64,000 nucleotides of DNA from Hyphomonas atlantica corrig. (lineage in GTDB: Bacteria; Pseudomonadota; Alphaproteobacteria; Caulobacterales; Hyphomonadaceae). Each line of letters opens with the position of its first letter. The first letter of the stretch is position 1. Where the stretch lies: NCBI RefSeq assembly GCF_000682715.1, contig NZ_AWFH01000012.1:248001-312000 (forward strand), written 5' to 3'. Position numbers and translations under genes: made by a program. Shown here in pieces: positions 1 through 64,000 of the stretch. The notes beneath the pieces are model-generated. The model saw only the letters and a program-made list of their open reading frames with translations. It was not told the origin of the DNA and did no database searches.

Positions 1-548
1 GGGAGAGCGGCGTGCACCGGGTGCAGCGCGTGCCCGCAACGGAGACGCAGGGGCGCATTCACACGTCCGCGGCGACCGTGGCCGTTCTGCCTGCACCGGA
101 AAATGTCGAAATCGACGTCAAGCCAGAAGACATCCGTATCGATACAATGCGGTCTTCGGGCGCTGGCGGGCAGCACGTAAACACGACGGACTCAGCGGTT
201 CGTATCACGCACCTTGCCACGGGCATCGTTGTGACCAGTTCGGAAAAGTCCCAGCACGTGAACCGCGAGAAGGCGATGGAACAGTTGAAAATTCGTCTTT
301 ACGAGAAAGAACGGTCTGAACGCGACGCCGAACGCGCCGAGGCGCGGGCCAGCCAGATTGGTTCAGGTGACCGCAGCCAGAAGGTGCGCACCTATAACTA
401 TCCGGAGAACCGCGTCACGGATCACCGGATCGGGTTGACGCTTTACTCGCTCGACAAGATCATCACGGGCGACAAGCTGAATGATGTGGTCGAAGCGCTG
501 ATCACGGAAGATCGTGCGCGCAAACTGGCGGCGATGGAGGCCAGCTGA
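1..548 (+). CDS. prfA: Peptide chain release factor 1, 3' part
   Basis: C-terminal half of RF1, which recognises UAA and UAG in the ribosomal A site and triggers peptide release; the gene begins upstream of the window. The reading frame is open from the left edge with the family motif [11 protein letters not shown]. The catalytic GGQ tripeptide is encoded at 165-173 (context [13 protein letters not shown]), and its glutamine is the residue methylated by PrmC, encoded next. The basic stretch after GGQ and the C-terminal region with SLDKI are typical of RF1 and RF2. RF1 rather than RF2 is inferred from the pairing with prmC and the overall motif wording, because the tripeptide anticodon region lies outside the window. 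Confidence 0.95.
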
Positions 549-558
549 TCTGCCTGAC

Positions 559-1410
559 ATGACATATGATCAATTGATGGCTGATGGCACTGCACGGTTG
601 AAGGGCGCTGGTATCGTCAACGCCCGGCTTGAAAGCCGTTGGCTGTTGGCTCATGTTTCAGGATGTCAGCATTCAGAGCTTATAAGTCGTGGGCCCGATC
701 AGGTTCCCGAACAGACCATTGCAGCATTTCTGGATCGACTTTCTCGCCGTGAGGGGCGCGAGCCGATGCAGCATATACTTGGCACGACCGAATTCTACGG
801 ACTCGAATTTCTCAGTGATGCGCGGGCACTGATCCCCCGCCCGGATAGCGAGATCGTGGTTGAGATGGCCTTGGAGCGTATCTCCAGGGAGCAGCCCGCT
901 TTCGTCGCAGACCTTGGCACGGGCAGCGGCTGCCTGCTCGCAGCCCTGCTGGCCAATCGTCCTTTGGCGAGGGGGGAAGGGGTAGAGGCCAGCGACGCGG
1001 CGGCGACGTTGGCTGGCGAAAACCTCACACGCCTTGGACTGGCCGATCGCAGCCTCGTTCATCGTGGCTCGTGGACGGGCTGGCAGAATTGGGCTGAGGC
1101 GGATCTGATCATTTCGAATCCGCCCTATATCGCCAGCGCCGAAATCAAAGGCTTGATGCCGGAGGTTCGCGAATACGATCCGATGTCGGCGCTCGATGGC
1201 GGAACGGACGGGCTCGATGCGTATCGGGAGATTATTGGCCTCGCGGCTCAAGGCATGAAGCAAGGCGCATGGTTGGTGTTCGAGATCGGATTCGACCAGA
1301 AAGAAGCGGTCAGCGCCCTGCTGGATCAGGCCGGATTTGACGAAATCACCTGCCGCAAAGACCTCGGCGGAAATGATCGCGCTATCGCGGCAAAACGGCC
1401 AATTGTGTAA
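559..1410 (+). CDS. prmC: Release factor glutamine methyltransferase
   Basis: PrmC (HemK) transfers a methyl group from S-adenosylmethionine to the glutamine of the GGQ motif in RF1 and RF2. The protein is 283 residues, the usual length. An SAM-binding motif (VADLGTGSGCLLAALL) lies near residues 115-130, and the substrate-glutamine motif NPPY at residues 187-190. The start is the ATG ten bases after the prfA stop; the frame is open upstream into prfA but the N-terminus then matches the family poorly. The prfA-prmC order is widely conserved and suggests co-transcription. Confidence 0.95.
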   Translation: MTYDQLMADGTARLKGAGIVNARLESRWLLAHVSGCQHSELISRGPDQVPEQTIAAFLDRLSRREGREPMQHILGTTEFYGLEFLSDARALIPRPDSEIVVEMALERISREQPAFVADLGTGSGCLLAALLANRPLARGEGVEASDAAATLAGENLTRLGLADRSLVHRGSWTGWQNWAEADLIISNPPYIASAEIKGLMPEVREYDPMSALDGGTDGLDAYREIIGLAAQGMKQGAWLVFEIGFDQKEAVSALLDQAGFDEITCRKDLGGNDRAIAAKRPIV

Positions 1411-1456
1411 TACTTACATTTCTTCTTGGCGGATTGGGAAAGTCACGCTAGAAGAT

Positions 1457-1508
1457 TCTCGTGAGACGGCGACCACACGAAGTGTAACAGCATGTCCCTC
1501 TCACGAGA
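1457..1508 (+). promoter_or_regulatory. Nested hairpin between prmC and the DUF4167 gene
   Basis: A perfect 10-bp inverted repeat (TCTCGTGAGA at 1457-1466, TCTCACGAGA at 1499-1508) encloses a smaller stem ACAC-GAA-GTGT. No T-run follows, so it does not look like a terminator. It lies 90 bases ahead of the DUF4167 start and could be a leader structure or a processing site; function is unknown. Confidence 0.4.
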
Positions 1509-1597
1509 CTCGCGCAAATCTAGGGCTGTGGCCGCTTATTTCAGATGGCCAATTGCGCTGGGAACTGCCTGCAAACTGAGCAGGCGCATGTAACGGG

Positions 1598-2266
1598 ATG
1601 ATCTTCATGAAACGCTCACGCGGGCGCAATCGTCGCTCAGGCGGCAATAACCAGAACAATCACAACAATCCGAATCGTCACTATGAAAGTGTTGGTCCGG
1701 ACGTGAAGATCCGTGGCTCTGCCCAGCAGGTTCTGGACAAGTATCAACAGTATGCGCGCGACGCCCAGACAAGTGGCGACCGCATCCTGTCAGAAGCCTA
1801 TTACCAGTTCGCAGAACACTATCAGCGCATTGTTGCGAAGCAGCAGGAAGCGAAAGAGCGCGCCCAGCAGCAGCGCCAGCAGAGCCGTGACAATCGCCGC
1901 GATGATCGCGACGACAATGACGACAACAATTCTGACAATGACGCCTCTCCAAAGCAGGAGGCCGAGGTCGAGTCCCGCAACAAGAGCCGGGATGAAGACA
2001 ATCAGGATGAGTCCAGGAATGAAAAGGCGGCATCGGACGAATCGTCTGCAGAGGACTCTTCGGAGGCATCGGACGACGACGCCAAGGCGAAGCCGCGCAC
2101 ACGCACACGCCGGAAGCCTTATGCCAAGAAGGACAAGGCCGATGATAGCGCGGATGGCGAAGCCGACGGCGTGCTGAAGACCGTCTCGCGCGGTCGGCGC
2201 AAATCGGCGCCGAAAGAAGATGATTCGGCGAAGTCGGAAGAGGCGTCGGCAGAGTCTGCTGAATAG
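1598..2266 (+). CDS. DUF4167 protein, basic N-terminus and acidic low-complexity tail
   Basis: Residues 1-85 form the DUF4167 region found across Alphaproteobacteria: an Arg/Asn-rich head (KRSRGRNRRSGG) followed by a helical segment with KYQQYARDAQTSGDRI and YYQFAEHYQRI. The rest, about residues 90-222, is highly charged low complexity (Asp, Glu, Lys, Arg, Ser) and probably disordered. The basic head suggests nucleic-acid or ribosome contact, which is inference. A second in-frame ATG at 1607 is an alternative start. Its place between prmC and clpB is a common alphaproteobacterial order. The biochemical role is not known to me. Confidence 0.85.
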   Translation: MIFMKRSRGRNRRSGGNNQNNHNNPNRHYESVGPDVKIRGSAQQVLDKYQQYARDAQTSGDRILSEAYYQFAEHYQRIVAKQQEAKERAQQQRQQSRDNRRDDRDDNDDNNSDNDASPKQEAEVESRNKSRDEDNQDESRNEKAASDESSAEDSSEASDDDAKAKPRTRTRRKPYAKKDKADDSADGEADGVLKTVSRGRRKSAPKEDDSAKSEEASAESAE

Positions 2267-2293
2267 TCCTGACTATCTGACCGTATTGAATTG

Positions 2294-2325
2294 CCCGGCC
2301 TGCGGATCGCACTGGCCGGGTTTTT
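2294..2325 (+). terminator. Rho-independent terminator after the DUF4167 gene
   Basis: A 7-bp GC stem (CCCGGCC / GGCCGGG) with a 13-base loop is followed directly by five T. It separates the DUF4167 gene from clpB, so clpB needs its own promoter. Confidence 0.85.
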
Positions 2326-2351
2326 CATGCGCGAATTCTGTATTCCGTGCG

Positions 2352-2380
2352 CTTGCAACGACCGTCACTGCATCCCACAT
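2352..2380 (+). promoter_or_regulatory. Possible heat-shock (RpoH) promoter of clpB
   Basis: CTTGCAA at 2352 and CCCACAT at 2374 resemble the -35 and -10 of RpoH promoters with an 18-base gap after CTTG. The -10 match is imperfect. Position 84 bases upstream of clpB, a classic heat-shock gene, supports it. Confidence 0.3.
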
Positions 2381-2463
2381 CAGGAAAGAACCGGATACCG
2401 GCTGCCGCTGAGCGGGGCCATCATCCATCAACTTCCATGATCTGCCTTTCAAAGGGGATATAG

Positions 2464-5085
2464 ATGAATATTGAGCAATACACAGAACGCGCCCGCGCAA
2501 TTATACAAGGCGCACAGACGGCCGCCCTCGCGAGCGGGCATCAGGTTTTGACGCCTGCGCACATCCTGAAAACAATGCTGGAGGATCGCGATCAATTGGC
2601 CGTGAACCTCATCCGTGCGGCCGGAGGCCGGCCGGAACTCGTAGCGCAGGGCATTGATACTGCGCTTGGAAAATTGCCCAAAGTGCAAGGCACAAATTCG
2701 GGATTGCGTCTGGAACAGGCTGGCGCGCAATTGTTTCAGAGTGCTGAAGCTGAGGCAAAACAGGCCGGTGACAGCTTCGTAACGGTAGAGCGCCTGTTGT
2801 TGGCTGTTTCAAAACTGAAAAATGATCCGGCAGCGGAGGTGCTGTCTCAGGCTGGCGTGACGCCGTCTGCTCTGGAAGGCGCGGTGGCACAATTGCGCCA
2901 AGGGCGTACAGCTGACAGCGAGAACGCGGAAGAGGGGTATGAAGCCCTCAAGAAATACGCGCGGGACCTGACGAAGGACGCCCGTGAAGGTAAGCTGGAT
3001 CCCGTTATTGGCCGGGACGAAGAAATCCGCCGCGCCATTCAGGTCCTGTCTCGTCGGTCTAAGAACAATCCGGTGCTGATCGGTGAGCCAGGCGTCGGCA
3101 AGACCGCAATTGCGGAAGGCCTGGCCCTGCGCATCGTGAATGGAGATGTGCCGGAAAGCCTAAAGGGCAAGCGCCTGCTCGCGCTCGACATGGGCGCGCT
3201 GATTGCTGGCGCAAAATTCCGGGGCGAGTTTGAGGAGCGCCTGAAAGCCGTGTTGAACGAAGTTCAGCAGGCGGAAGGGGGTGTCGTGCTGTTCATCGAT
3301 GAGATGCATACACTGGTCGGTGCCGGCAAATCAGACGGCGCGATGGATGCGTCGAATTTGCTGAAACCCGCGCTCGCGCGTGGCGAATTGCACTGTATCG
3401 GTGCGACCACGCTGGATGAGTACCGGAGGTATGTCGAAGGTGACGCCGCACTCGCCCGTCGCTTCATGGCAGTTTACGTCAATGAGCCAACGGTTGAAGA
3501 CACGATCTCGATCCTCCGTGGCCTGAAAGGCCGTTATGAGGCCCATCATGGCGTGCGCGTGTCCGACGCCGCCATTGTCTCTGCCGCAGGGCTCTCCAAT
3601 CGGTACATCACGGATCGCTTCCTGCCGGACAAGGCTATCGACCTGATGGACGAGGCAGCGTCCCGTCTGCGCATGCAGGTGGATTCAAAGCCGGAAGAGC
3701 TGGACGAGATCGACCGGCGTCTTTTGCAGCTGAAGATTGAGGCCGAAGCGCTCAAGAAGGAAAAGGATGCGGCATCTGTTGATCGCCTGAAAACACTGGA
3801 AGGTGAGATCGCAGACCTACAGACAAAATCCGACGAACTGACGACCACATGGTCCGCCGAGAAGAACAAGCTGAAAGGCGCAGCGTCTGCCAAGGAGCAG
3901 CTCGACCGCGCTTATGCCGATATGGCCGAAGCTCAGCGACAGGGCGATCTCGGCAGGGCGTCGGAACTGAAATTCTCGACTATTCCGCAATTGGAGAAGC
4001 AGATTGCCGAAGTCGAAGGCAGCGAAGAAGACAAGGGTGATGGTGGCCTTGTGTCCGAAGTCGTCCGCCCAGAGCATATTGCTGCCGTCGTCTCCAAATG
4101 GACCGGCATCCCGGTAGACAAGATGATGGAAGGCGAACGCGAAAAGCTGCTGAAGATGGAAGAGGAGCTGCGCAAGCGGGTCGTCGGCCAGGACGCGGCT
4201 CTGGAAGCAGTCTCCAATGCCGTCCGCCGTGCACGCGCCGGCTTGCAGGATCCGAACCGCCCAATCGGTTCTTTCCTGTTCGTCGGTCCGACCGGTGTGG
4301 GTAAAACAGAGCTGACCAAGGCGCTGGCCGAGTTCATGTTCGATGATGACACGGCGATCCTGCGGCTCGATATGTCGGAATTCTCCGAGAAGCATTCGGT
4401 AGCTCGCCTGATCGGCGCGCCTCCCGGCTATGTCGGCTATGATGAAGGCGGTGTGCTGACGGAATCCGTCCGGCGCCGTCCGTATCAGGTCATTCTGTTC
4501 GATGAAGTCGAGAAAGCCCATCCGGACCTGTTCAACACGCTGTTGCAGGTTCTGGATGATGGTCGCCTGACGGATGGCCAGGGCCGCACGGTCGACTTCA
4601 AGAACACGATCATCATCATGACGTCGAACCTCGGCGCAGATGCGCTGGCGAGCGGCGAAGAGGGCGACGTGTCCGATGCGGCCAAGGAGGCTGTCATGGG
4701 CGCGATCCGGATGCATTTCCGTCCGGAATTCATCAACCGGATCGATGAGATTGTCTTCTTTAAGCGGCTGGGCCGCGGCGAGATCGACCACATTGTCGAT
4801 ATCCAGATGGAACGTCTCGAAGGCCTGTTGAAGGACCGCAAGATGACACTGCAGCTCAGCCTCGACGCCCGCAACTGGCTGGCCGCACGCGGCTATGACC
4901 CGGTCTATGGTGCACGGCCCCTGAAACGGGTGATTCAGAAGGAACTTCAGGACCCGTTGGCACGTCTCCTTCTGGAAGGGCGCATACACGATGGGGAAAC
5001 CATCGAGATCGGCGTCGAAGGTGACCAATTGGCGATCAATGGCGTGCCCAACGACTTCGCCAAAGGCGCCGCAGCCCTGAACTAG
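2464..5085 (+). CDS. clpB: ATP-dependent disaggregase ClpB (Hsp100)
   Basis: ClpB pulls polypeptides out of aggregates together with DnaK/DnaJ/GrpE in the cytoplasm. At 873 residues it is full length. The N-domain spans residues 1-145. The first AAA+ module has Walker A GEPGVGKT at 207-214. The middle coiled coil that distinguishes ClpB from ClpA (around 410-530) is present. The second AAA+ module has Walker A GPTGVGKT at 608-615 and Walker [11 protein letters not shown], followed by the C-terminal sensor domain. A ribosome binding site AAAGGGGA lies just before the ATG. It is isolated by terminators on both sides, consistent with independent heat control. Confidence 0.98.
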
Positions 5086-5099
5086 ATGGCGCTAAACAG

Positions 5100-5136
5100 A
5101 AAGAGCCCCGGTCAAGCTATTGACCGGGGCTCTTTT
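5100..5136 (+). terminator. Bidirectional terminator between clpB and the M23 gene
   Basis: A perfect 16-bp stem (AAAGAGCCCCGGTCAA and its complement) around a 4-5 base loop is followed by TTTTCG. It sits between convergent genes and can serve both, the plus strand better. Confidence 0.9.
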
Positions 5137-5158
5137 CGTCTGAATGATCGTCCGTTGA

Positions 5159-6559
5159 CTAGGGCGAAGGCGGATTGGTTTCTGCGGTAGATGCCAGCAA
5201 TTGTGCGCCTTGTGCGGAGCGGATGGCGTCGATCTCGGCCTTGCGGAGCTCGAACTCGGCCAGCATCTCTGGCGTTTCGGCCAGCTTGCGCCCGGTCGGA
5301 AGCTTCAACGACATGGCGTTTACCGGCTTGCCCTTGATGTAGACCTCATAATGCAGGTGCGGACCGGTGGAGGCACCTGTCGAGCCGACATAGCCAATCA
5401 CATCGCCCTGCCGCACACGTTTGCCAGCGCGTACGCCGGGCCCATAGCGCGACATGTGCGCATAGGCGGTCTTGTAGTCATTGGCGTGCTTGATGCGAAC
5501 ATAGTGGCCATAGCCGCCATAGCGGCTGGCGCGTTCGATCGTGCCATTGCCGGCCGCATAGATGGGTGTGCCGGTCGGTGCCGCGAAATCTGTGCCTTTG
5601 TGCAGGCGGGTGTAGCCCGAGATCGGGTGACGGCGGTTGCCGAAAGAGGATGAAAGCCGCGCGCCATTGATGGGCGTCTTCATCAGGAATTTCGTCGCGC
5701 TCTCGCCCTTTTCGTCGAAATAGTCGCCGATGCCGTCATCGCTTGGCGTGAACCGGTAGAAGCCCCGCGTCAGGGCGCGACCATTCAGTTTGGCAAAGAC
5801 AAGTTCGCCATTCTTCACGGGCGTGCCGCGCTCGTCCACCATGGTTTCATAGACCATTTCGAAAGAGTCGCCGGGATGGATCTCGCGTTGGAAGTCGACA
5901 TCATAGGCAAACGCACTGGCGAAATCGACGACCTGCTGGTCGCCCGCGCCAAGTTTGCGGGCGGCGTCATAGATTGAAGTTTCGATCGGTGCAGCCACCC
6001 GGTGATAGGTCGGGCTCAACCGCGCCTTCAGCTCACTTGCGGTCCAGTCGCCGGTGGCTGTTCGCGTGATGAACAGGTTGCGCTCGGCGTCAGCCTTGAT
6101 GTTCAGCGCGGTCAGCTTGCCATTGGTGAGAAAGGCGTCTGCCTTCACGCCGGGGCGCAGACGGCGCGGATCCAGGAATTCCTTTTCGTAGATCGTGTGC
6201 AGGGCTGCGGCTGCGTCAGACGGCTCCGCACCGAGGCGCGTGACCAGTTCTGTCAGTGTTTCCCTGCGCTTCAGCGTGTCGCTTGTCTGCGTTGGCGCGC
6301 CGAGGACAGGCTCGAATTCGGTCGCCGACAGCAGTGTTGCAGCGAGCGGCGGCGGAACGGGCGATGCGTGCGCCGCGCTAATGCCGCCGGATTCACTGTC
6401 CGGGCCGATGGAAACGACTCCCAGAACTGCCGATACCGACCCCAGAAGGCCCAGCACGATCAGGCTTTTCACGCCGTGGGACACAGTGCGTGCTGTGTCG
6501 GCGTGTGTTGTCTCATTCTTGTTCACGTCATGCACCATGGCGCGATTTCCCTCACTCAC
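5159..6559 (-). CDS. M23-family peptidoglycan endopeptidase, membrane-anchored
   Basis: A LytM-type zinc metallopeptidase expected to cut peptide cross-links of the cell wall in the periplasm. The 466-residue protein has a short cytoplasmic N-terminus, one membrane span at about residues 31-51, a middle region of about 230 residues typical of long M23 proteins, and the C-terminal peptidase domain. Zinc ligands are H320 and D324 (HKGTD) and the HLH motif at 401-403. A shorter start at Met8 is possible. It is divergent from the ydbH operon, placing two envelope functions side by side. The exact subfamily (cell division, shape, or stalk) cannot be told from sequence alone. Confidence 0.92.
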   Translation of the reverse strand: MSEGNRAMVHDVNKNETTHADTARTVSHGVKSLIVLGLLGSVSAVLGVVSIGPDSESGGISAAHASPVPPPLAATLLSATEFEPVLGAPTQTSDTLKRRETLTELVTRLGAEPSDAAAALHTIYEKEFLDPRRLRPGVKADAFLTNGKLTALNIKADAERNLFITRTATGDWTASELKARLSPTYHRVAAPIETSIYDAARKLGAGDQQVVDFASAFAYDVDFQREIHPGDSFEMVYETMVDERGTPVKNGELVFAKLNGRALTRGFYRFTPSDDGIGDYFDEKGESATKFLMKTPINGARLSSSFGNRRHPISGYTRLHKGTDFAAPTGTPIYAAGNGTIERASRYGGYGHYVRIKHANDYKTAYAHMSRYGPGVRAGKRVRQGDVIGYVGSTGASTGPHLHYEVYIKGKPVNAMSLKLPTGRKLAETPEMLAEFELRKAEIDAIRSAQGAQLLASTAETNPPSP

Positions 6560-6660
6560 TTAGTGCCACCCAACACCGTTCGTCTCTATGGACTGTGACT
6601 GCAAGAAGGACCTTTTATACCGCTTACACGTTAAGAAACGACATTTTTGCTCAATTTGGC

Positions 6661-6705
6661 CTTCTTGCTTCTCTACAAATCCTAGTAGCCAATCAAAGCA
6701 AGAAG
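6661..6705 (+). promoter_or_regulatory. Leader hairpin just upstream of ydbH
   Basis: A perfect 10-bp inverted repeat (CTTCTTGCTT at 6661-6670, AAGCAAGAAG at 6696-6705) with a 25-base loop. It ends seven bases before the probable ribosome binding site GGAAG, so if transcribed it would form immediately 5' of the translation start. Confidence 0.45.
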
Positions 6706-6721
6706 CAAGCCGGAAGCCTCA

Positions 6722-9700
6722 GTGAATACGCCACATTACAAAGATTTAGAGGTCGATAGCTCGAAACCGGGCAAACAGCGCCTGAAATGGGGGCGTTGGT
6801 TGGCTCTGGCTGTTTTGACGCTGATCCTGCTGTTTGCGGCTCTGGTCTGGCTGGGTCGGAAGTACATCGCCCAGCAGGCACTCGCCCAATGGTGTCATGA
6901 ACAATCGCTGGAATGCCAGGCGACCTTTGAAAGTCTGGGGCCTGGTGGCGCGATGCTGACCGATGTGCGCATCCGTTCGGGTGGTGAGACGCCCTTTGCG
7001 GCGGATGAGGTGATTGCGGATCTCGAATGGAGCGGCTTTGTGCCGTCTCTTGGAGGCGTGTCCGTCGTCGCACCACAGCTTCGCGGAACGCTGGACGATC
7101 GCGGCCTGCGATTCTACGGGCTGGAAAGCGTCGGCGGGTCTGGCAGCGGTGGCGGCGGCGCGCTGCCGCCCGTGAAGGTCAGTGCGGGGCGCGTGTCGCT
7201 TGCCACAAGCGCGGGTGACATTGGTGCCTCTATTGATCTGGAAGGCGAGTTCCCGACATCCGGCACGCTTCAGATGCGGCTGGACCCGATATCGCTGTCG
7301 GGGCCTGAGGGGACGCTTGTGTGGTCTGAAGGGCGGGTGGACGTCGTCGCGCAGGATGGGCAACTGGAAGGGGACATCTTCCTTGATCTTCAGCAAGCTG
7401 AAATTCGCGGCGTGCAGGCCCGGGAAGTCCAGCTCGAAGCCATCCTGAACTCGCCGATCAGCGGAGAAGGGCAGACCCAATTCGTCTGGGACGGCACCAT
7501 TTCGAGCGCCAGCTGGACCGGCTATGAAGTGACCGATGCAGAGACGAACGGACAGGCTATTTTCGCGCAATTACCGTCGGCAGATCTGAACTCGGTTCTC
7601 GATGCCCTGATCCGATTGTCGGCTGAGGGAATGGTCGGAAAAGTTTCGGGCAGCGCGTTCGCGGGGCGCGATGTCGCTGCCGAGCTGGATTTGAATGGTG
7701 AAGCCGGCCGCGTCTCTGGTCCGTTCCTCGCAGTGGCGAACGCATTTGAGCTTCCCCAGGGCCGCGGAGATACCGCCACGGTTCGGGGGGAATTGCGGCG
7801 TACGGCAGATGCAGGCATCGGTATTGAGGCCGAGATCACGACCGCAGGCGTCGCGCTCAATTCCGGCACTTCCGGCCAGCTTACAGATTTGATCAACTTG
7901 CCAGACATCTTCTCGGCTCACGAAGCCAGCCTGAAAGACGCACTGCGCCGGGCAATGGTCGGGTTTGATGCGTCGCTCGCGGTTGATGCGCAGCGCGATG
8001 AAAGCGGCTGGAGCATGTCCGCGACCGGACCGGCCCAGGTGACCTCGAGAACTGGACTCGCGCTCGACATCGAGCCTGCCGAGACCGCCTGGTTCACTCA
8101 GCAAGGACAGTCGCGCTCCTTCGATGCCAAGCTCGCGATGCGCGGCGGCGGCTTTCCCAATGTTGAGACTACTCTGTCGCTGAGGACCACTGAGAATGGC
8201 CTCAACGAAATCCATGCGCGCGATGTAAAACTGGCTCCGTGGCGCGCTGGTGACCGTAGCTTGTCTGCGGACCTGTCCAGCTTTGACCTTTTGCGCTCGG
8301 GCGAAGGGGCGCTCACTCTCGAAGCGGAAGGCAAGATCGGGATCGCCGGAAATGTGTCTGGTTTCGATCTGGCCTCGACGCATGTGACGGGGCATCTCAT
8401 CGTGTCGTCCAGCGACGACGGATGGCGAATTGCGACGACAGAACGTTCCTGCCTGCAGCTGGACAGCGAGGGTGTTCGTTTCGGATCTGTGCAGCTTGGC
8501 GCATTCCAGACCCCAATTTGCCCGGAGGGCAACGAGTTCATCAAACCCGGCGAGGCCTTTGCCGGATCGACGACACTTGGCGACATTTCCATTCCCATTG
8601 CCTTCTCGTCGAATACTGGCAGCGTCAGTTTCACCAATGCGGAAATCGACTGGACCGGCGGCAAGACGGCCAGCGTCTCAGCCATTGCGGATGCGTTGTC
8701 CCTGTCCCTGAACATAGGCGAGCAATCGCTGACGATAGATGGGCAGACATTGCGGCTGGGCCTTGCGACACGCTCCAATGCGCCCCCCGCACTGTCTGCG
8801 CGACTGGGCGCGACAAAATTCGACGGATCGCTCATTCCTGCCGATGTCAGCTCCACGGATTTCCGCTTTGACGGAACAACAGGCGAGAGTGGAGTGAAAG
8901 GCGGCCTCAGCGCAGATGGCGTCATGATCCGGGATTATCGGGCAGATCCGCTCTATCAGCCATTGACGGCAGATCTGGATGCGACGCTGAATGGACCTGA
9001 TTTCTACATGACCGGTCCACTCAAACTTTCGTCCAATGGCATCACCGTGGCGGACACGCTTTTGCGGCTCGATATCGCCACGCTGACGGGCATGGCGGCG
9101 GTTAACAGCCGGGACCTGACCTTTGAGCCGGGCGGCCTTCAGCCCTGGCGTCTGTCAGACCGACTGCGCGGCGTGTTCACGGATGCTCGGGGTGATCTCG
9201 TTGCCTCTGCGCGGCTCGAGATCGAGGGCGGCAAGATCGGTGGAACGGCCGATGTGACTGTTTCGGAGTTTGGGTTCCAGACCACGCGGCTTGGGCGGGT
9301 GCAGGGCGTGAATGGACAGGTCACGTTCAGTGACGTCATCGCCCTCACCACTGAGCCGGGGCAGGTGATCTCGGTAGAGCGGCTGAACCCCGGTGTGCCG
9401 CTCGAGAGTGGCAAGATCACGTTCCAGTTGGTCAATGGAAATCAGTTCAACGTGGAATCCGCATCATTCCCGTTTGCGGGTGGCACATTGGCGCTGTCGC
9501 CACTGAATTGGTCCCTCGCGGGAGAGCAGCAGACTGTTGAGGTAACGGCAAACGGCATTGAATTGTCGAAACTGGTGGAGGTGTTGAAATTGCCAGACAC
9601 GCGCGCCACGGGCACCGTCTCCGGCAGCTTCCCCATTAACGTCGAGGGCACGGACATCTTCGTGCGTGATGCCCGCCTGAAGGCCGATGAGGAAGGCGGT

Positions 9701-10060
9701 TACATCTCCTATCAGGGCACCGCCGCTGACTCCGCCGGAGCGGCCGATCCGAATGCGAAGATGGCGTTTGAAGCGCTACAGGATTTTGATTTCACCGTGC
9801 TGGAGCTTGGGCTGGATGGAAACGTGCGCGACCGGATGACGATTTCCCTGATCCTGGAGGGCCAGAGCCGCAAGGGCATTGCTTATGGCAATGGCAATCA
9901 GGTGCTCAATGGTCAGCCCTTCCTGTTTGATATCACGGTCAATTCCGCACTGGGTGAGCTACTACGCAATGCGCAATACTATACCAGCCAGAAAAGCCTG
10001 ACTGACGAGGTCGTCAAACAGGTCACGGCGAAGCGGCTGGAGGAAGGCGAACGTGAATAG
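6722..10060 (+). CDS. ydbH: YdbH-family AsmA-like envelope lipid-transport protein
   Basis: A very long (1112-residue) inner-membrane-anchored periplasmic protein of the AsmA-like/YdbH family (C-terminal DctA-YdbH domain). One N-terminal membrane span (about residues 27-45) is followed by an extended beta-rich region with repeated short hydrophobic/polar strands, as expected for a bridge that shields lipid chains. In Escherichia coli YdbH acts redundantly with TamB and YhdP in moving phospholipids to the outer membrane. The start is GTG, with GGAAG upstream; no better ATG is in frame nearby. It is followed by ynbE and ydbL in the same order as in E. coli, which is strong support for the call. 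Confidence 0.88.
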   Translation: MNTPHYKDLEVDSSKPGKQRLKWGRWLALAVLTLILLFAALVWLGRKYIAQQALAQWCHEQSLECQATFESLGPGGAMLTDVRIRSGGETPFAADEVIADLEWSGFVPSLGGVSVVAPQLRGTLDDRGLRFYGLESVGGSGSGGGGALPPVKVSAGRVSLATSAGDIGASIDLEGEFPTSGTLQMRLDPISLSGPEGTLVWSEGRVDVVAQDGQLEGDIFLDLQQAEIRGVQAREVQLEAILNSPISGEGQTQFVWDGTISSASWTGYEVTDAETNGQAIFAQLPSADLNSVLDALIRLSAEGMVGKVSGSAFAGRDVAAELDLNGEAGRVSGPFLAVANAFELPQGRGDTATVRGELRRTADAGIGIEAEITTAGVALNSGTSGQLTDLINLPDIFSAHEASLKDALRRAMVGFDASLAVDAQRDESGWSMSATGPAQVTSRTGLALDIEPAETAWFTQQGQSRSFDAKLAMRGGGFPNVETTLSLRTTENGLNEIHARDVKLAPWRAGDRSLSADLSSFDLLRSGEGALTLEAEGKIGIAGNVSGFDLASTHVTGHLIVSSSDDGWRIATTERSCLQLDSEGVRFGSVQLGAFQTPICPEGNEFIKPGEAFAGSTTLGDISIPIAFSSNTGSVSFTNAEIDWTGGKTASVSAIADALSLSLNIGEQSLTIDGQTLRLGLATRSNAPPALSARLGATKFDGSLIPADVSSTDFRFDGTTGESGVKGGLSADGVMIRDYRADPLYQPLTADLDATLNGPDFYMTGPLKLSSNGITVADTLLRLDIATLTGMAAVNSRDLTFEPGGLQPWRLSDRLRGVFTDARGDLVASARLEIEGGKIGGTADVTVSEFGFQTTRLGRVQGVNGQVTFSDVIALTTEPGQVISVERLNPGVPLESGKITFQLVNGNQFNVESASFPFAGGTLALSPLNWSLAGEQQTVEVTANGIELSKLVEVLKLPDTRATGTVSGSFPINVEGTDIFVRDARLKADEEGGYISYQGTAADSAGAADPNAKMAFEALQDFDFTVLELGLDGNVRDRMTISLILEGQSRKGIAYGNGNQVLNGQPFLFDITVNSALGELLRNAQYYTSQKSLTDEVVKQVTAKRLEEGERE

Positions 10061-10135
10061 CGCACAACGGTCAACTTCATTGACGTTAAGGCGGCGTGTG
10101 GCATGGTCCGTCCGAACCTTGAGGAGCGAATCCTG

Positions 10136-10327
10136 ATGAAATTTCCAAAAGCCTTGCTGATTGGCGCGGGCATAGCAGCTCTGGCGGCATGTACGCCGAC
10201 CGTGCGCATCGAACCGTCCGACAAGCCGATCAAGATCGATCTGAACGTCAATATCACCCAGGAAGTCCGCGTGATCCTCGACAAGGAAGTCGAAGATTTG
10301 ATCGCGGATAACCCGGACCTGTTCTAG
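10136..10327 (+). CDS. ynbE: YnbE-like small outer-membrane lipoprotein
   Basis: A 63-residue lipoprotein: signal peptide with lipobox LAAC (acylated Cys19), then a short mature part with PTVRIEPSDKPIKIDLNVNI. In E. coli YnbE stacks on the C-terminus of YdbH at the outer membrane. The ATG at 10136 is chosen because GAGGAG lies just ahead and the signal peptide begins there; a longer in-frame start at 10103 would bury the signal sequence. It lies 75 bases after ydbH. Confidence 0.88.
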   Translation: MKFPKALLIGAGIAALAACTPTVRIEPSDKPIKIDLNVNITQEVRVILDKEVEDLIADNPDLF

Positions 10328-10352
10328 TCTTGCGAAATCCGGAGACGAAATC

Positions 10353-10700
10353 ATGAAATCCCTTCGCACTTTCTTCGCTGCACTTGCCCTTGTTTTCGGC
10401 ATGTCAGCGCTCGCGCCAGCAGCTTTTGCGGGTGATCCCGTGATTGATGCCGCAATTGAATCTGGTCAGGTTGGTGAGCGCATCGACGGTCGCCTGGGCG
10501 TGATCGGATCGGCCGATCCGGCACTGATCCGCAAGGTTCAGGAGATCAACAACAAGCGCGCCGCAAAATACGCCGAAGTCGCTGCTGAGACCGGCACAAC
10601 GGTCGCTGAAGTTGCCCGCATTACCGGCGAAAAGCAGATTTCCAAACTGAGCCGCGGCCAGTGGTACATGGACGCGAGTGGCAGCTGGAAGCAGAAATAG
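10353..10700 (+). CDS. ydbL: YdbL-family (DUF1318) periplasmic protein
   Basis: A 115-residue secreted protein with a signal peptide ending near AAFA (residue 26), followed by the DUF1318 region containing GQVGERIDGRLGV and VQEINNKRAAKYAEVA. In E. coli YdbL modulates the YdbH-YnbE interaction in the periplasm. It is the third gene of the same-strand cluster, 25 bases after ynbE, and so probably co-transcribed. The short C-terminal segment with WYMDASGSWKQK is as expected for the family. Confidence 0.88.
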   Translation: MKSLRTFFAALALVFGMSALAPAAFAGDPVIDAAIESGQVGERIDGRLGVIGSADPALIRKVQEINNKRAAKYAEVAAETGTTVAEVARITGEKQISKLSRGQWYMDASGSWKQK

Positions 10701-10736
10701 CTTGTTCGCAGCCCAAGCCGGGATAGATACCGGATC

Positions 10737-10997
10737 ATGTCACGCAAGCTGATCTTCTGGGTTGTCGCCAGCTTCCTGTTCCTCGGGGCCATGCTCTGGG
10801 GCATCTCGCGATTGTGGGAAAGCAACGCAGATGGCCTGTCCGGGCATGGCTGGGTCGCCTATGTGCTGGGCGGAGTCCTGACGCTCGCACTCTCCATGGG
10901 GCTGTTCCTGCTGACATTCCACAGCGCACGCCACGGCTATGACGAGATTGACCGTCCCGAGGACCGAACTGATCAGAACATTGATTATCGCCAATAG
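10737..10997 (+). CDS. Small two-span membrane protein, function unknown
   Basis: An 86-residue protein with two hydrophobic segments (about residues 5-25 and 40-62) separated by a short polar loop, and a charged C-terminal tail rich in Asp and Arg. It begins 36 bases after ydbL and could be the last gene of that operon or the first of the chpT group. I do not recognise a named family. Codon use matches the neighbours and the start has an ATG in good context, so it is probably a real gene. Confidence 0.7.
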   Translation: MSRKLIFWVVASFLFLGAMLWGISRLWESNADGLSGHGWVAYVLGGVLTLALSMGLFLLTFHSARHGYDEIDRPEDRTDQNIDYRQ

Positions 10998-11079
10998 TTC
11001 ATACAGCTTTGATTGACAGGCAGGGCGGCTCACACAATTCTGCACGGAATTCAATTTCCAGAATGGGGCTGCCTACTTC

Positions 11080-11721
11080 ATGATCGATCCTGCACGCTTG
11101 TCCGCGTACATTGCTTCGCGCATCTGCCACGACCTGGTTTCGCCTGTGTCCTCGGTTACGAATGCGCTCGATCTGCTGAATGATCCCGGCGATGTAGAGA
11201 TGAAAGCGCAGGCCGAAGCCCTGTTGCATGACGGCGCGGAAAAGGCTGGGGCGCGGATCCAGTTCCTGCGTTACGCCTTCGGTTCGATTGGCCTGAATTC
11301 CGGGGCAGCGGATATTCACGAAGCCCGCAAGATCACCGAGAATTTCGTCGCCAGCCACCGGCCGAGCATCGAGTTCGACATTCAGACCGATCATCTCAGC
11401 TTCTCCCATGTGCGCCTGATGATGAATCTGGTGATGATGGGCATTGACTGCCTGCCGCGCGGTGGTGTGATCCAGGTACGCATCCGCAATGAGCCCGTGG
11501 GGCTGACCATTGCGCTCACCTGCAAGGGCAAGCGGGCGCGCCTGCGTCCTGACATTGCCAATGGAATCAAGGAAGTGGAGCCGGAGGATGGCTGGCGTCC
11601 GGAGACGATCCAGCCGCTGTTTGCGAAGATCATCTGTGATGGTCTGGGCGGCGAGCTGACGGCCAGCGAGAATGATGAGACAGTCATCATCATGGCGGCA
11701 GGTATTCGCGCCGAAGGCTGA
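11080..11721 (+). CDS. chpT: ChpT-type histidine phosphotransferase of the CtrA pathway
   Basis: ChpT receives phosphate from the hybrid kinase CckA and passes it to CtrA and CpdR, the master cell-cycle regulators of Caulobacter-like bacteria. The 213-residue protein has the dimerisation/phosphorylation helix with CHDLVSPVSS; His17 is the expected phospho-site. A degenerate ATPase-like domain follows, without the G-boxes needed to bind ATP, as in known ChpT. The following response regulator and CheR-like genes are, as I recall, also next to chpT in Caulobacter. It is the clearest taxonomic marker in the window. Confidence 0.92.
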   Translation: MIDPARLSAYIASRICHDLVSPVSSVTNALDLLNDPGDVEMKAQAEALLHDGAEKAGARIQFLRYAFGSIGLNSGAADIHEARKITENFVASHRPSIEFDIQTDHLSFSHVRLMMNLVMMGIDCLPRGGVIQVRIRNEPVGLTIALTCKGKRARLRPDIANGIKEVEPEDGWRPETIQPLFAKIICDGLGGELTASENDETVIIMAAGIRAEG

Positions 11722-11812
11722 TTGCGGGGCGCTGAAAATTTACACTTTGGAAAGGGTTTCTTAACCGGGGCCCTTGAGATTCGTATTAATACTGCTGCGC
11801 ACAGGATCCATC

Positions 11813-12178
11813 ATGAAAACCTGTTTGATCGTCGACGATTCCCGCGTTGTCCGAAAGGTTGCGGCCCGTATCGTGCGCGACCTGAAATTCGATGTCGTGG
11901 AAGCCGGAGACGGCGCGGAAGCCATGCGCCACTGCCGCGAGAAGATGCCAGATGCCATCCTCCTGGACTGGAACATGCCGGTGATGAACGGGCTGGATTT
12001 CCTGCGCGCGCTGCGCCGCGAGGAAGAGGGCAAGCGTCCGCTGGTTGTGTTCTGCTCCATCGAAAACGACGCTGAGCATATCAATGAAGCGTTGAGTTCG
12101 GGCGCGGACGAGTTCATCATGAAGCCGTTCGACGCGGATATTCTTGAAAGCAAATTTGTAGAAGTCGGGCTCGTTTGA
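11813..12178 (+). CDS. Single-domain CheY-like response regulator
   Basis: A 121-residue receiver domain with no output domain. Acidic pocket residues D8 and D9, the phospho-acceptor D52 (LLDWNMP), switch residue S82 and conserved K104 (KPFD) are all present. The start at 11813 gives the standard beta1 sequence KTCLIVDDS; an upstream in-frame start would add 13 residues with no counterpart in the family. It lies between chpT and a CheR-like gene. It may act in chemotaxis-like control or as a phosphate shuttle; the sequence does not say which. Confidence 0.93.
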   Translation: MKTCLIVDDSRVVRKVAARIVRDLKFDVVEAGDGAEAMRHCREKMPDAILLDWNMPVMNGLDFLRALRREEEGKRPLVVFCSIENDAEHINEALSSGADEFIMKPFDADILESKFVEVGLV

Positions 12179-12225
12179 AGCATTTCTTAACAAACCTTAC
12201 CTAATGCATAAGGTTTAGGGGCAGA

Positions 12226-13089
12226 ATGTCCGATTCGGAGTGTCAGATGCAGGAAGAGGTATTCAACGAACTGGCTGAACTGGCGCTGAAAGGCTCCGGT
12301 CAGGCGATTCCGAAATCCAAATCCTATCTCATTGAGGCACGGCTCGCGGCGATCGCCCGGCGCGAGGGCTTCGGCACGATGGCTGACCTCGTCCATTGCC
12401 TGAAATCTCGCGCAAATGCCGTGTTTGCTGCAGAAGTGGCCGCAGCGCTTGTATCCAAGGACACATGGTTCTTCCGAGATCGCGAGGCGCTGCAGCGTAT
12501 CGTTGAAGATGTGCTGCCAAAGCGCCTGAAAGCGTCCAATACAGGCCGCCTGAAGGTCTGGTGTGCGGGTGGCGCGACAGGTCAGGAAGCCTATTCGCTG
12601 GCCATCTTGCTGGAAGACGAATTGCCCGCCAGCCTTCGCGGGGCGAAGATCGACATTCTCTCGACAGATATTTGCAAGGTGGCAACAGAGAAAGCCCGCA
12701 CCGCCCGTTATGGGCACTATGAGGTGCAGAAGGGCCTTTCCATTCACCGCTTGGTCAAACACTTCACACGTCTGGAAACAGGGCAGTGGGAGGCGTCAGA
12801 TGCGCTTCGCTCCCGCGTCAGTTTCCGCCAGCACAATCTGCTTGAGCGGGCTGACGGGCTTGGCAATTTCGACGTTATCCTGTGTCGCAATGTCCTGTCT
12901 GGTATGGCCCGGCCAGCCCGCACACAAGTGATAGAAAGCGTTGCGAAACAGATGATGCCCGGCGGCATGATCTTGATGGGCAGCGGTGAAAACATGTTCG
13001 GCGTGACCGACAAGCTGGAGCCCGCGCGCGAATTCCGCGGTGGCTGGGTCGCGGCGGGTACTGCCAACGCTGAGGCGTCTGCGGCCTGA
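12226..13089 (+). CDS. CheR-family protein methyltransferase
   Basis: CheR enzymes methylate glutamates on chemoreceptors with S-adenosylmethionine. The 287-residue protein has the N-terminal helical domain and the SAM domain with motif I at WCAGGATGQEAYSLA, somewhat divergent from the usual form. DILSTDI follows, then the motif around DVILCRNVLSG, where classical CheR has a phenylalanine-rich RNV. No chemoreceptor, cheA or cheW is nearby, so this is an orphan placed with chpT and the CheY-like gene. Methyltransferase activity is likely but the target is unknown. Confidence 0.85.
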   Translation: MSDSECQMQEEVFNELAELALKGSGQAIPKSKSYLIEARLAAIARREGFGTMADLVHCLKSRANAVFAAEVAAALVSKDTWFFRDREALQRIVEDVLPKRLKASNTGRLKVWCAGGATGQEAYSLAILLEDELPASLRGAKIDILSTDICKVATEKARTARYGHYEVQKGLSIHRLVKHFTRLETGQWEASDALRSRVSFRQHNLLERADGLGNFDVILCRNVLSGMARPARTQVIESVAKQMMPGGMILMGSGENMFGVTDKLEPAREFRGGWVAAGTANAEASAA

Positions 13090-13172
13090 CCCCCTCGCAA
13101 TTTGGCGCGCCTCGCGCTATATGCCCCCATTCCTGAAACTGCTCCGGGCCTTTACCCCGGATGGAGTGAGAC

Positions 13173-14357
13173 ATGACTTATGAATTGCCGCCGGCCTGGG
13201 ATGGCCGTGTGAACTCTCTTGGATTTGCCAAACCGCCTGCGGAAACGCGCGTTGTCGCCGCCATGTCTGGCGGTGTCGACAGTTCCGTTGTGGCCGCCAT
13301 GCTGAAGGCGCAGGGCTATGATGTCATCGGCATCACGCTGCAGCTGTACGATCATGGCGCCGCCATCGAGAAGAAGGGCGCCTGTTGTGCGGGGCAGGAT
13401 ATCCACGATGCCCGCAACGTATCTGATCAGATCGGCATTCCGCACTATGTGCTGGATTACGAGTCGAAGTTCCGTGAGCAAGTCATGGAAGACTTTGCTG
13501 ATACATATCTGGCGGGTTCGACCCCCATTCCCTGCATCCGGTGCAACCAGACGGTCAAATTCTCTGACCTGCTGAAGACGGCGCGGGATCTGGGCGCGGA
13601 CTGCCTGGCGACCGGCCACTATATTCGGCGTACAGATGGCGAGGACGGGCCCGAATTGCACCGCGCTGCTGATGCCAGCCGCGACCAGTCTTACTTCCTG
13701 TTCGCCACCACGGCGGAACAGTTGGACTATCTGCGCTTCCCGCTGGGCGATCTGCCGAAAACGCAAGTGCGCGAACTGGCGGACCAGTTCAATCTGCCGG
13801 TTGCCTCCAAGCCTGATAGTCAGGACATTTGTTTCGTGCCGGAAGGCTCTTACGCGAATGTGGTTGAGAAGCTGCGCCCCGGTGCCGGGCGTGGCGGTGA
13901 GATCGTGCATCTTGATGGCCGCGTGCTGGGTGAGCATAATGGCGTGATCCACTATACGATTGGCCAGCGCCGGGGCCTCGGCGTGGCCACAGGCGATCCG
14001 CTCTACGTGGTGAAGATTGATGCGCCGAAGCGGCGTGTCATCGTGGGTCCGCGCGAGGCGCTGATGACATCGGGCCTATTGCTCGAGGAACCGAACTGGA
14101 TCGGGGATGGCACGCTTGAGGCAGCCGCCAATTCAGACGCACCTGTGCTGGTCCGTGTGCGGTCGACGCGCCCACCGGTACCAGCGCGCATTGGCTGGAG
14201 CGATGGCGTGCCGGCGATCTGGTTTGATGACCCGGAAGAGGGCGTCGCGCGCGGTCAGGCCGCAGTGCTCTATGACGCGGCAGGCAGCACGCGCATTCTC
14301 GGCGGCGGCTTCATCCTCAAGACCATCCCGGCAGACGATCGCGTCGTGGCGGCCTAG
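13173..14357 (+). CDS. mnmA: tRNA-specific 2-thiouridylase
   Basis: MnmA adds sulfur to U34 of tRNAs for Lys, Glu and Gln, activating the base with ATP and using sulfur relayed from IscS. The PP-loop motif SGGVDSS is at about residues 31-37. Cysteines in the expected places (CIRCNQ and DICFVPEG) supply the catalytic disulfide pair, and the TGHY and DQSYFLF motifs are present. At 394 residues it is family length. The ribosome binding site GGAGTGAG precedes the ATG. Its 3' end overlaps the convergent DMT gene by four bases. Confidence 0.97.
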
Positions 14358-15196
14358 CGGACTGAACGCGGTTTCACGACTGACAGGCCAATGCCCCCGA
14401 GAACAATCAGTGCGGCCATCACGAAGCGTAGTGTCAGATCCTCGCTCAGGAAGGCAACTCCACCAAGCGTGGCAAAGATCGGCACGCTGAGCTGCGCAAC
14501 GGCGGCTGTGGACGATGCCAAACGGGGTAGCACAGCGTACCAAAGGGCATAGCCGAGACCGGATGTTACAATGCCTGACAGGCAGGCCAGGACGAAGCCC
14601 TCGAATGTTACATTTGGCGCCAGGGCGAACAGGGCGAGCAGGCTGAACGGGGCGGCAAGCGTGAAATTGGCTGCGGTCTCCGCCGTGGCATTTTCTGCGC
14701 CGCGCCCCATCAGTGAGTAAATGCCCCAGCCGAGCGCTGCAATTCCCATCAGGCCAGCGCCCGTTAGAGAGATTTCTGCATCTGGAGTTGGCCACAGGAA
14801 CCAGGCAAGGCCGGAAGCTGCGAGCAGCGCACCGATCCACTTCAGTCGGGATACTGACTCCTGCGCGATCACTGCGCCGGCGAACATGGTAATTTGTACA
14901 CCGCCGAACAGGATCAAGGCGCCTACGCCGGTGTCGAGAGACACGTAGGCGAATGAGAAACCGAGCATATAAGCGAGCAGCGCGCCAACACTGAGATTGC
15001 GCTTGCACGTGAACAGGGAGGTGCGATTGTCAGAACGTACCAGAACAATCAGGCAAAGGATTATCGCACCGCTGAAAAGACGAATAACCGCAAAGCTCGC
15101 CGGGTCTATCAGTTCTCCTGCGAGCGCGAGACGGTTCAGCACGGAATTGGCCGCGAACGCGATCATGGCCAGAAGGGTGAGGCAGAACAGTTTCAT
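14354..15196 (-). CDS. DMT-superfamily transporter (EamA family)
   Basis: A 280-residue integral membrane protein with about ten hydrophobic spans arranged as two EamA repeats. Typical signatures are the N-terminal hydrophobic start, the SAVLLALLGGV-like segment (here [18 protein letters not shown]) and the C-terminal [12 protein letters not shown]. Members export or import small metabolites; the substrate cannot be predicted. It is on the same strand as the ELM1-family gene upstream (24 bases apart), so the two may be co-transcribed. Confidence 0.88.
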
Positions 15197-15220
15197 GCCG
15201 TCAGCGTGGGGCGCGCGCCA

Positions 15221-16300
15221 TCACTCCATCCAGTCCGGTGGTGCGACCTTGGTGTCGTCTCCGCCCATGCTGGGCTGAGGATGACGTTCCAGAAGTTTTG
15301 CGACAATGGCATCGGCAACGCGATCAGCCTCGCGCAGGGCAGGGTACGTCCAGGTTTCCAGGACGCCGCCAAAGAGCCGCGCGGCGCCATGATCGATAAG
15401 GCTCTGATGCAGTTTGTCAAATTTTTCGGACCGGCCCTCAAGGCGGGCAATGTGGATCGGCAGATTGTGCCAGGCCGCATCAGACAGCATGTTGGCGCTG
15501 TCCTCGGTCACAATGGCGCAATCGGAAAAGACCAGCCATGCGAGATACGGATTCTCGCCGTCTTCCGGCCCCGCCCAGAAGCGGGCGCCAATTTCATCTG
15601 CCATCGCACGAAACCTGGCGACGATCTGAACCGGTGTGCGGCGGGATGTGGTGATGCGAAGACGCCAGCCCTGTCCAGCGAGCGTGCGCAATTGGGAGTC
15701 GAGGCGCTCTGCGGCGGCATCCGTGAAAGTGTGCGCCTTGGAGTTCCCGCCGAGAATCACAATGGCACTCTTGCCACGTTCATCTGCAAGGTCGGCAAAG
15801 GACTGGCCTGCCTGTTCAATGAGGTCTGGCGGAAAATAGGAGGGGGAACCTATTGTCTGAATGACATTCGGTCCGCTGACCTCGTCATGCGCCGGTGTGA
15901 CCAGAAGGTCGAAATTGTCTGGCGAAATTTTCGGATCAAGGATCTGTACCGTCAGGGTTTTTCCGCCTGACAATTCGCGTACGGCACGCGTCAGCGCAGC
16001 GGAGCGCCGTCCGGCGGCAACCCATACAGTCGGCCAGGGTGGCCCCAGCAGGTCACGTTGATCCTTGGGCAGAGCGACTACAGGATTTGGCCATTTGTCC
16101 GCCGGCAGCCAACGCCAAGGGATGCGTGGAGTCAGCACCAATGGGTCGGCACGGTGAGCCTCGCCCGCGATATGGGCGATCTGAATCCACCGGCGCGTGT
16201 CGCCCAGTGCCTGCAGCACGGCGCGCACCTGCGCAGCATTGCCTGCGCGGCCGTCGGAGACCGCCCAGACGGATGGTCCGAGCGACCCCGCCTCTGCCAT
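15221..16300 (-). CDS. ELM1/GtrOC1-family protein
   Basis: A 359-residue protein of the family annotated as mitochondrial fission ELM1-like (DUF1022). Features are an N-terminal WAVSDGRAGNAAQ, central VAAGRRSA and the QILDPK-like region, and C-terminal ALVTEDSANMLSDA-type text (here CAIVTEDSANMLSDA). The fold resembles GT-B glycosyltransferases, so a transferase role in envelope glycan or lipid metabolism is plausible but unproven in bacteria. It starts at the base after the greA stop codon, implying tight coupling with greA on the minus strand. Confidence 0.85.
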   Translation of the reverse strand: MAEAGSLGPSVWAVSDGRAGNAAQVRAVLQALGDTRRWIQIAHIAGEAHRADPLVLTPRIPWRWLPADKWPNPVVALPKDQRDLLGPPWPTVWVAAGRRSAALTRAVRELSGGKTLTVQILDPKISPDNFDLLVTPAHDEVSGPNVIQTIGSPSYFPPDLIEQAGQSFADLADERGKSAIVILGGNSKAHTFTDAAAERLDSQLRTLAGQGWRLRITTSRRTPVQIVARFRAMADEIGARFWAGPEDGENPYLAWLVFSDCAIVTEDSANMLSDAAWHNLPIHIARLEGRSEKFDKLHQSLIDHGAARLFGGVLETWTYPALREADRVADAIVAKLLERHPQPSMGGDDTKVAPPDWME

Positions 16301-16774
16301 TTAACGGTACTCGACCTTGGCGATCTCATAGGCGCGCGCACCGGATGGTGCGGCCACCTCTGCCTCGTCGCCTTCCTCCTTGCCGATCAGCGCACGGGCA
16401 ATCGGGGAGGTGATGGAAATCTTGCCATCTTTCACGCTGGCTTCATCTTCGCCAACGATCTTGTAGGTGCTTTCTTCTTCCGTATCGACATCAATCAGGG
16501 TGACGGTGGCGCCAAAGCGCACCTTGCCGCCGGTCAGCTTGCTGACATCGATGACATCTGCACGGGCCAGCTTGTCGTCGATCTCTGCGATACGGCCTTC
16601 GATGAAGCTCTGCTTCTCCTTGGCGGCATGGTATTCAGCGTTCTCCGACAGATCTCCATGCGCGCGGGCTTCCGCGATCGCCGCAATGATATTCGGGCGC
16701 TCAACGGATTTCAGCGTCTTGAGCTCGGATTGAAGCGCAGCATGGCCTTCTTCGGTCATGGGAATGCGGTCCAT
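16301..16774 (-). CDS. greA: Transcription elongation factor GreA
   Basis: GreA rescues backtracked RNA polymerase by reaching into its secondary channel and stimulating transcript cleavage. The 157-residue protein has the N-terminal coiled coil with the acidic tip motif [14 protein letters not shown] and the C-terminal FKBP-like domain. The start is the ATG of [10 protein letters not shown], preceded by AGGTG. The frame is open upstream for a further 50 codons but those residues do not match the family. It sits between carB and the ELM1-family gene; the carB-greA order is common in Alphaproteobacteria. Confidence 0.96.
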
Positions 16775-16841
16775 CTGTGTCACCTCTATTGTTGGCGGCA
16801 AAATCGTTGTCTTAATTGGTAATGGCGTCAAGTGGGGCTGA

Positions 16842-19800
16842 TCAGGCCGATTGCAAGGCGCGCACCGAGATTTCCCGGTCTTTCTTGCTTTCAATGGCCT
16901 GTACCGAGGCGATTGAGGAGGCAAGAGTTGTGAAATACGGGATTTTCCCGTTCACAGCTGTCCGGCGGATGGAGGCTGAATCCGCGAGGGATGCGGCGCC
17001 TTCGGTCGTGTTGAACACGAGCTGAACCTTGCCATTGATCATTGCGTCAACGATATGCGGTTGGCCTTCCAGAACCTTGTTGATTCGAGAAACCGGCAGG
17101 CCTTTGCCTTCCAGGAATGCGGCTGTGCCGCTTGTCGCAACAATCGAGAAGCCAAGGTCCACGAGTTTCTGGATCGTCGGAACAATCCCTTCCTTGTCTG
17201 CATCGCGGAGAGAGACAAATACAGTTCCTGAGTCCGGAAGGTGGACCCCGGCCCCAAGCTGGCTTTTCAGGAAGGCCATGCCGAAATCATCATCCCATCC
17301 CATGACTTCGCCAGTGGAGCGCATTTCCGGGCCCAGTTGCGGGTCAACACCGGGGAAGCGGGCGAACGGGAACACCGCCTCTTTCACGGCCACACGGCGC
17401 GGATTGGCGTTCGTCAGGTCAAATTCGGTGAGGCTGGATCCGGCCATGACTTTCGCGGCGATGGCTGCGATTGGGGCACCAACAGCCTTGGCGACGAATG
17501 GCACGGTCCGGCTGGCGCGCGGGTTGGCTTCCAGAACGTAGATCTCGTCATCCTTGACCGCAAATTGAATATTGATCAGGCCGCGCACTTTCAGCGCCTT
17601 GGCCAATGCGATGGTCTGTTCTGCGAGGCGGGCTTGCAGCTCTTTGGACAGCGTATAGGGCGGCAGGGCGCAGGCGGAGTCGCCGGAATGTACGCCGGCT
17701 TCTTCAATATGCTCCATGATGCCAGCGACATGCACGTTCTCACCGTCGCACAGCGCGTCCACATCCACTTCGATTGCGTCAGACAGGTAGCGGTCAATGA
17801 AGAGCGACGCGTCACCGGAATCCTTGGCCACATCCAGCGCTTCAGACGCGAATTTGCGCAGGTCCTCGTCATTGCGGGCGATTTCCATCGCACGTCCGCC
17901 GAGTACGAAGGAGGGGCGCAGCATGACCGGATAGCCGATCTCGTTTGCCTTCACCTCAGCCTCTTCAACTGAGCGCGCCGTCCGCGAGGGGGCCTGCTGT
18001 ATGTTCAGCGTGTCGAGCAGGGCCGCGAATTGCTCGCGATCTTCCGCTAGATCAATAGAGGCCGGGCTGGTGCCGAGGATTGGGACGTTTTCATTGTCCA
18101 GCGTATTTGCGAGCTTCAACGGTGTTTGCCCGCCAAACTGAACGATCACGCCGTTCAGCTTGCCGGCGGATTGTTCCTTGTGGATGGTCTCCAGAACATG
18201 TTCATCCGTCAGCGGCTCGAAGTAGAGTCGGTCGGATGTGTCATAGTCCGTGGACACCGTTTCCGGGTTGCAGTTGACCATGATAGATTCGATGCCAACA
18301 TCTTCCATCGCAAAGGCGGCGTGACAGCAGCAATAGTCAAACTCGATGCCCTGTCCGATCCGGTTGGGGCCGCCGCCGAGGATGATGGCTTTGTTGCGGT
18401 TCGAGGGCAGGGCCTCGCATTCGGCTTCGTCTGCGCCGAAAACAGGATGCTCATACGTCGAATAGAGGTAAGGGGTCTTCGCCGCGAATTCTGCCGCACA
18501 CGTATCGATACGTTTGTAGACAGGGCGCACGTTCAGGCCGTGGCGCTGTGCACGGATATCTGCCTCCGTTTTGCCGACGAGTTTGCCCAGACGTTTGTCC
18601 GAGAAGCCCGCCATTTTCAGCTGCAGCATACCGTCTGCATCAGCGGGCAAGCCATCCTTCAGAACGCCTGCTTCGATCTGCATCAATTCTTCAATCTGCC
18701 GCAGGAACCATTTGTCGATTGAGGTGACCTGATAGACCTCGTCGACGCTGAGCCCCTGGCGCAGGGCCTGGGCGACAACCCGCAACCGGTTCGGCGATGG
18801 AACGCCCAGCGCATTGCGCAGGTCGGCTTCAGTTTCAAACGTGATTTCATCAAGACCTGACAGGCCGGTTTCCAAAGAACAGAGCGCCTTCTGAAGGCTT
18901 TCCTGGAAGGAGCGGCCGATTGCCATTGCTTCGCCCACGGACTTCATGGCTGTGGTCAGGACCGGATCAGCGCCCTTGTACTTTTCGAATGCAAAGCGCG
19001 GGATCTTGGTGACGACATAATCAATCGTCGGCTCGAATGAGGCGGGTGTGACACCTGTGATGTCATTGTCCAACTCGTCCAGCGTGTAGCCCACGGCCAG
19101 CTTGGCTGCGATCTTCGCGATCGGGAAGCCGGTCGCCTTGGATGCCAGCGCCGAGGAGCGAGACACGCGGGGGTTCATCTCGATGACAACGAGACGGCCA
19201 TCTTTAGGGTTCACGGCGAATTGCACGTTGGAGCCGCCCGTCTCAACGCCAATCTCGCGCAGCACGGCGAGGGAGGCATTCCGCATCACCTGGTATTCGC
19301 GGTCGGTCAGCGTCAGGGCTGGCGCAACAGTGATCGAGTCACCTGTGTGCACGCCCATCGGATCAATATTCTCAATGGAGCAGATGATGATCGCATTGTC
19401 CGCCTTGTCGCGAACAACTTCCATTTCGTACTCTTTCCAGCCGAGCAGGCTCTCATCGACAAGGATTTGCGCCATGGGGGAGGCTGCAATGCCTGACCGG
19501 CAGATCTCTTCATACTCCTCGACATTGTAAGCAACGCCGCCGCCTGTTCCGCCCAGTGTAAAGGCCGGGCGAATGATGGCGGGCAAGCCTACCTCGTCAA
19601 GCGCTTCCATCGCACGCTTCAGACCTTCGATCCGGTCGTATTTGCCATCTTCCTTCTTGGGAGAGGAGATGATCGCCGCGCGCGGATTCTCCAGACCGAT
19701 CCGGTCCATCGCTTCGCGGAACAGTTTGCGGTCTTCGGCCATCTCGATGGCTTCAGCCTTTGCGCCGATCAGCTCGACGCCATGCTTTTCAAGAATGCCG

Positions 19801-20114
19801 GCATAGTGCAGGTCCAGCGCGCAGTTCAGCGCTGTCTGGCCGCCCATGGTTGGCAACAATGCGTCCGGCTTTTCGGCCTCGATGATCTTCTCGACGACTT
19901 CAGGAAGGATCGGTTCGATATAGGTAGCGTCGGCCAGCTCCGGATCGGTCATGATCGTCGCCGGGTTGGAGTTTACCAGAATGACCCGGTAGCCCTCATC
20001 CTTCAGCGCCTTGACTGCCTGAACGCCTGAATAATCGAACTCGCACGCCTGACCGATGATGATCGGACCCGCACCAATGACCAGAATAGAGCGAATGTCA
20101 GTGCGCTTCGGCAT
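16842..20114 (-). CDS. carB: Carbamoyl-phosphate synthase, large subunit
   Basis: CarB makes carbamoyl phosphate from bicarbonate, ATP and ammonia delivered by CarA, feeding arginine and pyrimidine synthesis. The 1090-residue protein holds two tandem ATP-grasp halves, starting with [20 protein letters not shown] and a second copy at [19 protein letters not shown], and a C-terminal MGS-like allosteric domain ([25 protein letters not shown]). It is full length. carA is not in the window, so the subunits are encoded apart. greA follows 67 bases downstream. Confidence 0.98.
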
Positions 20115-20312
20115 ATTACATGTCTCCTACCGGCCAAACGGCTGCCTCATAGCTGGGAGTCGGGGGCGGGGGCAAGGCTAAACGGTCGCGTTTCCGGGAT
20201 TCACTGTAATTGATGGCGACGAATCCCTGAAGACCGGCGCCCGGAGTCCATAGAGGAAGGCCCGCATCCATTTGGATACGGGCCTCACCATCACACCAAC
20301 GTCCTTATCGGA

Positions 20313-20651
20313 TTACCAGCGCGACCTGTCATAAGGGTAACGGTCATAGGCGTCAGCATAGCCATCGCCATCAGCGTCTTTTTCGTCGGCCTGGTCTTTC
20401 ACGCCCGGCATGTCGCAATCTTCGGATTCGGTACAGCCTTTGGCCGCGCCACCTGCACCGCCCAGAACCGCGCCAATTGCTGCGCCGCGCTTTGCGTCAC
20501 CATCGCCGACATTGTTGCCGATCACTGCGCCGGCCGCAGCGCCTGCAGCAGCGCCATAAGCTGCGTTACGTTCGGTTGTGCCGGTCTGGGTGCAGGCGGC
20601 CAGAGCGATGGCGCTGATGCCTGCTGCGGCGAGTTTCAGATAAGCGGTCAT
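20313..20651 (-). CDS. Glycine-zipper lipoprotein with calcium-binding-like tail
   Basis: A 112-residue lipoprotein with lipobox LAAC (Cys20). The middle is a Gly/Ala-rich zipper (AYGAAAGAAAGAVIGNNVG, then GAAIGAVLGGAGGAAKG) like the YMGG/OmpA-type Gly-zipper family, which can insert into or line the outer membrane. The tail DADGDGYADAYDRYPYD resembles thrombospondin type-3 or EF-hand-like calcium loops. It probably contributes to envelope integrity. A hairpin at 20258-20285 downstream may terminate it, though no T-run is visible. Confidence 0.8.
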   Translation of the reverse strand: MTAYLKLAAAGISAIALAACTQTGTTERNAAYGAAAGAAAGAVIGNNVGDGDAKRGAAIGAVLGGAGGAAKGCTESEDCDMPGVKDQADEKDADGDGYADAYDRYPYDRSRW

Positions 20652-20768
20652 GGGACATTCCTTTCCGTATTGTACGGCAGAGAAACGTCCCCTTGTTGCG
20701 CTGGTTCCGTGGAATATCAGACACTTACCGTATCGTAATCTCCACGCATTGCTGTGCGTGTGCCCCGG

Positions 20769-21398
20769 CTACTGCTCGAAGACGAAGGACACCGACACTG
20801 GAACCGCCGGGCTGATGGACGGTAAAGCCGCCACTTCGCGCAAGGCTTCAAGGCCCGCATCCAGTTCGAAATCAGCGGCGTGTACCAGAACCGGACTTGC
20901 GGATTCCACCAGCACCTTGTCAGCGCCAACCCGTGTTACGAACAGGTCTGCGAAATATGCATTCTCCGCACCGTGCAGGCCGACAGTGATGTCAGCCTCG
21001 ATCCGCCTCCGGTCGCCTTCTTCCATTTCACTGAAGGCATCAAGCGCTGTCTCGGACGTAATGGTCAGCGTGGGATGGGTTTCGGTTTCGAACAGCATCG
21101 CGCGCATCCGCTCGTCCCGCAGCTCAATGGCCGTGTCCACGCTGTCCAGCGCGATTTCAATCGTCGCCGCCCCTTCGGGGGTCACACTGCCCGTCATCGT
21201 CTTGAATGTGTGAATCTCGGCTAGCTCATCGGCCTTTGTGGAAACAAATGTCAGCCGCGACTCCTCGCTTACCAGATGCCAATCGGCGCTGGCATCTATT
21301 GACGAGCCAGGGACAGGGGCTTCGGTGCTGGAGGGCGCACCACAAGCGGTGAGCGCAAGGGCGCAGGCCCCGGCCAGAATGCTAAGGCGAATGGTCAT
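20769..21398 (-). CDS. YceI-family lipoprotein
   Basis: A lipocalin-like beta-barrel of the YceI family, whose members bind isoprenoid chains in the periplasm. The 209-residue protein has a lipoprotein signal (lipobox LTAC, Cys19). The family pattern is visible in VSEESRLTFVSTK, the FKTMTGSV strand, the EIALDSVDTAIELRDERMR loop and ETHPTLTI. The start is the ATG at 21398; codons further upstream extend the frame by 69 residues without resemblance to a secretion signal. Substrate unknown. Confidence 0.9.
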   Translation of the reverse strand: MTIRLSILAGACALALTACGAPSSTEAPVPGSSIDASADWHLVSEESRLTFVSTKADELAEIHTFKTMTGSVTPEGAATIEIALDSVDTAIELRDERMRAMLFETETHPTLTITSETALDAFSEMEEGDRRRIEADITVGLHGAENAYFADLFVTRVGADKVLVESASPVLVHAADFELDAGLEALREVAALPSISPAVPVSVSFVFEQ

Positions 21399-21447
21399 GA
21401 TCGGTCTCCGGAAAAGTCGGGGCTTGAGGTCTGCGAGGGAAAGGGGG

Positions 21448-22182
21448 TCAGCTCCAGCGCTTGGCAAGCTTCTGGCTGGTCGCGTCCGCATTCTGTGTCG
21501 CCGCGCCCTGATAGCCAGTGATAGAGTCTGCCACGAACGGATTGTCCTGGCGCTCCTGACCGAAGGTCGAGAGGGGGCCGTGTCCCGGCACAAAGCGCAT
21601 TTCATTGCCCAGCGGCCAGAGCTTGCCCGTGATGGAGTCGATCAGTTGCTGGTGGTTTCCGCGCGGAAAGTCTGTCCGCCCGATGGAGCCACGGAACAGC
21701 ACATCGCCGACAAAGGCCAGCGCGCCCGCCTTGTTGTAGATCACGACATGGCCAGGCGTATGACCAGGGCAATGTGCGACGCCAAACTTGTTGCCGGACA
21801 GTTCCAGTTCGTCGCCGTCATGCAGGTAACGATCCGGTTTCACATTGCGTCCATCGGTGATGCCGTATTTCGCGCCCTGCGCTTCCAGTTCATCCAGAAG
21901 CCATTGGTCATCTTCATGTGGTCCGATGATCTGGCAGCCCGTCCGCTCCGAAACCTCGGTCGCGGCCCCCGCATGATCCAGATGGCCATGCGTCAGCCAC
22001 ACGCCGACAATCTTCACGCCGAACTGGTCAGCCGCGCCCATGAGCTTGTCGACCTCACCACCGGGATCAATGAACACGCCTTCCATGGTCTCTGTGGACC
22101 AGATCATGGACGTGTTCTGCTGCAGGGGCGTCACCGGGATGATGCGGATTTCGAGCTTCGGCTGAGAGGATTGGTCTGTCAT
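21448..22182 (-). CDS. Metallo-beta-lactamase-fold hydrolase, glyoxalase II type
   Basis: A 244-residue MBL-fold enzyme. The metal motif THGHLDH is at residues 64-70, with further ligands in HCPGHTPGHV, in FVGDVLF and near FVPGHGP. This layout fits glyoxalase II-like thioester hydrolases or persulfide dioxygenases; the short length without the full GloB C-terminal domain argues for the YcbL/GloC-like group. The start at MTDQS is preferred over a frame extension of eight residues. It lies 49 bases ahead of the YceI gene on the same strand. Confidence 0.85.
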   Translation of the reverse strand: MTDQSSQPKLEIRIIPVTPLQQNTSMIWSTETMEGVFIDPGGEVDKLMGAADQFGVKIVGVWLTHGHLDHAGAATEVSERTGCQIIGPHEDDQWLLDELEAQGAKYGITDGRNVKPDRYLHDGDELELSGNKFGVAHCPGHTPGHVVIYNKAGALAFVGDVLFRGSIGRTDFPRGNHQQLIDSITGKLWPLGNEMRFVPGHGPLSTFGQERQDNPFVADSITGYQGAATQNADATSQKLAKRWS

Positions 22183-22292
22183 GCGTCCAGAAATAGCGAT
22201 CCCCACCGCATTCGTGAAGGTGTAACCGTGCTTTCCCTTGCGCCGGGCTTTGGTTTAAATGGGTTAACGAGCAATCGAGATGGAGACTGCCC

Positions 22293-23273
22293 ATGCGCAT
22301 GCCGCGCCACGCCTATGGCCACAAAACCCGCAGCGGCGGTTTTGGCGGATTGTTGCGCAGCAGGTTCAGCCTGATTCTGGTGGGTTTGTTCCTGGTGTTT
22401 CTCTATTGGCAAGCCAATCAGAGCGAAGTGCCCTTCACCGGGCGCAAACAGCTGAACACGGTCTCGATTGAAAAAGAAGTTCAACTCGGCCAGCAATCCT
22501 ATCTCCAGATCCTCAATCAGGAGCAGGACAGGGGCAATGAAGTGTTCTGCGCGTCGGGCACGGTATGCGCTGGCGAGGCCGCTGAATACACGCAAGCCGT
22601 TCGCGACATCGGTCTGCGCCTTCAGGCTGCTGCTGTCGAGCTGGAGCAGGATTTGCTGCGCCAGGGGGCTTCTTTCACGCCCGTCGCAGATCAATTCGAC
22701 TGGACTTATTATGTCGTGGACTCGGAAACGCCGAATGCCTTCTGCCTGCCCGGCGGATACGTGGCGATCTATACCGGCATCCTGGATGTGACCGGCAATT
22801 ACGACGGTTCGGTCAGCACCGCGGACATTGAAGACCTCGACAAACTGGCGGTCGTGATGGGGCACGAGATCGGCCATGCGCTCGCCCATCATGGTGCCGA
22901 GCGTGTCAGCCAGCAGCGGGTCGTTCAATTCGGCCAGATCGCTGTAGGTGTCGGCCTGGGTGACATGGACGCCTCCCAGCAGCGCGCCATCATGCAGGCC
23001 TTCGGCGTTGCGGCGCAGGGTGGAATGCTGGCCTATTCGCGCCAGCATGAAACAGAAGCCGACAAGATCGGTCTCGATCTGCTGGTTCGTGCCTGTTACG
23101 ACCCACGTGAAGCGCCGGAACTGTGGGAGCGGATGGGGCAGATTGGCGGCGGGCAACGTCCGCCGGAATGGATGTCCACACACCCGGCTTCTGAAACGCG
23201 CGCAGAGAATTTCCGCCAATGGATGCCGGATGCGATCGCGGAATATGAGCGCCGCTGCGGGCCGCTCAGCTAG
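22293..23273 (+). CDS. M48-family zinc metalloprotease, membrane-anchored
   Basis: A 326-residue peptidase with one N-terminal membrane span (about residues 26-43), the catalytic HEIGH at 191-195 and the third-ligand region ETEADKIG about 60 residues later. These match the Oma1/YcaL/LoiP-type M48 group, which performs quality control at membranes. The start ATG at 22293 is followed by another in-frame ATG at 22299. Its 3' end overlaps the convergent DUF218 gene by four bases. A second M48 protein of different architecture is encoded at 47798. Confidence 0.9.
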   Translation: MRMPRHAYGHKTRSGGFGGLLRSRFSLILVGLFLVFLYWQANQSEVPFTGRKQLNTVSIEKEVQLGQQSYLQILNQEQDRGNEVFCASGTVCAGEAAEYTQAVRDIGLRLQAAAVELEQDLLRQGASFTPVADQFDWTYYVVDSETPNAFCLPGGYVAIYTGILDVTGNYDGSVSTADIEDLDKLAVVMGHEIGHALAHHGAERVSQQRVVQFGQIAVGVGLGDMDASQQRAIMQAFGVAAQGGMLAYSRQHETEADKIGLDLLVRACYDPREAPELWERMGQIGGGQRPPEWMSTHPASETRAENFRQWMPDAIAEYERRCGPLS

Positions 23274-23908
23274 GCGTCTTCATCATCACCGCGTAGTCGG
23301 TCAATGATCGCATCGCGCCAGCTTTCCGGCATCAGGAACAAAGTCCACGCGCCTGCTTCATAATGGGCGCGACGCCAGATATCGAGCGGGTTGAACCCAC
23401 CTCTGGGGCAGGCGCCATATGCTTTCGCCTGATTGCCGGGATGGCTGGCATAAACCGCCTTTGCGCGCAGGATGTGCATGCAGTTGGAGATGAAGACGAT
23501 CTTGCCGCTTTCTGCGGTGCTGGTCGTGTTGGCGAGGTTTTCCAGGCCGGAAATCGTGTCGCGGCTTTCGACATCTGCGCTGACTTTTTCTGCACGGCCA
23601 GACCGCCGGGCGGCAAGCAATGCCATCTCCTGGCTGCCGAGCCGGCCTTCCTGTGGCCGGTGCCCACCGACAACGAGAAGCCGGTCAAGCTTCTCGGCCT
23701 TCAGAAGGGCGACGCCCTTGTCTATCCGGGCAGACGCATCGGCCGCATTGTCAGTATAGAAAATGATGCCCCGCCCACCAGACAGCTTGCCGGTTTCATC
23801 TGAAAGGCGTGTCACGCCCCAGAACAATAGCGTCGCGACAAGGTCAGCTACGACCAGCCAGATCAACAAGGTTCGAATGCGGTGAATCACAAGGGCTATA
23901 ATCACCAA
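23270..23908 (-). CDS. DUF218 (YdcF/SanA-like) membrane protein
   Basis: A 212-residue protein with one N-terminal membrane span (about residues 10-32) and the DUF218 domain: LLVVGGHR, a conserved S/T-rich segment with ESRDTISGLENLAN, and VFISNCMHILRAKAVY. Relatives such as SanA and ElyC affect envelope permeability and lipid-carrier-dependent steps; the catalytic activity is not established. The start is uncertain: the longest frame begins with TTG, followed at once by GTG and by a further GTG five codons on, and no ATG is available. Confidence 0.8.
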   Translation of the reverse strand: MVIIALVIHRIRTLLIWLVVADLVATLLFWGVTRLSDETGKLSGGRGIIFYTDNAADASARIDKGVALLKAEKLDRLLVVGGHRPQEGRLGSQEMALLAARRSGRAEKVSADVESRDTISGLENLANTTSTAESGKIVFISNCMHILRAKAVYASHPGNQAKAYGACPRGGFNPLDIWRRAHYEAGAWTLFLMPESWRDAIIDRLRGDDEDA

Positions 23909-23961
23909 CTCGCTGTCCGCCGCTAGAGCGGATGTGCAACATCTGCTCCATATTTGCAGTG

Positions 23962-24387
23962 TTAGTCATTTAGAGAAGGCGCTGCCAGCGCAGCGAGATA
24001 ATCCCGCACGGGTGTTGTCAGATCATCTGGCAGATCATCCAGCGCAAACCAGCCCCATCCGCCATGCTTTTCCGGCTCCATCACGCGTGGTTCACCGGTG
24101 ACAATCCGCGCAGAATAAACCGGCGCGACCCAGTGCCGACCATCGCCCTTGTCGATGGTCTCCGCAATACAGGCGAGCCCGGTCAGCTCGATCTGGATGC
24201 CGAGTTCTTCCTCGATTTCCCGGCGCGCCGTGTCTTCTGCCCGTTCGCCGAAATCGATCTTGCCGCCCGGCAGGCCCCAGGCTCCGGCTTCAGGCTCTTT
24301 CAGGCGCTGGATCAGGAGAAGGCGGCCGGAATCGTCGCGAATGGCCGCGCCGCAACCGGCGCCGGGCAGGGAATCAGAATCACTCAT
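23962..24387 (-). CDS. NUDIX hydrolase
   Basis: A 141-residue pyrophosphohydrolase. The NUDIX box reads GGKIDFGERAEDTARREIEE followed by ELGI, with the metal-binding REIEEE core intact. The start at MSDSDSLPGAG fits the family, while upstream frame extension does not. The beginning (GAAIRDDSGRLLLIQR) and the C-terminal GWFALDDLPDDL resemble the nucleotide-sanitising (MutT-like or ADP-ribose/dCTP) subgroups; substrate unknown. It is divergent from the VOC gene. Confidence 0.92.
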   Translation of the reverse strand: MSDSDSLPGAGCGAAIRDDSGRLLLIQRLKEPEAGAWGLPGGKIDFGERAEDTARREIEEELGIQIELTGLACIAETIDKGDGRHWVAPVYSARIVTGEPRVMEPEKHGGWGWFALDDLPDDLTTPVRDYLAALAAPSLND

Positions 24388-24496
24388 GTCAGTTATCTTA
24401 TCAGGAGTATGCCTGCGCCCGCACCGCGAACCTGTTTTGGATATGTTTTGGAACAGGGTATCGTGTCGGCGGGAAACATTGAGAGGGGAAGAACCA

Positions 24497-24895
24497 ATGG
24501 CAAAAGTGATCGGGCTCGGAGGGCTGTTCTTTCTTTGCAAGGACGTGGACGCAACCCGCGCATGGTACACGCGCGTTCTGGGCATCGAGATTGATGATTA
24601 TGGCGGGTCCAGCTTTTCGCAGGCTGATGCTGCCGCGCAATTCCCGCAAGGGGCCCGCACGATCTGGGCGCCCTTCAAGGCAGAGAGCGACTATTTCAAG
24701 CCATCCGATAGCGACTTCATGATGAATCTGATGGTGGACGATCTGGACGGCATGATCGAGCGGGTCAGGGCAGAAGGCGTTTCGGTGGAGGGAGAGCCAA
24801 TGGTCGAGAGCTATGGCAAGTTTGCCTGGGTGATGGATCCCGATGGCCGCAAGATCGAGCTGTGGCAGCCAATCGAGTCCGAGCCCGCAGTCTGA
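24497..24895 (+). CDS. VOC-superfamily (glyoxalase-like) protein
   Basis: A 132-residue vicinal-oxygen-chelate domain protein. It has the repeated beta-alpha-beta-beta-beta pattern, with FFLCKDVDATRAWYTRVLG at the start and the C-terminal WVMDPDGRKIELWQP, which carries the metal-ligand Glu. The start ATG is preceded by GAGAGGGGAAG, a strong ribosome binding site; an upstream in-frame extension overlaps the NUDIX gene and is not coding. Could be a glyoxalase, dioxygenase or resistance protein; the substrate is unknown. Confidence 0.88.
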   Translation: MAKVIGLGGLFFLCKDVDATRAWYTRVLGIEIDDYGGSSFSQADAAAQFPQGARTIWAPFKAESDYFKPSDSDFMMNLMVDDLDGMIERVRAEGVSVEGEPMVESYGKFAWVMDPDGRKIELWQPIESEPAV

Positions 24896-24899
24896 CGGA

Positions 24900-25511
24900 T
24901 CAGAACCAGCCCGCAACCTTGCCCCATGGCACGAACAGCAGCGTGATGGTCAGTGCCGCCAAAGTGGCGGTGAAACCCGCCAGCATCACCGCGCCATCTC
25001 GCGCAACGAGGCCGAGGCCAAACAAGGTTATCGCGACACCTGGGGCCGCAACAGCGAACGGGACCAGTTCCAGCGGAATCATCAGGATTGCAAGAACGGA
25101 GACGGCGACTGCGGCCAGATAGGTCGCCGCTTTCCCTGCGGCCCAGGAAAGTCGCTCCGTAATCATCCGGTCCACCCGTTTCAGCCATGGCTTCACGCGG
25201 TCTTCGGCCTGTTCCAGCTTTTCAGTTTCGATAGATTGGTTCTGAATGAAAGAGGGCATCCAGATATGACTGGCCCCGAACAGGATCTGCAGACTGAAAA
25301 GAAGAATCACGAAACCGACAATCGCTGGCAGGCCCGGAATGCCGCCGAGCGGCGGCAGCACGACCAACAAGCCCAGCAGGGTGATGATGGGTCCGAAAGA
25401 GCGCTGCCCGAACATGTCGAGCAGGTCTCCAATGGAGACCTCGCCATCATCGCCTTCTTCAACGGCGGTTTCGAGAACGTTTTCGAGCGGGTCGCTTTGT
25501 GGTGCGGTCAT
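24900..25511 (-). CDS. ExoD-family membrane protein
   Basis: A 203-residue protein of the ExoD family (named for exopolysaccharide synthesis in Rhizobium; actual activity unclear). An acidic N-terminus is followed by GQRSFGPIITLLGLLVVLPPLGGIPG, which contains the family signature, and four to five membrane spans. ATG at 25511 is chosen because AGGAAGGAC precedes it, rather than an upstream TTG. Its 3' end faces the VOC gene with four bases between them. Confidence 0.88.
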   Translation of the reverse strand: MTAPQSDPLENVLETAVEEGDDGEVSIGDLLDMFGQRSFGPIITLLGLLVVLPPLGGIPGLPAIVGFVILLFSLQILFGASHIWMPSFIQNQSIETEKLEQAEDRVKPWLKRVDRMITERLSWAAGKAATYLAAVAVSVLAILMIPLELVPFAVAAPGVAITLFGLGLVARDGAVMLAGFTATLAALTITLLFVPWGKVAGWF

Positions 25512-25568
25512 GTCCTTCCTCGTGCTTGCGGATTGAACGCGCAAGCGCCGGATCGGTTCTCATAACGC

Positions 25569-25604
25569 AAAAAAATGGCCGCCTGGCGAAACACCAGAGC
25601 GGCC
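25569..25604 (-). terminator. Rho-independent terminator of the small secreted-protein gene
   Basis: Read on the minus strand, GGCCGC and CTGG pair with CCAG and GCGGCC around a 7-base loop with one bulge, followed by ATTTTTTT. It lies 32 bases after the stop of the gene ending at 25636. Confidence 0.85.
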
Positions 25605-25635
25605 CGAGGAGAGGACTGCTAGTCAGTCTGACGAT

Positions 25636-25929
25636 CTAGCGTGCAGATTTCTTGCACGACTCGATGTCGTCAGCTTCCAATTCAGATTTGTCGTTGCCGT
25701 AGGACACGATCACGCCAGCTTTTTTCGCGATTTTCTTGCAGTCGCGAACAGAGGCTTTCTTGCGGTCGAGGTCGCCCTTGCAAACAGTGCCTTCGCACAG
25801 CCAGACGGTGCCGATGGCAACAACCTGGCCGTCTTTCACCGGTTCGGCGGTTTCGAAGGTGAATGTGGTTGCAAATGCAGGTGCGCTGAGCGCGACGAAA
25901 GCGGCAGCAGTCAGGGCTGAGCGGATCAT
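25636..25929 (-). CDS. Small secreted protein resembling the CC_3452 family
   Basis: A 97-residue protein with a clear signal peptide (MIRSALTAAAFVALSAPAFA). The mature part has four cysteines in the pattern WLCEGTVC, VRDCKK, IESCKK, which could form two disulfides. The pattern of a Cys pair after an aliphatic-Trp strand, a C-K-K helix and a final Cys resembles small periplasmic proteins typified by Caulobacter CC_3452. Function unknown. The ATG at 25929 gives the signal peptide; longer frames do not. Confidence 0.75.
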   Translation of the reverse strand: MIRSALTAAAFVALSAPAFATTFTFETAEPVKDGQVVAIGTVWLCEGTVCKGDLDRKKASVRDCKKIAKKAGVIVSYGNDKSELEADDIESCKKSAR

Positions 25930-26045
25930 GGGAGAAAACCTTTCGGTACGTGGACTTTGGAAACGGTGCCGGACCCTAAGTGTCCGTACCGTCCCCATAA
26001 CGATTGCTGACGAAAACGTCAATCATTCAGCCTTCCTTAGTTCAG

Positions 26046-26399
26046 CTAGCCGCCAACATCCGCCACCATGCGCGGGGCGAGGTCTGACTTGGACATATAG
26101 GCGGCGGTCAGGCTGGGATGGTCGATCTTGTTCACAGCCTCGGCGACAATGCGCGACACACAGTGATCATCGACGCGCGGTGCGCTCGACACCGGCAACT
26201 CATAGCGACACAGGGAAACAGCCTGATCCTCAACGGAATCAAGGACGGAGGCCGCGCCGAGTCGCGTGTGCAGTGCGCTGTTATCATACTGGATTTCAGC
26301 TGAAACGGACTGTGCCGGATCGGCCATTGCAGGCGCGGCCCAGGCAATGCCGGCCAGAAGCGCGGCGGTTGTAAGCAGGGAAAGACGGGAAGACGGCAT
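26046..26399 (-). CDS. UrcA-family small secreted protein
   Basis: A 117-residue protein with a signal peptide ending in AAPAMA. UrcA-type features are the early strand VSAEIQYDNSAL with an aromatic-Asp-containing motif, a central helix, and two cysteines (SLCRYEL and DDHCVSRIV) likely to pair. The family is common in Caulobacterales and Sphingomonadales and uncharacterised. It is on the same strand as the CC_3452-like gene and 117 bases upstream of it, and divergent from the acyl-CoA dehydrogenase gene. Confidence 0.8.
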   Translation of the reverse strand: MPSSRLSLLTTAALLAGIAWAAPAMADPAQSVSAEIQYDNSALHTRLGAASVLDSVEDQAVSLCRYELPVSSAPRVDDHCVSRIVAEAVNKIDHPSLTAAYMSKSDLAPRMVADVGG

Positions 26400-26450
26400 G
26401 GGAGGAAACCTTCTTGCAGTTGCGGCCGGTGATGACCGTGTATCCAAACT

Positions 26451-26488
26451 ATAATCAATGAACAAAATGTCAATTGTTCATTGATTAT
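26451..26488. promoter_or_regulatory. Perfect 15-bp palindrome in a divergent promoter region
   Basis: ATAATCAATGAACAA (26451-26465) and its exact reverse complement (26474-26488) flank an 8-base centre. It is AT-rich in a GC-rich setting, lies between the divergent UrcA and acyl-CoA dehydrogenase genes, and is followed by a run of T. Best read as an operator or overlapping promoters; a terminator seems less likely because no gene ends here. Confidence 0.5.
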
Positions 26489-26604
26489 TTTTTTGTGTCT
26501 TTCCTGCCGTGGCGGCACAAATTGCCGTGTTGCATCGGCGCGTTATTCTCTTTGGTGGAAACGAGATCGCCAAATGCGACCGCCGAGGAGAGGACACCGG
26601 ACCC

Positions 26605-27945
26605 ATGGATTTCAATATCCCGCAGGACATTGCCGACTATCTGAACGTGCTGGACCAGTTCATCGAAGACGAGATTCGTCCGCTAGAGCAGCAAGACGAC
26701 AATATCCGCTTCTTCGACCATCGCCGTGAGTGGGCGCGCACCGATTTCGAGAATGGCGGCCTGCCTCGCCCCGAATGGGAAGAGCTGCTCAGGGAAGCGA
26801 AGCGCCGCGCCGACAAGGCGGGGCATCTGCGCTATGCTCTGCCGAAAGAATTTGGTGGTCAGGACGGCTCCAATCTCGGCATGGCCATTATCCGCGAGCA
26901 TTTTGCGAAACAGGGGCTCGGCCTGCACAATGATCTCCAGAACGAGCATTCCATCGTCGGCAACTTCCCGCAGATCCTGATGTTGCGGGATTTCGCCCGT
27001 CCGGATCAGAAGCATCTGGCAGAGGACGCGCTTAACGGGAAATTCCTAGCCTGTTTTGGATTGACCGAGCCGGACCACGGCTCTGACGCAACCCATATGG
27101 AGACGCGTGCCGTGCGTGAGAAGCGCGATGGCAAGGATGGCTGGCTGATCAATGGCGAGAAGATGTGGATCACCGGCATGCATGTCGCGACGCATATCAT
27201 GCTGTTCTGCCGGACCAGCGGTGAGGATGGCGATGCAAAGGGCATCACCTGCCTGCTTGTTCCGGCGCGTGATCCGGGCGTGATCATCGAAGAATACATG
27301 TGGACGTTCAATATGCCGACGGACCATCCGCGCCTGACCATCAAGGATGTCTGGGTGCCGGAAGATGCGGTCTTTGGTCCACCGGAAGGCGGGCTGGCCC
27401 TGGCTCAGCACTTCGTCCACGAAAACCGCATTCGCCAGGCGGCCAGCTCCGTCGGCGCGGCGATGTATTGTATCAATGAGAGCGTGCAGTACGCCCGCGA
27501 ACGCAAGCCATTCGGCAAGGCGCTGGCCACCAATCAGGCTATCCAGTTCCCGCTGGTAGAGCTTGCCACCGAGGCTGAAATGTTGCGCCTGCTGATCTTC
27601 AAGACAGCGTGGGAAATGGATCAGATGTCAAAGCCTGAAGTGGCGATCCACCTCTCCGACAAGGTGTCGATGTGCAACTACCGGGCAAACCGGCTCTGCT
27701 GCAACGCGGCTGACCGGGCGATGCAGGTGCATGGCGGCATGGGCTATTCCCGCCACAAGCCGTTCGAGCATATTTACCGCCATCACCGCCGCTATCGAAT
27801 CACGGAGGGCTCGGAAGAGATCCAGATGCGGAAAGTGGGCGGCCACCTGTTCGGCTTCATGGGCCCCAACAAGCACGGCCAGGCCAAGGGCGAAAAGGAC
27901 TCAAAAGGTAAAAGCACTGAGCCGACGGATTTTGCTGTGCGGTAG
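26605..27945 (+). CDS. Acyl-CoA dehydrogenase, ACAD10/11-like
   Basis: An FAD-dependent enzyme that introduces the alpha-beta double bond into acyl-CoA. The 446-residue protein shows the family motifs CFGLTEPDHGSDATHMET and WITGMHVATH in the middle, ARERKPFGKALATNQ, and the C-terminal AMQVHGGMGYSRHKP and YRITEGSEEIQ. The overall wording is closest to the ACAD10/11-type group. ATG at 26605 is preferred: GAGGAGAGGA precedes it, and the residues encoded upstream are unlike the family. The lysine-rich C-terminal tail after residue 420 is probably disordered. Confidence 0.93.
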   Translation: MDFNIPQDIADYLNVLDQFIEDEIRPLEQQDDNIRFFDHRREWARTDFENGGLPRPEWEELLREAKRRADKAGHLRYALPKEFGGQDGSNLGMAIIREHFAKQGLGLHNDLQNEHSIVGNFPQILMLRDFARPDQKHLAEDALNGKFLACFGLTEPDHGSDATHMETRAVREKRDGKDGWLINGEKMWITGMHVATHIMLFCRTSGEDGDAKGITCLLVPARDPGVIIEEYMWTFNMPTDHPRLTIKDVWVPEDAVFGPPEGGLALAQHFVHENRIRQAASSVGAAMYCINESVQYARERKPFGKALATNQAIQFPLVELATEAEMLRLLIFKTAWEMDQMSKPEVAIHLSDKVSMCNYRANRLCCNAADRAMQVHGGMGYSRHKPFEHIYRHHRRYRITEGSEEIQMRKVGGHLFGFMGPNKHGQAKGEKDSKGKSTEPTDFAVR

Positions 27946-27978
27946 AGAGGCAACAAAACTCCCCTCCCGCGCGAATGG

Positions 27979-27994
27979 TTAATGATCGCGTAAC
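27979..27994 (+). promoter_or_regulatory. Possible CtrA-binding box
   Basis: TTAA, seven bases, GTAAC: one mismatch from the CtrA consensus TTAA-N7-TTAAC. It lies 59 bases upstream of the phospholipase-like gene. Since the genome encodes ChpT, CtrA control is plausible, but one short site can occur by chance. Confidence 0.3.
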
Positions 27995-28052
27995 TATCAT
28001 TAGGCATTTCTCATCTGATCCAGTTTACATCAGGCGGGAAAGGGAGACTCGG

Positions 28053-29723
28053 ATGTCTCTGCTCGAACGGGTAATTCGCGGCCATCGGTGTCGCTCGACG
28101 CACCACTATATCGCGATGGACGCGCTGTCCCTGATCGCTTCGGATGAGGCGGACAAGTGGAAGGATTTGTTCCTCGTCCATCACGAACATCTGCTGGAAG
28201 GGGCCAAGGCGCCGGATTCCAAGTTCAAGGATTTCAAGAACCACGTCCTGCACATTTCTGAAGGGGAGTGGGGCGGCGCGCCGGGCAAGGCGATGGAATG
28301 GTATGCCACCGCCGTTGATCATTTGCGCCGCAAGCAGTGGAGCAAGGCTGCCTATGCGCTCGGCGTGCTCAGCCACTATTACGCCGACCCGATCCAGCCT
28401 TTCCATACGGGGCAGACGGAAGAAGAAGGCACAATGCACCGCGCGGTCGAGTGGAGCATTGCGAAGTCTCGCGACAAGATTGACGCGCGTATCGAGACGC
28501 TAGGCTATCCCGATGTGCCCGTGCCAGAGGGCGCAGGTTTCGTGGCGGACATGGTGCGCAACGGCGCGCGCCTGTCGCACCCGCACTATCAGACCTTCAT
28601 TGATCACTATGATCTGGACGTCGGCGTGAAGGATCCGCCCGCCGGGCTCGACGAGACCATGTTCGATGCGATTGTGGAGCTGGTGGCTTATGCTACGGCT
28701 GGCTTCGGGGCGATCATTTCCCGCGCCATCGAGGAAGCGGCTGTCAGCGCACCGAAGACCAACTTGACGTTGCAGGGCTATATCGAGACTCTGGACATCC
28801 CGATCCGCTGGGTCACGGCGAAATTGTCCGATGCCGCTGACAAGCGCACAGTCACGCGCATGTACAAGGAATTCCAGAAGACCGGAAAAGTGATCCGCAC
28901 GCTGCCGGACGACGACAAGGAAATCCGCAAGATGCACGCCAAACAGGTTTTGCGCGTGCCACTCAAACAGCTCGACAAACAGGAAATCGGTCCGATCGGG
29001 TCGAAGAATAAGGCCGTGGAAGAGCGCCTGCTGAATGAGCTGATGGCCCAGGAAGAGACAGCGACCGTCGATACGGTCGAAATCGCTTCAGAAGAGGTAG
29101 AGGTTGTTGAGGCGGTCACTGAGCCGGAAACCGCAAAAGACGCGCCGGCTGAAGCCGTAGAAACACCTGCGACCCGGAAAGAGGCACCCCCCAAGGCAGA
29201 GGAAGTTCTGTTCGAGCCTGAGCCCGAAACCGAAGCCCAGCCAGAGCCCGTCACGGCGAAAGCCGAACCAGAGGGTCTTGGCGAAGAGTCCGGCGACATC
29301 GCCCGACGCAGTCGCATCACGCGGGAATCTCCTGTAGTGGAGGCACCAAGCATCGGCAAGAAGACAGCCAAGCGTCTCGGACGCGCGGGCATCACCACCG
29401 TTGGCGACCTGCTTGATTGCGACACGGAGGAAACCGTCTTCCAGGTCGACGTGGCCTATATCGACGTAGACACGCTGAATGACTGGAAAGACCAGACCAT
29501 TCTGATGATGGAAGTGCCGGGCCTGCGTGTGCACGACGCCCAGATCCTTGTCGGCGCGGGAATCCGCAACCGCAAGGAACTGGCCGAAGCGCCGGCACGG
29601 ACCCTGTTCATGCTGGCCAGCGAGTTCCTGCAAACTCCGCAGGGCGACCGCGTGATCCGTGACGACGATTACCTCGCTGAAGAGGAAGTCGAAGAATGGA
29701 TCGAAATGGCGAAGACCGGCTAG
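28053..29723 (+). CDS. Zinc phospholipase C-like protein fused to DUF4332
   Basis: A 556-residue two-part protein. Residues 1-190 have the zinc-dependent phospholipase C / S1-P1 nuclease pattern: H17/H18, D55, H64, H67, and the signature SHYYADPIQPFHTG carrying H108, D112 and H118, then H129 and E133. All three metal sites could be filled. A helical middle is followed by an acidic Glu/Pro/Ala-rich linker (about 335-425) and a C-terminal DUF4332 helix-hairpin-helix-like module (GKKTAKRLGRAGITTVGDLL onward). There is no signal peptide, so it is probably cytoplasmic, unlike classical phospholipase C. The ATG at 28053 follows AAGGGAGA. Substrate (lipid or nucleic acid) unknown. Confidence 0.8.
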   Translation: MSLLERVIRGHRCRSTHHYIAMDALSLIASDEADKWKDLFLVHHEHLLEGAKAPDSKFKDFKNHVLHISEGEWGGAPGKAMEWYATAVDHLRRKQWSKAAYALGVLSHYYADPIQPFHTGQTEEEGTMHRAVEWSIAKSRDKIDARIETLGYPDVPVPEGAGFVADMVRNGARLSHPHYQTFIDHYDLDVGVKDPPAGLDETMFDAIVELVAYATAGFGAIISRAIEEAAVSAPKTNLTLQGYIETLDIPIRWVTAKLSDAADKRTVTRMYKEFQKTGKVIRTLPDDDKEIRKMHAKQVLRVPLKQLDKQEIGPIGSKNKAVEERLLNELMAQEETATVDTVEIASEEVEVVEAVTEPETAKDAPAEAVETPATRKEAPPKAEEVLFEPEPETEAQPEPVTAKAEPEGLGEESGDIARRSRITRESPVVEAPSIGKKTAKRLGRAGITTVGDLLDCDTEETVFQVDVAYIDVDTLNDWKDQTILMMEVPGLRVHDAQILVGAGIRNRKELAEAPARTLFMLASEFLQTPQGDRVIRDDDYLAEEEVEEWIEMAKTG

Positions 29724-29761
29724 GGGCGATTCCTACTGGCTTCCCCTGAGCGCCGCGTTGC

Positions 29762-31126
29762 CTAAAGTCGCTTAAACTCAGCCGTGAAGTGGCGCATCAT
29801 CGGCGGTTCTTTCACGATTTTCAGGCCGCGAATCTCGTCCTTGCGTTTGGCGAGTTCCTCGAACACTTCGACGATATAATCCGCATGCGATTGAGTGTAG
29901 ACACGGCGCGGCATGGCGAGGCGGACAAGGTCCATGCGGGCAGGTTCCTCGCTGCCGTCCGGCTTGCGTCCGAACATGACGGTCCCGATCTCACAGCCGC
30001 GAATGCCGCCTTCTTCATAGAGTGCGCAGGCGAGCGCGTGGCCGGGATATTCGAGTGGCGGAATGTGCGGAAGCCATTCGCGGGCATCGACGAATACGGC
30101 GTGCCCGCCGGCGGGTTTCATGACCGGCACCCCCAGCGCATCCAGCCGTTCGGCGATATAGGCATTCGTCCGCACGCGGTAGCGTAGATAGTCCTCATCC
30201 ACGATTTCGGTCAGTCCCTGCGCGATGGCGTCCAGGTCGCGCCCGGCGAGGCCGCCATAGGTGGGGAAGCCTTCGGTCTGGATAAGGCGTGTGCGCGCCT
30301 GTTCGGCCAGTGCGTCATCATTCAGTGCCAGCCACCCGCCGATATTGGCGAAGGCGTCCTTCTTGGCGCTCATCGTCATACCGTCAGCGACAGCGAAAGT
30401 ATCGCGCACAATGTCCTTGATGGAACGTTCCTGCTGGCTATCCTCGCGCAGCTTGATGAACCAGGCATTTTCCGCAAAACGACAGCCATCAATGAAGAAC
30501 GGCTTGCCATGCTGGTGAGCGATCTCTGCTGCGCCGCGAATATTGGCCAGGCTCACCGGCTGTCCGCCGCCGGCATTGTTCGTGATCGTCATCATCACGC
30601 AGGGTACGGCGTCGCCTCGCTCGTCCATCAGGCGAGCGAGGGCCTCCAGATCCATGTTCCCTTTGAAGGGGTGCTCGAGAGATGGAACCTTGCCCTCTGC
30701 GATGGGCAGGTCCAGCGCCTCCGCGCCTGCGGCTTCGATATTGCCGCGCGTCGTGTCGAAATGCGTGTTCGACGGGATCACGTGGCCGGGGTTGGCAATC
30801 AGGGAAAACAGGAGATGTTCCGCCGCGCGGCCCTGATGCGCAGGGATGATGTGCTTGAAATCCATCAGGTCACGCACGGCCGCTTCAAACCGGTAAAAGC
30901 TGGGCGCGCCAGCATAGCTTTCATCGCCCGTCATCACGGCGCCCCATTGCGCGGCGCTCATGGCGGAAGTGCCGCTATCGGTCAGCAGGTCGATCAGCAC
31001 ATCATCCGAATGCAGCTTGAAGAGATTGTAGCCTGCCGCGCGCAGCAGGCGTTCGCGTTCCTCGCGCGTGGTCATGCGGATCGGCTCAACTGATTTGATG
31101 CGGAAGGGTTCAATGATGGTCTTCAT
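29762..31126 (-). CDS. tnaA: Tryptophanase
   Basis: A PLP enzyme splitting tryptophan into indole, pyruvate and ammonia. The 454-residue protein aligns with the TnaA/tyrosine phenol-lyase family from EPFRIKSVEP to the C-terminal RHFTAEFKRL. The PLP lysine lies in SAKKDA (K256). Two positions separate the sister enzymes: the Asp in HFDTTRG (residue 124) and Ile in GCEIG are the tryptophanase types, where tyrosine phenol-lyase has Thr and Arg. Both support tryptophanase. No tnaB permease and no Trp-containing leader peptide was seen. The ribosome binding site AGGAG lies inside a hairpin (see 31129-31162). The start is the ATG at 31126. Confidence 0.92.
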   Translation of the reverse strand: MKTIIEPFRIKSVEPIRMTTREERERLLRAAGYNLFKLHSDDVLIDLLTDSGTSAMSAAQWGAVMTGDESYAGAPSFYRFEAAVRDLMDFKHIIPAHQGRAAEHLLFSLIANPGHVIPSNTHFDTTRGNIEAAGAEALDLPIAEGKVPSLEHPFKGNMDLEALARLMDERGDAVPCVMMTITNNAGGGQPVSLANIRGAAEIAHQHGKPFFIDGCRFAENAWFIKLREDSQQERSIKDIVRDTFAVADGMTMSAKKDAFANIGGWLALNDDALAEQARTRLIQTEGFPTYGGLAGRDLDAIAQGLTEIVDEDYLRYRVRTNAYIAERLDALGVPVMKPAGGHAVFVDAREWLPHIPPLEYPGHALACALYEEGGIRGCEIGTVMFGRKPDGSEEPARMDLVRLAMPRRVYTQSHADYIVEVFEELAKRKDEIRGLKIVKEPPMMRHFTAEFKRL

Positions 31127-31128
31127 AG

Positions 31129-31162
31129 GGCACTCCTGGCTCTGACGTCCTGGGGGAGTGCC
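31129..31162 (-). promoter_or_regulatory. Hairpin covering the tnaA ribosome binding site
   Basis: On the transcript GGCACTCC pairs perfectly with GGAGTGCC over 8 bp around an 18-base loop. Four of five bases of the AGGAG ribosome binding site (31133-31137) are in the stem, two bases before the start codon. A second hairpin, CGGCG...CGCCG with an inner CAGGA/TCCTG stem, lies just upstream at 31168-31199. Confidence 0.5.
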
Positions 31163-31286
31163 GGTCTCGGCGCACACACAGGACTTATCCTGCGCCGCGG
31201 TTGCCTCGTCTTCGTGACGCGACCGCGCTCAGCGCCTGTTGTGAGGCCTGTCGATTACCATCAATCGCCAGCGGCTGACAAGCGTG

Positions 31287-32267
31287 TCAGAGCCCGCGAG
31301 GGGAGAGGCCCGCCGCCGTATAGATCGCGTCAATGGCGGCCATGTTTGCAAGGGCATCTGCGCCGCCGGTCAACGCAGCTGCGCGTCCCGTCAACACGTC
31401 CATCACATGGTCCAGCTGGTGCTCATAGGTGATCTTGCCATCAATGGTCTCAATGGCTTCCTCGCCGCCACGACGAACGCGGATCTGGTGCCCTCGGTAC
31501 GGGTGGACGGGGTTCAGAAAGACGAGGCTGCCATCCTTGCCGTCAATTTCCAGTGCGATGTTGCGATCAATTCCGTCTGCCATGCTGCATTCGATGCTCG
31601 CAGATGCGCCGCTGGCGAAGCCGAGATTGGCCTGCATGCTGAGATCGACGCCGGGGCGTTCGCAGACGGCTTCGGCTGACAGGATTTCCGGTTCGGCCCC
31701 GGCAAGTGTGCGGACCATATGCAGCGAGTAGCAGCCCAAATCCATCATTGCGCCGCCGCCGACAGACAGTGTGTGGCGCAGTTCCCCCTCGCGATAGGGA
31801 ATGGTCACATTGAACACCGCGCGCATGGTCTTGATGTCGCCGAGCTCGCCGCTTGCCACAATCTCCATCACACGCTGGAAAGCGGGGTGGAACCGATAGT
31901 GAAAAGCCTCGATCAGGGGTTTGTCCGCCTTATGTGCGGCTTCGACCATACGCGCCGCTTCTGCGGAGTTCATCGCGAATGGTTTTTCACAGAGTACCGC
32001 CTTGCCAGCTTCCAGCGCTGCGATGGAGAGTTCAGCGTGGCGGTGAGGGGGCAGGGCGTTGTAGATCAGGTCCAGATCATCGCGGCGAACCAGTGCCTCA
32101 TAATCGGTTTCGACATGCTCAATATGGTGTTCCTGCGCATAGGCGCGGGCCTTTTCGACATCTCGCGCAGCGACCGCGTGGATCATGCAATCATCGCGGG
32201 ACGAGGCTGGGTCGATGATGGCCTTGGGGGCGATCTTGGCGGCGCCGAGGATGCCAATGCGGATCAT
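31287..32267 (-). CDS. Gfo/Idh/MocA-family oxidoreductase
   Basis: A 326-residue NAD(P)-dependent sugar or polyol dehydrogenase. The Rossmann start IRIGILGAAKIAPKAI is followed by the cofactor/catalytic motif VLCEKPFAMNSAEA (Lys-Pro), and by MMDLGCYSLHMVRTLAG in the C-terminal domain, typical of the trans-1,2-dihydrobenzene-1,2-diol/sugar dehydrogenase subgroup. The start at MIRIGILG has AAAGGAG ahead of it. Substrate unknown. It is followed by tnaA on the same strand with a 160-base gap containing two hairpins, so co-transcription is uncertain. Confidence 0.9.
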   Translation of the reverse strand: MIRIGILGAAKIAPKAIIDPASSRDDCMIHAVAARDVEKARAYAQEHHIEHVETDYEALVRRDDLDLIYNALPPHRHAELSIAALEAGKAVLCEKPFAMNSAEAARMVEAAHKADKPLIEAFHYRFHPAFQRVMEIVASGELGDIKTMRAVFNVTIPYREGELRHTLSVGGGAMMDLGCYSLHMVRTLAGAEPEILSAEAVCERPGVDLSMQANLGFASGASASIECSMADGIDRNIALEIDGKDGSLVFLNPVHPYRGHQIRVRRGGEEAIETIDGKITYEHQLDHVMDVLTGRAAALTGGADALANMAAIDAIYTAAGLSPRGL

Positions 32268-32460
32268 GTCTGCTCCTTTGAAGTGGGATTTGGCCAAATC
32301 GTAAACGAATCGGCCCCATTTGTTTACCCGGACCTAACGCGTCTTAACGCTCTTGGCAGGGTTTGATGTGCATACCGGCAGTTAAGGTAACGAAGCGGTA
32401 AGCACAAACAGCGTTAATAGGGGCTCTATAGGTGTTAACCTTGCCGGAGCGTAGCCGCAC

Positions 32461-32883
32461 ATGTTGAACGAGATCACTGCCCATATCGCCCGTCAAAATG
32501 AGTTGTCTGAAGAGACGGCGAAAAGTGCATTGGGTATCGTCCTGAACGCGGCTGAGCGCCAGGATTCACCCTTCGCCACGGCGATGTTCAAGACGGTTCC
32601 CGGTGCTCGCGCCCTGTCGGCCCGTATAGGCAGCGCCATCGGCGCGCCGACCGGCACAATCGCCCGTATGATCGAACAGACACCCGGCGGCAAGCGCGTG
32701 GTCGCGCAATCCATGATCACCGAGCTGCACAAGATTGGCCTGGACCACAAAGCCATCGGCCAGCTGCTGCCGTGCATTTCCACCTATATGGACGAGCATC
32801 ATGGACTGGTCGGGTTTGGCCATCTGGGCGACCTGATCGGCTCTGATCTGGACGCAGTGACGGCGGCGGCCAAAGCCGCCTAA
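32461..32883 (+). CDS. DUF2780-like small helical protein
   Basis: A 140-residue, mostly helical protein without a signal peptide or membrane span. The order of an N-terminal helix, a segment FATAMFKTVPGARAL, and a C-terminal HKIGLDHKAIGQLLPCISTYMD resembles the DUF2780 (VcgC/VcgE-like) pattern of a VPG motif followed by LGL-type helices. This is a weak resemblance. It has its own terminator and is followed by the candidate small RNA. Function unknown. Confidence 0.6.
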   Translation: MLNEITAHIARQNELSEETAKSALGIVLNAAERQDSPFATAMFKTVPGARALSARIGSAIGAPTGTIARMIEQTPGGKRVVAQSMITELHKIGLDHKAIGQLLPCISTYMDEHHGLVGFGHLGDLIGSDLDAVTAAAKAA

Positions 32884-32903
32884 TCCAGCGATCATTCTGA
32901 AAG

Positions 32904-32930
32904 AAACCGTCCTTCGGGGCGGTTTTTTTG
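32904..32930 (+). terminator. Rho-independent terminator after the DUF2780-like gene
   Basis: AAACCGTCC pairs with GGGCGGTTT around a stable TTCG tetraloop, followed by further T (seven in a row in total). It lies 21 bases after the stop codon. Confidence 0.92.
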
Positions 32931-32949
32931 TGTTTGCCGAAAATTCCTG

Positions 32950-32974
32950 TGAACCAAATGGATTGTGGTGCGTA
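32950..32974 (+). promoter_or_regulatory. Near-consensus EcfG (general stress sigma) promoter
   Basis: TGAAC at 32950-32954, exactly 16 bases, then CGTA at 32971-32974. The consensus for alphaproteobacterial EcfG/SigT promoters is GGAAC-N16/17-CGTT, so seven of nine key bases match with ideal spacing. It would start transcription near 32981, exactly ahead of the paired C-rich hairpins. Confidence 0.5.
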
Positions 32975-32980
32975 CTGATA

Positions 32981-33094
32981 GGACCTCGCAGCACCCCCCC
33001 CTGACTCACCCCCGTCAGCTGCTGCGTGGGATTACATTGAAGGCCAGATCGGTTTCCCCCTCTCTTCCCCCCAGCCGATCTGGCCCTTTTCTTT
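32981..33094 (+). ncRNA. Candidate small RNA with two C-rich-loop hairpins
   Basis: A transcript of about 112 bases is predicted. Hairpin 1 (32987-33026): CGCAGCA pairs with TGCTGCG, with an inner stem CTGAC/GTCAG, leaving a run of seven unpaired C on the 5' side and a loop TCACCCCC. Hairpin 2 (33042-33085): GGCCAGATCGG pairs perfectly over 11 bp with CCGATCTGGCC around a 22-base C/T-only loop, then CTTTTCTTTT, a rho-independent terminator. No reading frame of note uses this region. The layout, length and promoter type resemble Caulobacter GsrN and other C-rich anti-Shine-Dalgarno sRNAs. The transcription start is inferred from the promoter. Confidence 0.65.
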
Positions 33095-33150
33095 TGAGGG
33101 TAGCCTGTCTAAGTGCTGCGACCAGAACAAAAGAAGCGGGGTTTCGAGAT

Positions 33151-33432
33151 ATGCAGGACAGCACGAATGTGAGACGGGACGAGCAATTGGCCCTTGACCT
33201 GATGGCGGCCATTCGTGCCGATGCTGAAGCTGCCTGTGCCCCGAATACCGTCGAGATGGTATCCGTTACGTTTGATGTTTCATCTGCTGCGACGGACGCG
33301 GCGGACATACAATTTGAGCCGCGGATCGACCGTCGCACAAGAACTGTTCTGTTTACCGGTGGCACGGCCCGTCAGGGCGACCAACCCGTGATGAAGGCTA
33401 CCGCTGTTTACCGGATCATATCGGAAAGCTAG
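33151..33432 (+). CDS. Hypothetical small protein
   Basis: A 93-residue protein of unknown function, from the ATG at 33151. The second half (VEMVSVTFDVSS, RTRTVLFTGGTARQG, MKATAVYRI) has alternating strands that resemble the end of a hotdog-fold thioesterase-like protein, but no catalytic residue can be assigned. The ribosome binding site is weak. The frame is open further upstream through the small-RNA region, but that part has no protein-like composition, so the shorter start is chosen. Confidence 0.5.
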   Translation: MQDSTNVRRDEQLALDLMAAIRADAEAACAPNTVEMVSVTFDVSSAATDAADIQFEPRIDRRTRTVLFTGGTARQGDQPVMKATAVYRIISES

Positions 33433-33497
33433 ACACGGCCCCATTGGCGAGTAAAATGATATATCAATATCAGATGCCAGTGTGATGGAGCCCTGCA

Positions 33498-34169
33498 ATG
33501 CCTACTGCCCTTATTACCGGAGCCAACCGAGGCATTGGCCTTGAGCTGGTTCGCAAGTTTCTCGCTGAAGGTCATGACGTCATTGCGACCGCTCGAAACC
33601 CAGATTCGGCAACTGAGCTGAACGCCACAGGCGCCCGTGTCTACCCGCTGGAAGTGACAGATGCTGACTCGGTGGCAGCCCTGAAGTCGACCCTCGGGGA
33701 CGAGCCGATCGACTATCTGATCAACAATGCAGGCATCTGTACCTTCGATGGTTTCAAGGACATCGACTACGATGTGTTCGCCGAAATGCTGGCAGTCAAT
33801 ACAATTGCCCCGGTACGGATCATGGACGTCCTGCTCGACAATGTTGCAGCGAGTGAGGTGAAGATCGCGGCTGGCCTGTCAAGCATGGTGGCCTCAATCG
33901 AGAATACCACAAACGATTTTGCGTTTGTCTATCGCGTTTCAAAGGCGGGACTGAACATGGCCCTGCGGTCGGCCGCTCCGGCACTCGCGGAGAGAGGCGT
34001 TACAGTGCTGGCGCTGCATCCGGGATGGGCCCATACGGATATGGGCGGCGCTGACGCTCCGGTGCGCCCGGTCGATAGCGCAGAGGGGCTTTACAATGTG
34101 CTGACCTCGGCTGGTCCGTCTAAAGAGCTTCGGTTCATTGATTATGAAGGCCAGACTCACCCCTGGTGA
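33498..34169 (+). CDS. Short-chain dehydrogenase/reductase
   Basis: A 223-residue classical SDR. The cofactor motif TGANRGIG is at residues 7-14, NNAG at 76-79, Ser128/129 before the catalytic Y145-x-x-x-K149 (YRVSK), and the HPGW segment follows. The short length and wording resemble the C-factor/sniffer-type carbonyl reductase group. The substrate is unknown. It converges with the MscS gene, with four bases between the stops. Confidence 0.92.
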   Translation: MPTALITGANRGIGLELVRKFLAEGHDVIATARNPDSATELNATGARVYPLEVTDADSVAALKSTLGDEPIDYLINNAGICTFDGFKDIDYDVFAEMLAVNTIAPVRIMDVLLDNVAASEVKIAAGLSSMVASIENTTNDFAFVYRVSKAGLNMALRSAAPALAERGVTVLALHPGWAHTDMGGADAPVRPVDSAEGLYNVLTSAGPSKELRFIDYEGQTHPW

Positions 34170-34173
34170 TCAC

Positions 34174-35181
34174 CTATTCGCGTTGAGGCGCAAATCCGCT
34201 GAATTCGTCCGGCATGTCTATCGCCGTATCAACTCTCAGGCGGGGCAGGGCCTCAGGGTGTTCAGTCTGAAGCCATTCGATCATCTGTTCCCGGATCAGG
34301 CAGCGCAAATCCCATGCTTTGGGAGATGTGCTGGCGGAGGCCAGACCGCGCACGGTGACCGACGTCCCAGACGCTTCGGTCACCTGCAAATTCACCACGT
34401 CACCATCCCAAAGCGGCGTGGATTTGCAGATCTCTTCGAGTTTCTCCCGCATCCGGCTAATCGGCGCATGATAGTCCACTGTCCAGTAGATCGGCCCAAT
34501 GATCGATGCGCTCTTGCGGGTCCAGTTCTGGAAGGGTTTTTCGATGAAGTAGGATAGGGGCACAACAAGGCGCCGCCAGTCCCAGATCTTGATGACCACG
34601 TAAAACAGGCCGATTTCTTCGATCCAACCCCATTCCCCTTCGACAACGACGGCATCGTCCAATCTGATGGGTTGGGTAAAGGCGATCTGCAGCCCCGCAA
34701 TCAGATTGCTCAGCACCGGCCGCGCGGCAAGGCCAATTGCAATGCCTGCGATTCCGGCAGATGCAAACAGGCTGACGCCGATCTGCTTTACGCCTGGAAT
34801 GACGGTGAGGGCCGCGGCGATGGTTACAATACCGGCGATAACGATCCAGACGCGGCGCACCACATCCAGCCGGGTCGCGGATTTGCGCGCTTCCAGATTG
34901 TCTTCGGCATCCAGGTGAAGTCCGGCGAGGCGTCGTTTGATCAACGCGTCCACGATCGTACCGACCAGCCAGCCGAGGGCCAGAATGAAAAGAACGCCGG
35001 AGGCTATTTCGGAAATGGCCTCTGCGCGCTCGTCTGTCAGGAAATGATCAGGAACGTAGTCCGGCAGATAAGGCGCAAGGAAAACCAGCGCCGCACCGCA
35101 CAGGGCGAACAGGATTGGCGGGCGAAATCGTTTCAGCCAGCGTGTTTTGGCTCGGGCATCAATCTTCGTTCGGATACGCAA
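34174..35181 (-). CDS. MscS-family mechanosensitive channel
   Basis: A 335-residue small-conductance mechanosensitive channel protein that releases solutes when membrane tension rises. Four to five hydrophobic spans include the pore helix region SLFASAGIAGIAIGLAA, followed by the beta domain signature LIAGLQIAFTQPIRLDDAVVV. The protein ends in the alpha/beta vestibule domain. The only plausible start in this frame is a TTG at 35181 with AGGGG two bases upstream, which is unusually close; translation may therefore be weak. Confidence 0.9.
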   Translation of the reverse strand: MRIRTKIDARAKTRWLKRFRPPILFALCGAALVFLAPYLPDYVPDHFLTDERAEAISEIASGVLFILALGWLVGTIVDALIKRRLAGLHLDAEDNLEARKSATRLDVVRRVWIVIAGIVTIAAALTVIPGVKQIGVSLFASAGIAGIAIGLAARPVLSNLIAGLQIAFTQPIRLDDAVVVEGEWGWIEEIGLFYVVIKIWDWRRLVVPLSYFIEKPFQNWTRKSASIIGPIYWTVDYHAPISRMREKLEEICKSTPLWDGDVVNLQVTEASGTSVTVRGLASASTSPKAWDLRCLIREQMIEWLQTEHPEALPRLRVDTAIDMPDEFSGFAPQRE

Positions 35182-35320
35182 TTCCCCTGTGTCGGTGTGT
35201 ACGGGGTACGTATCAGCGTCTCAAAGGTTTCACGCTGCCAGCAAGCCCGGCAGCACAGGTTGCGCGCAAACCTGTGAGAATGCGGCCCTGCTGGGCAGAT
35301 CGTGCCGAAGATGGATGCAG

Positions 35321-35821
35321 TTACTTGATCCGCTCAGCCCGGAAGGCGAGACCGCCATCCAGTTTTATCTTGTAGCTGCCGAGGGCGGCTTCATAGATCT
35401 GTGCTTCGGACTGGCCGCTATTGCGTATCGCCTTTGAATCCGTCTGGCGCCAGATCTGCCCGTTTTCGAGGTAGACGATCAAGCTTCCACGCCCGCCGCG
35501 GATGGATTTCACGGGTTGGGTCACTTCCGTCAGGTTGCCATCTTCACCAGACTTGCCCAGCACGATAGAGGGCAGGGACGGGATGGAGAAGCCGAAGGAA
35601 TCCTTCTGGACCTGCTCGACTTCCTTGCGTGTCACCGTTGTGACTTCGCCCGCCTCTTCGGCTGCCTGGAGACGCCCTACGGCAGCGTCATAGCATGCCA
35701 GGCGCTCAGCATCTGTTTCGATCGCGGTGCAGGCATAGACATCTTCCGTGGAGATTTCCTCGGCCACGGCCGGAGCGCCCAGCGCAATAATCATTCCTGT
35801 GATGCACCAAAAGCGGGTCAT
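35321..35821 (-). CDS. Hypothetical secreted protein
   Basis: A 166-residue protein with a signal peptide (MTRFWCITGMIIALGAPAVA) and mature features CTAIETDAERLACYDAAVGRL, where two cysteines bracket a helix, a charged middle, and a C-terminal strand region LIVYLENGQIWRQTDS. This arrangement is frequent in alphaproteobacterial periplasmic proteins of unknown function. The ATG at 35821 has GAGGTGAG ahead of it. It is divergent from the peptide-binding lipoprotein, 113 bases away. Confidence 0.75.
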   Translation of the reverse strand: MTRFWCITGMIIALGAPAVAEEISTEDVYACTAIETDAERLACYDAAVGRLQAAEEAGEVTTVTRKEVEQVQKDSFGFSIPSLPSIVLGKSGEDGNLTEVTQPVKSIRGGRGSLIVYLENGQIWRQTDSKAIRNSGQSEAQIYEAALGSYKIKLDGGLAFRAERIK

Positions 35822-35934
35822 TTCTCTCACCTCATGTCGTTCAACCGGCACGAAGGCTTTGCAAATCCCTCGCGGTCTGGCAGCACTGTGGCAAATCGTG
35901 CGAAAGCCGAAAAGAGTTTGGAGACATAAAAACA

Positions 35935-37563
35935 ATGAAGCTGAATGCGTTGATCGGCAGCGGCATGGCCGCTGTGTTCGCCCTGACCCTCGCTGCCTGC
36001 GGAGGCGGCGGCAATTCCGGGGGTGAGGATGTGCCAACACTGCGGCGCGGAATTTCAGCCAAGGTGGATACGCTCGATCCGCACAAGTCTTCAGCCCAGT
36101 GGGAAAACATCGTCATCGGCGACATGTTCATCGGCCTTACAACCGATGGGCCGGACGCCCGCCCGGAGCCGGGCATGGCGACACATTGGGAAACCAGCGA
36201 GGACGGTCTCGTCTGGACCTTCCATCTTGGCGACTATAACTGGTCAGATGGCACACCGGTAACGGCAAACGACTTCGTCTTTGCGCTGCGCCGTATTCAG
36301 GCCCCGGAAGTCGCCTCGCAATATGCCTCGCTGCTTTATCTGATCAAGAACGCCGCCAAGGTGAACGCGACCGAATTGCCGCCAGAAGAACTGGGCGTGC
36401 GTGCGATTGACGACAAAACGCTCGAGATCACGCTGGAATATCCCGCGCCATACCTGCCGGGCCTGTTGTCCCACTACACGACTTTCCCTGTGCCGAGCCA
36501 GGCTATCGAAACCTATGGCGATGCGTGGATCCAGCCGGACAATATTGTGGTGAACGGCCCGTACAAGCTCGTCTACTGGCGCACGGGCGACCAGCTCGTC
36601 GCCGACAAGAACCCGACCGGGTTCGGGGCGGACGAAGCCTGTTTCGGCCGGGTCGTCTATTTCGAACTGGAAGACCTGACTGCGGTTGAAAACAAGATCC
36701 AGGCGGGCGAGCTGGACATCAACAATGCCTTCGATGGCGCCCGCGCCGAGGAGATCGAGGCGAAACTGCCGGGCTGGCCTCGCACGACGCCATCCCTGAA
36801 CACGACCTATTGGAGTTTCAACACCCAGCAGGCCCCGTTTGACGACATGCGCGTGCGCAAGGCGCTGGCGATGGCTTTGGATCGCGAATTCATGGTCAAG
36901 AACGTGCTGACGCCTGGCTTTGAACCGGCCTATTCCTTTGTTCCGCCGGGCATGGACAATTATGCGGTGACCCGTCCTGAACTCGAATGGAAGGATCTCC
37001 CACGCGCCGAACGCCTTGCGGAAGCAAAACGCCTTCTGGAGGAAGCCGGCTTCGGGCCAGATAATCCGCTCAGCTTCGAATTCATTCATCGCTCGACGGA
37101 CGACAATCCGAAGGTTGCCCCTGTCGCTCAGGCAAACTGGGCCGACATTGCGCCCTGGGTCGATCCGATCATTGTGAAGCAGGATACCAAGGTTCTGTAT
37201 GCCCGCCTGCGCCAATCGGATTTTGAAGTTTCCGACGCGGCGTGGGTGGCGGATTTCGACGACCCGATCAATTTCCTCTATCTGCTGGATTCGAACACCG
37301 GCCAGCAGAATTATGGCGATTATTCCAATCCGGAGTATGATGCCCTTCTGCAGCAATCCAATCGGGAGCTGGACCTGGACAAGCGGGCGGAAATCTTCGC
37401 GGAGGCCGAACAGCTGATGCTGGAAGATTATCCGATCACGCCGATGTGGTTCCAGGTGACGAAGAATCTGGTCGATCCGTCGCTGACGGGATGGATCGAC
37501 AACGCGAAGGACCAGAACCGCTCCCGCTTCCTGTGCCGGGATGGGCTTGGCACAAGCGAGTAG
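35935..37563 (+). CDS. Oligopeptide-binding lipoprotein (OppA-like, SBP family 5)
   Basis: A 542-residue extracytoplasmic solute-binding protein with lipobox LAAC (Cys22), probably delivering oligopeptides to an ABC transporter. Family-5 signatures include RRGISAKVDTLDPHKS and FHLGDYNWSDGTPVTANDFV near the start, followed by LLSHYTTFPVP and NGPYKLVYWRTGDQ. No permease or ATPase gene is adjacent, so it either works with distant transporter genes or has another binding role. The DUF3667 gene follows after 24 bases and may be co-transcribed. Confidence 0.92.
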   Translation: MKLNALIGSGMAAVFALTLAACGGGGNSGGEDVPTLRRGISAKVDTLDPHKSSAQWENIVIGDMFIGLTTDGPDARPEPGMATHWETSEDGLVWTFHLGDYNWSDGTPVTANDFVFALRRIQAPEVASQYASLLYLIKNAAKVNATELPPEELGVRAIDDKTLEITLEYPAPYLPGLLSHYTTFPVPSQAIETYGDAWIQPDNIVVNGPYKLVYWRTGDQLVADKNPTGFGADEACFGRVVYFELEDLTAVENKIQAGELDINNAFDGARAEEIEAKLPGWPRTTPSLNTTYWSFNTQQAPFDDMRVRKALAMALDREFMVKNVLTPGFEPAYSFVPPGMDNYAVTRPELEWKDLPRAERLAEAKRLLEEAGFGPDNPLSFEFIHRSTDDNPKVAPVAQANWADIAPWVDPIIVKQDTKVLYARLRQSDFEVSDAAWVADFDDPINFLYLLDSNTGQQNYGDYSNPEYDALLQQSNRELDLDKRAEIFAEAEQLMLEDYPITPMWFQVTKNLVDPSLTGWIDNAKDQNRSRFLCRDGLGTSE

Positions 37564-37587
37564 GGGTAACAGGACGGGGGTCTTGGA

Positions 37588-38706
37588 ATGGAACATGAGA
37601 TGGAAGCGGCAGGCCTTGCCTCTGGCAGTGGCCTGACCACCGGGGACCATCATCCGGTAAATTCCGGACTGCCCTGCGCCAATTGCGGTGCGATTGTCGA
37701 AGACAGGTTCTGTACGACCTGTGGGCAATTGGCGTCTGATTTCCATCGCCCCGTCTGGGATCTGGTCATGAGCAGCCTGGCCGACACATTCGCCCTTGAT
37801 GGGCGTCTGTGGCGGTCATTGCCGCTGCTGTTCTTTCGTCCGGGGCGGATGACGCGCAATTATCTGGAAGGCAAACGGGCGCGCTATGTGCCGCCATTCC
37901 GCATGTTCCTGCTGGCGTCGGTCGTGTTCTTCCTCACCCTGTTCACGCTGGGCGACCAACTCGGCTGGTACCATACGTTCAAGATCAATGACATGCTGGA
38001 GGAGGGGCTCGATCTCGGTCTGGATGAGACCGGTGAGCCCACGCCCATTGTGTCTGAAGACCGGCTGGCAGAGATCCGCGAGCAACTCGACAGCGCAGAC
38101 CTGGATGAGGAGGCGCGTCTCGAACTGCAGCAGACGCTGAACGACGCGCAGCATGGCATCACCGTCCAGCGTATCTTGCAGGATGATGGCCGGATCAATC
38201 GCGACGCGCTCTATGATGAGGTCAATGCCCGTCTGGACGAGAATGCGACGGTTGAGCAGCGCCAACAGGCCTGGCGCGCCGCCGACCATGCCGCCACTGT
38301 TTACGAGAACCAGGACCGATATGGTGCGCGAATACGCGAATGGGCGCCGCGATTCAGCCTGATGTTCATGCCGATTCTCGCGCTGATGCTGACTCTGCTT
38401 TATGCGTGGCATCGCAGCCGGTACATTTATGATCATGTGATCACGGCGCTGCATGTGCAGACGTTCATCTACATGACGGCGACGGTGTTTCTGGTCGTTG
38501 CGGCGGTCAGGCCTTCGATGACCGGCTGGCTGGTCCTGTTCGGTGTTCTGACATTGATCGTATATCTCTACAAACAGTTGCGCGTGACCTACGGAACAGG
38601 CCGGATCATGGCGATGCTGCGGACGCTGATTCTGCTCTTTTCGAGTTTTATCGTCCTCATCATCCTGTTGGCCCTGTTGATTGCCGTATCGTTTGCGCTG
38701 ACCTGA
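37588..38706 (+). CDS. DUF3667 zinc-ribbon membrane protein
   Basis: A 372-residue protein. The N-terminal zinc ribbon CANCG...CTTCG is followed by the DUF3667 core (RPVWDLVMSSLADTFALDGR, LPLLFFRPGRMTRNYLEG) and four to five membrane spans. A charged, coiled-coil-prone insert of about 130 residues (roughly 145-255) splits the first span from the rest. Function unknown. It is 24 bases downstream of the peptide-binding lipoprotein gene, so both may share a transcript. Confidence 0.85.
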   Translation: MEHEMEAAGLASGSGLTTGDHHPVNSGLPCANCGAIVEDRFCTTCGQLASDFHRPVWDLVMSSLADTFALDGRLWRSLPLLFFRPGRMTRNYLEGKRARYVPPFRMFLLASVVFFLTLFTLGDQLGWYHTFKINDMLEEGLDLGLDETGEPTPIVSEDRLAEIREQLDSADLDEEARLELQQTLNDAQHGITVQRILQDDGRINRDALYDEVNARLDENATVEQRQQAWRAADHAATVYENQDRYGARIREWAPRFSLMFMPILALMLTLLYAWHRSRYIYDHVITALHVQTFIYMTATVFLVVAAVRPSMTGWLVLFGVLTLIVYLYKQLRVTYGTGRIMAMLRTLILLFSSFIVLIILLALLIAVSFALT

Positions 38707-38779
38707 TCCGGGCAATTATTCGAAAGTTTCATTCAACCTACGCGAATCCGGATTTCCGGAGCTGAATGACGCGAGAATA

Positions 38780-38845
38780 GCCCGAAAATGCCTAATTGTT
38801 GGGCGCGGCTGAACAGCAGTGATTGCGACAGTTCGGGCAATTTTT
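38780..38845 (+). terminator. Probable terminator after the DUF3667 gene
   Basis: GCCCGAA (38780-38786) pairs with TTCGGGC (38832-38838), followed by AATTTTT. The 45-base loop holds a smaller stem GCTG-AA-CAGC. It ends about 140 bases after the DUF3667 stop, so it could also end a small transcript. Confidence 0.45.
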
Positions 38846-38849
38846 CGTC

Positions 38850-38864
38850 ATTCCCCTAGGGAAT
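38850..38864. promoter_or_regulatory. Perfect palindrome, possible operator
   Basis: ATTCCC-CTA-GGGAAT, a perfect 6-bp inverted repeat around three bases, in the receptor promoter region. Candidate repressor site; no regulator can be named. Confidence 0.3.
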
Positions 38865-39014
38865 TAGGATAATAATGCTCAAAATGACCCAATAAGGTGA
38901 TGCGTTTCTGTCACACCATTGTCATTTCACCCAAAAGCACCGTTGCATCCGATTGACTATCTGCGGCGCACATTTCTTACTGCCACGTAAGACTTGGTCG
39001 AAGGGGGCCAGGTT

Positions 39015-39041
39015 TGCCCGTCGTGAGACGCGGGCATTTTT
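39015..39041 (+). terminator. Terminator-like hairpin in the receptor leader
   Basis: TGCCCG and CG pair with CG and CGGGCA around a 5-base loop with one bulged T, followed directly by five T. It ends 17 bases before the GGAGG of the receptor gene, a position suited to attenuation. Confidence 0.55.
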
Positions 39042-39067
39042 CAAAATAATCCCACTCGGAGGTTCAG

Positions 39068-42000
39068 GTGAGCGAACTTAACTTGAAGACACGCCTTCTG
39101 GCGTCGTCGGTGTTTGCGGGGGCTGCACTCGCGGCCGCTGCTGCGTTGCCGGCACATGCACAAGAAGACGAAGTCATCGCAGTAACGGAAGCAGGCGACG
39201 AAGAAGCCGCTGTCCAGCAAACCATCGTTGTCACGGGGTCCCTGATCCCGCAAAGCGGCAACCTGGTTGAAACCAGCCCGGTCACATCGCTCGGCTCCGC
39301 AGACTTCGACGTCCGCGGTGTTGTTCGTGCGGAAGACATGATCAACTCGCTGCCACAGGCATTCGGCGCTCAGGGCTCCAACCTGGCCAACGGCTCGACC
39401 GGTACGTCTTCGGTCAACCTGCGTGGTCTCGGTGCATCCCGTACGCTGACCCTTTTGAACGGCCGCCGCCTGCCATACGGCTCGCTGAACACGGCTGCTC
39501 CGGACATCAACTTCATCCCGGCCGCCATGGTCAAGAAAGTTGACGTCCTGACCGGTGGTGCATCTGCGACCTACGGTTCTGACGCTGTTGCCGGTGTTGT
39601 GAACTTCGTGCTCGACACAGAGTTCGAAGGTCTGCGCATCGACTCCAACTATTCTTTCTACCAGCACGACAACTCCAACAGCTACATTCAGGACATCCTG
39701 TCTGACTTTGCTGCTGGTAACCCGAGCCAGTACACTGTGCCGAGTGGTTCCACCTCTGACGGTGAAACCTTCGACATCACGGCTGCTGTTGGTGGCAAGT
39801 TCGACAATGGCCGCGGCCACGCGTCTGCCTTTGTCAGCTTCCAGAACACGAAGGAAATCCTTCAGGCAAACCGCGACTATTCACAGTGTGCGCTGTCGAC
39901 GACCAATGAAGGTCAGGACTTCACCTGTGCCGGTTCTTCAACGAACCAGTTCGCCAACATTCTGGACGTTGCTCAAGGCTACACGATCCCAGGTGGTGTG
40001 GACCCGACCAGCCAGACGCAAACCGGCTGGGCGCGCGTGCTCGATGGTCAGGGCGAAATCGGACCTCGTAACTTCGTTTCCGATACGTTCAACTATAACC
40101 CGTACAACCACTATCAGCGTCCGAACGAGCGTTACTCCTTCGGCGCTTTCGCAAACTATGACATCAACGAGTACGTGAATGTGTATTCCGAACTGATGTT
40201 CATGGACAACCGCACCAAGTCTCAGATCGCACCTTCCGGTGTGTTCGGCTATGGTATCGGTGGCGGTGCTGGCGGCATTCGTTGTAACAACCCGTTCCTG
40301 TCCGCTCAGCAGGTTGACTATCTCTGCGGCGAAATCGCAGACGGTGCGATCGATCGTTACACGAATCTCGATGGTGAGTACACGGACGCTGCTGGCAACG
40401 TGCTGGCTGATCAGGACGACTTCGTTGCGCGTTTCGATGGTGACCCCGACCAGGCCGCGCTTGGCCCGGACGGCATCGCGGACATTCTGCTTCTGCGTCG
40501 TAACGTCGAAGGCGGTAATCGCTTCAATGACATCCGCCACACGACCTATCGTGGCGTGATCGGCATGAAGGGCACCATCGGCGATACGCCTTGGGGCTAC
40601 GACATCAGCGCAATCTACGCGAACAACCATCGTTCCGAGATTTACCAGAACGATCTGTCAATCCGCAAAATCGGTCTGGCACTTGATGCCGCCTACGCCT
40701 TGGATGATGAAGGCAACCCGACCGACCAAATCGTTTGCCGGATCAATGCTGACGACGATCCGACCAACGATGATCCAAACTGTGCACCGTACGACATCTT
40801 CGGACCCAACGGCCCGTCCGACGCTGCGGTGAGCTACATCAGCCAGCCACTGTTCCGTGATGGTGACGTCACACAGACAGTTGTTACGGCCAAAATGTAT
40901 GCTGACCTTGCTGATTATGGCATGACGTCTCCGATGGCCGAAGAAGGCGTGAAAATCGCTTTCGGTGCCGAGTATCGTCGTGACACGCTGGACTCCAATC
41001 CAGACAGCAACTTCCAGTCTGGCGACGGTGCTGGTCAAGGCGGCCCAACGAACCCGATTTCAGGTTCGCAGGAAGTCTATGACTACTTCGTCGAGGTCAA
41101 CGCACCTCTGATCGAAGGCTATGAAGGTGTCGAATCTCTCGGCGTTGACCTGGCCTATCGTCGTTCGAACTATGATGCTGTGTCTTCGGACGCCTACAAG
41201 ATCGGTCTGGAGTACGCTCCGGTCGAAGACATCCGCTTCCGCGGTTCGTTCCAGCGCGCTGTCCGTGCTGCGAACATCTTCGAACTGTTCTCCACCCAGT
41301 CGATCGGTCTGTTTGACCTGACCCAGGGCTCCAATGGCATCTACGATCCGTGTGCCGGTGCAGCTCCGACAGCAACGCTCGCTCAGTGTGCCAACACTGG
41401 CGTGACACCGGACCAGTACCGGAACATTGCTGACAACCCGGCTGGCCAGTTCAACACGCTGACCGGTGGTAACCCGGACCTCGATCCAGAGCAGTCCGAC
41501 ACCTACACCATCGGTTTTGTGGCAACACCATCCATGATCCCGGGCCTGACCGTATCGCTCGACTACTTCGACATCACTGTTGAAGACCTCGTTGGTACGG
41601 TTCCGCAGGAACTGGCACTCGACACCTGCCTTGAGACAGGCGACGAGTACTTCTGTTCGCTGGTCAACCGTGGTTCCGGTGGTACGCTCTGGGCTAACCA
41701 GACTGGCTACATCGTTGCGACCAATATCAACACCGGTTCGCTGTCGACATCCGGCTTCGACTTGCTCGCAAGCTACGATCTCGACCTCGACACCCGTGGT
41801 GGTCTGACGTTCGACTATGTTGGTACACTGCTTGAGTCGCTCGAAACCAAGCCGCTGCCGAATTCGCCAGCTGCTGATATCTTCGACTGTGTTGGCTACT
41901 ATGGCGGCAGCTGTGCCTCCGGTGGTGGTACAGAAGTTGCGAACGGTTCCTCTCCGGAATACCGTCACAAGGCTTCTGTCACCTGGGCTGATGCTGATGG

Positions 42001-42289
42001 CAAGTTCAGCGTCACCGGTACGTGGCGTTACTTCTCTGAAGTTGAGATCGAAGGTGGTGACGATGGCACCATCAACGGCGTTCTCGACGCTCAGAACTAC
42101 CTCGACCTGACCGGTTCCTGGGCTGCTACGGACTACATGTCCTTCCGCCTTGGCGTGAACAACCTGACGGATGAAGAGCCACCGCTCTCCTCCGTGGTTG
42201 GTACGGCACCGGGTAACGGTAACACCTACCCACAAGTGTACGACGCATTCGGTCGTTACATCTTCATGGGTGCGACGTTCGACTTCTAA
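39068..42289 (+). CDS. TonB-dependent outer-membrane receptor, large
   Basis: A 1073-residue TonB-dependent receptor. A signal peptide ending in AHAQ is followed by an acidic stretch and the plug (TIVVTGSLIPQ, SSVNLRGLGASRTLTLLNGR, TGGASATYGSDAVAGVVNFV). The barrel ends with LGVNNLTDEEPP and the terminal aromatic GATFDF. The type resembles the omp117-like receptors used by Caulobacter relatives for peptides or complex carbohydrates; substrate unknown. The start is GTG, five bases after GGAGG. Codon choice differs from neighbours (many GTT, GGT, TCC codons), as in highly expressed genes. A terminator follows immediately. Confidence 0.93.
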   Translation: MSELNLKTRLLASSVFAGAALAAAAALPAHAQEDEVIAVTEAGDEEAAVQQTIVVTGSLIPQSGNLVETSPVTSLGSADFDVRGVVRAEDMINSLPQAFGAQGSNLANGSTGTSSVNLRGLGASRTLTLLNGRRLPYGSLNTAAPDINFIPAAMVKKVDVLTGGASATYGSDAVAGVVNFVLDTEFEGLRIDSNYSFYQHDNSNSYIQDILSDFAAGNPSQYTVPSGSTSDGETFDITAAVGGKFDNGRGHASAFVSFQNTKEILQANRDYSQCALSTTNEGQDFTCAGSSTNQFANILDVAQGYTIPGGVDPTSQTQTGWARVLDGQGEIGPRNFVSDTFNYNPYNHYQRPNERYSFGAFANYDINEYVNVYSELMFMDNRTKSQIAPSGVFGYGIGGGAGGIRCNNPFLSAQQVDYLCGEIADGAIDRYTNLDGEYTDAAGNVLADQDDFVARFDGDPDQAALGPDGIADILLLRRNVEGGNRFNDIRHTTYRGVIGMKGTIGDTPWGYDISAIYANNHRSEIYQNDLSIRKIGLALDAAYALDDEGNPTDQIVCRINADDDPTNDDPNCAPYDIFGPNGPSDAAVSYISQPLFRDGDVTQTVVTAKMYADLADYGMTSPMAEEGVKIAFGAEYRRDTLDSNPDSNFQSGDGAGQGGPTNPISGSQEVYDYFVEVNAPLIEGYEGVESLGVDLAYRRSNYDAVSSDAYKIGLEYAPVEDIRFRGSFQRAVRAANIFELFSTQSIGLFDLTQGSNGIYDPCAGAAPTATLAQCANTGVTPDQYRNIADNPAGQFNTLTGGNPDLDPEQSDTYTIGFVATPSMIPGLTVSLDYFDITVEDLVGTVPQELALDTCLETGDEYFCSLVNRGSGGTLWANQTGYIVATNINTGSLSTSGFDLLASYDLDLDTRGGLTFDYVGTLLESLETKPLPNSPAADIFDCVGYYGGSCASGGGTEVANGSSPEYRHKASVTWADADGKFSVTGTWRYFSEVEIEGGDDGTINGVLDAQNYLDLTGSWAATDYMSFRLGVNNLTDEEPPLSSVVGTAPGNGNTYPQVYDAFGRYIFMGATFDF

Positions 42290-42313
42290 GTCTGACGGAC
42301 ATCAAGAAATAGG

Positions 42314-42345
42314 AACGGCGGCCTTTCGGGGCCGCCGTTTTTGTT
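42314..42345 (+). terminator. Strong terminator of the large receptor gene
   Basis: A perfect 10-bp stem (AACGGCGGCC / GGCCGCCGTT) with a TTTCGG loop is followed by TTTTGTTTTG. It begins 25 bases after the receptor stop codon. Confidence 0.95.
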
Positions 42346-42351
42346 TTGAAC

Positions 42352-42403
42352 GGGTTTCGTATCAGCGCTTTGCGCTTCACATGAACCGGGCTCAGGGCAT
42401 TTT
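42352..42403 (+). repeat. Imperfect tandem repeat, copy 1
   Basis: Starts GGGTTTCGTATC and ends TGAACCGGGCTCAGGGC, with an inner stem AGCGC-TTT-GCGCT. The outer GGTTT and GAACC can also pair. Its partner is at 42408-42463. Confidence 0.6.
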
Positions 42404-42407
42404 GGGC

Positions 42408-42463
42408 GGGTTCCGTATCGCGCCCTTGACGGGCACTCACCTGAACCAGGCTCAAGGCTGTTT
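42408..42463 (+). repeat. Imperfect tandem repeat, copy 2
   Basis: Starts GGGTTCCGTATC and ends TGAACCAGGCTCAAGGC. The inner stem sequence is changed to GCCC-TTGAC-GGGC but still pairs, and outer GGTTC pairs with GAACC. It lies four bases after copy 1. Confidence 0.6.
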
Positions 42464-42491
42464 GATTTCTGGGAGAGGCAGGAGCTGTCGA

Positions 42492-43385
42492 TCAGCTTCC
42501 GGAATGCCAGCGGGCGTAGATTGCCGTCGGCAGCAGGCGTTCGCCGCCTTGCTGGGGCAGGGCCATCTCGCCGGTCTCCATGATGCCGCCAAGCGGGGAG
42601 AGGCGGTCGGCCAGGGCCTGTGACAAGGCGAGATAGGACAGGCGGACGGCATAGGCTGTGAGGATCACGAACAGGGGCCGGTCACTCAGCAGTGTCTTCA
42701 CCGTGTCGAGTAGGGCGGGGAGGTTTTCCTCGAACCGCCAGGTCTCGTTCTTCGGGCCGCGGCCGAATTTTGGCGGGTCGAGAATGATCGCGTCATATTG
42801 ATTGCCCCGACGGATCTCGCGCGCGGTGAACTTCATCGCATCATCGGCAATCCAGCGAATGGTGCGATCATTCAGGCCGCTCATCGCCTGATTGTCTTTG
42901 CCATAGCCGTTAGATTTCGGGCTGGCATCCAGATGCACCACCTCGGCCCCGGCGGCGGCGCAGGCAAGTGACATCATGCCGGTATAGCCGAACAGGTTCA
43001 GCGCCTTGATCGGGCGGCCCGCCGAGCGAATCTTTTCCTGCGCGAACTGCCAATGGACCGAATGCTCCTGGAACACGCCCATATGGCGAAAAGCGGTGCG
43101 GCGGGCTTCGAATGTCAGCCCGTTCCATTGCATCGGCCAGCTGTCACGGGCGTTTGGCGAAAGCACTTCCCAGTTTCCGGCGCCATCATCATCCTGAGAT
43201 TTGGTGGAGAAGCGGGCATCGGCGCGCCAGCTGCTGACCGGGCGGGCCGGTTCCCAGAAGGCCTGCGGATCCGGGCGGATCACGGTCTGGCTGCCGAACC
43301 GTTCCAGCTTCTGGAGGTGGCCGCTGTCCAGCAGGGCATAATCATCCCAGTCATCGGCGATCAGGAGGCGGGTATCGGTCTTCAT
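42492..43385 (-). CDS. Class I SAM-dependent RNA methyltransferase (RlmI/RlmK-like)
   Basis: A 297-residue methyltransferase of the PF10672-like group related to RlmI and RlmL/K, which methylate 23S rRNA. The SAM motif is ALNLFGYTGMMSLACAAAGA, followed by VVHLDASPK and the catalytic motif LDPPKFGRG. The N-terminal part lacks a clear PUA domain, so the precise target base is uncertain. Its ATG overlaps the stop of the SpoU-type gene upstream (ATGA), showing translational coupling of two RNA methyltransferases. Confidence 0.88.
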   Translation of the reverse strand: MKTDTRLLIADDWDDYALLDSGHLQKLERFGSQTVIRPDPQAFWEPARPVSSWRADARFSTKSQDDDGAGNWEVLSPNARDSWPMQWNGLTFEARRTAFRHMGVFQEHSVHWQFAQEKIRSAGRPIKALNLFGYTGMMSLACAAAGAEVVHLDASPKSNGYGKDNQAMSGLNDRTIRWIADDAMKFTAREIRRGNQYDAIILDPPKFGRGPKNETWRFEENLPALLDTVKTLLSDRPLFVILTAYAVRLSYLALSQALADRLSPLGGIMETGEMALPQQGGERLLPTAIYARWHSGS

Positions 43386-44194
43386 TTGAAATCTCTCTGG
43401 CGCCAGGCCTCATAGGTCATGATGGCCGTGGCCTGGGCGAGGTTGAGGCTGTCGGCGCCGCCGCGCATGGGGATCAGGCAGAGCTGGTCACAGGCGGCTT
43501 CGGCGTGCGCAGGCAGGCCGGATTGTTCATTGCCCATGATGATCACGGAGCCCCCGGTGAAATCGGTGCGGTCATGTCGGGCCGTGCCATTGACCGATGC
43601 CGCGCTCATGTTGAGGCCAAGGCCTTTGCGCCAGGCGTTGAACTGGTCAAAGCTGGCGCTTGCAAAGGGCATGTCGAAGATGGACCCCATCGAGGCGCGC
43701 ACGGCTTCAAAACTGTAGGGGTCGCAACAGGTTTCGACCAGGATGACGCCGGAAATAGCTGCGCAATCCGCTGTCCGCAGGATCGTGCCCAGATTGCCGG
43801 GATCACGTACTTCATAGAGCGCCACGAACAGGCCGTCCTTGGTCTGGGGCAGGGCATCAAGGCCGAGATGGCGCTGACGGAAGGCGGCGACCACGCTTTG
43901 CGCATTGTCCTTGTGCGTGATGCGCGACATCAGCTTGTCTGCTGCCAGAACCACACGCGCACCGGAGGTTTCGGCCTGCCGGATCAGGTCAGCCAGATGG
44001 GGCCGTTCCGCCATGCTGGCGGCCACCACAACGCAGTCCGCTTTCCAGCCATTGGCGAGCCCCTGACCGATCAGCCGCGCGCCTTCGGCCAGAAACAGGC
44101 CGGTCTCGGTGCGGCCTTTCTTTCTTTCCAGGCTTTTCAAGGTTTTGACGAGCGGGTTTGAAGCGCTGCTTATCGTCTCTGAAGGGCGGGTCAT
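43382..44194 (-). CDS. TrmH/SpoU-family RNA methyltransferase
   Basis: A 270-residue SPOUT-class enzyme that methylates ribose 2'-OH in rRNA or tRNA. The N-terminal substrate-binding domain (SNPLVKTLKSLERKKGRTE) is followed by the knotted SAM domain with VRDPGNLGTILRTADCA (motif 1), IIMGNEQSGL (motif 2) and IPMRGGADSLNLAQATAI (motif 3), all intact. The wording is closest to the RlmB/TsnR group. It is the first gene of a two-gene minus-strand unit, coupled to the RlmI-like gene by an ATGA overlap. Confidence 0.93.
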   Translation of the reverse strand: MTRPSETISSASNPLVKTLKSLERKKGRTETGLFLAEGARLIGQGLANGWKADCVVVAASMAERPHLADLIRQAETSGARVVLAADKLMSRITHKDNAQSVVAAFRQRHLGLDALPQTKDGLFVALYEVRDPGNLGTILRTADCAAISGVILVETCCDPYSFEAVRASMGSIFDMPFASASFDQFNAWRKGLGLNMSAASVNGTARHDRTDFTGGSVIIMGNEQSGLPAHAEAACDQLCLIPMRGGADSLNLAQATAIMTYEAWRQRDFK

Positions 44195-44304
44195 GGCAGG
44201 GTTCTGGCGTTTCTGACTATGCGGGGCAAGCCTTGCTAGGACCTGCTGAATAGGGCATCCCTGATTACTAGGGGATTATCAATGGAGGAGGTCGTGGGGC
44301 CTCT

Positions 44305-45762
44305 ATGAGACTGCTCGACTACCTTATTGGATGCGTGGCGCTGATCGGCCTGATTTTCACAGGCTGGTGGGCCGTCTATCAGTCCGGCAACACGCCTGTA
44401 AACCTCGAAGCGCGGCTGGAGGCCAACGCCAATGCGGCATTGGCCGAGGCAGGCTTTGACTGGGCAAAGGTCGAGATGAATGGCCAGCGCGCCCGGTTGA
44501 CCGGCAAGGCCCCGTCCGTGGACGCGGTTCGCGCGGCAGCAGAAACGGTCATCACATCCAGCGGATCGGGCGGCGTCATCATGGGCGGCGTCACCCTGGT
44601 GGAGAGCGAAGTCGGCGCAGCAGCCGCCGTGTCTCCCTATGTCTGGCGCGCGATCAAGACAGATTCCGGTGCATTCATCCTGATGGGGCATGTGCCCTCG
44701 CGCAGCGTACGGTCAGACCTGCTGGCGATGGCCGAGGCGCGTGCCGGTGAAGCAGAGGTCGATGACCGGATGGTTGTGGCGAATGGTGCGCCGGCAGCGA
44801 ACTGGCAGGGTATGGCCAAGCTGGCGCTGGAAAGCCTGTCAGAGCTGAATTCGGGCGAGGCGAGACTGCAGGATACGCGTTTGCGCCTGCGCGGCGTGTC
44901 GATGGACTCGGCGATACGAGCGCGCCTATCTGCAGATGTGTCCAATGTGACTGCGCCCTTTCGCGGCGAGCCATTCCTGCGCGGCCCGGCGCTGTGGAGT
45001 GCGACGCATGGCGAGGGAGAGCTGATCCTCTCCGGCTCAGTGGCAAGCGAGGCCGAGCGGGACGAGATCCTGTCGATTGCCCGGCAATACTACGCGCAGA
45101 CCGTGCGCGACGAGATGCAGGTGGCGGGTGAGGCCCATCCCCGCTGGCTGGACGGTGTGCGCGTGGGCCTTCCGCATTTCGCGGGCGGCTTTCAGACCGG
45201 CGTCATGGCGTTTGAGCCTGAAGAGACGGGGCTGAGTTTCGAGGGGGAGGCCACCGGCTCCACGCTCGCCTATCTCCAGCAGGACCTGGCCACAGTGGAT
45301 AGCCCTTATCCTGTCACAGTTTTCACCGATACGGTTCAGGTGGCCGTTGAGGAGATTCGCGAGATCGACTTCGAGGCGGACCCGGTTGCGGCCTGTCAGG
45401 CGGCGTTTAACTCGGTGATGGAGACCAACAAGGTGTATTTCGAAACGGGCGCAGCCAGCATTACGCGAGAGAGTGGCAACACGCTCGACAAGGTGATGGC
45501 CGTGTCGGGCCGCTGCGCGCCGGATCTGGTCATTGAAGTGGGCGGACATACTGATTCCACGGGCGATCGGCAGGCAAACCTGATGCTGAGTGAGGCACGG
45601 GCGCAAGCTGTAAGAGATTATATGGTTTCAGCCGGATTTTCCCCTTCGAGGGTGGCTGTAATTGGGTATGGTCCTGATGCACCTGTGCGGGATAATGACA
45701 CTGAGGAAGGTCGGGCGAAGAATCGCCGGATTGGGTTCAAGGTTCAAGAACGGAGCGAGTGA
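44305..45762 (+). CDS. OmpA-family protein with BON-like repeats
   Basis: A 485-residue protein: an N-terminal membrane span (about residues 5-25), a middle with BON-like units (WAKVEMNGQRARLTGKAPS; SGAFILMGHVPSRSVRSDLL; LILSGSVASEAERDEIL), and a C-terminal OmpA domain (VYFETGAASIT, VEVGGHTDSTG-like stretch VIEVGGHTDSTGDRQAN, IGYGPDAPVRDND) that binds peptidoglycan. The span-BON-OmpA plan is like mycobacterial ArfA. It probably links the inner membrane to the cell wall. The stop overlaps the start of the next gene by one base (TGATG), so the two are translationally coupled. Confidence 0.88.
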   Translation: MRLLDYLIGCVALIGLIFTGWWAVYQSGNTPVNLEARLEANANAALAEAGFDWAKVEMNGQRARLTGKAPSVDAVRAAAETVITSSGSGGVIMGGVTLVESEVGAAAAVSPYVWRAIKTDSGAFILMGHVPSRSVRSDLLAMAEARAGEAEVDDRMVVANGAPAANWQGMAKLALESLSELNSGEARLQDTRLRLRGVSMDSAIRARLSADVSNVTAPFRGEPFLRGPALWSATHGEGELILSGSVASEAERDEILSIARQYYAQTVRDEMQVAGEAHPRWLDGVRVGLPHFAGGFQTGVMAFEPEETGLSFEGEATGSTLAYLQQDLATVDSPYPVTVFTDTVQVAVEEIREIDFEADPVAACQAAFNSVMETNKVYFETGAASITRESGNTLDKVMAVSGRCAPDLVIEVGGHTDSTGDRQANLMLSEARAQAVRDYMVSAGFSPSRVAVIGYGPDAPVRDNDTEEGRAKNRRIGFKVQERSE

Positions 45763-47672
45763 TGGCGTGGCTGTTGGCACATATGTGGGTTGCGCTGGCA
45801 GGCGTGGCCGTTTTCGGGCTGCTGCTGGGCTGGTCCATCCGCGGCATGTTGCTGGTGAACAAGATGCGCAAGGCGGTGGTCGAGCGCGATGTGACGCTGA
45901 CCGAACTTGATCAGGCCCGCGAAGAGATCGAAAGCCTATATGCGGCGCAGCGGGGCCAGCCGATTGGCAATTTCAATCCGCGCGAAGTGCAGGCTGAGCA
46001 GAACGTCAAACTGCAGCGCCTGACAGATGAATTGGCCCGCGCCAAGAGCGAACTGGAAACCCTGAAAGAAAAGGCTGACGAAGCCGAGCGCGTTGGCGTT
46101 GCCAAGGCGGGTGTGGCTGCGGCCACATCTGCGGCAGGGACGCTGGCGGCTGTTGGCGGCGCGTCCGATCCAAACCCGGCACTGGTCTGGCGCAACCGTC
46201 ATCTGGAAAGCCGCGTGCGCCATCTGGAAGGCATGCTGGAAAAAGGTGCTCAGGGCGTTGCGGCGGTGGAGACGGCCGTACCGGCTGCCGCGCCTGTGGC
46301 GGCAAGCGACGTGTCTGACTCCGAACAGGCAAAAGCCGAGTGGCAACACAATTTCCTGAAGCAGCGCGTCGAGGCGCTGGAGGCGGAGCTGGCTCAGGTG
46401 AAGGCGCCGGTCGTCGAGGCACCTGCTGAAGCTGCACCGGCAGCACAGGACGAGGTCGATGAAGAGCTCGCCCGCCTGCGCTGGCGCAACCGGTATCTGG
46501 AAGGGCGTCTCGCTTATTTCGAGGGCGATCAGGACGCGCGCGATGAAGCCGTCGCGGCGGATGCGGAGACCGCCGAGGAGGCCGAGGATGAAGCAGAAGA
46601 GGTCATCGCGCCTCTGGCTGATGTGGCAGACAGCGACACTGAACTCGAGACCGAGACGGCAGACGCCGAAGCGCCTGTCGAGGCCACCGAAACGGTTGAG
46701 CCTGAGCCTGAGGTTGAGGCTGAACCCGAGGTTGAGGCTCAGCCAGTGGATGCGGTCGAGCCCGAGCCTGTATTCGTAGAAGCCGAAGCGGAGCTGTCTG
46801 AGCCGGAAGAAGACCCGGAAGACATCGAAGAAGTCGAGGCCGAAGCCGATTTCGACGCGGCTACCTTCGAGGTTGCGGACGATCCGGTGGCGGACGGAGA
46901 AGACGCAGACGCTGAGCAGGCCGAGCCTGAAATCGAAGTTGAGGCAGATGCCGAGCCTGAGATTGAGGTCCCAGAGATTGAAGCTGATGCTGCGGCGGAG
47001 GCCGAGGATTCAGAGCAGGCCGAAGATGAGGCCGAGATCGTGGCTGATCCATTCGGCTTCACGGCAGACGACGTGCTGCATGAGCCCGAGGAACTGGACG
47101 AGTCCGAGCCTCAGGCCCCGGAAGAAGTTGCCGCAGACCCTGACGCCGATGTGGATCTGCCCACCTTCGAGATCGAGGACCGCTTTTCGGAAGAGGTGGC
47201 CGTGCCGGTGACGGAAACGGAGGCTGCGGGCGACGCAGAAGACAGCGCTGACACAGAGGCAGAAGAGTCAGCGGTGGCAACGCCGGAGGAGGCCAGCCGG
47301 GCCATTCTCGCCGCGCTGGAACTGGACGATGATGATGGAGAGGGCGCCGAGGTCGAAGCAGACGCGGCTGACGAGGATGACGCAGAGTTCGACGCGGCGG
47401 ATGATGCCGCGAAGGGTGTCCGCCCGATCGCGCTGGACAAGCCGGTTGAAAACTCGCCCGACGATCTGACAGAGATCGGCGGCATTGGGCCCAAGATCCA
47501 GGAATTGCTGAACGCGATGGGTGTCTGGCATTATGATCAGATCGCCGCCTGGACACCGGACAATGTGGTCTGGGTGGATCATGAGCTGAACTTCTCCGGC
47601 CGAATCGTGCGCGAAGGTTGGGTGCAACAGGCCGCTATCCTGGCTGGCGACACGGTGGATGAGGACGCGTAG
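45762..47672 (+). CDS. Membrane-anchored acidic protein with C-terminal helix-hairpin-helix
   Basis: A 636-residue protein. Residues 1-30 form a membrane span (HMWVALAGVAVFGLLLGWSI); about 35-110 is a coiled coil; then two short repeats of the type LVWRNRHLESRVRHLEGML, LRWRNRYLEGRLAYFEG. About residues 270-560 is a very acidic Glu/Asp/Ala/Pro-rich disordered region. The C-terminus (DDLTEIGGIGPKIQELLNAM, then GVWHYDQIAAWTPD and GRIVREGWVQQA) is the helix-hairpin-helix-like domain of COG3743, also found fused to ribosomal protein L21-type proteins. The start ATG is used rather than the overlapping GTG. Role unknown; coupled to the OmpA/BON gene. Confidence 0.82.
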   Translation: MAWLLAHMWVALAGVAVFGLLLGWSIRGMLLVNKMRKAVVERDVTLTELDQAREEIESLYAAQRGQPIGNFNPREVQAEQNVKLQRLTDELARAKSELETLKEKADEAERVGVAKAGVAAATSAAGTLAAVGGASDPNPALVWRNRHLESRVRHLEGMLEKGAQGVAAVETAVPAAAPVAASDVSDSEQAKAEWQHNFLKQRVEALEAELAQVKAPVVEAPAEAAPAAQDEVDEELARLRWRNRYLEGRLAYFEGDQDARDEAVAADAETAEEAEDEAEEVIAPLADVADSDTELETETADAEAPVEATETVEPEPEVEAEPEVEAQPVDAVEPEPVFVEAEAELSEPEEDPEDIEEVEAEADFDAATFEVADDPVADGEDADAEQAEPEIEVEADAEPEIEVPEIEADAAAEAEDSEQAEDEAEIVADPFGFTADDVLHEPEELDESEPQAPEEVAADPDADVDLPTFEIEDRFSEEVAVPVTETEAAGDAEDSADTEAEESAVATPEEASRAILAALELDDDDGEGAEVEADAADEDDAEFDAADDAAKGVRPIALDKPVENSPDDLTEIGGIGPKIQELLNAMGVWHYDQIAAWTPDNVVWVDHELNFSGRIVREGWVQQAAILAGDTVDEDA

Positions 47673-47797
47673 GCAACGCGGTGTTCACGGCCAATTCAGG
47701 CAGAATCTTTCAATCTGGGAACCATTCGCGCAGGGGTGCGATTGCTTTTTGAGAGGGGACGGCTAACGTTTCCACTCAGGTGACAGGGAGATTTGAG

Positions 47798-48649
47798 ATG
47801 GCTGAACTGGTCGAATTTGATAGCAAAGTGCTGGCCGGGGCGCCGAATGTCCGCCTGTCACGCCGCGCGCTGATTACCGGCATTGCCGCGGGCACCGTGT
47901 TCCCCTTCATTTCCAGCTGCACCACCAATCCGGCAACGGGGTCCAGCCAGTTGATCCTGTTTGGTGAGGATCAAGTGGCCAGCATGGCCGCAACCGCCTG
48001 GACCGACATGAAATCCCAGACACCGGTCGTGTCCAATACGCGCCTCAAGAACCAGGTTCTGAATGTGTGGGAACGCACCACCGCAGGCGCGGCCAAAGCG
48101 GGCCATATCGACCCGAACGCCAATTGGGACGTGGCCGTGTTTGATACCGATGACGTCAACGCGTTCGTCATGCCTGGCAATCGGGTTGGCATCTATCGCG
48201 GCATCACGGAACTGACCGAGAATGACGACCAGCTGTCTTCCGTTCTGGGCCATGAGACGGGCCATGTTGTGGGCCGCCACGCCGCTGAGCGCCTGTCGGT
48301 TTCGACCGCTGCGCAGGTCGGCCTGATGGCGGGCCAGATTGCCGTGGCCCAGTCAGAAGAGCTGCGCAAGTACGGCACAACGATCGGCGCGCTGGGCGGC
48401 GCGGCGATGCAGTTCGGTGTGATCCTGCCCTATAGCCGCCGGCACGAGTTGGAGGCTGACAAGCTGGGCGTCGATTACATGCACAATGCCGGATATGACA
48501 CGCGCCAGTCGGTGCGCCTCTGGGAGCTGATGGCCGCCCAATCGGAAGGCCAGCGCCCGGTGGAATTCATGTCCACCCACCCGGACCCGCTGCGCCGCGC
48601 CGAGGAGTTGAAGCGCTATATCAATGCCAAGGGCTATGCCCTGATGTAG
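47798..48649 (+). CDS. M48-family metalloprotease with Tat-like lipoprotein signal
   Basis: A 283-residue peptidase with catalytic HETGH at 152-156 and a later RHELEADKLG ligand region. The N-terminus is unusual: after 20 polar residues comes SRRALITGIAAGTVFPFISSC, a twin-arginine-like motif (RR at 22-23) ending in a lipobox with Cys41. This suggests Tat export followed by lipidation. M48 lipoproteins of the LoiP/YcaL type act on the outer-membrane assembly machinery. The ATG at 47798 has AGGGAG ahead; an upstream GTG is less likely. Confidence 0.88.
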   Translation: MAELVEFDSKVLAGAPNVRLSRRALITGIAAGTVFPFISSCTTNPATGSSQLILFGEDQVASMAATAWTDMKSQTPVVSNTRLKNQVLNVWERTTAGAAKAGHIDPNANWDVAVFDTDDVNAFVMPGNRVGIYRGITELTENDDQLSSVLGHETGHVVGRHAAERLSVSTAAQVGLMAGQIAVAQSEELRKYGTTIGALGGAAMQFGVILPYSRRHELEADKLGVDYMHNAGYDTRQSVRLWELMAAQSEGQRPVEFMSTHPDPLRRAEELKRYINAKGYALM

Positions 48650-48669
48650 GCAATTGCGATTTTTATTTG

Positions 48670-48701
48670 AGCCCGGTTGCCCTGTGCAGCCGGGCTTTTT
48701 C
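48670..48701 (+). terminator. Rho-independent terminator after the M48 gene
   Basis: AGCCCGG pairs with CCGGGCT around a 13-base loop, followed by a run of T. It lies 20 bases after the stop codon. The 202 bases from here to the cold-shock gene carry no convincing gene and probably include its promoter and long leader. Confidence 0.88.
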
Positions 48702-48903
48702 GTGGATTGGCGTCTGAAGCGCTGCGGGCGAGCCATTGCTATTTGGTGCGCGTGGCACCATGTGTGTTTCTCGACTTTTCGCCGGACGATCAGGCAACGA
48801 ACACAAGGGCATCGCCCGGCTGTTCCTTTCAGAGACCTCCCAAACAAAATTCGTGTTCCGCGGACCCGCATGTTGCAGGACCGCAATCAATCAGGAGTGT
48901 TTC

Positions 48904-49113
48904 ATGACAAATGGCACCGTAAAATTCTACAACGACCAAAAAGGCTTTGGCTTCATCCAGCCTGAAGACGGCACCAATGATGTGTTCGTGCACGCGACCG
49001 CGCTTGAGCGCGCCGGCATGCGCATCCTGTCCGAAGGCCAGAAAGTGTCCTTCACGACAGCTGTCGACAAACGCAGCGGCAAGACCGCTGTCGACACGAT
49101 CGAAGCTGCTTAA
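48904..49113 (+). CDS. Cold-shock-domain protein
   Basis: A 69-residue RNA/DNA-binding protein of the CspA family. RNP1 is KGFGFIQ and RNP2 DVFVHATAL, both intact, on the five-stranded barrel sequence beginning TNGTVKFYN. It probably melts RNA secondary structure at low temperature or in stationary phase. The start has CAGGAG nine bases upstream; the frame is open upstream, but those residues do not belong to the family. A long leader (about 200 bases to the preceding terminator) would fit post-transcriptional control. Confidence 0.95.
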
Positions 49114-49143
49114 GTCTTCACGACTTTTAAGACTTTGTCAGAC

Positions 49144-49173
49144 AGGCCGTCTCCGAAAGGGGACGGCCTTTTT
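49144..49173 (+). terminator. Strong terminator of the cold-shock gene
   Basis: A perfect 11-bp stem (AGGCCGTCTCC / GGGGACGGCCT, one G-T pair) with a GAAA tetraloop is followed by TTTTTG. It isolates the cold-shock gene from rplK. Confidence 0.95.
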
Positions 49174-49211
49174 GGGTCTGGGGGGCAGGGAGCATGGCTG
49201 CCCGCATCCCC

Positions 49212-49240
49212 TTGACGTTTCAGGGCATATCCGCCATACG
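49212..49240 (+). promoter_or_regulatory. rplK: Probable housekeeping promoter of rplK-rplA
   Basis: TTGACG (49212-49217), 17 bases, CATACG (49235-49240). The -35 is nearly perfect and the -10 is weaker. A promoter is needed here because a strong terminator precedes it and two ribosomal protein genes follow. Confidence 0.5.
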
Positions 49241-49345
49241 CCCCGCTTCCGTGGGAGGCCTCTAGCCGGGCCAGACCACGGGCCTCCAAAGTAACCGGGC
49301 GGATCGAAAGACCACCGCCCCATCTGAAACGTTCGAGAGGACAAT

Positions 49346-49792
49346 ATGGCTAAGAAACTGCTGGGGCACCTCAAGCTCCAGATTCCTGCCGGCCAAGCCA
49401 ACCCGTCGCCGCCTGTCGGCCCGGCGCTCGGTCAGCGCGGAATCAACATCATGGAATTCTGTAAGGCGTTCAACGCCAAGACCCAGAACATGGAACAGGG
49501 CCTGCCCGTTCCGGTCGTGATCGACTACTATCAGGACAAATCCTTCACCTTCGTCGTGAAGTCTCCTCCGGCCACTGTGCTGCTGAAGAAGGCTGCCAAG
49601 CTGAAGCTCGGCAAGAAGCCAGCTTCCGGCGCCAACAAGCCGGGCTATGAGACGGTCGGCAAGGTCACCATGGCTCAGGTTCGCGAGATCGCGGAAATGA
49701 AAATGGAAGACCTGAACGCGAACGACCTCGACGCAGCCTCGAAAATCATTGCCGGTTCCGCCCGCGCAATGGGCATCGAAGTGACGGAGTAA
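49346..49792 (+). CDS. rplK: Ribosomal protein uL11
   Basis: Component of the GTPase-associated centre of the 50S subunit, needed for translation factor binding and the stringent response. The 148-residue protein contains [20 protein letters not shown] and [17 protein letters not shown], the N-terminal and 23S-binding signatures. GAGAGGACA precedes the ATG. rplA begins five bases after its stop. Unlike most bacteria, secE and nusG do not lie immediately upstream; a cold-shock gene does. Confidence 0.98.
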
Positions 49793-49797
49793 GCGAC

Positions 49798-50499
49798 ATG
49801 GCGAAACCAGGTAAGCGTACCCGCGCAATTCTCGAATCCGTGGATGCCGACAAGGCCTACACGATCACCGAAGCCGTTGCTCTGGTGAAATCGAACGCAA
49901 AGGCGAAGTTTGACGAGACCGTCGAAATCGCTGTGAACCTCGGCGTTGACCCGAAATATGCTGACCAGATGGTCCGCGGCGTGGTCAATCTTCCGTCGGG
50001 CACCGGCAAGGACGTTCGCGTCGCCGTGTTCGCAAAGGACGCCAAGGCAGAAGAAGCCAAGGAAGCCGGAGCCGATTTCGTCGGCGCTGAGGACCTGATG
50101 GAAAAGATCCAGGGCGGCTTCATGGACTTTGACCGCGTCATCGCGTCTCCGGACATGATGGCGGTTGTCGGTCGTCTCGGTAAGGTGCTCGGCCCGCGCG
50201 GCCTGATGCCGAACCCGAAAGTTGGTACGGTCACGCCGAACGTGGCTCAGGCCGTCAAGGACGCGAAGTCCGGCTCGGTTGAGTTCCGCGTCGAGAAGGC
50301 CGGTATCATCCATGCTGGCATCGGCAAGTCCAGCTTCTCCGAAGGTGACATCGAGACCAACGTCAAAGCCTTCCTCGAAGCGCTGTCCAAGGCCCGCCCA
50401 TCCGGCGCGAAAGGCCAGTTCATCCGCAAGATCTCCCTGTCCTCCACAATGGGCGCAGGCGTGATGATCGACACGGCGGAAGTCAACCAGACGGCTTAA
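49798..50499 (+). CDS. rplA: Ribosomal protein uL1
   Basis: L1-stalk protein of the 50S subunit, also known as a translational repressor of its own operon in other bacteria. The 233-residue sequence has the family signature [17 protein letters not shown] and [16 protein letters not shown]. It shares a transcript with rplK. A strong terminator follows it, so rplJ further downstream is transcribed separately. Confidence 0.98.
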
Positions 50500-50531
50500 G
50501 TCCGACATCGGATTAGAGAGAGAACAGAATG

Positions 50532-50563
50532 AAGCCCGGCGCAGAAATGCGCCGGGCTTTTTC
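50532..50563 (+). terminator. Terminator after rplA
   Basis: A 12-bp stem (AAGCCCGGCGCA and complement) with a GAAA loop is followed by TTTTTC. It may also slow transcription arriving from the convergent receptor gene. Confidence 0.95.
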
Positions 50564-50580
50564 GTTAGGGTTTGTATTCA

Positions 50581-52668
50581 TCAGCCCACGAAGGAGAGGC
50601 GGATAAAGGCGCCGCGGCCTGCGCCGGGGAGGCGGGTGCCCACGGCGACGTCGCTCCAGGCATTGCGGTTATAGCCGGACAGGTGATCGCGGGTGACCTG
50701 ATCGAGCAGGTTTTCCACGCCTGCCGATAGGCGCACACTCTCATTCACCTGCCAGTCGCCATACAGGCTGAGCGTGACATAGCCCGGCGTTTCCGCTTCG
50801 AGGTTCGTGACCGACACCTTGTCCTGTTCCGCGACGGCGCGGGTTTCCAGCGTGGTGGACCAGTTGGCGCCTTCCCAGGTCAGGCCGGCAGTCAAGCTGG
50901 GCGGGGCGATGCGATAGAGATCATCGTCAATGTCCCGGCGCTCCCCGCGCACATAGGAGAAGACCGCATCGGCGCGCAGCGGGCCGGGCAGGTCGATGCC
51001 TGCGTCGAGGTCAAAGCCGATCAGGCGCGCCTCGACATTGGTGAAGCGCAGGAGGGCGGCGGAGCTGCCATGCATGCTGGCCATCATCTCTTCCATCGAG
51101 TCGACCACGCCCGGCGTATCATCAAACGGCGTACCCTGAATGAAATCGTCGATCTGGCGAATGTAGACGGTCGGGCGGATATAGGCCGTTTCGGTTACAT
51201 AGTCGAAGCCGGTCTCCGCAATCAGGGCCACTTCCGGATCGAGGGACTGGTCGCCCAGATAGACATTGCCATCAGCAAGGCCCGCGCTGGAGCCGGAGGG
51301 AAGCCACTGGAACCATTCAAGGTAAAATGGTGCGCGGGATTTCTGGGCCAGCGTTACGCGCCAGGTAAGATCATCCGTGATCGGACGCCAGAGCCGGGCG
51401 GCAACGTCAAGTGTGGTCGCGTCCGTGCTGCGGTCGGATGCATTGTAGCTGGCGGCCAGCATCTTCTGGCCCATCGAGGCGTCCGCCCCGAAGGTCGCCG
51501 TGCCGCCTGTGCCGTCATAGTCATCGACGCGCAGGCCAAGCTCGGCATTGAAGGCGCCGAGCGCGCCCGTCCATTCTGCGAAGGCGCCTGTGCGGTCGAT
51601 CACGATGTCTGGCAGGGAGTAGACGAAATTGTCGAGATTGCCCGGGTCGACCACATGGACGTTGTGGTCTTCCTCGGCTGTGTCTGCGCCGATTTGCAGG
51701 CTGCCGCCAAAGGCCGGGAAGGTGGCGGCGATGTCTGCTTTCCGCGTGATGGCATAGGCGAAGGCTTCGCGCTGCATCATGGCCGGGCGCAGGTCGAACG
51801 TATTCATTCCGTGTGCGGCGTCGGTGTAGCTGGCAGACGCTTCGACCAGCACGTCTCCGAAGGCTTTCTCATAGCCGGCCTTCAGCACGTCTGTATCGAC
51901 GAAGCGGATGTCCATGCCGAAAGGCGGGTTGCCGGAAAAGCCGGTATTGTGGCGACGCCAGTCGAGGCTGAACTCGCCGAGATGGGTGCGCAGGCCGGTG
52001 GCGAGGCCATAGATGCTACGCTGGAATTCGGAGCCGCCAATCGTGCCGTCCTTGTATTCGGTATCGTCGCCTTCTTCGTAGGCCCCAAGCAGGTTTGCCC
52101 GCCAGGTGTCGGTGGAGGCACCGATAATGCCGCCGGTGGAGACGCTGTCATTCACGCTGCGCCCACCAATCGTCAGATCATAGCCGAGGCTGGCATCCGA
52201 CGAATTGGAATAGTCGGTCTTCTTGAAAACGGCATCGACGCCGCCGCCAATGCCGGGGCCTTCGGAGACCGGGCTGATGCCGCGGTCAATGTGCACGGCG
52301 GAGACAAGCGGCGTTGGCGCATAATGCAGGGCCGGGTCCATCAGGTTCGGGCCGCCGGAGGCGAAGCTGTGGCCGTCAATGCGCAGGTTCAGGCGTGGGC
52401 CGAACAGTCCGCGATACTGCATCTGGCCGGACATTTCGCCATTGCCGATGCGGGCCGCGCCGGGCGTGCGGGCGGTGAGGCGCGTGATGTCTACGCCGTC
52501 CAGTGGGGCGGCTTCAGGCGAAAGTGCCGAGTCCGTGGCGGTCGTGGCGCGGTGGCCGGTGATGATGATCACGTCCTGAAGCGCCGGGTCTGGCGTCTCG
52601 GCAGCGGCGAGCAGGGGGCAGGTGGCCAGGGCGAGCAGGCCCGTGCCAGCAGAAAGAATGCGTTTCAT
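50581..52668 (-). CDS. TonB-dependent receptor, probable copper uptake (OprC/NosA-like)
   Basis: A 695-residue outer-membrane receptor with signal peptide (ending LLAAAETP), a plug with DVIIITGHR and the segment RLNLRIDGHSFASGGPNLMD followed by PALHYAP, which recalls OprC/NosA copper receptors. A Met/His-rich stretch (SMEEMMASMH, about residues 522-531) could bind copper. The terminal strand ends in FIRLSFVG. The DUF2946 gene lies just upstream on the same strand, a pairing often seen with copper receptors. Copper specificity is inferred, not shown. It sits between rplA and rplJ, on the opposite strand. Confidence 0.85.
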   Translation of the reverse strand: MKRILSAGTGLLALATCPLLAAAETPDPALQDVIIITGHRATTATDSALSPEAAPLDGVDITRLTARTPGAARIGNGEMSGQMQYRGLFGPRLNLRIDGHSFASGGPNLMDPALHYAPTPLVSAVHIDRGISPVSEGPGIGGGVDAVFKKTDYSNSSDASLGYDLTIGGRSVNDSVSTGGIIGASTDTWRANLLGAYEEGDDTEYKDGTIGGSEFQRSIYGLATGLRTHLGEFSLDWRRHNTGFSGNPPFGMDIRFVDTDVLKAGYEKAFGDVLVEASASYTDAAHGMNTFDLRPAMMQREAFAYAITRKADIAATFPAFGGSLQIGADTAEEDHNVHVVDPGNLDNFVYSLPDIVIDRTGAFAEWTGALGAFNAELGLRVDDYDGTGGTATFGADASMGQKMLAASYNASDRSTDATTLDVAARLWRPITDDLTWRVTLAQKSRAPFYLEWFQWLPSGSSAGLADGNVYLGDQSLDPEVALIAETGFDYVTETAYIRPTVYIRQIDDFIQGTPFDDTPGVVDSMEEMMASMHGSSAALLRFTNVEARLIGFDLDAGIDLPGPLRADAVFSYVRGERRDIDDDLYRIAPPSLTAGLTWEGANWSTTLETRAVAEQDKVSVTNLEAETPGYVTLSLYGDWQVNESVRLSAGVENLLDQVTRDHLSGYNRNAWSDVAVGTRLPGAGRGAFIRLSFVG

Positions 52669-52737
52669 GTGTAAGTCCTCTTCGCCTGCCGGGGGGGCGG
52701 TCAGGCGGTGTCTGATTGAATTGTCGGAAAAGTCAGA

Positions 52738-53160
52738 TCAGGCAGAGAGGGGTGGCCCGCGCGCAGGCAGGCGGGTGTCGATCGGGCGCTGCGACAGCGG
52801 CACAACATAGAGGCTGGCGCCAAGCCGGGGCAGGCCGAACGCGGCCGGCGATGGCAGGGCAGGCGTCTGGGGCAGGTCGAACATGGCGGTCAGCGCGAAG
52901 GGGCAGGTGGCCGTATCGGGCAGGTCGCTGTCATGCGAGGGCGCATCCGGATCGTAATCGTCTGGCAGCTTTTCCAGCGTGCCTGCCTCCGGATCGAGGC
53001 GCATGAGCGCGCCGACCCCGTCGCCACAGATGCGGATGATGACGCCGCCATCCTCAGCCGTGTCGACCATATAGCCTGCCGGAACCGTTCCGCGCACGCC
53101 GATACCGGCCACGAGGACCAGGAGCGCAAGCATACGGAGATGTCGGAACAGGGCAGGCAT
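52738..53160 (-). CDS. DUF2946-like copper-associated small secreted protein
   Basis: A 140-residue protein with an N-terminal hydrophobic segment that may be a signal or anchor, then RGTVPAGYMVD and a Cys in IRICGDG. A His/Asp-containing linker and CPFALTAMFDLP follow, and a C-terminal R-x-PP motif (LPARGPPLS). RG-x-x-PAGYM, the two Cys regions and the RxPP tail are the DUF2946 pattern. Members often sit beside copper TonB receptors. It is 69 bases upstream of the receptor gene and probably co-transcribed with it. Confidence 0.8.
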   Translation of the reverse strand: MPALFRHLRMLALLVLVAGIGVRGTVPAGYMVDTAEDGGVIIRICGDGVGALMRLDPEAGTLEKLPDDYDPDAPSHDSDLPDTATCPFALTAMFDLPQTPALPSPAAFGLPRLGASLYVVPLSQRPIDTRLPARGPPLSA

Positions 53161-53304
53161 GGGGCGGGGCTATAGCGCGCTCTTGCGGAGATGCGAACGC
53201 GACACTTGCACACGGGGGACACCGCCAGATTATCGCGCGCAGCAGTTTCGCCGCCGCAGGCCGGGGCCAGGGCGTTGTGGGGGACTCACAAAGGCGGATG
53301 CGGA

Positions 53305-54015
53305 TCAGCTCGTGTTGGGGTGGAGCACGCTGTCGGCCAGCAGATAGATGTCCGACAGGACCGGCCAGGCCGGATCGGATTTTGCTTTTTCTGCGTCGTC
53401 CGGCGCGGGCGGCAGGCCGAGCGGGCTTTGGCGCTCTGCGCGCCTGGCCTTTTGCCGGGCGATCCAGCGGGCAAGGCGCTGGGCTTCGCCGTCAAGATTG
53501 GTAAAGGCGCGGGCCAGCGCGTGGGCGCGGTGCCGGTACCGGGTTTCGAAATCTGGGCGGGTCACGCTGCGCGGCTCAGGCTCGGGCGGCGGAATGTAGG
53601 GGCGGGCGTTTTCGTCCATCACCGAGATGCGCGGGCAGTCTTCCGGTCTCAACAGCGGGCGCGGATCCTTCGGGCGGGTGGCATCGGCCAGTTCCGCTTC
53701 GATCAGTGCGAAGCGGGGCGTGTCGGGCTTGGTGGCTTTGCGGGTCGTCTCATCCGGGCGCGCGGCGGCGGGGCCAGCAGGCGTAGCGCTGGCCGGGGCG
53801 GGCAGCTCGATCCGCAGCGCCTTCAGATAGATCACCCGGCGCAACAGCATTTCGGCGGTCTGCAACAGGTCAAACCCCCGCTGTGCCATCGCCCGGCCTT
53901 GCCCCACCAGCGCCATCAACGGCCCCAGCAAATCCCCCACCATCAGATAGGCAAACAATTCCAGTTCGCTCGGCTGCTCGGGCGTCGGCAGATCGGGATC
54001 GGTCTCGAATTCCAT
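53305..54015 (-). CDS. Hypothetical proline-rich protein
   Basis: A 236-residue protein I do not recognise. The first 70 residues are helical (LELFAYLMVGDLLGPLMALV, then QGRAMAQRGFDLLQTAEMLL), the middle is Pro/Ala/Arg-rich, and the C-terminal third is again helical and basic (RYRHRAHALARAFTNLDGEA, then ARWIARQKARRAE). There is no signal peptide. It lies divergent from rplJ and 144 bases upstream of the DUF2946 gene on the same strand. Base composition is slightly more G/C-rich than its surroundings. Confidence 0.65.
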   Translation of the reverse strand: MEFETDPDLPTPEQPSELELFAYLMVGDLLGPLMALVGQGRAMAQRGFDLLQTAEMLLRRVIYLKALRIELPAPASATPAGPAAARPDETTRKATKPDTPRFALIEAELADATRPKDPRPLLRPEDCPRISVMDENARPYIPPPEPEPRSVTRPDFETRYRHRAHALARAFTNLDGEAQRLARWIARQKARRAERQSPLGLPPAPDDAEKAKSDPAWPVLSDIYLLADSVLHPNTS

Positions 54016-54581
54016 GCCTGCCAGTATCGCCCCGTCTCGGCGGAGGGGGACACGTTTCCCGAACTATTTCGCAAGCGCTTGATTTGATTGGGACCAGGGT
54101 GAGCGGGTTTGTGGGATAGGGGAGGCTTGTGCGCATAGATGATTCGTGGTGGAGAACTCACAGGCTTTGTAAGTCCCGATTTCGCAAACTCGTCATTCTT
54201 ACCGGACGCGAAATTTGCCGTTGCCACGGGCCGTCCTGCCGGGTCTGGTGCCCACCCTTGACATTTTATGACTCTGGGGGGTTGCAGGGTTCCACAAGAA
54301 GCGTTAACAAGCGCCCCTTGACGGGAGTTCTCTGATATGCATCGGGGGCCTCCCGTTTTCCTGTCCTAGACCATAGGCCCCACCATTTGGAGGGATAAAG
54401 ACAGTCCACTGTCACCTATGCAGACGGGGTGAGGCGTATAAACGGTTCGGAAACAGGGGGTTAGCGCTCTTTGTTGAAAAGCCGGGCAGGCCAATCCCTG
54501 GGCAGGCGCTGGAAGGCTTCGGCCAGAAGGCGATTACCAGGGCGGCCGGATGGTCCGGGCGCCTCAAACTGGAGACCCGCT
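54016..54581. other. 566-base non-coding region with the rplJ promoter and leader
   Basis: No gene is supported. Two -35-like elements (TTGACA at 54258 and TTGACG at 54318) face rplJ but neither has a convincing -10. CGGGAG at 54322 can pair with CTCCCG at 54350, followed by TTTTCC. The last 100 bases (from about 54478) are purine-rich and structured, as expected for the L10 leader where the L10-L12 complex represses its own translation. Confidence 0.5.
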
Positions 54582-55097
54582 ATGGATAAAGCTGGAAAAA
54601 CAGTGGCTCTCGAAACCCTCAAGGGGGTTTTTGGCGAGTCCGGTGCTGTCGTCGTGACGCACTATACCGGTCTTACCGTTGCGGAAATGACCAAGCTGCG
54701 CGGCATGCTCCGCAAGGATGGCGCACAGCTTAAGGTGGTCAAGAACCGTCTCGCGAAAATCGCACTAGACGGTAAAGGCGGTGATGCCGCCCAGGCCCTG
54801 TTCCAGGGGCCTGTGGCGATTGCCTATTCTCCCGATCCGGTGGCGGCTGCGAAAGCGGCTGACGAGTTTGCCAAGGAAAATGACAAGCTCGTAATCATCG
54901 GCGCGTTGATGGGTGAGGAAGTTCTCGATGCCAATGGCGTCGAAAGCCTCGCGAAACTGCCATCTCTCGACCAGCTTCGTGGCAAGCTTGTTGGCCTCCT
55001 GCAGGCACCGGCGACGAAAGTTGCTGGCGTCGTTCAGGCACCGGCTGGACAGCTCGCTCGCGTGGTGTCGGCTTACGGCTCCAAGGATGCCGCATAA
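54582..55097 (+). CDS. rplJ: Ribosomal protein uL10
   Basis: Base of the L7/L12 stalk on the 50S subunit. The 171-residue protein starts MDKAGKTVALETLKGVFGES, with VVVTHYTGLTVAEMTKLR, VVKNRLAKIAL and a C-terminal helix (VAGVVQAPAGQLARVVSAY) that carries the L12 dimers. The ATG at 54582 is used; the frame is open upstream through the leader, but that part is not protein-like. rplL follows 58 bases later. Confidence 0.97.
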   Translation: MDKAGKTVALETLKGVFGESGAVVVTHYTGLTVAEMTKLRGMLRKDGAQLKVVKNRLAKIALDGKGGDAAQALFQGPVAIAYSPDPVAAAKAADEFAKENDKLVIIGALMGEEVLDANGVESLAKLPSLDQLRGKLVGLLQAPATKVAGVVQAPAGQLARVVSAYGSKDAA

Positions 55098-55155
55098 GAC
55101 ACCCGTTTTCGCACATTAAAGACTACAAACACCGAACCTAACAGGAATTAGAAAA

Positions 55156-55536
55156 ATGGCAGATCTCGAAAAGATTGTCGAAGACCTCTCCGCCCTCACC
55201 GTTCTCGAAGCGGCTGAGCTGGCAAAACTGCTCGAAGACAAGTGGGGCGTTTCCGCCGCTGCTCCGGTTGCTGTCGCAGCCGTCGCAGGTGGTGACGCTG
55301 GCGGCGCTGCTGCCGCTGAGAAAGACGAGTTCGACGTTATCCTGACCGGCGCTGGCGACAAGAAGATCAACGTGATCAAGCTCGTCCGCGAAGTTCAGCC
55401 GTCCCTCGGCCTGAAAGAAGCAAAAGAGCTCGTCGAAGGCGCTCCGAAGCCGCTGAAAGAAGGCGCGACCAAGGAAGAAGCCGAAGAGCTGAAGAAGAAG
55501 TTCGAAGAAGCCGGCGCAACCATCGAGCTCAAGTAA
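55156..55536 (+). CDS. rplL: Ribosomal protein bL12
   Basis: Stalk protein that recruits translation GTPases, present in several copies per ribosome. The 126-residue protein has the dimerising N-domain ([21 protein letters not shown]), the Ala/Gly-rich hinge around residues 35-55 and the C-terminal factor-binding domain ([19 protein letters not shown], then [21 protein letters not shown]). AGGAATTAG lies ahead of the start. Codon use is strongly biased, as expected for a very abundant protein. Confidence 0.98.
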
Positions 55537-55596
55537 GCTCCGGCGACTTCAAAACCGGGCGGCGTTCGCGCGAGGCGCTGCTCTTTCAAAGTCTTG

Positions 55597-55625
55597 CGCG
55601 GCGGTCTCATTCCGAGGCCGCCGCG
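55597..55625 (+). promoter_or_regulatory. Hairpin in the rplL-rpoB gap
   Basis: CGCGGCGG-T-CTC pairs with GAG-G-CCGCCGCG around ATTCC, 11 paired bases with one mismatch. No T-run follows. In E. coli the same gap holds a partial attenuator and an RNase III site that lower rpoBC expression relative to ribosomal proteins; a similar role is plausible. Confidence 0.55.
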
Positions 55626-55690
55626 AACTCGCGTTCTGGCGATAAAGTCTTCAGCCCGGTGGCTGTCGACACAAAAAATGGGATCCTGGG

Positions 55691-59827
<4,137 letters not shown>

Positions 59828-59845
59828 AGCTGATACCAAACCGGA

Positions 59846-59870
59846 CTGCCCCGCTGGACTGGCGGGGCAG
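59846..59870 (+). promoter_or_regulatory. Hairpin in the rpoB-rpoC gap
   Basis: CTGCCCCGC and GCGGGGCAG form a perfect 9-bp stem with a 7-base loop, 18 bases after the rpoB stop. No T-run follows, so it is more likely a stabilising or processing element than a terminator. Confidence 0.5.
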
Positions 59871-59947
59871 ATCGGTCGAAACTGAGATTTCATAGGGCAG
59901 GGGCCCGCCAGCCCCATAACAACCGCCCACCCAAGGAGCAGACACCC

Positions 59948-64000
<4,053 letters not shown>

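Follow-up and report, generated by a model that had tools for sequence, protein, structure and literature searches.

C-rich loops in small RNAs favour G-rich messages, and in Rhodobacter the Cuckoo RNAs (CcsR1-4) carry a C-rich anti-Shine-Dalgarno loop motif. In Caulobacter, the small RNA GsrN is cleaved to a stable 5' isoform, is stabilised by Hfq and activates katG by pairing with its leader; proximity to ecfG-nepR-phyR is typical of GsrN, but not universal. GsrN carries much of the Caulobacter general stress response (GSR), and in C. crescentus its gene is found away from the GSR locus (PMC5869019). According to the available sections of that paper, BLASTn limited GsrN to Caulobacteraceae and other candidates were proposed from position, promoter and transcripts; the main text does not name Hyphomonas. 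A non-coding RNA of Rhizobium etli, ReC64, is described in the accessible part of a second paper as having an EcfG promoter and lying downstream of a GSR kinase gene (PMC3892343), and we infer that this is the R. etli RNA that Tien et al. counted as GsrN-like. The Cuckoo RNAs are described, in the portion of text available, as co-transcribed with a DUF1127 gene from an RpoHI/RpoHII promoter (PMC10253847). No title on the RNA described here was found in the open-access literature on Hyphomonas small RNA and Hyphomonadaceae EcfG.

The candidate RNA gene lies within a window of 64,000 nucleotides (the whole stretch of DNA analysed; unless a locus handle is given, coordinates refer to its forward strand) from a Hyphomonas-type genome of 3.6 Mb (G000). 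It is placed between genes for a 140-aa protein (32461-32883), which has no Pfam match and is conserved beside the element in Hyphomonas, and a 93-aa protein (33151-33432) with a weak acyl-CoA thioesterase-like match below the Pfam cut-off. The 140-aa gene has its own terminator (32904-32929), an ACCGUCC-UUCG-GGGCGGU-like hairpin followed by seven T, which sets it apart from the RNA gene; a like hairpin was seen by eye after this gene in the inspected relatives that carry the element. Elsewhere in the window, the protein encoded at 27975-29723 combines a zinc-dependent phospholipase C-like domain with a DUF4332 helix-hairpin-helix domain.

The RNA is predicted to be ∼112-115 nt long (32981-33095), with a start placed to within 3 bases on either side, 7 bases past the -10 element. 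Its minimum free energy is -42.1 kcal/mol, compared with -25.96 ± 3.16 for shuffled sequences (z -5.11), and none of 200 shuffles was equally stable. Matches of the structure models R1 and R3, both built with the window RNA, cover 32980-33094, and a search of its own genome with the window RNA gave a single match at E ≤ 0.001. The first hairpin (32984-33029) was reproduced by folding as the earlier note had drawn it, with seven unpaired C and a UCACCCCC loop: an outer stem pairs 32984-32993 with 33020-33029, leaving one unpaired U per side, the seven C form a bulge that is a candidate pairing site (32994-33000), and an inner CUGAC/GUCAG stem carries the loop (33006-33013). The second hairpin (33042-33085) is a predicted intrinsic terminator with a stem of 13 bp, comprising 11 Watson-Crick pairs, as previously counted, followed by a U-G and a U-A pair. 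These last two pairs shorten its loop from the 22 bases claimed to 18 unpaired nucleotides (33055-33072), a second candidate pairing site; the loop consists only of C and U, whereas counting from the 11-bp stem gives 22 bases, among them an A and a G. The terminator tail, CTTTTCTTTT, follows at 33086-33095, with CTTTTCTTT identical in the five nearest genomes.

The promoter described in the earlier note is exact in the sequence: TGAAC (32950-32954; the -35 element extends as TGAACC to 32955), 16 bases and CGTA (-10 element, 32971-32974), which differs from the EcfG/SigT promoter GGAAC-N16-CGTT at two positions. All five nearest genomes share identical GAACCA and GCGTA, and the base before GAACCA, the first of the -35 element, is G in one of them (G003). 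Across the five carriers of one sequence group that includes the window (group A, below), the two boxes are 100% identical over all pairs, while identity is 49% in the spacer between them, 56% in the intergenic DNA on their upstream side and 81% at the end of the preceding coding region. This footprint of identical boxes around a free spacer backs an ECF-type promoter. The window genome shows no enrichment of TGAACC-N15,16-CGTA (six sites versus seven for the reversed control), so no regulon backs the promoter.

The earlier note had described a unit with no protein frame, and this point needs correcting, because the frame of the downstream gene stays open across the RNA as a 155-aa ORF with a GTG start (32965-33432). 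The RNA start and the downstream ATG are 171, 170, 162, 161 and 164 nt apart in the five nearest genomes, a spacing that is not constant modulo 3; the open frame is therefore not conserved, and a coding reading of the RNA stretch was ruled out. The open frame also speaks for the idea that the element acts as a 5' leader or attenuator for the thioesterase-like gene and yields no free RNA, as do its location on the same strand, ∼55 nt 5' of that gene, and a terminator that could be conditional. This is very unlikely, since the downstream gene is present in all 42 Hyphomonas genomes but the motif-bearing element in only 19, the frame distance is not conserved and general inspection of the folds brought no alternative antiterminator to light.

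As a DNA search of 61 genomes gave few true hits, relatives were located through the downstream gene, and carriers were defined as genomes in which the region before this gene holds [GT]GA[AT]C-N16/17-CGTA. Nineteen of the 42 Hyphomonas genomes are carriers, with the motif at the same place. Among named strains, Hyphomonas sp. L-53-1-40 carries the locus. Since the motif defines the carriers, finding none in the remaining regions is not independent evidence; however, it occurs in 19 of 41 upstream regions, whereas 300 single-base shuffles gave an average of 1.4 and never more than eight (a count that leaves out G018 and is uncorrected for kinship). The -35 element is TGAAC in seven carriers and TGATC in 11, together 18 of the 19, and the remaining carrier, G003, has GGAAC-N16-CGTA. 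The spacer is 16 bases long in six carriers and 17 in 13, and the -10 element is CGTA in all 19, as the search pattern demanded.

When each carrier sequence was folded separately, two hairpins were predicted in 19 of 19. The carriers form four sequence groups: A (five, including the window), B (three), C (eight) and D (three). C-rich loops are present in groups A, C and D, and a stretch of at least five unpaired bases with a run of at least three C is found in hairpin 1 of 15 of the 19 carriers. Group B (G009, G013 and G017) features a UUCCUAACCGC loop and no C-rich terminator loop, which counts against a fixed C-rich seed. In the predicted folds of the window and its four nearest genomes, the 5' C-rich loop is flanked by a small hairpin and the 5'-terminal stem; the inner loop is C-rich only in the window genome, the other four having a short loop that is for the most part not rich in C. 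The terminator loop core CCCUCUCUUCCCC is shared by the five nearest genomes (5/5) and by none of the other 14 carriers. Within group A, average identity is 64% for the bulge and inner hairpin and 68% for the terminator loop, the differences arising partly through indels.

R1, which was built from the five group-A RNAs, was run on the 14 genomes of the other groups and, at E up to 0.3, recovered the corresponding RNA in 13; three of these matches are weak (E 0.09-0.1), and G036 was missed. In an alignment of 18 RNAs, pairing holds in 96.7% of cells, both partners are changed in 14 pairs and the covariation score is 0.495, compared with 0.178 for shuffled and 0.04-0.11 for slid alignments, the latter being 28-49% paired; fitting the alignment to the structure favours the structure, and the unfitted single folds agree with it. 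All six modelled pairs of the hairpin 1 outer stem are changed on both sides (98.0% of cells paired), as are eight of the 13 pairs of the terminator stem. The main stems that the earlier note had read from a single sequence thus keep pairing across 18 genomes, with compensatory changes in both. The inner hairpin has no such covariation support, because its stem is confined to group A (5 of the 18 genomes) and hardly varies.

The 23 non-carrier loci gave 13 matches to R3 (E 0.0019 to 1.8) and nine to R1, and CCCC occurs within the 155-base stretch before the downstream gene in four of them. Ten non-carriers of one group (L051, L053, L055, L057-L061, L063 and L069) have a weaker two-hairpin stretch directly 3' of the 140-aa gene and before the downstream gene, with R3 E values of 0.002-0.034, fold energies of -29 to -35 kcal/mol, a GACGC/GCGUC-type stem, a conserved GACC...GGUC inner hairpin and a terminator. 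Neither the carrier-type promoter motif nor a C-rich loop was found in these ten folded stretches, so hairpins and promoter are separable; the stretches may be distant or decayed relatives, or no more than the upstream gene's 3' end. In the upstream regions of G012, G015, G033, G031 and G027, inspection by eye showed a second hairpin of terminator type that lacks the motif, perhaps a remnant of the RNA gene. Such promoterless hairpins in ten and five genomes would suit an inert double terminator, or a C-rich spacer, with a chance promoter match. We regard this as extremely unlikely, given a motif frequency far above the shuffled maximum, promoter boxes that are identical around a free spacer and, in hairpin 1, compensatory changes that terminators do not need.

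A promoter-like footprint, a predicted structure that has evolved by compensatory change and a conserved place in 19 genomes support a self-contained small-RNA unit well, and by these comparative models the element is very probably a conserved, real small-RNA gene. The earlier note was right about the element as a whole and about its style, with small corrections to loop length and open frame, and was too quick on EcfG and on targets.

One cluster of the window genome encodes phyR, nepR, ecfG and a kinase (named by sequence and a NepR match). GGAAC-N16-CGTT occurs within this stress locus before two small lipoprotein-like genes, and also elsewhere. A second nepR-ecfG pair lies beside the stress locus (L112, 9405-10212), and a third nepR is located elsewhere (L113, 5154-5342), with no ecfG noticed beside it. 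NepR was found in 34 of the 42 Hyphomonas genomes, and the sites at their stress-locus genes are mostly GGAAC-N16-CGTT. Uncorrected for kinship, at least two NepR-like genes are present in 19 of 19 carriers versus 6 of 23 non-carriers and, with short fragments omitted, EcfG2-like proteins of at least 50% identity in 19 of 19 versus 8 of 23. EcfG2 was nonetheless set aside as the cognate sigma factor, as [GT]GA[AT]C...CGTA is absent upstream of ecfG2 in 18 regions from relatives (20 were fetched, two being too short; 16 of the 18 come from carriers), and the window genome has at most GGAAC-N15-AGTA there. Only the co-occurrence of EcfG2 and the RNA is thus retained, and it may reflect shared ancestry.

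A comparable RNA was detected in another family. A query from G055 (genus g11, family f4) matched G055 and two more genomes among 99, and in all three g11 genomes GGAAC-N17-CGTA precedes two predicted hairpins with C-rich loops. A GSR kinase is encoded in the fetched flank of two of these three RNAs (L292 and L293), a linkage not found at the window. A promoter of this kind beside a stress kinase in another family favours EcfG, and is the best link to EcfG that we have. With scores of 18-24 bits, two of the g11 RNAs are matched by R1 alone and the third by R3 alone; as R3 reaches 38 bits outside Hyphomonas in whole genomes, homology of the g11 and Hyphomonas RNAs is suggestive only.

Of the earlier claim of an EcfG/SigT promoter, the ECF type therefore stands, while EcfG/SigT itself is plausible but unproven, with CGTA in 19 of 19 carriers and GGAAC-N16-CGTT at the stress locus. 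The RNA could instead be real but transcribed by another ECF sigma factor or by a specialised EcfG paralogue, in answer to a signal other than general stress. The CGTA boxes, the TGATC in 11 of 19 carriers, the second nepR-ecfG pair and the distribution of EcfG2-like proteins all point this way, but G003 and the other-family RNAs combine GGAAC with CGTA, the ecfG2 upstream regions have no promoter of the carrier type and the EcfG2 co-occurrence may be one of descent; on balance we consider this somewhat doubtful.

Order-wide searches, which covered 299 sampled genomes with stricter search filters, yielded further R3 hits, and the 16 loci inspected were kept out of the family, as no motif was found within 70 bases upstream. 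Among the side observations from these searches, three f4 genomes have a two-hairpin element with a GUCUCCUCCCCGA loop (L215, L216 and L218, 1501-1581), with no ECF-like motif within 70 bases upstream. Two f2 genomes feature a double hairpin, apparently directly 3' of a coding sequence, with a CCUCCCCCCC loop and a CUCCUUCCCC(C)UCCC terminator loop (L207 in G287 and L211 in G188, 1501-1595), which makes another C-rich-loop RNA that may be processed from an mRNA 3' end.

Our favoured reading of the Hyphomonas element, which we hold with some confidence, is a free, trans-acting small RNA of ∼112 nt with an ECF promoter, likely of EcfG, whose C-rich loops pair with G-rich leaders. The inferred steps, from transcription and its sigma factor to pairing, its targets and the direction of the effect, would fit together as follows. 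Transcription would start from TGAAC-N16-CGTA with an ECF sigma factor, for which the EcfG (general stress) type is the likeliest, and would end at hairpin 2. The RNA would then offer two unpaired C-rich sites, in the 5' hairpin and in the terminator loop, which would pair with G-rich stretches of mRNA leaders or ribosome-binding sites and so alter the translation of several messages under stress. Blocked initiation would be the default effect, and activation through a leader, as by GsrN on katG, is possible.

The proposed pairing was compared with 424 crudely called genes in 481 kb of the window genome; some of these calls are false ORFs, and one such ORF runs antisense to the window RNA. Mean pairing energies of the loops were -8.4, -8.1 and -10.3 for start regions versus -7.1, -7.1 and -8.2 for coding DNA, in line with the earlier suggestion that the loops pair with ribosome-binding sites. 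Shuffled loops paired more strongly with the same 424 start regions (-9.8, -9.0 and -12.3), which indicates general Shine-Dalgarno complementarity and names no specific target. A katG-type peroxidase match is present in 42 of 42 Hyphomonas genomes, and no shared long G tract was obvious by eye in the katG leaders of 30 of them, several of whose starts are uncertain.

The earlier note had called the RNA GsrN-like. GSR-locus RNAs of family f2 were located by GGAAC...CGTT and a C run, and three of these, all of which match Rfam RF01529 (CC3552, a 106-nt family), served as GsrN seeds for a model, R2. Rfam name, length, place and promoter, compared with the available part of the GsrN paper (PMC5869019), suggest that RF01529 is probably GsrN itself, and point in the same way to f2 being Caulobacteraceae. 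Among the 299 sampled genomes of the order, R2 matches below E 1e-6 were confined to f2. R2 gave no match in G000 at E ≤ 0.01 and none to the window RNA at E up to 10; RF01529 had no match in the window at its gathering threshold or at E up to 10, Rfam as a whole, at gathering and relaxed thresholds, returned nothing relevant within the RNA, and R1 did not match the three GsrN seeds. Overlaps between the two sets of RNAs were insignificant: R2 with two group-B RNAs (E 0.69 and 1.3), R3 with two GsrN seeds (E 0.15 and 0.4) and R1 with another GsrN-type RNA (L160; E 1.5). The GsrN-like anatomy is thus borne out, and membership is not: searches in both directions gave no significant sequence-structure homology, and the window RNA shares the build of GsrN while failing the sequence membership test.

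A strongly diverged true GsrN orthologue that has moved out of the general-stress locus would account for the shared order, anatomy, size, C-rich 5' loop and ECF-type promoter, for the insignificant overlaps and for the lack of an R2 match at E ≤ 0.01 in the window genome, and C. crescentus gsrN offers a precedent for the location (PMC5869019, in the part available). Against the failures of R2, R1 and RF01529 to connect the two, we think this unlikely. Tentatively, the Hyphomonas RNA could instead belong to a separate general-stress RNA family, ranging over two or more families of the Caulobacterales and without sequence kinship to GsrN, in which the terminator loop serves as a second targeting site and the -10 element has settled on CGTA. 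If so, GsrN-type regulation either arose more than once or was rebuilt beyond recognition. A two-loop RNA of GsrN style in Hyphomonas, together with its counterpart in the stress locus of a third family, would mean that the alphaproteobacterial stress response generally produces RNAs with C-rich loops, and the RNA models from Hyphomonas allow this to be tested.

Among described systems, the Cuckoo RNAs are stress-induced alphaproteobacterial small RNAs with C-rich loops, as is proposed for the window RNA, but the latter has an ECF-type promoter and an upstream protein with no Pfam match (E ≤ 0.001), hence no DUF1127, and on these features does not fit the Cuckoo type, for which a DUF1127 gene and an RpoH promoter are the criteria. 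ReC64, compared by its description in the available text, has the EcfG promoter together with a kinase linkage that the window RNA does not share. RF01529 resembles the window RNA in order and anatomy, the sequence-structure match being what is missing. Caulobacter GsrN (CCNA_R0081) has the same size, near 110 nt, an ECF-type promoter and a stem near its 5' end, and both RNAs combine a C-rich unpaired run with a small inner hairpin and a 3' terminator. They differ in the promoter, where the window has T for G in the -35 element and CGTA for CGTT at -10, in location, the window RNA lying on contig C12 of a draft assembly away from the GSR cluster on C1, and in a second C-rich loop, in the terminator, that GsrN does not have. 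Within the searches made the window RNA is new, and a two-loop variant of the GsrN kind describes it best.
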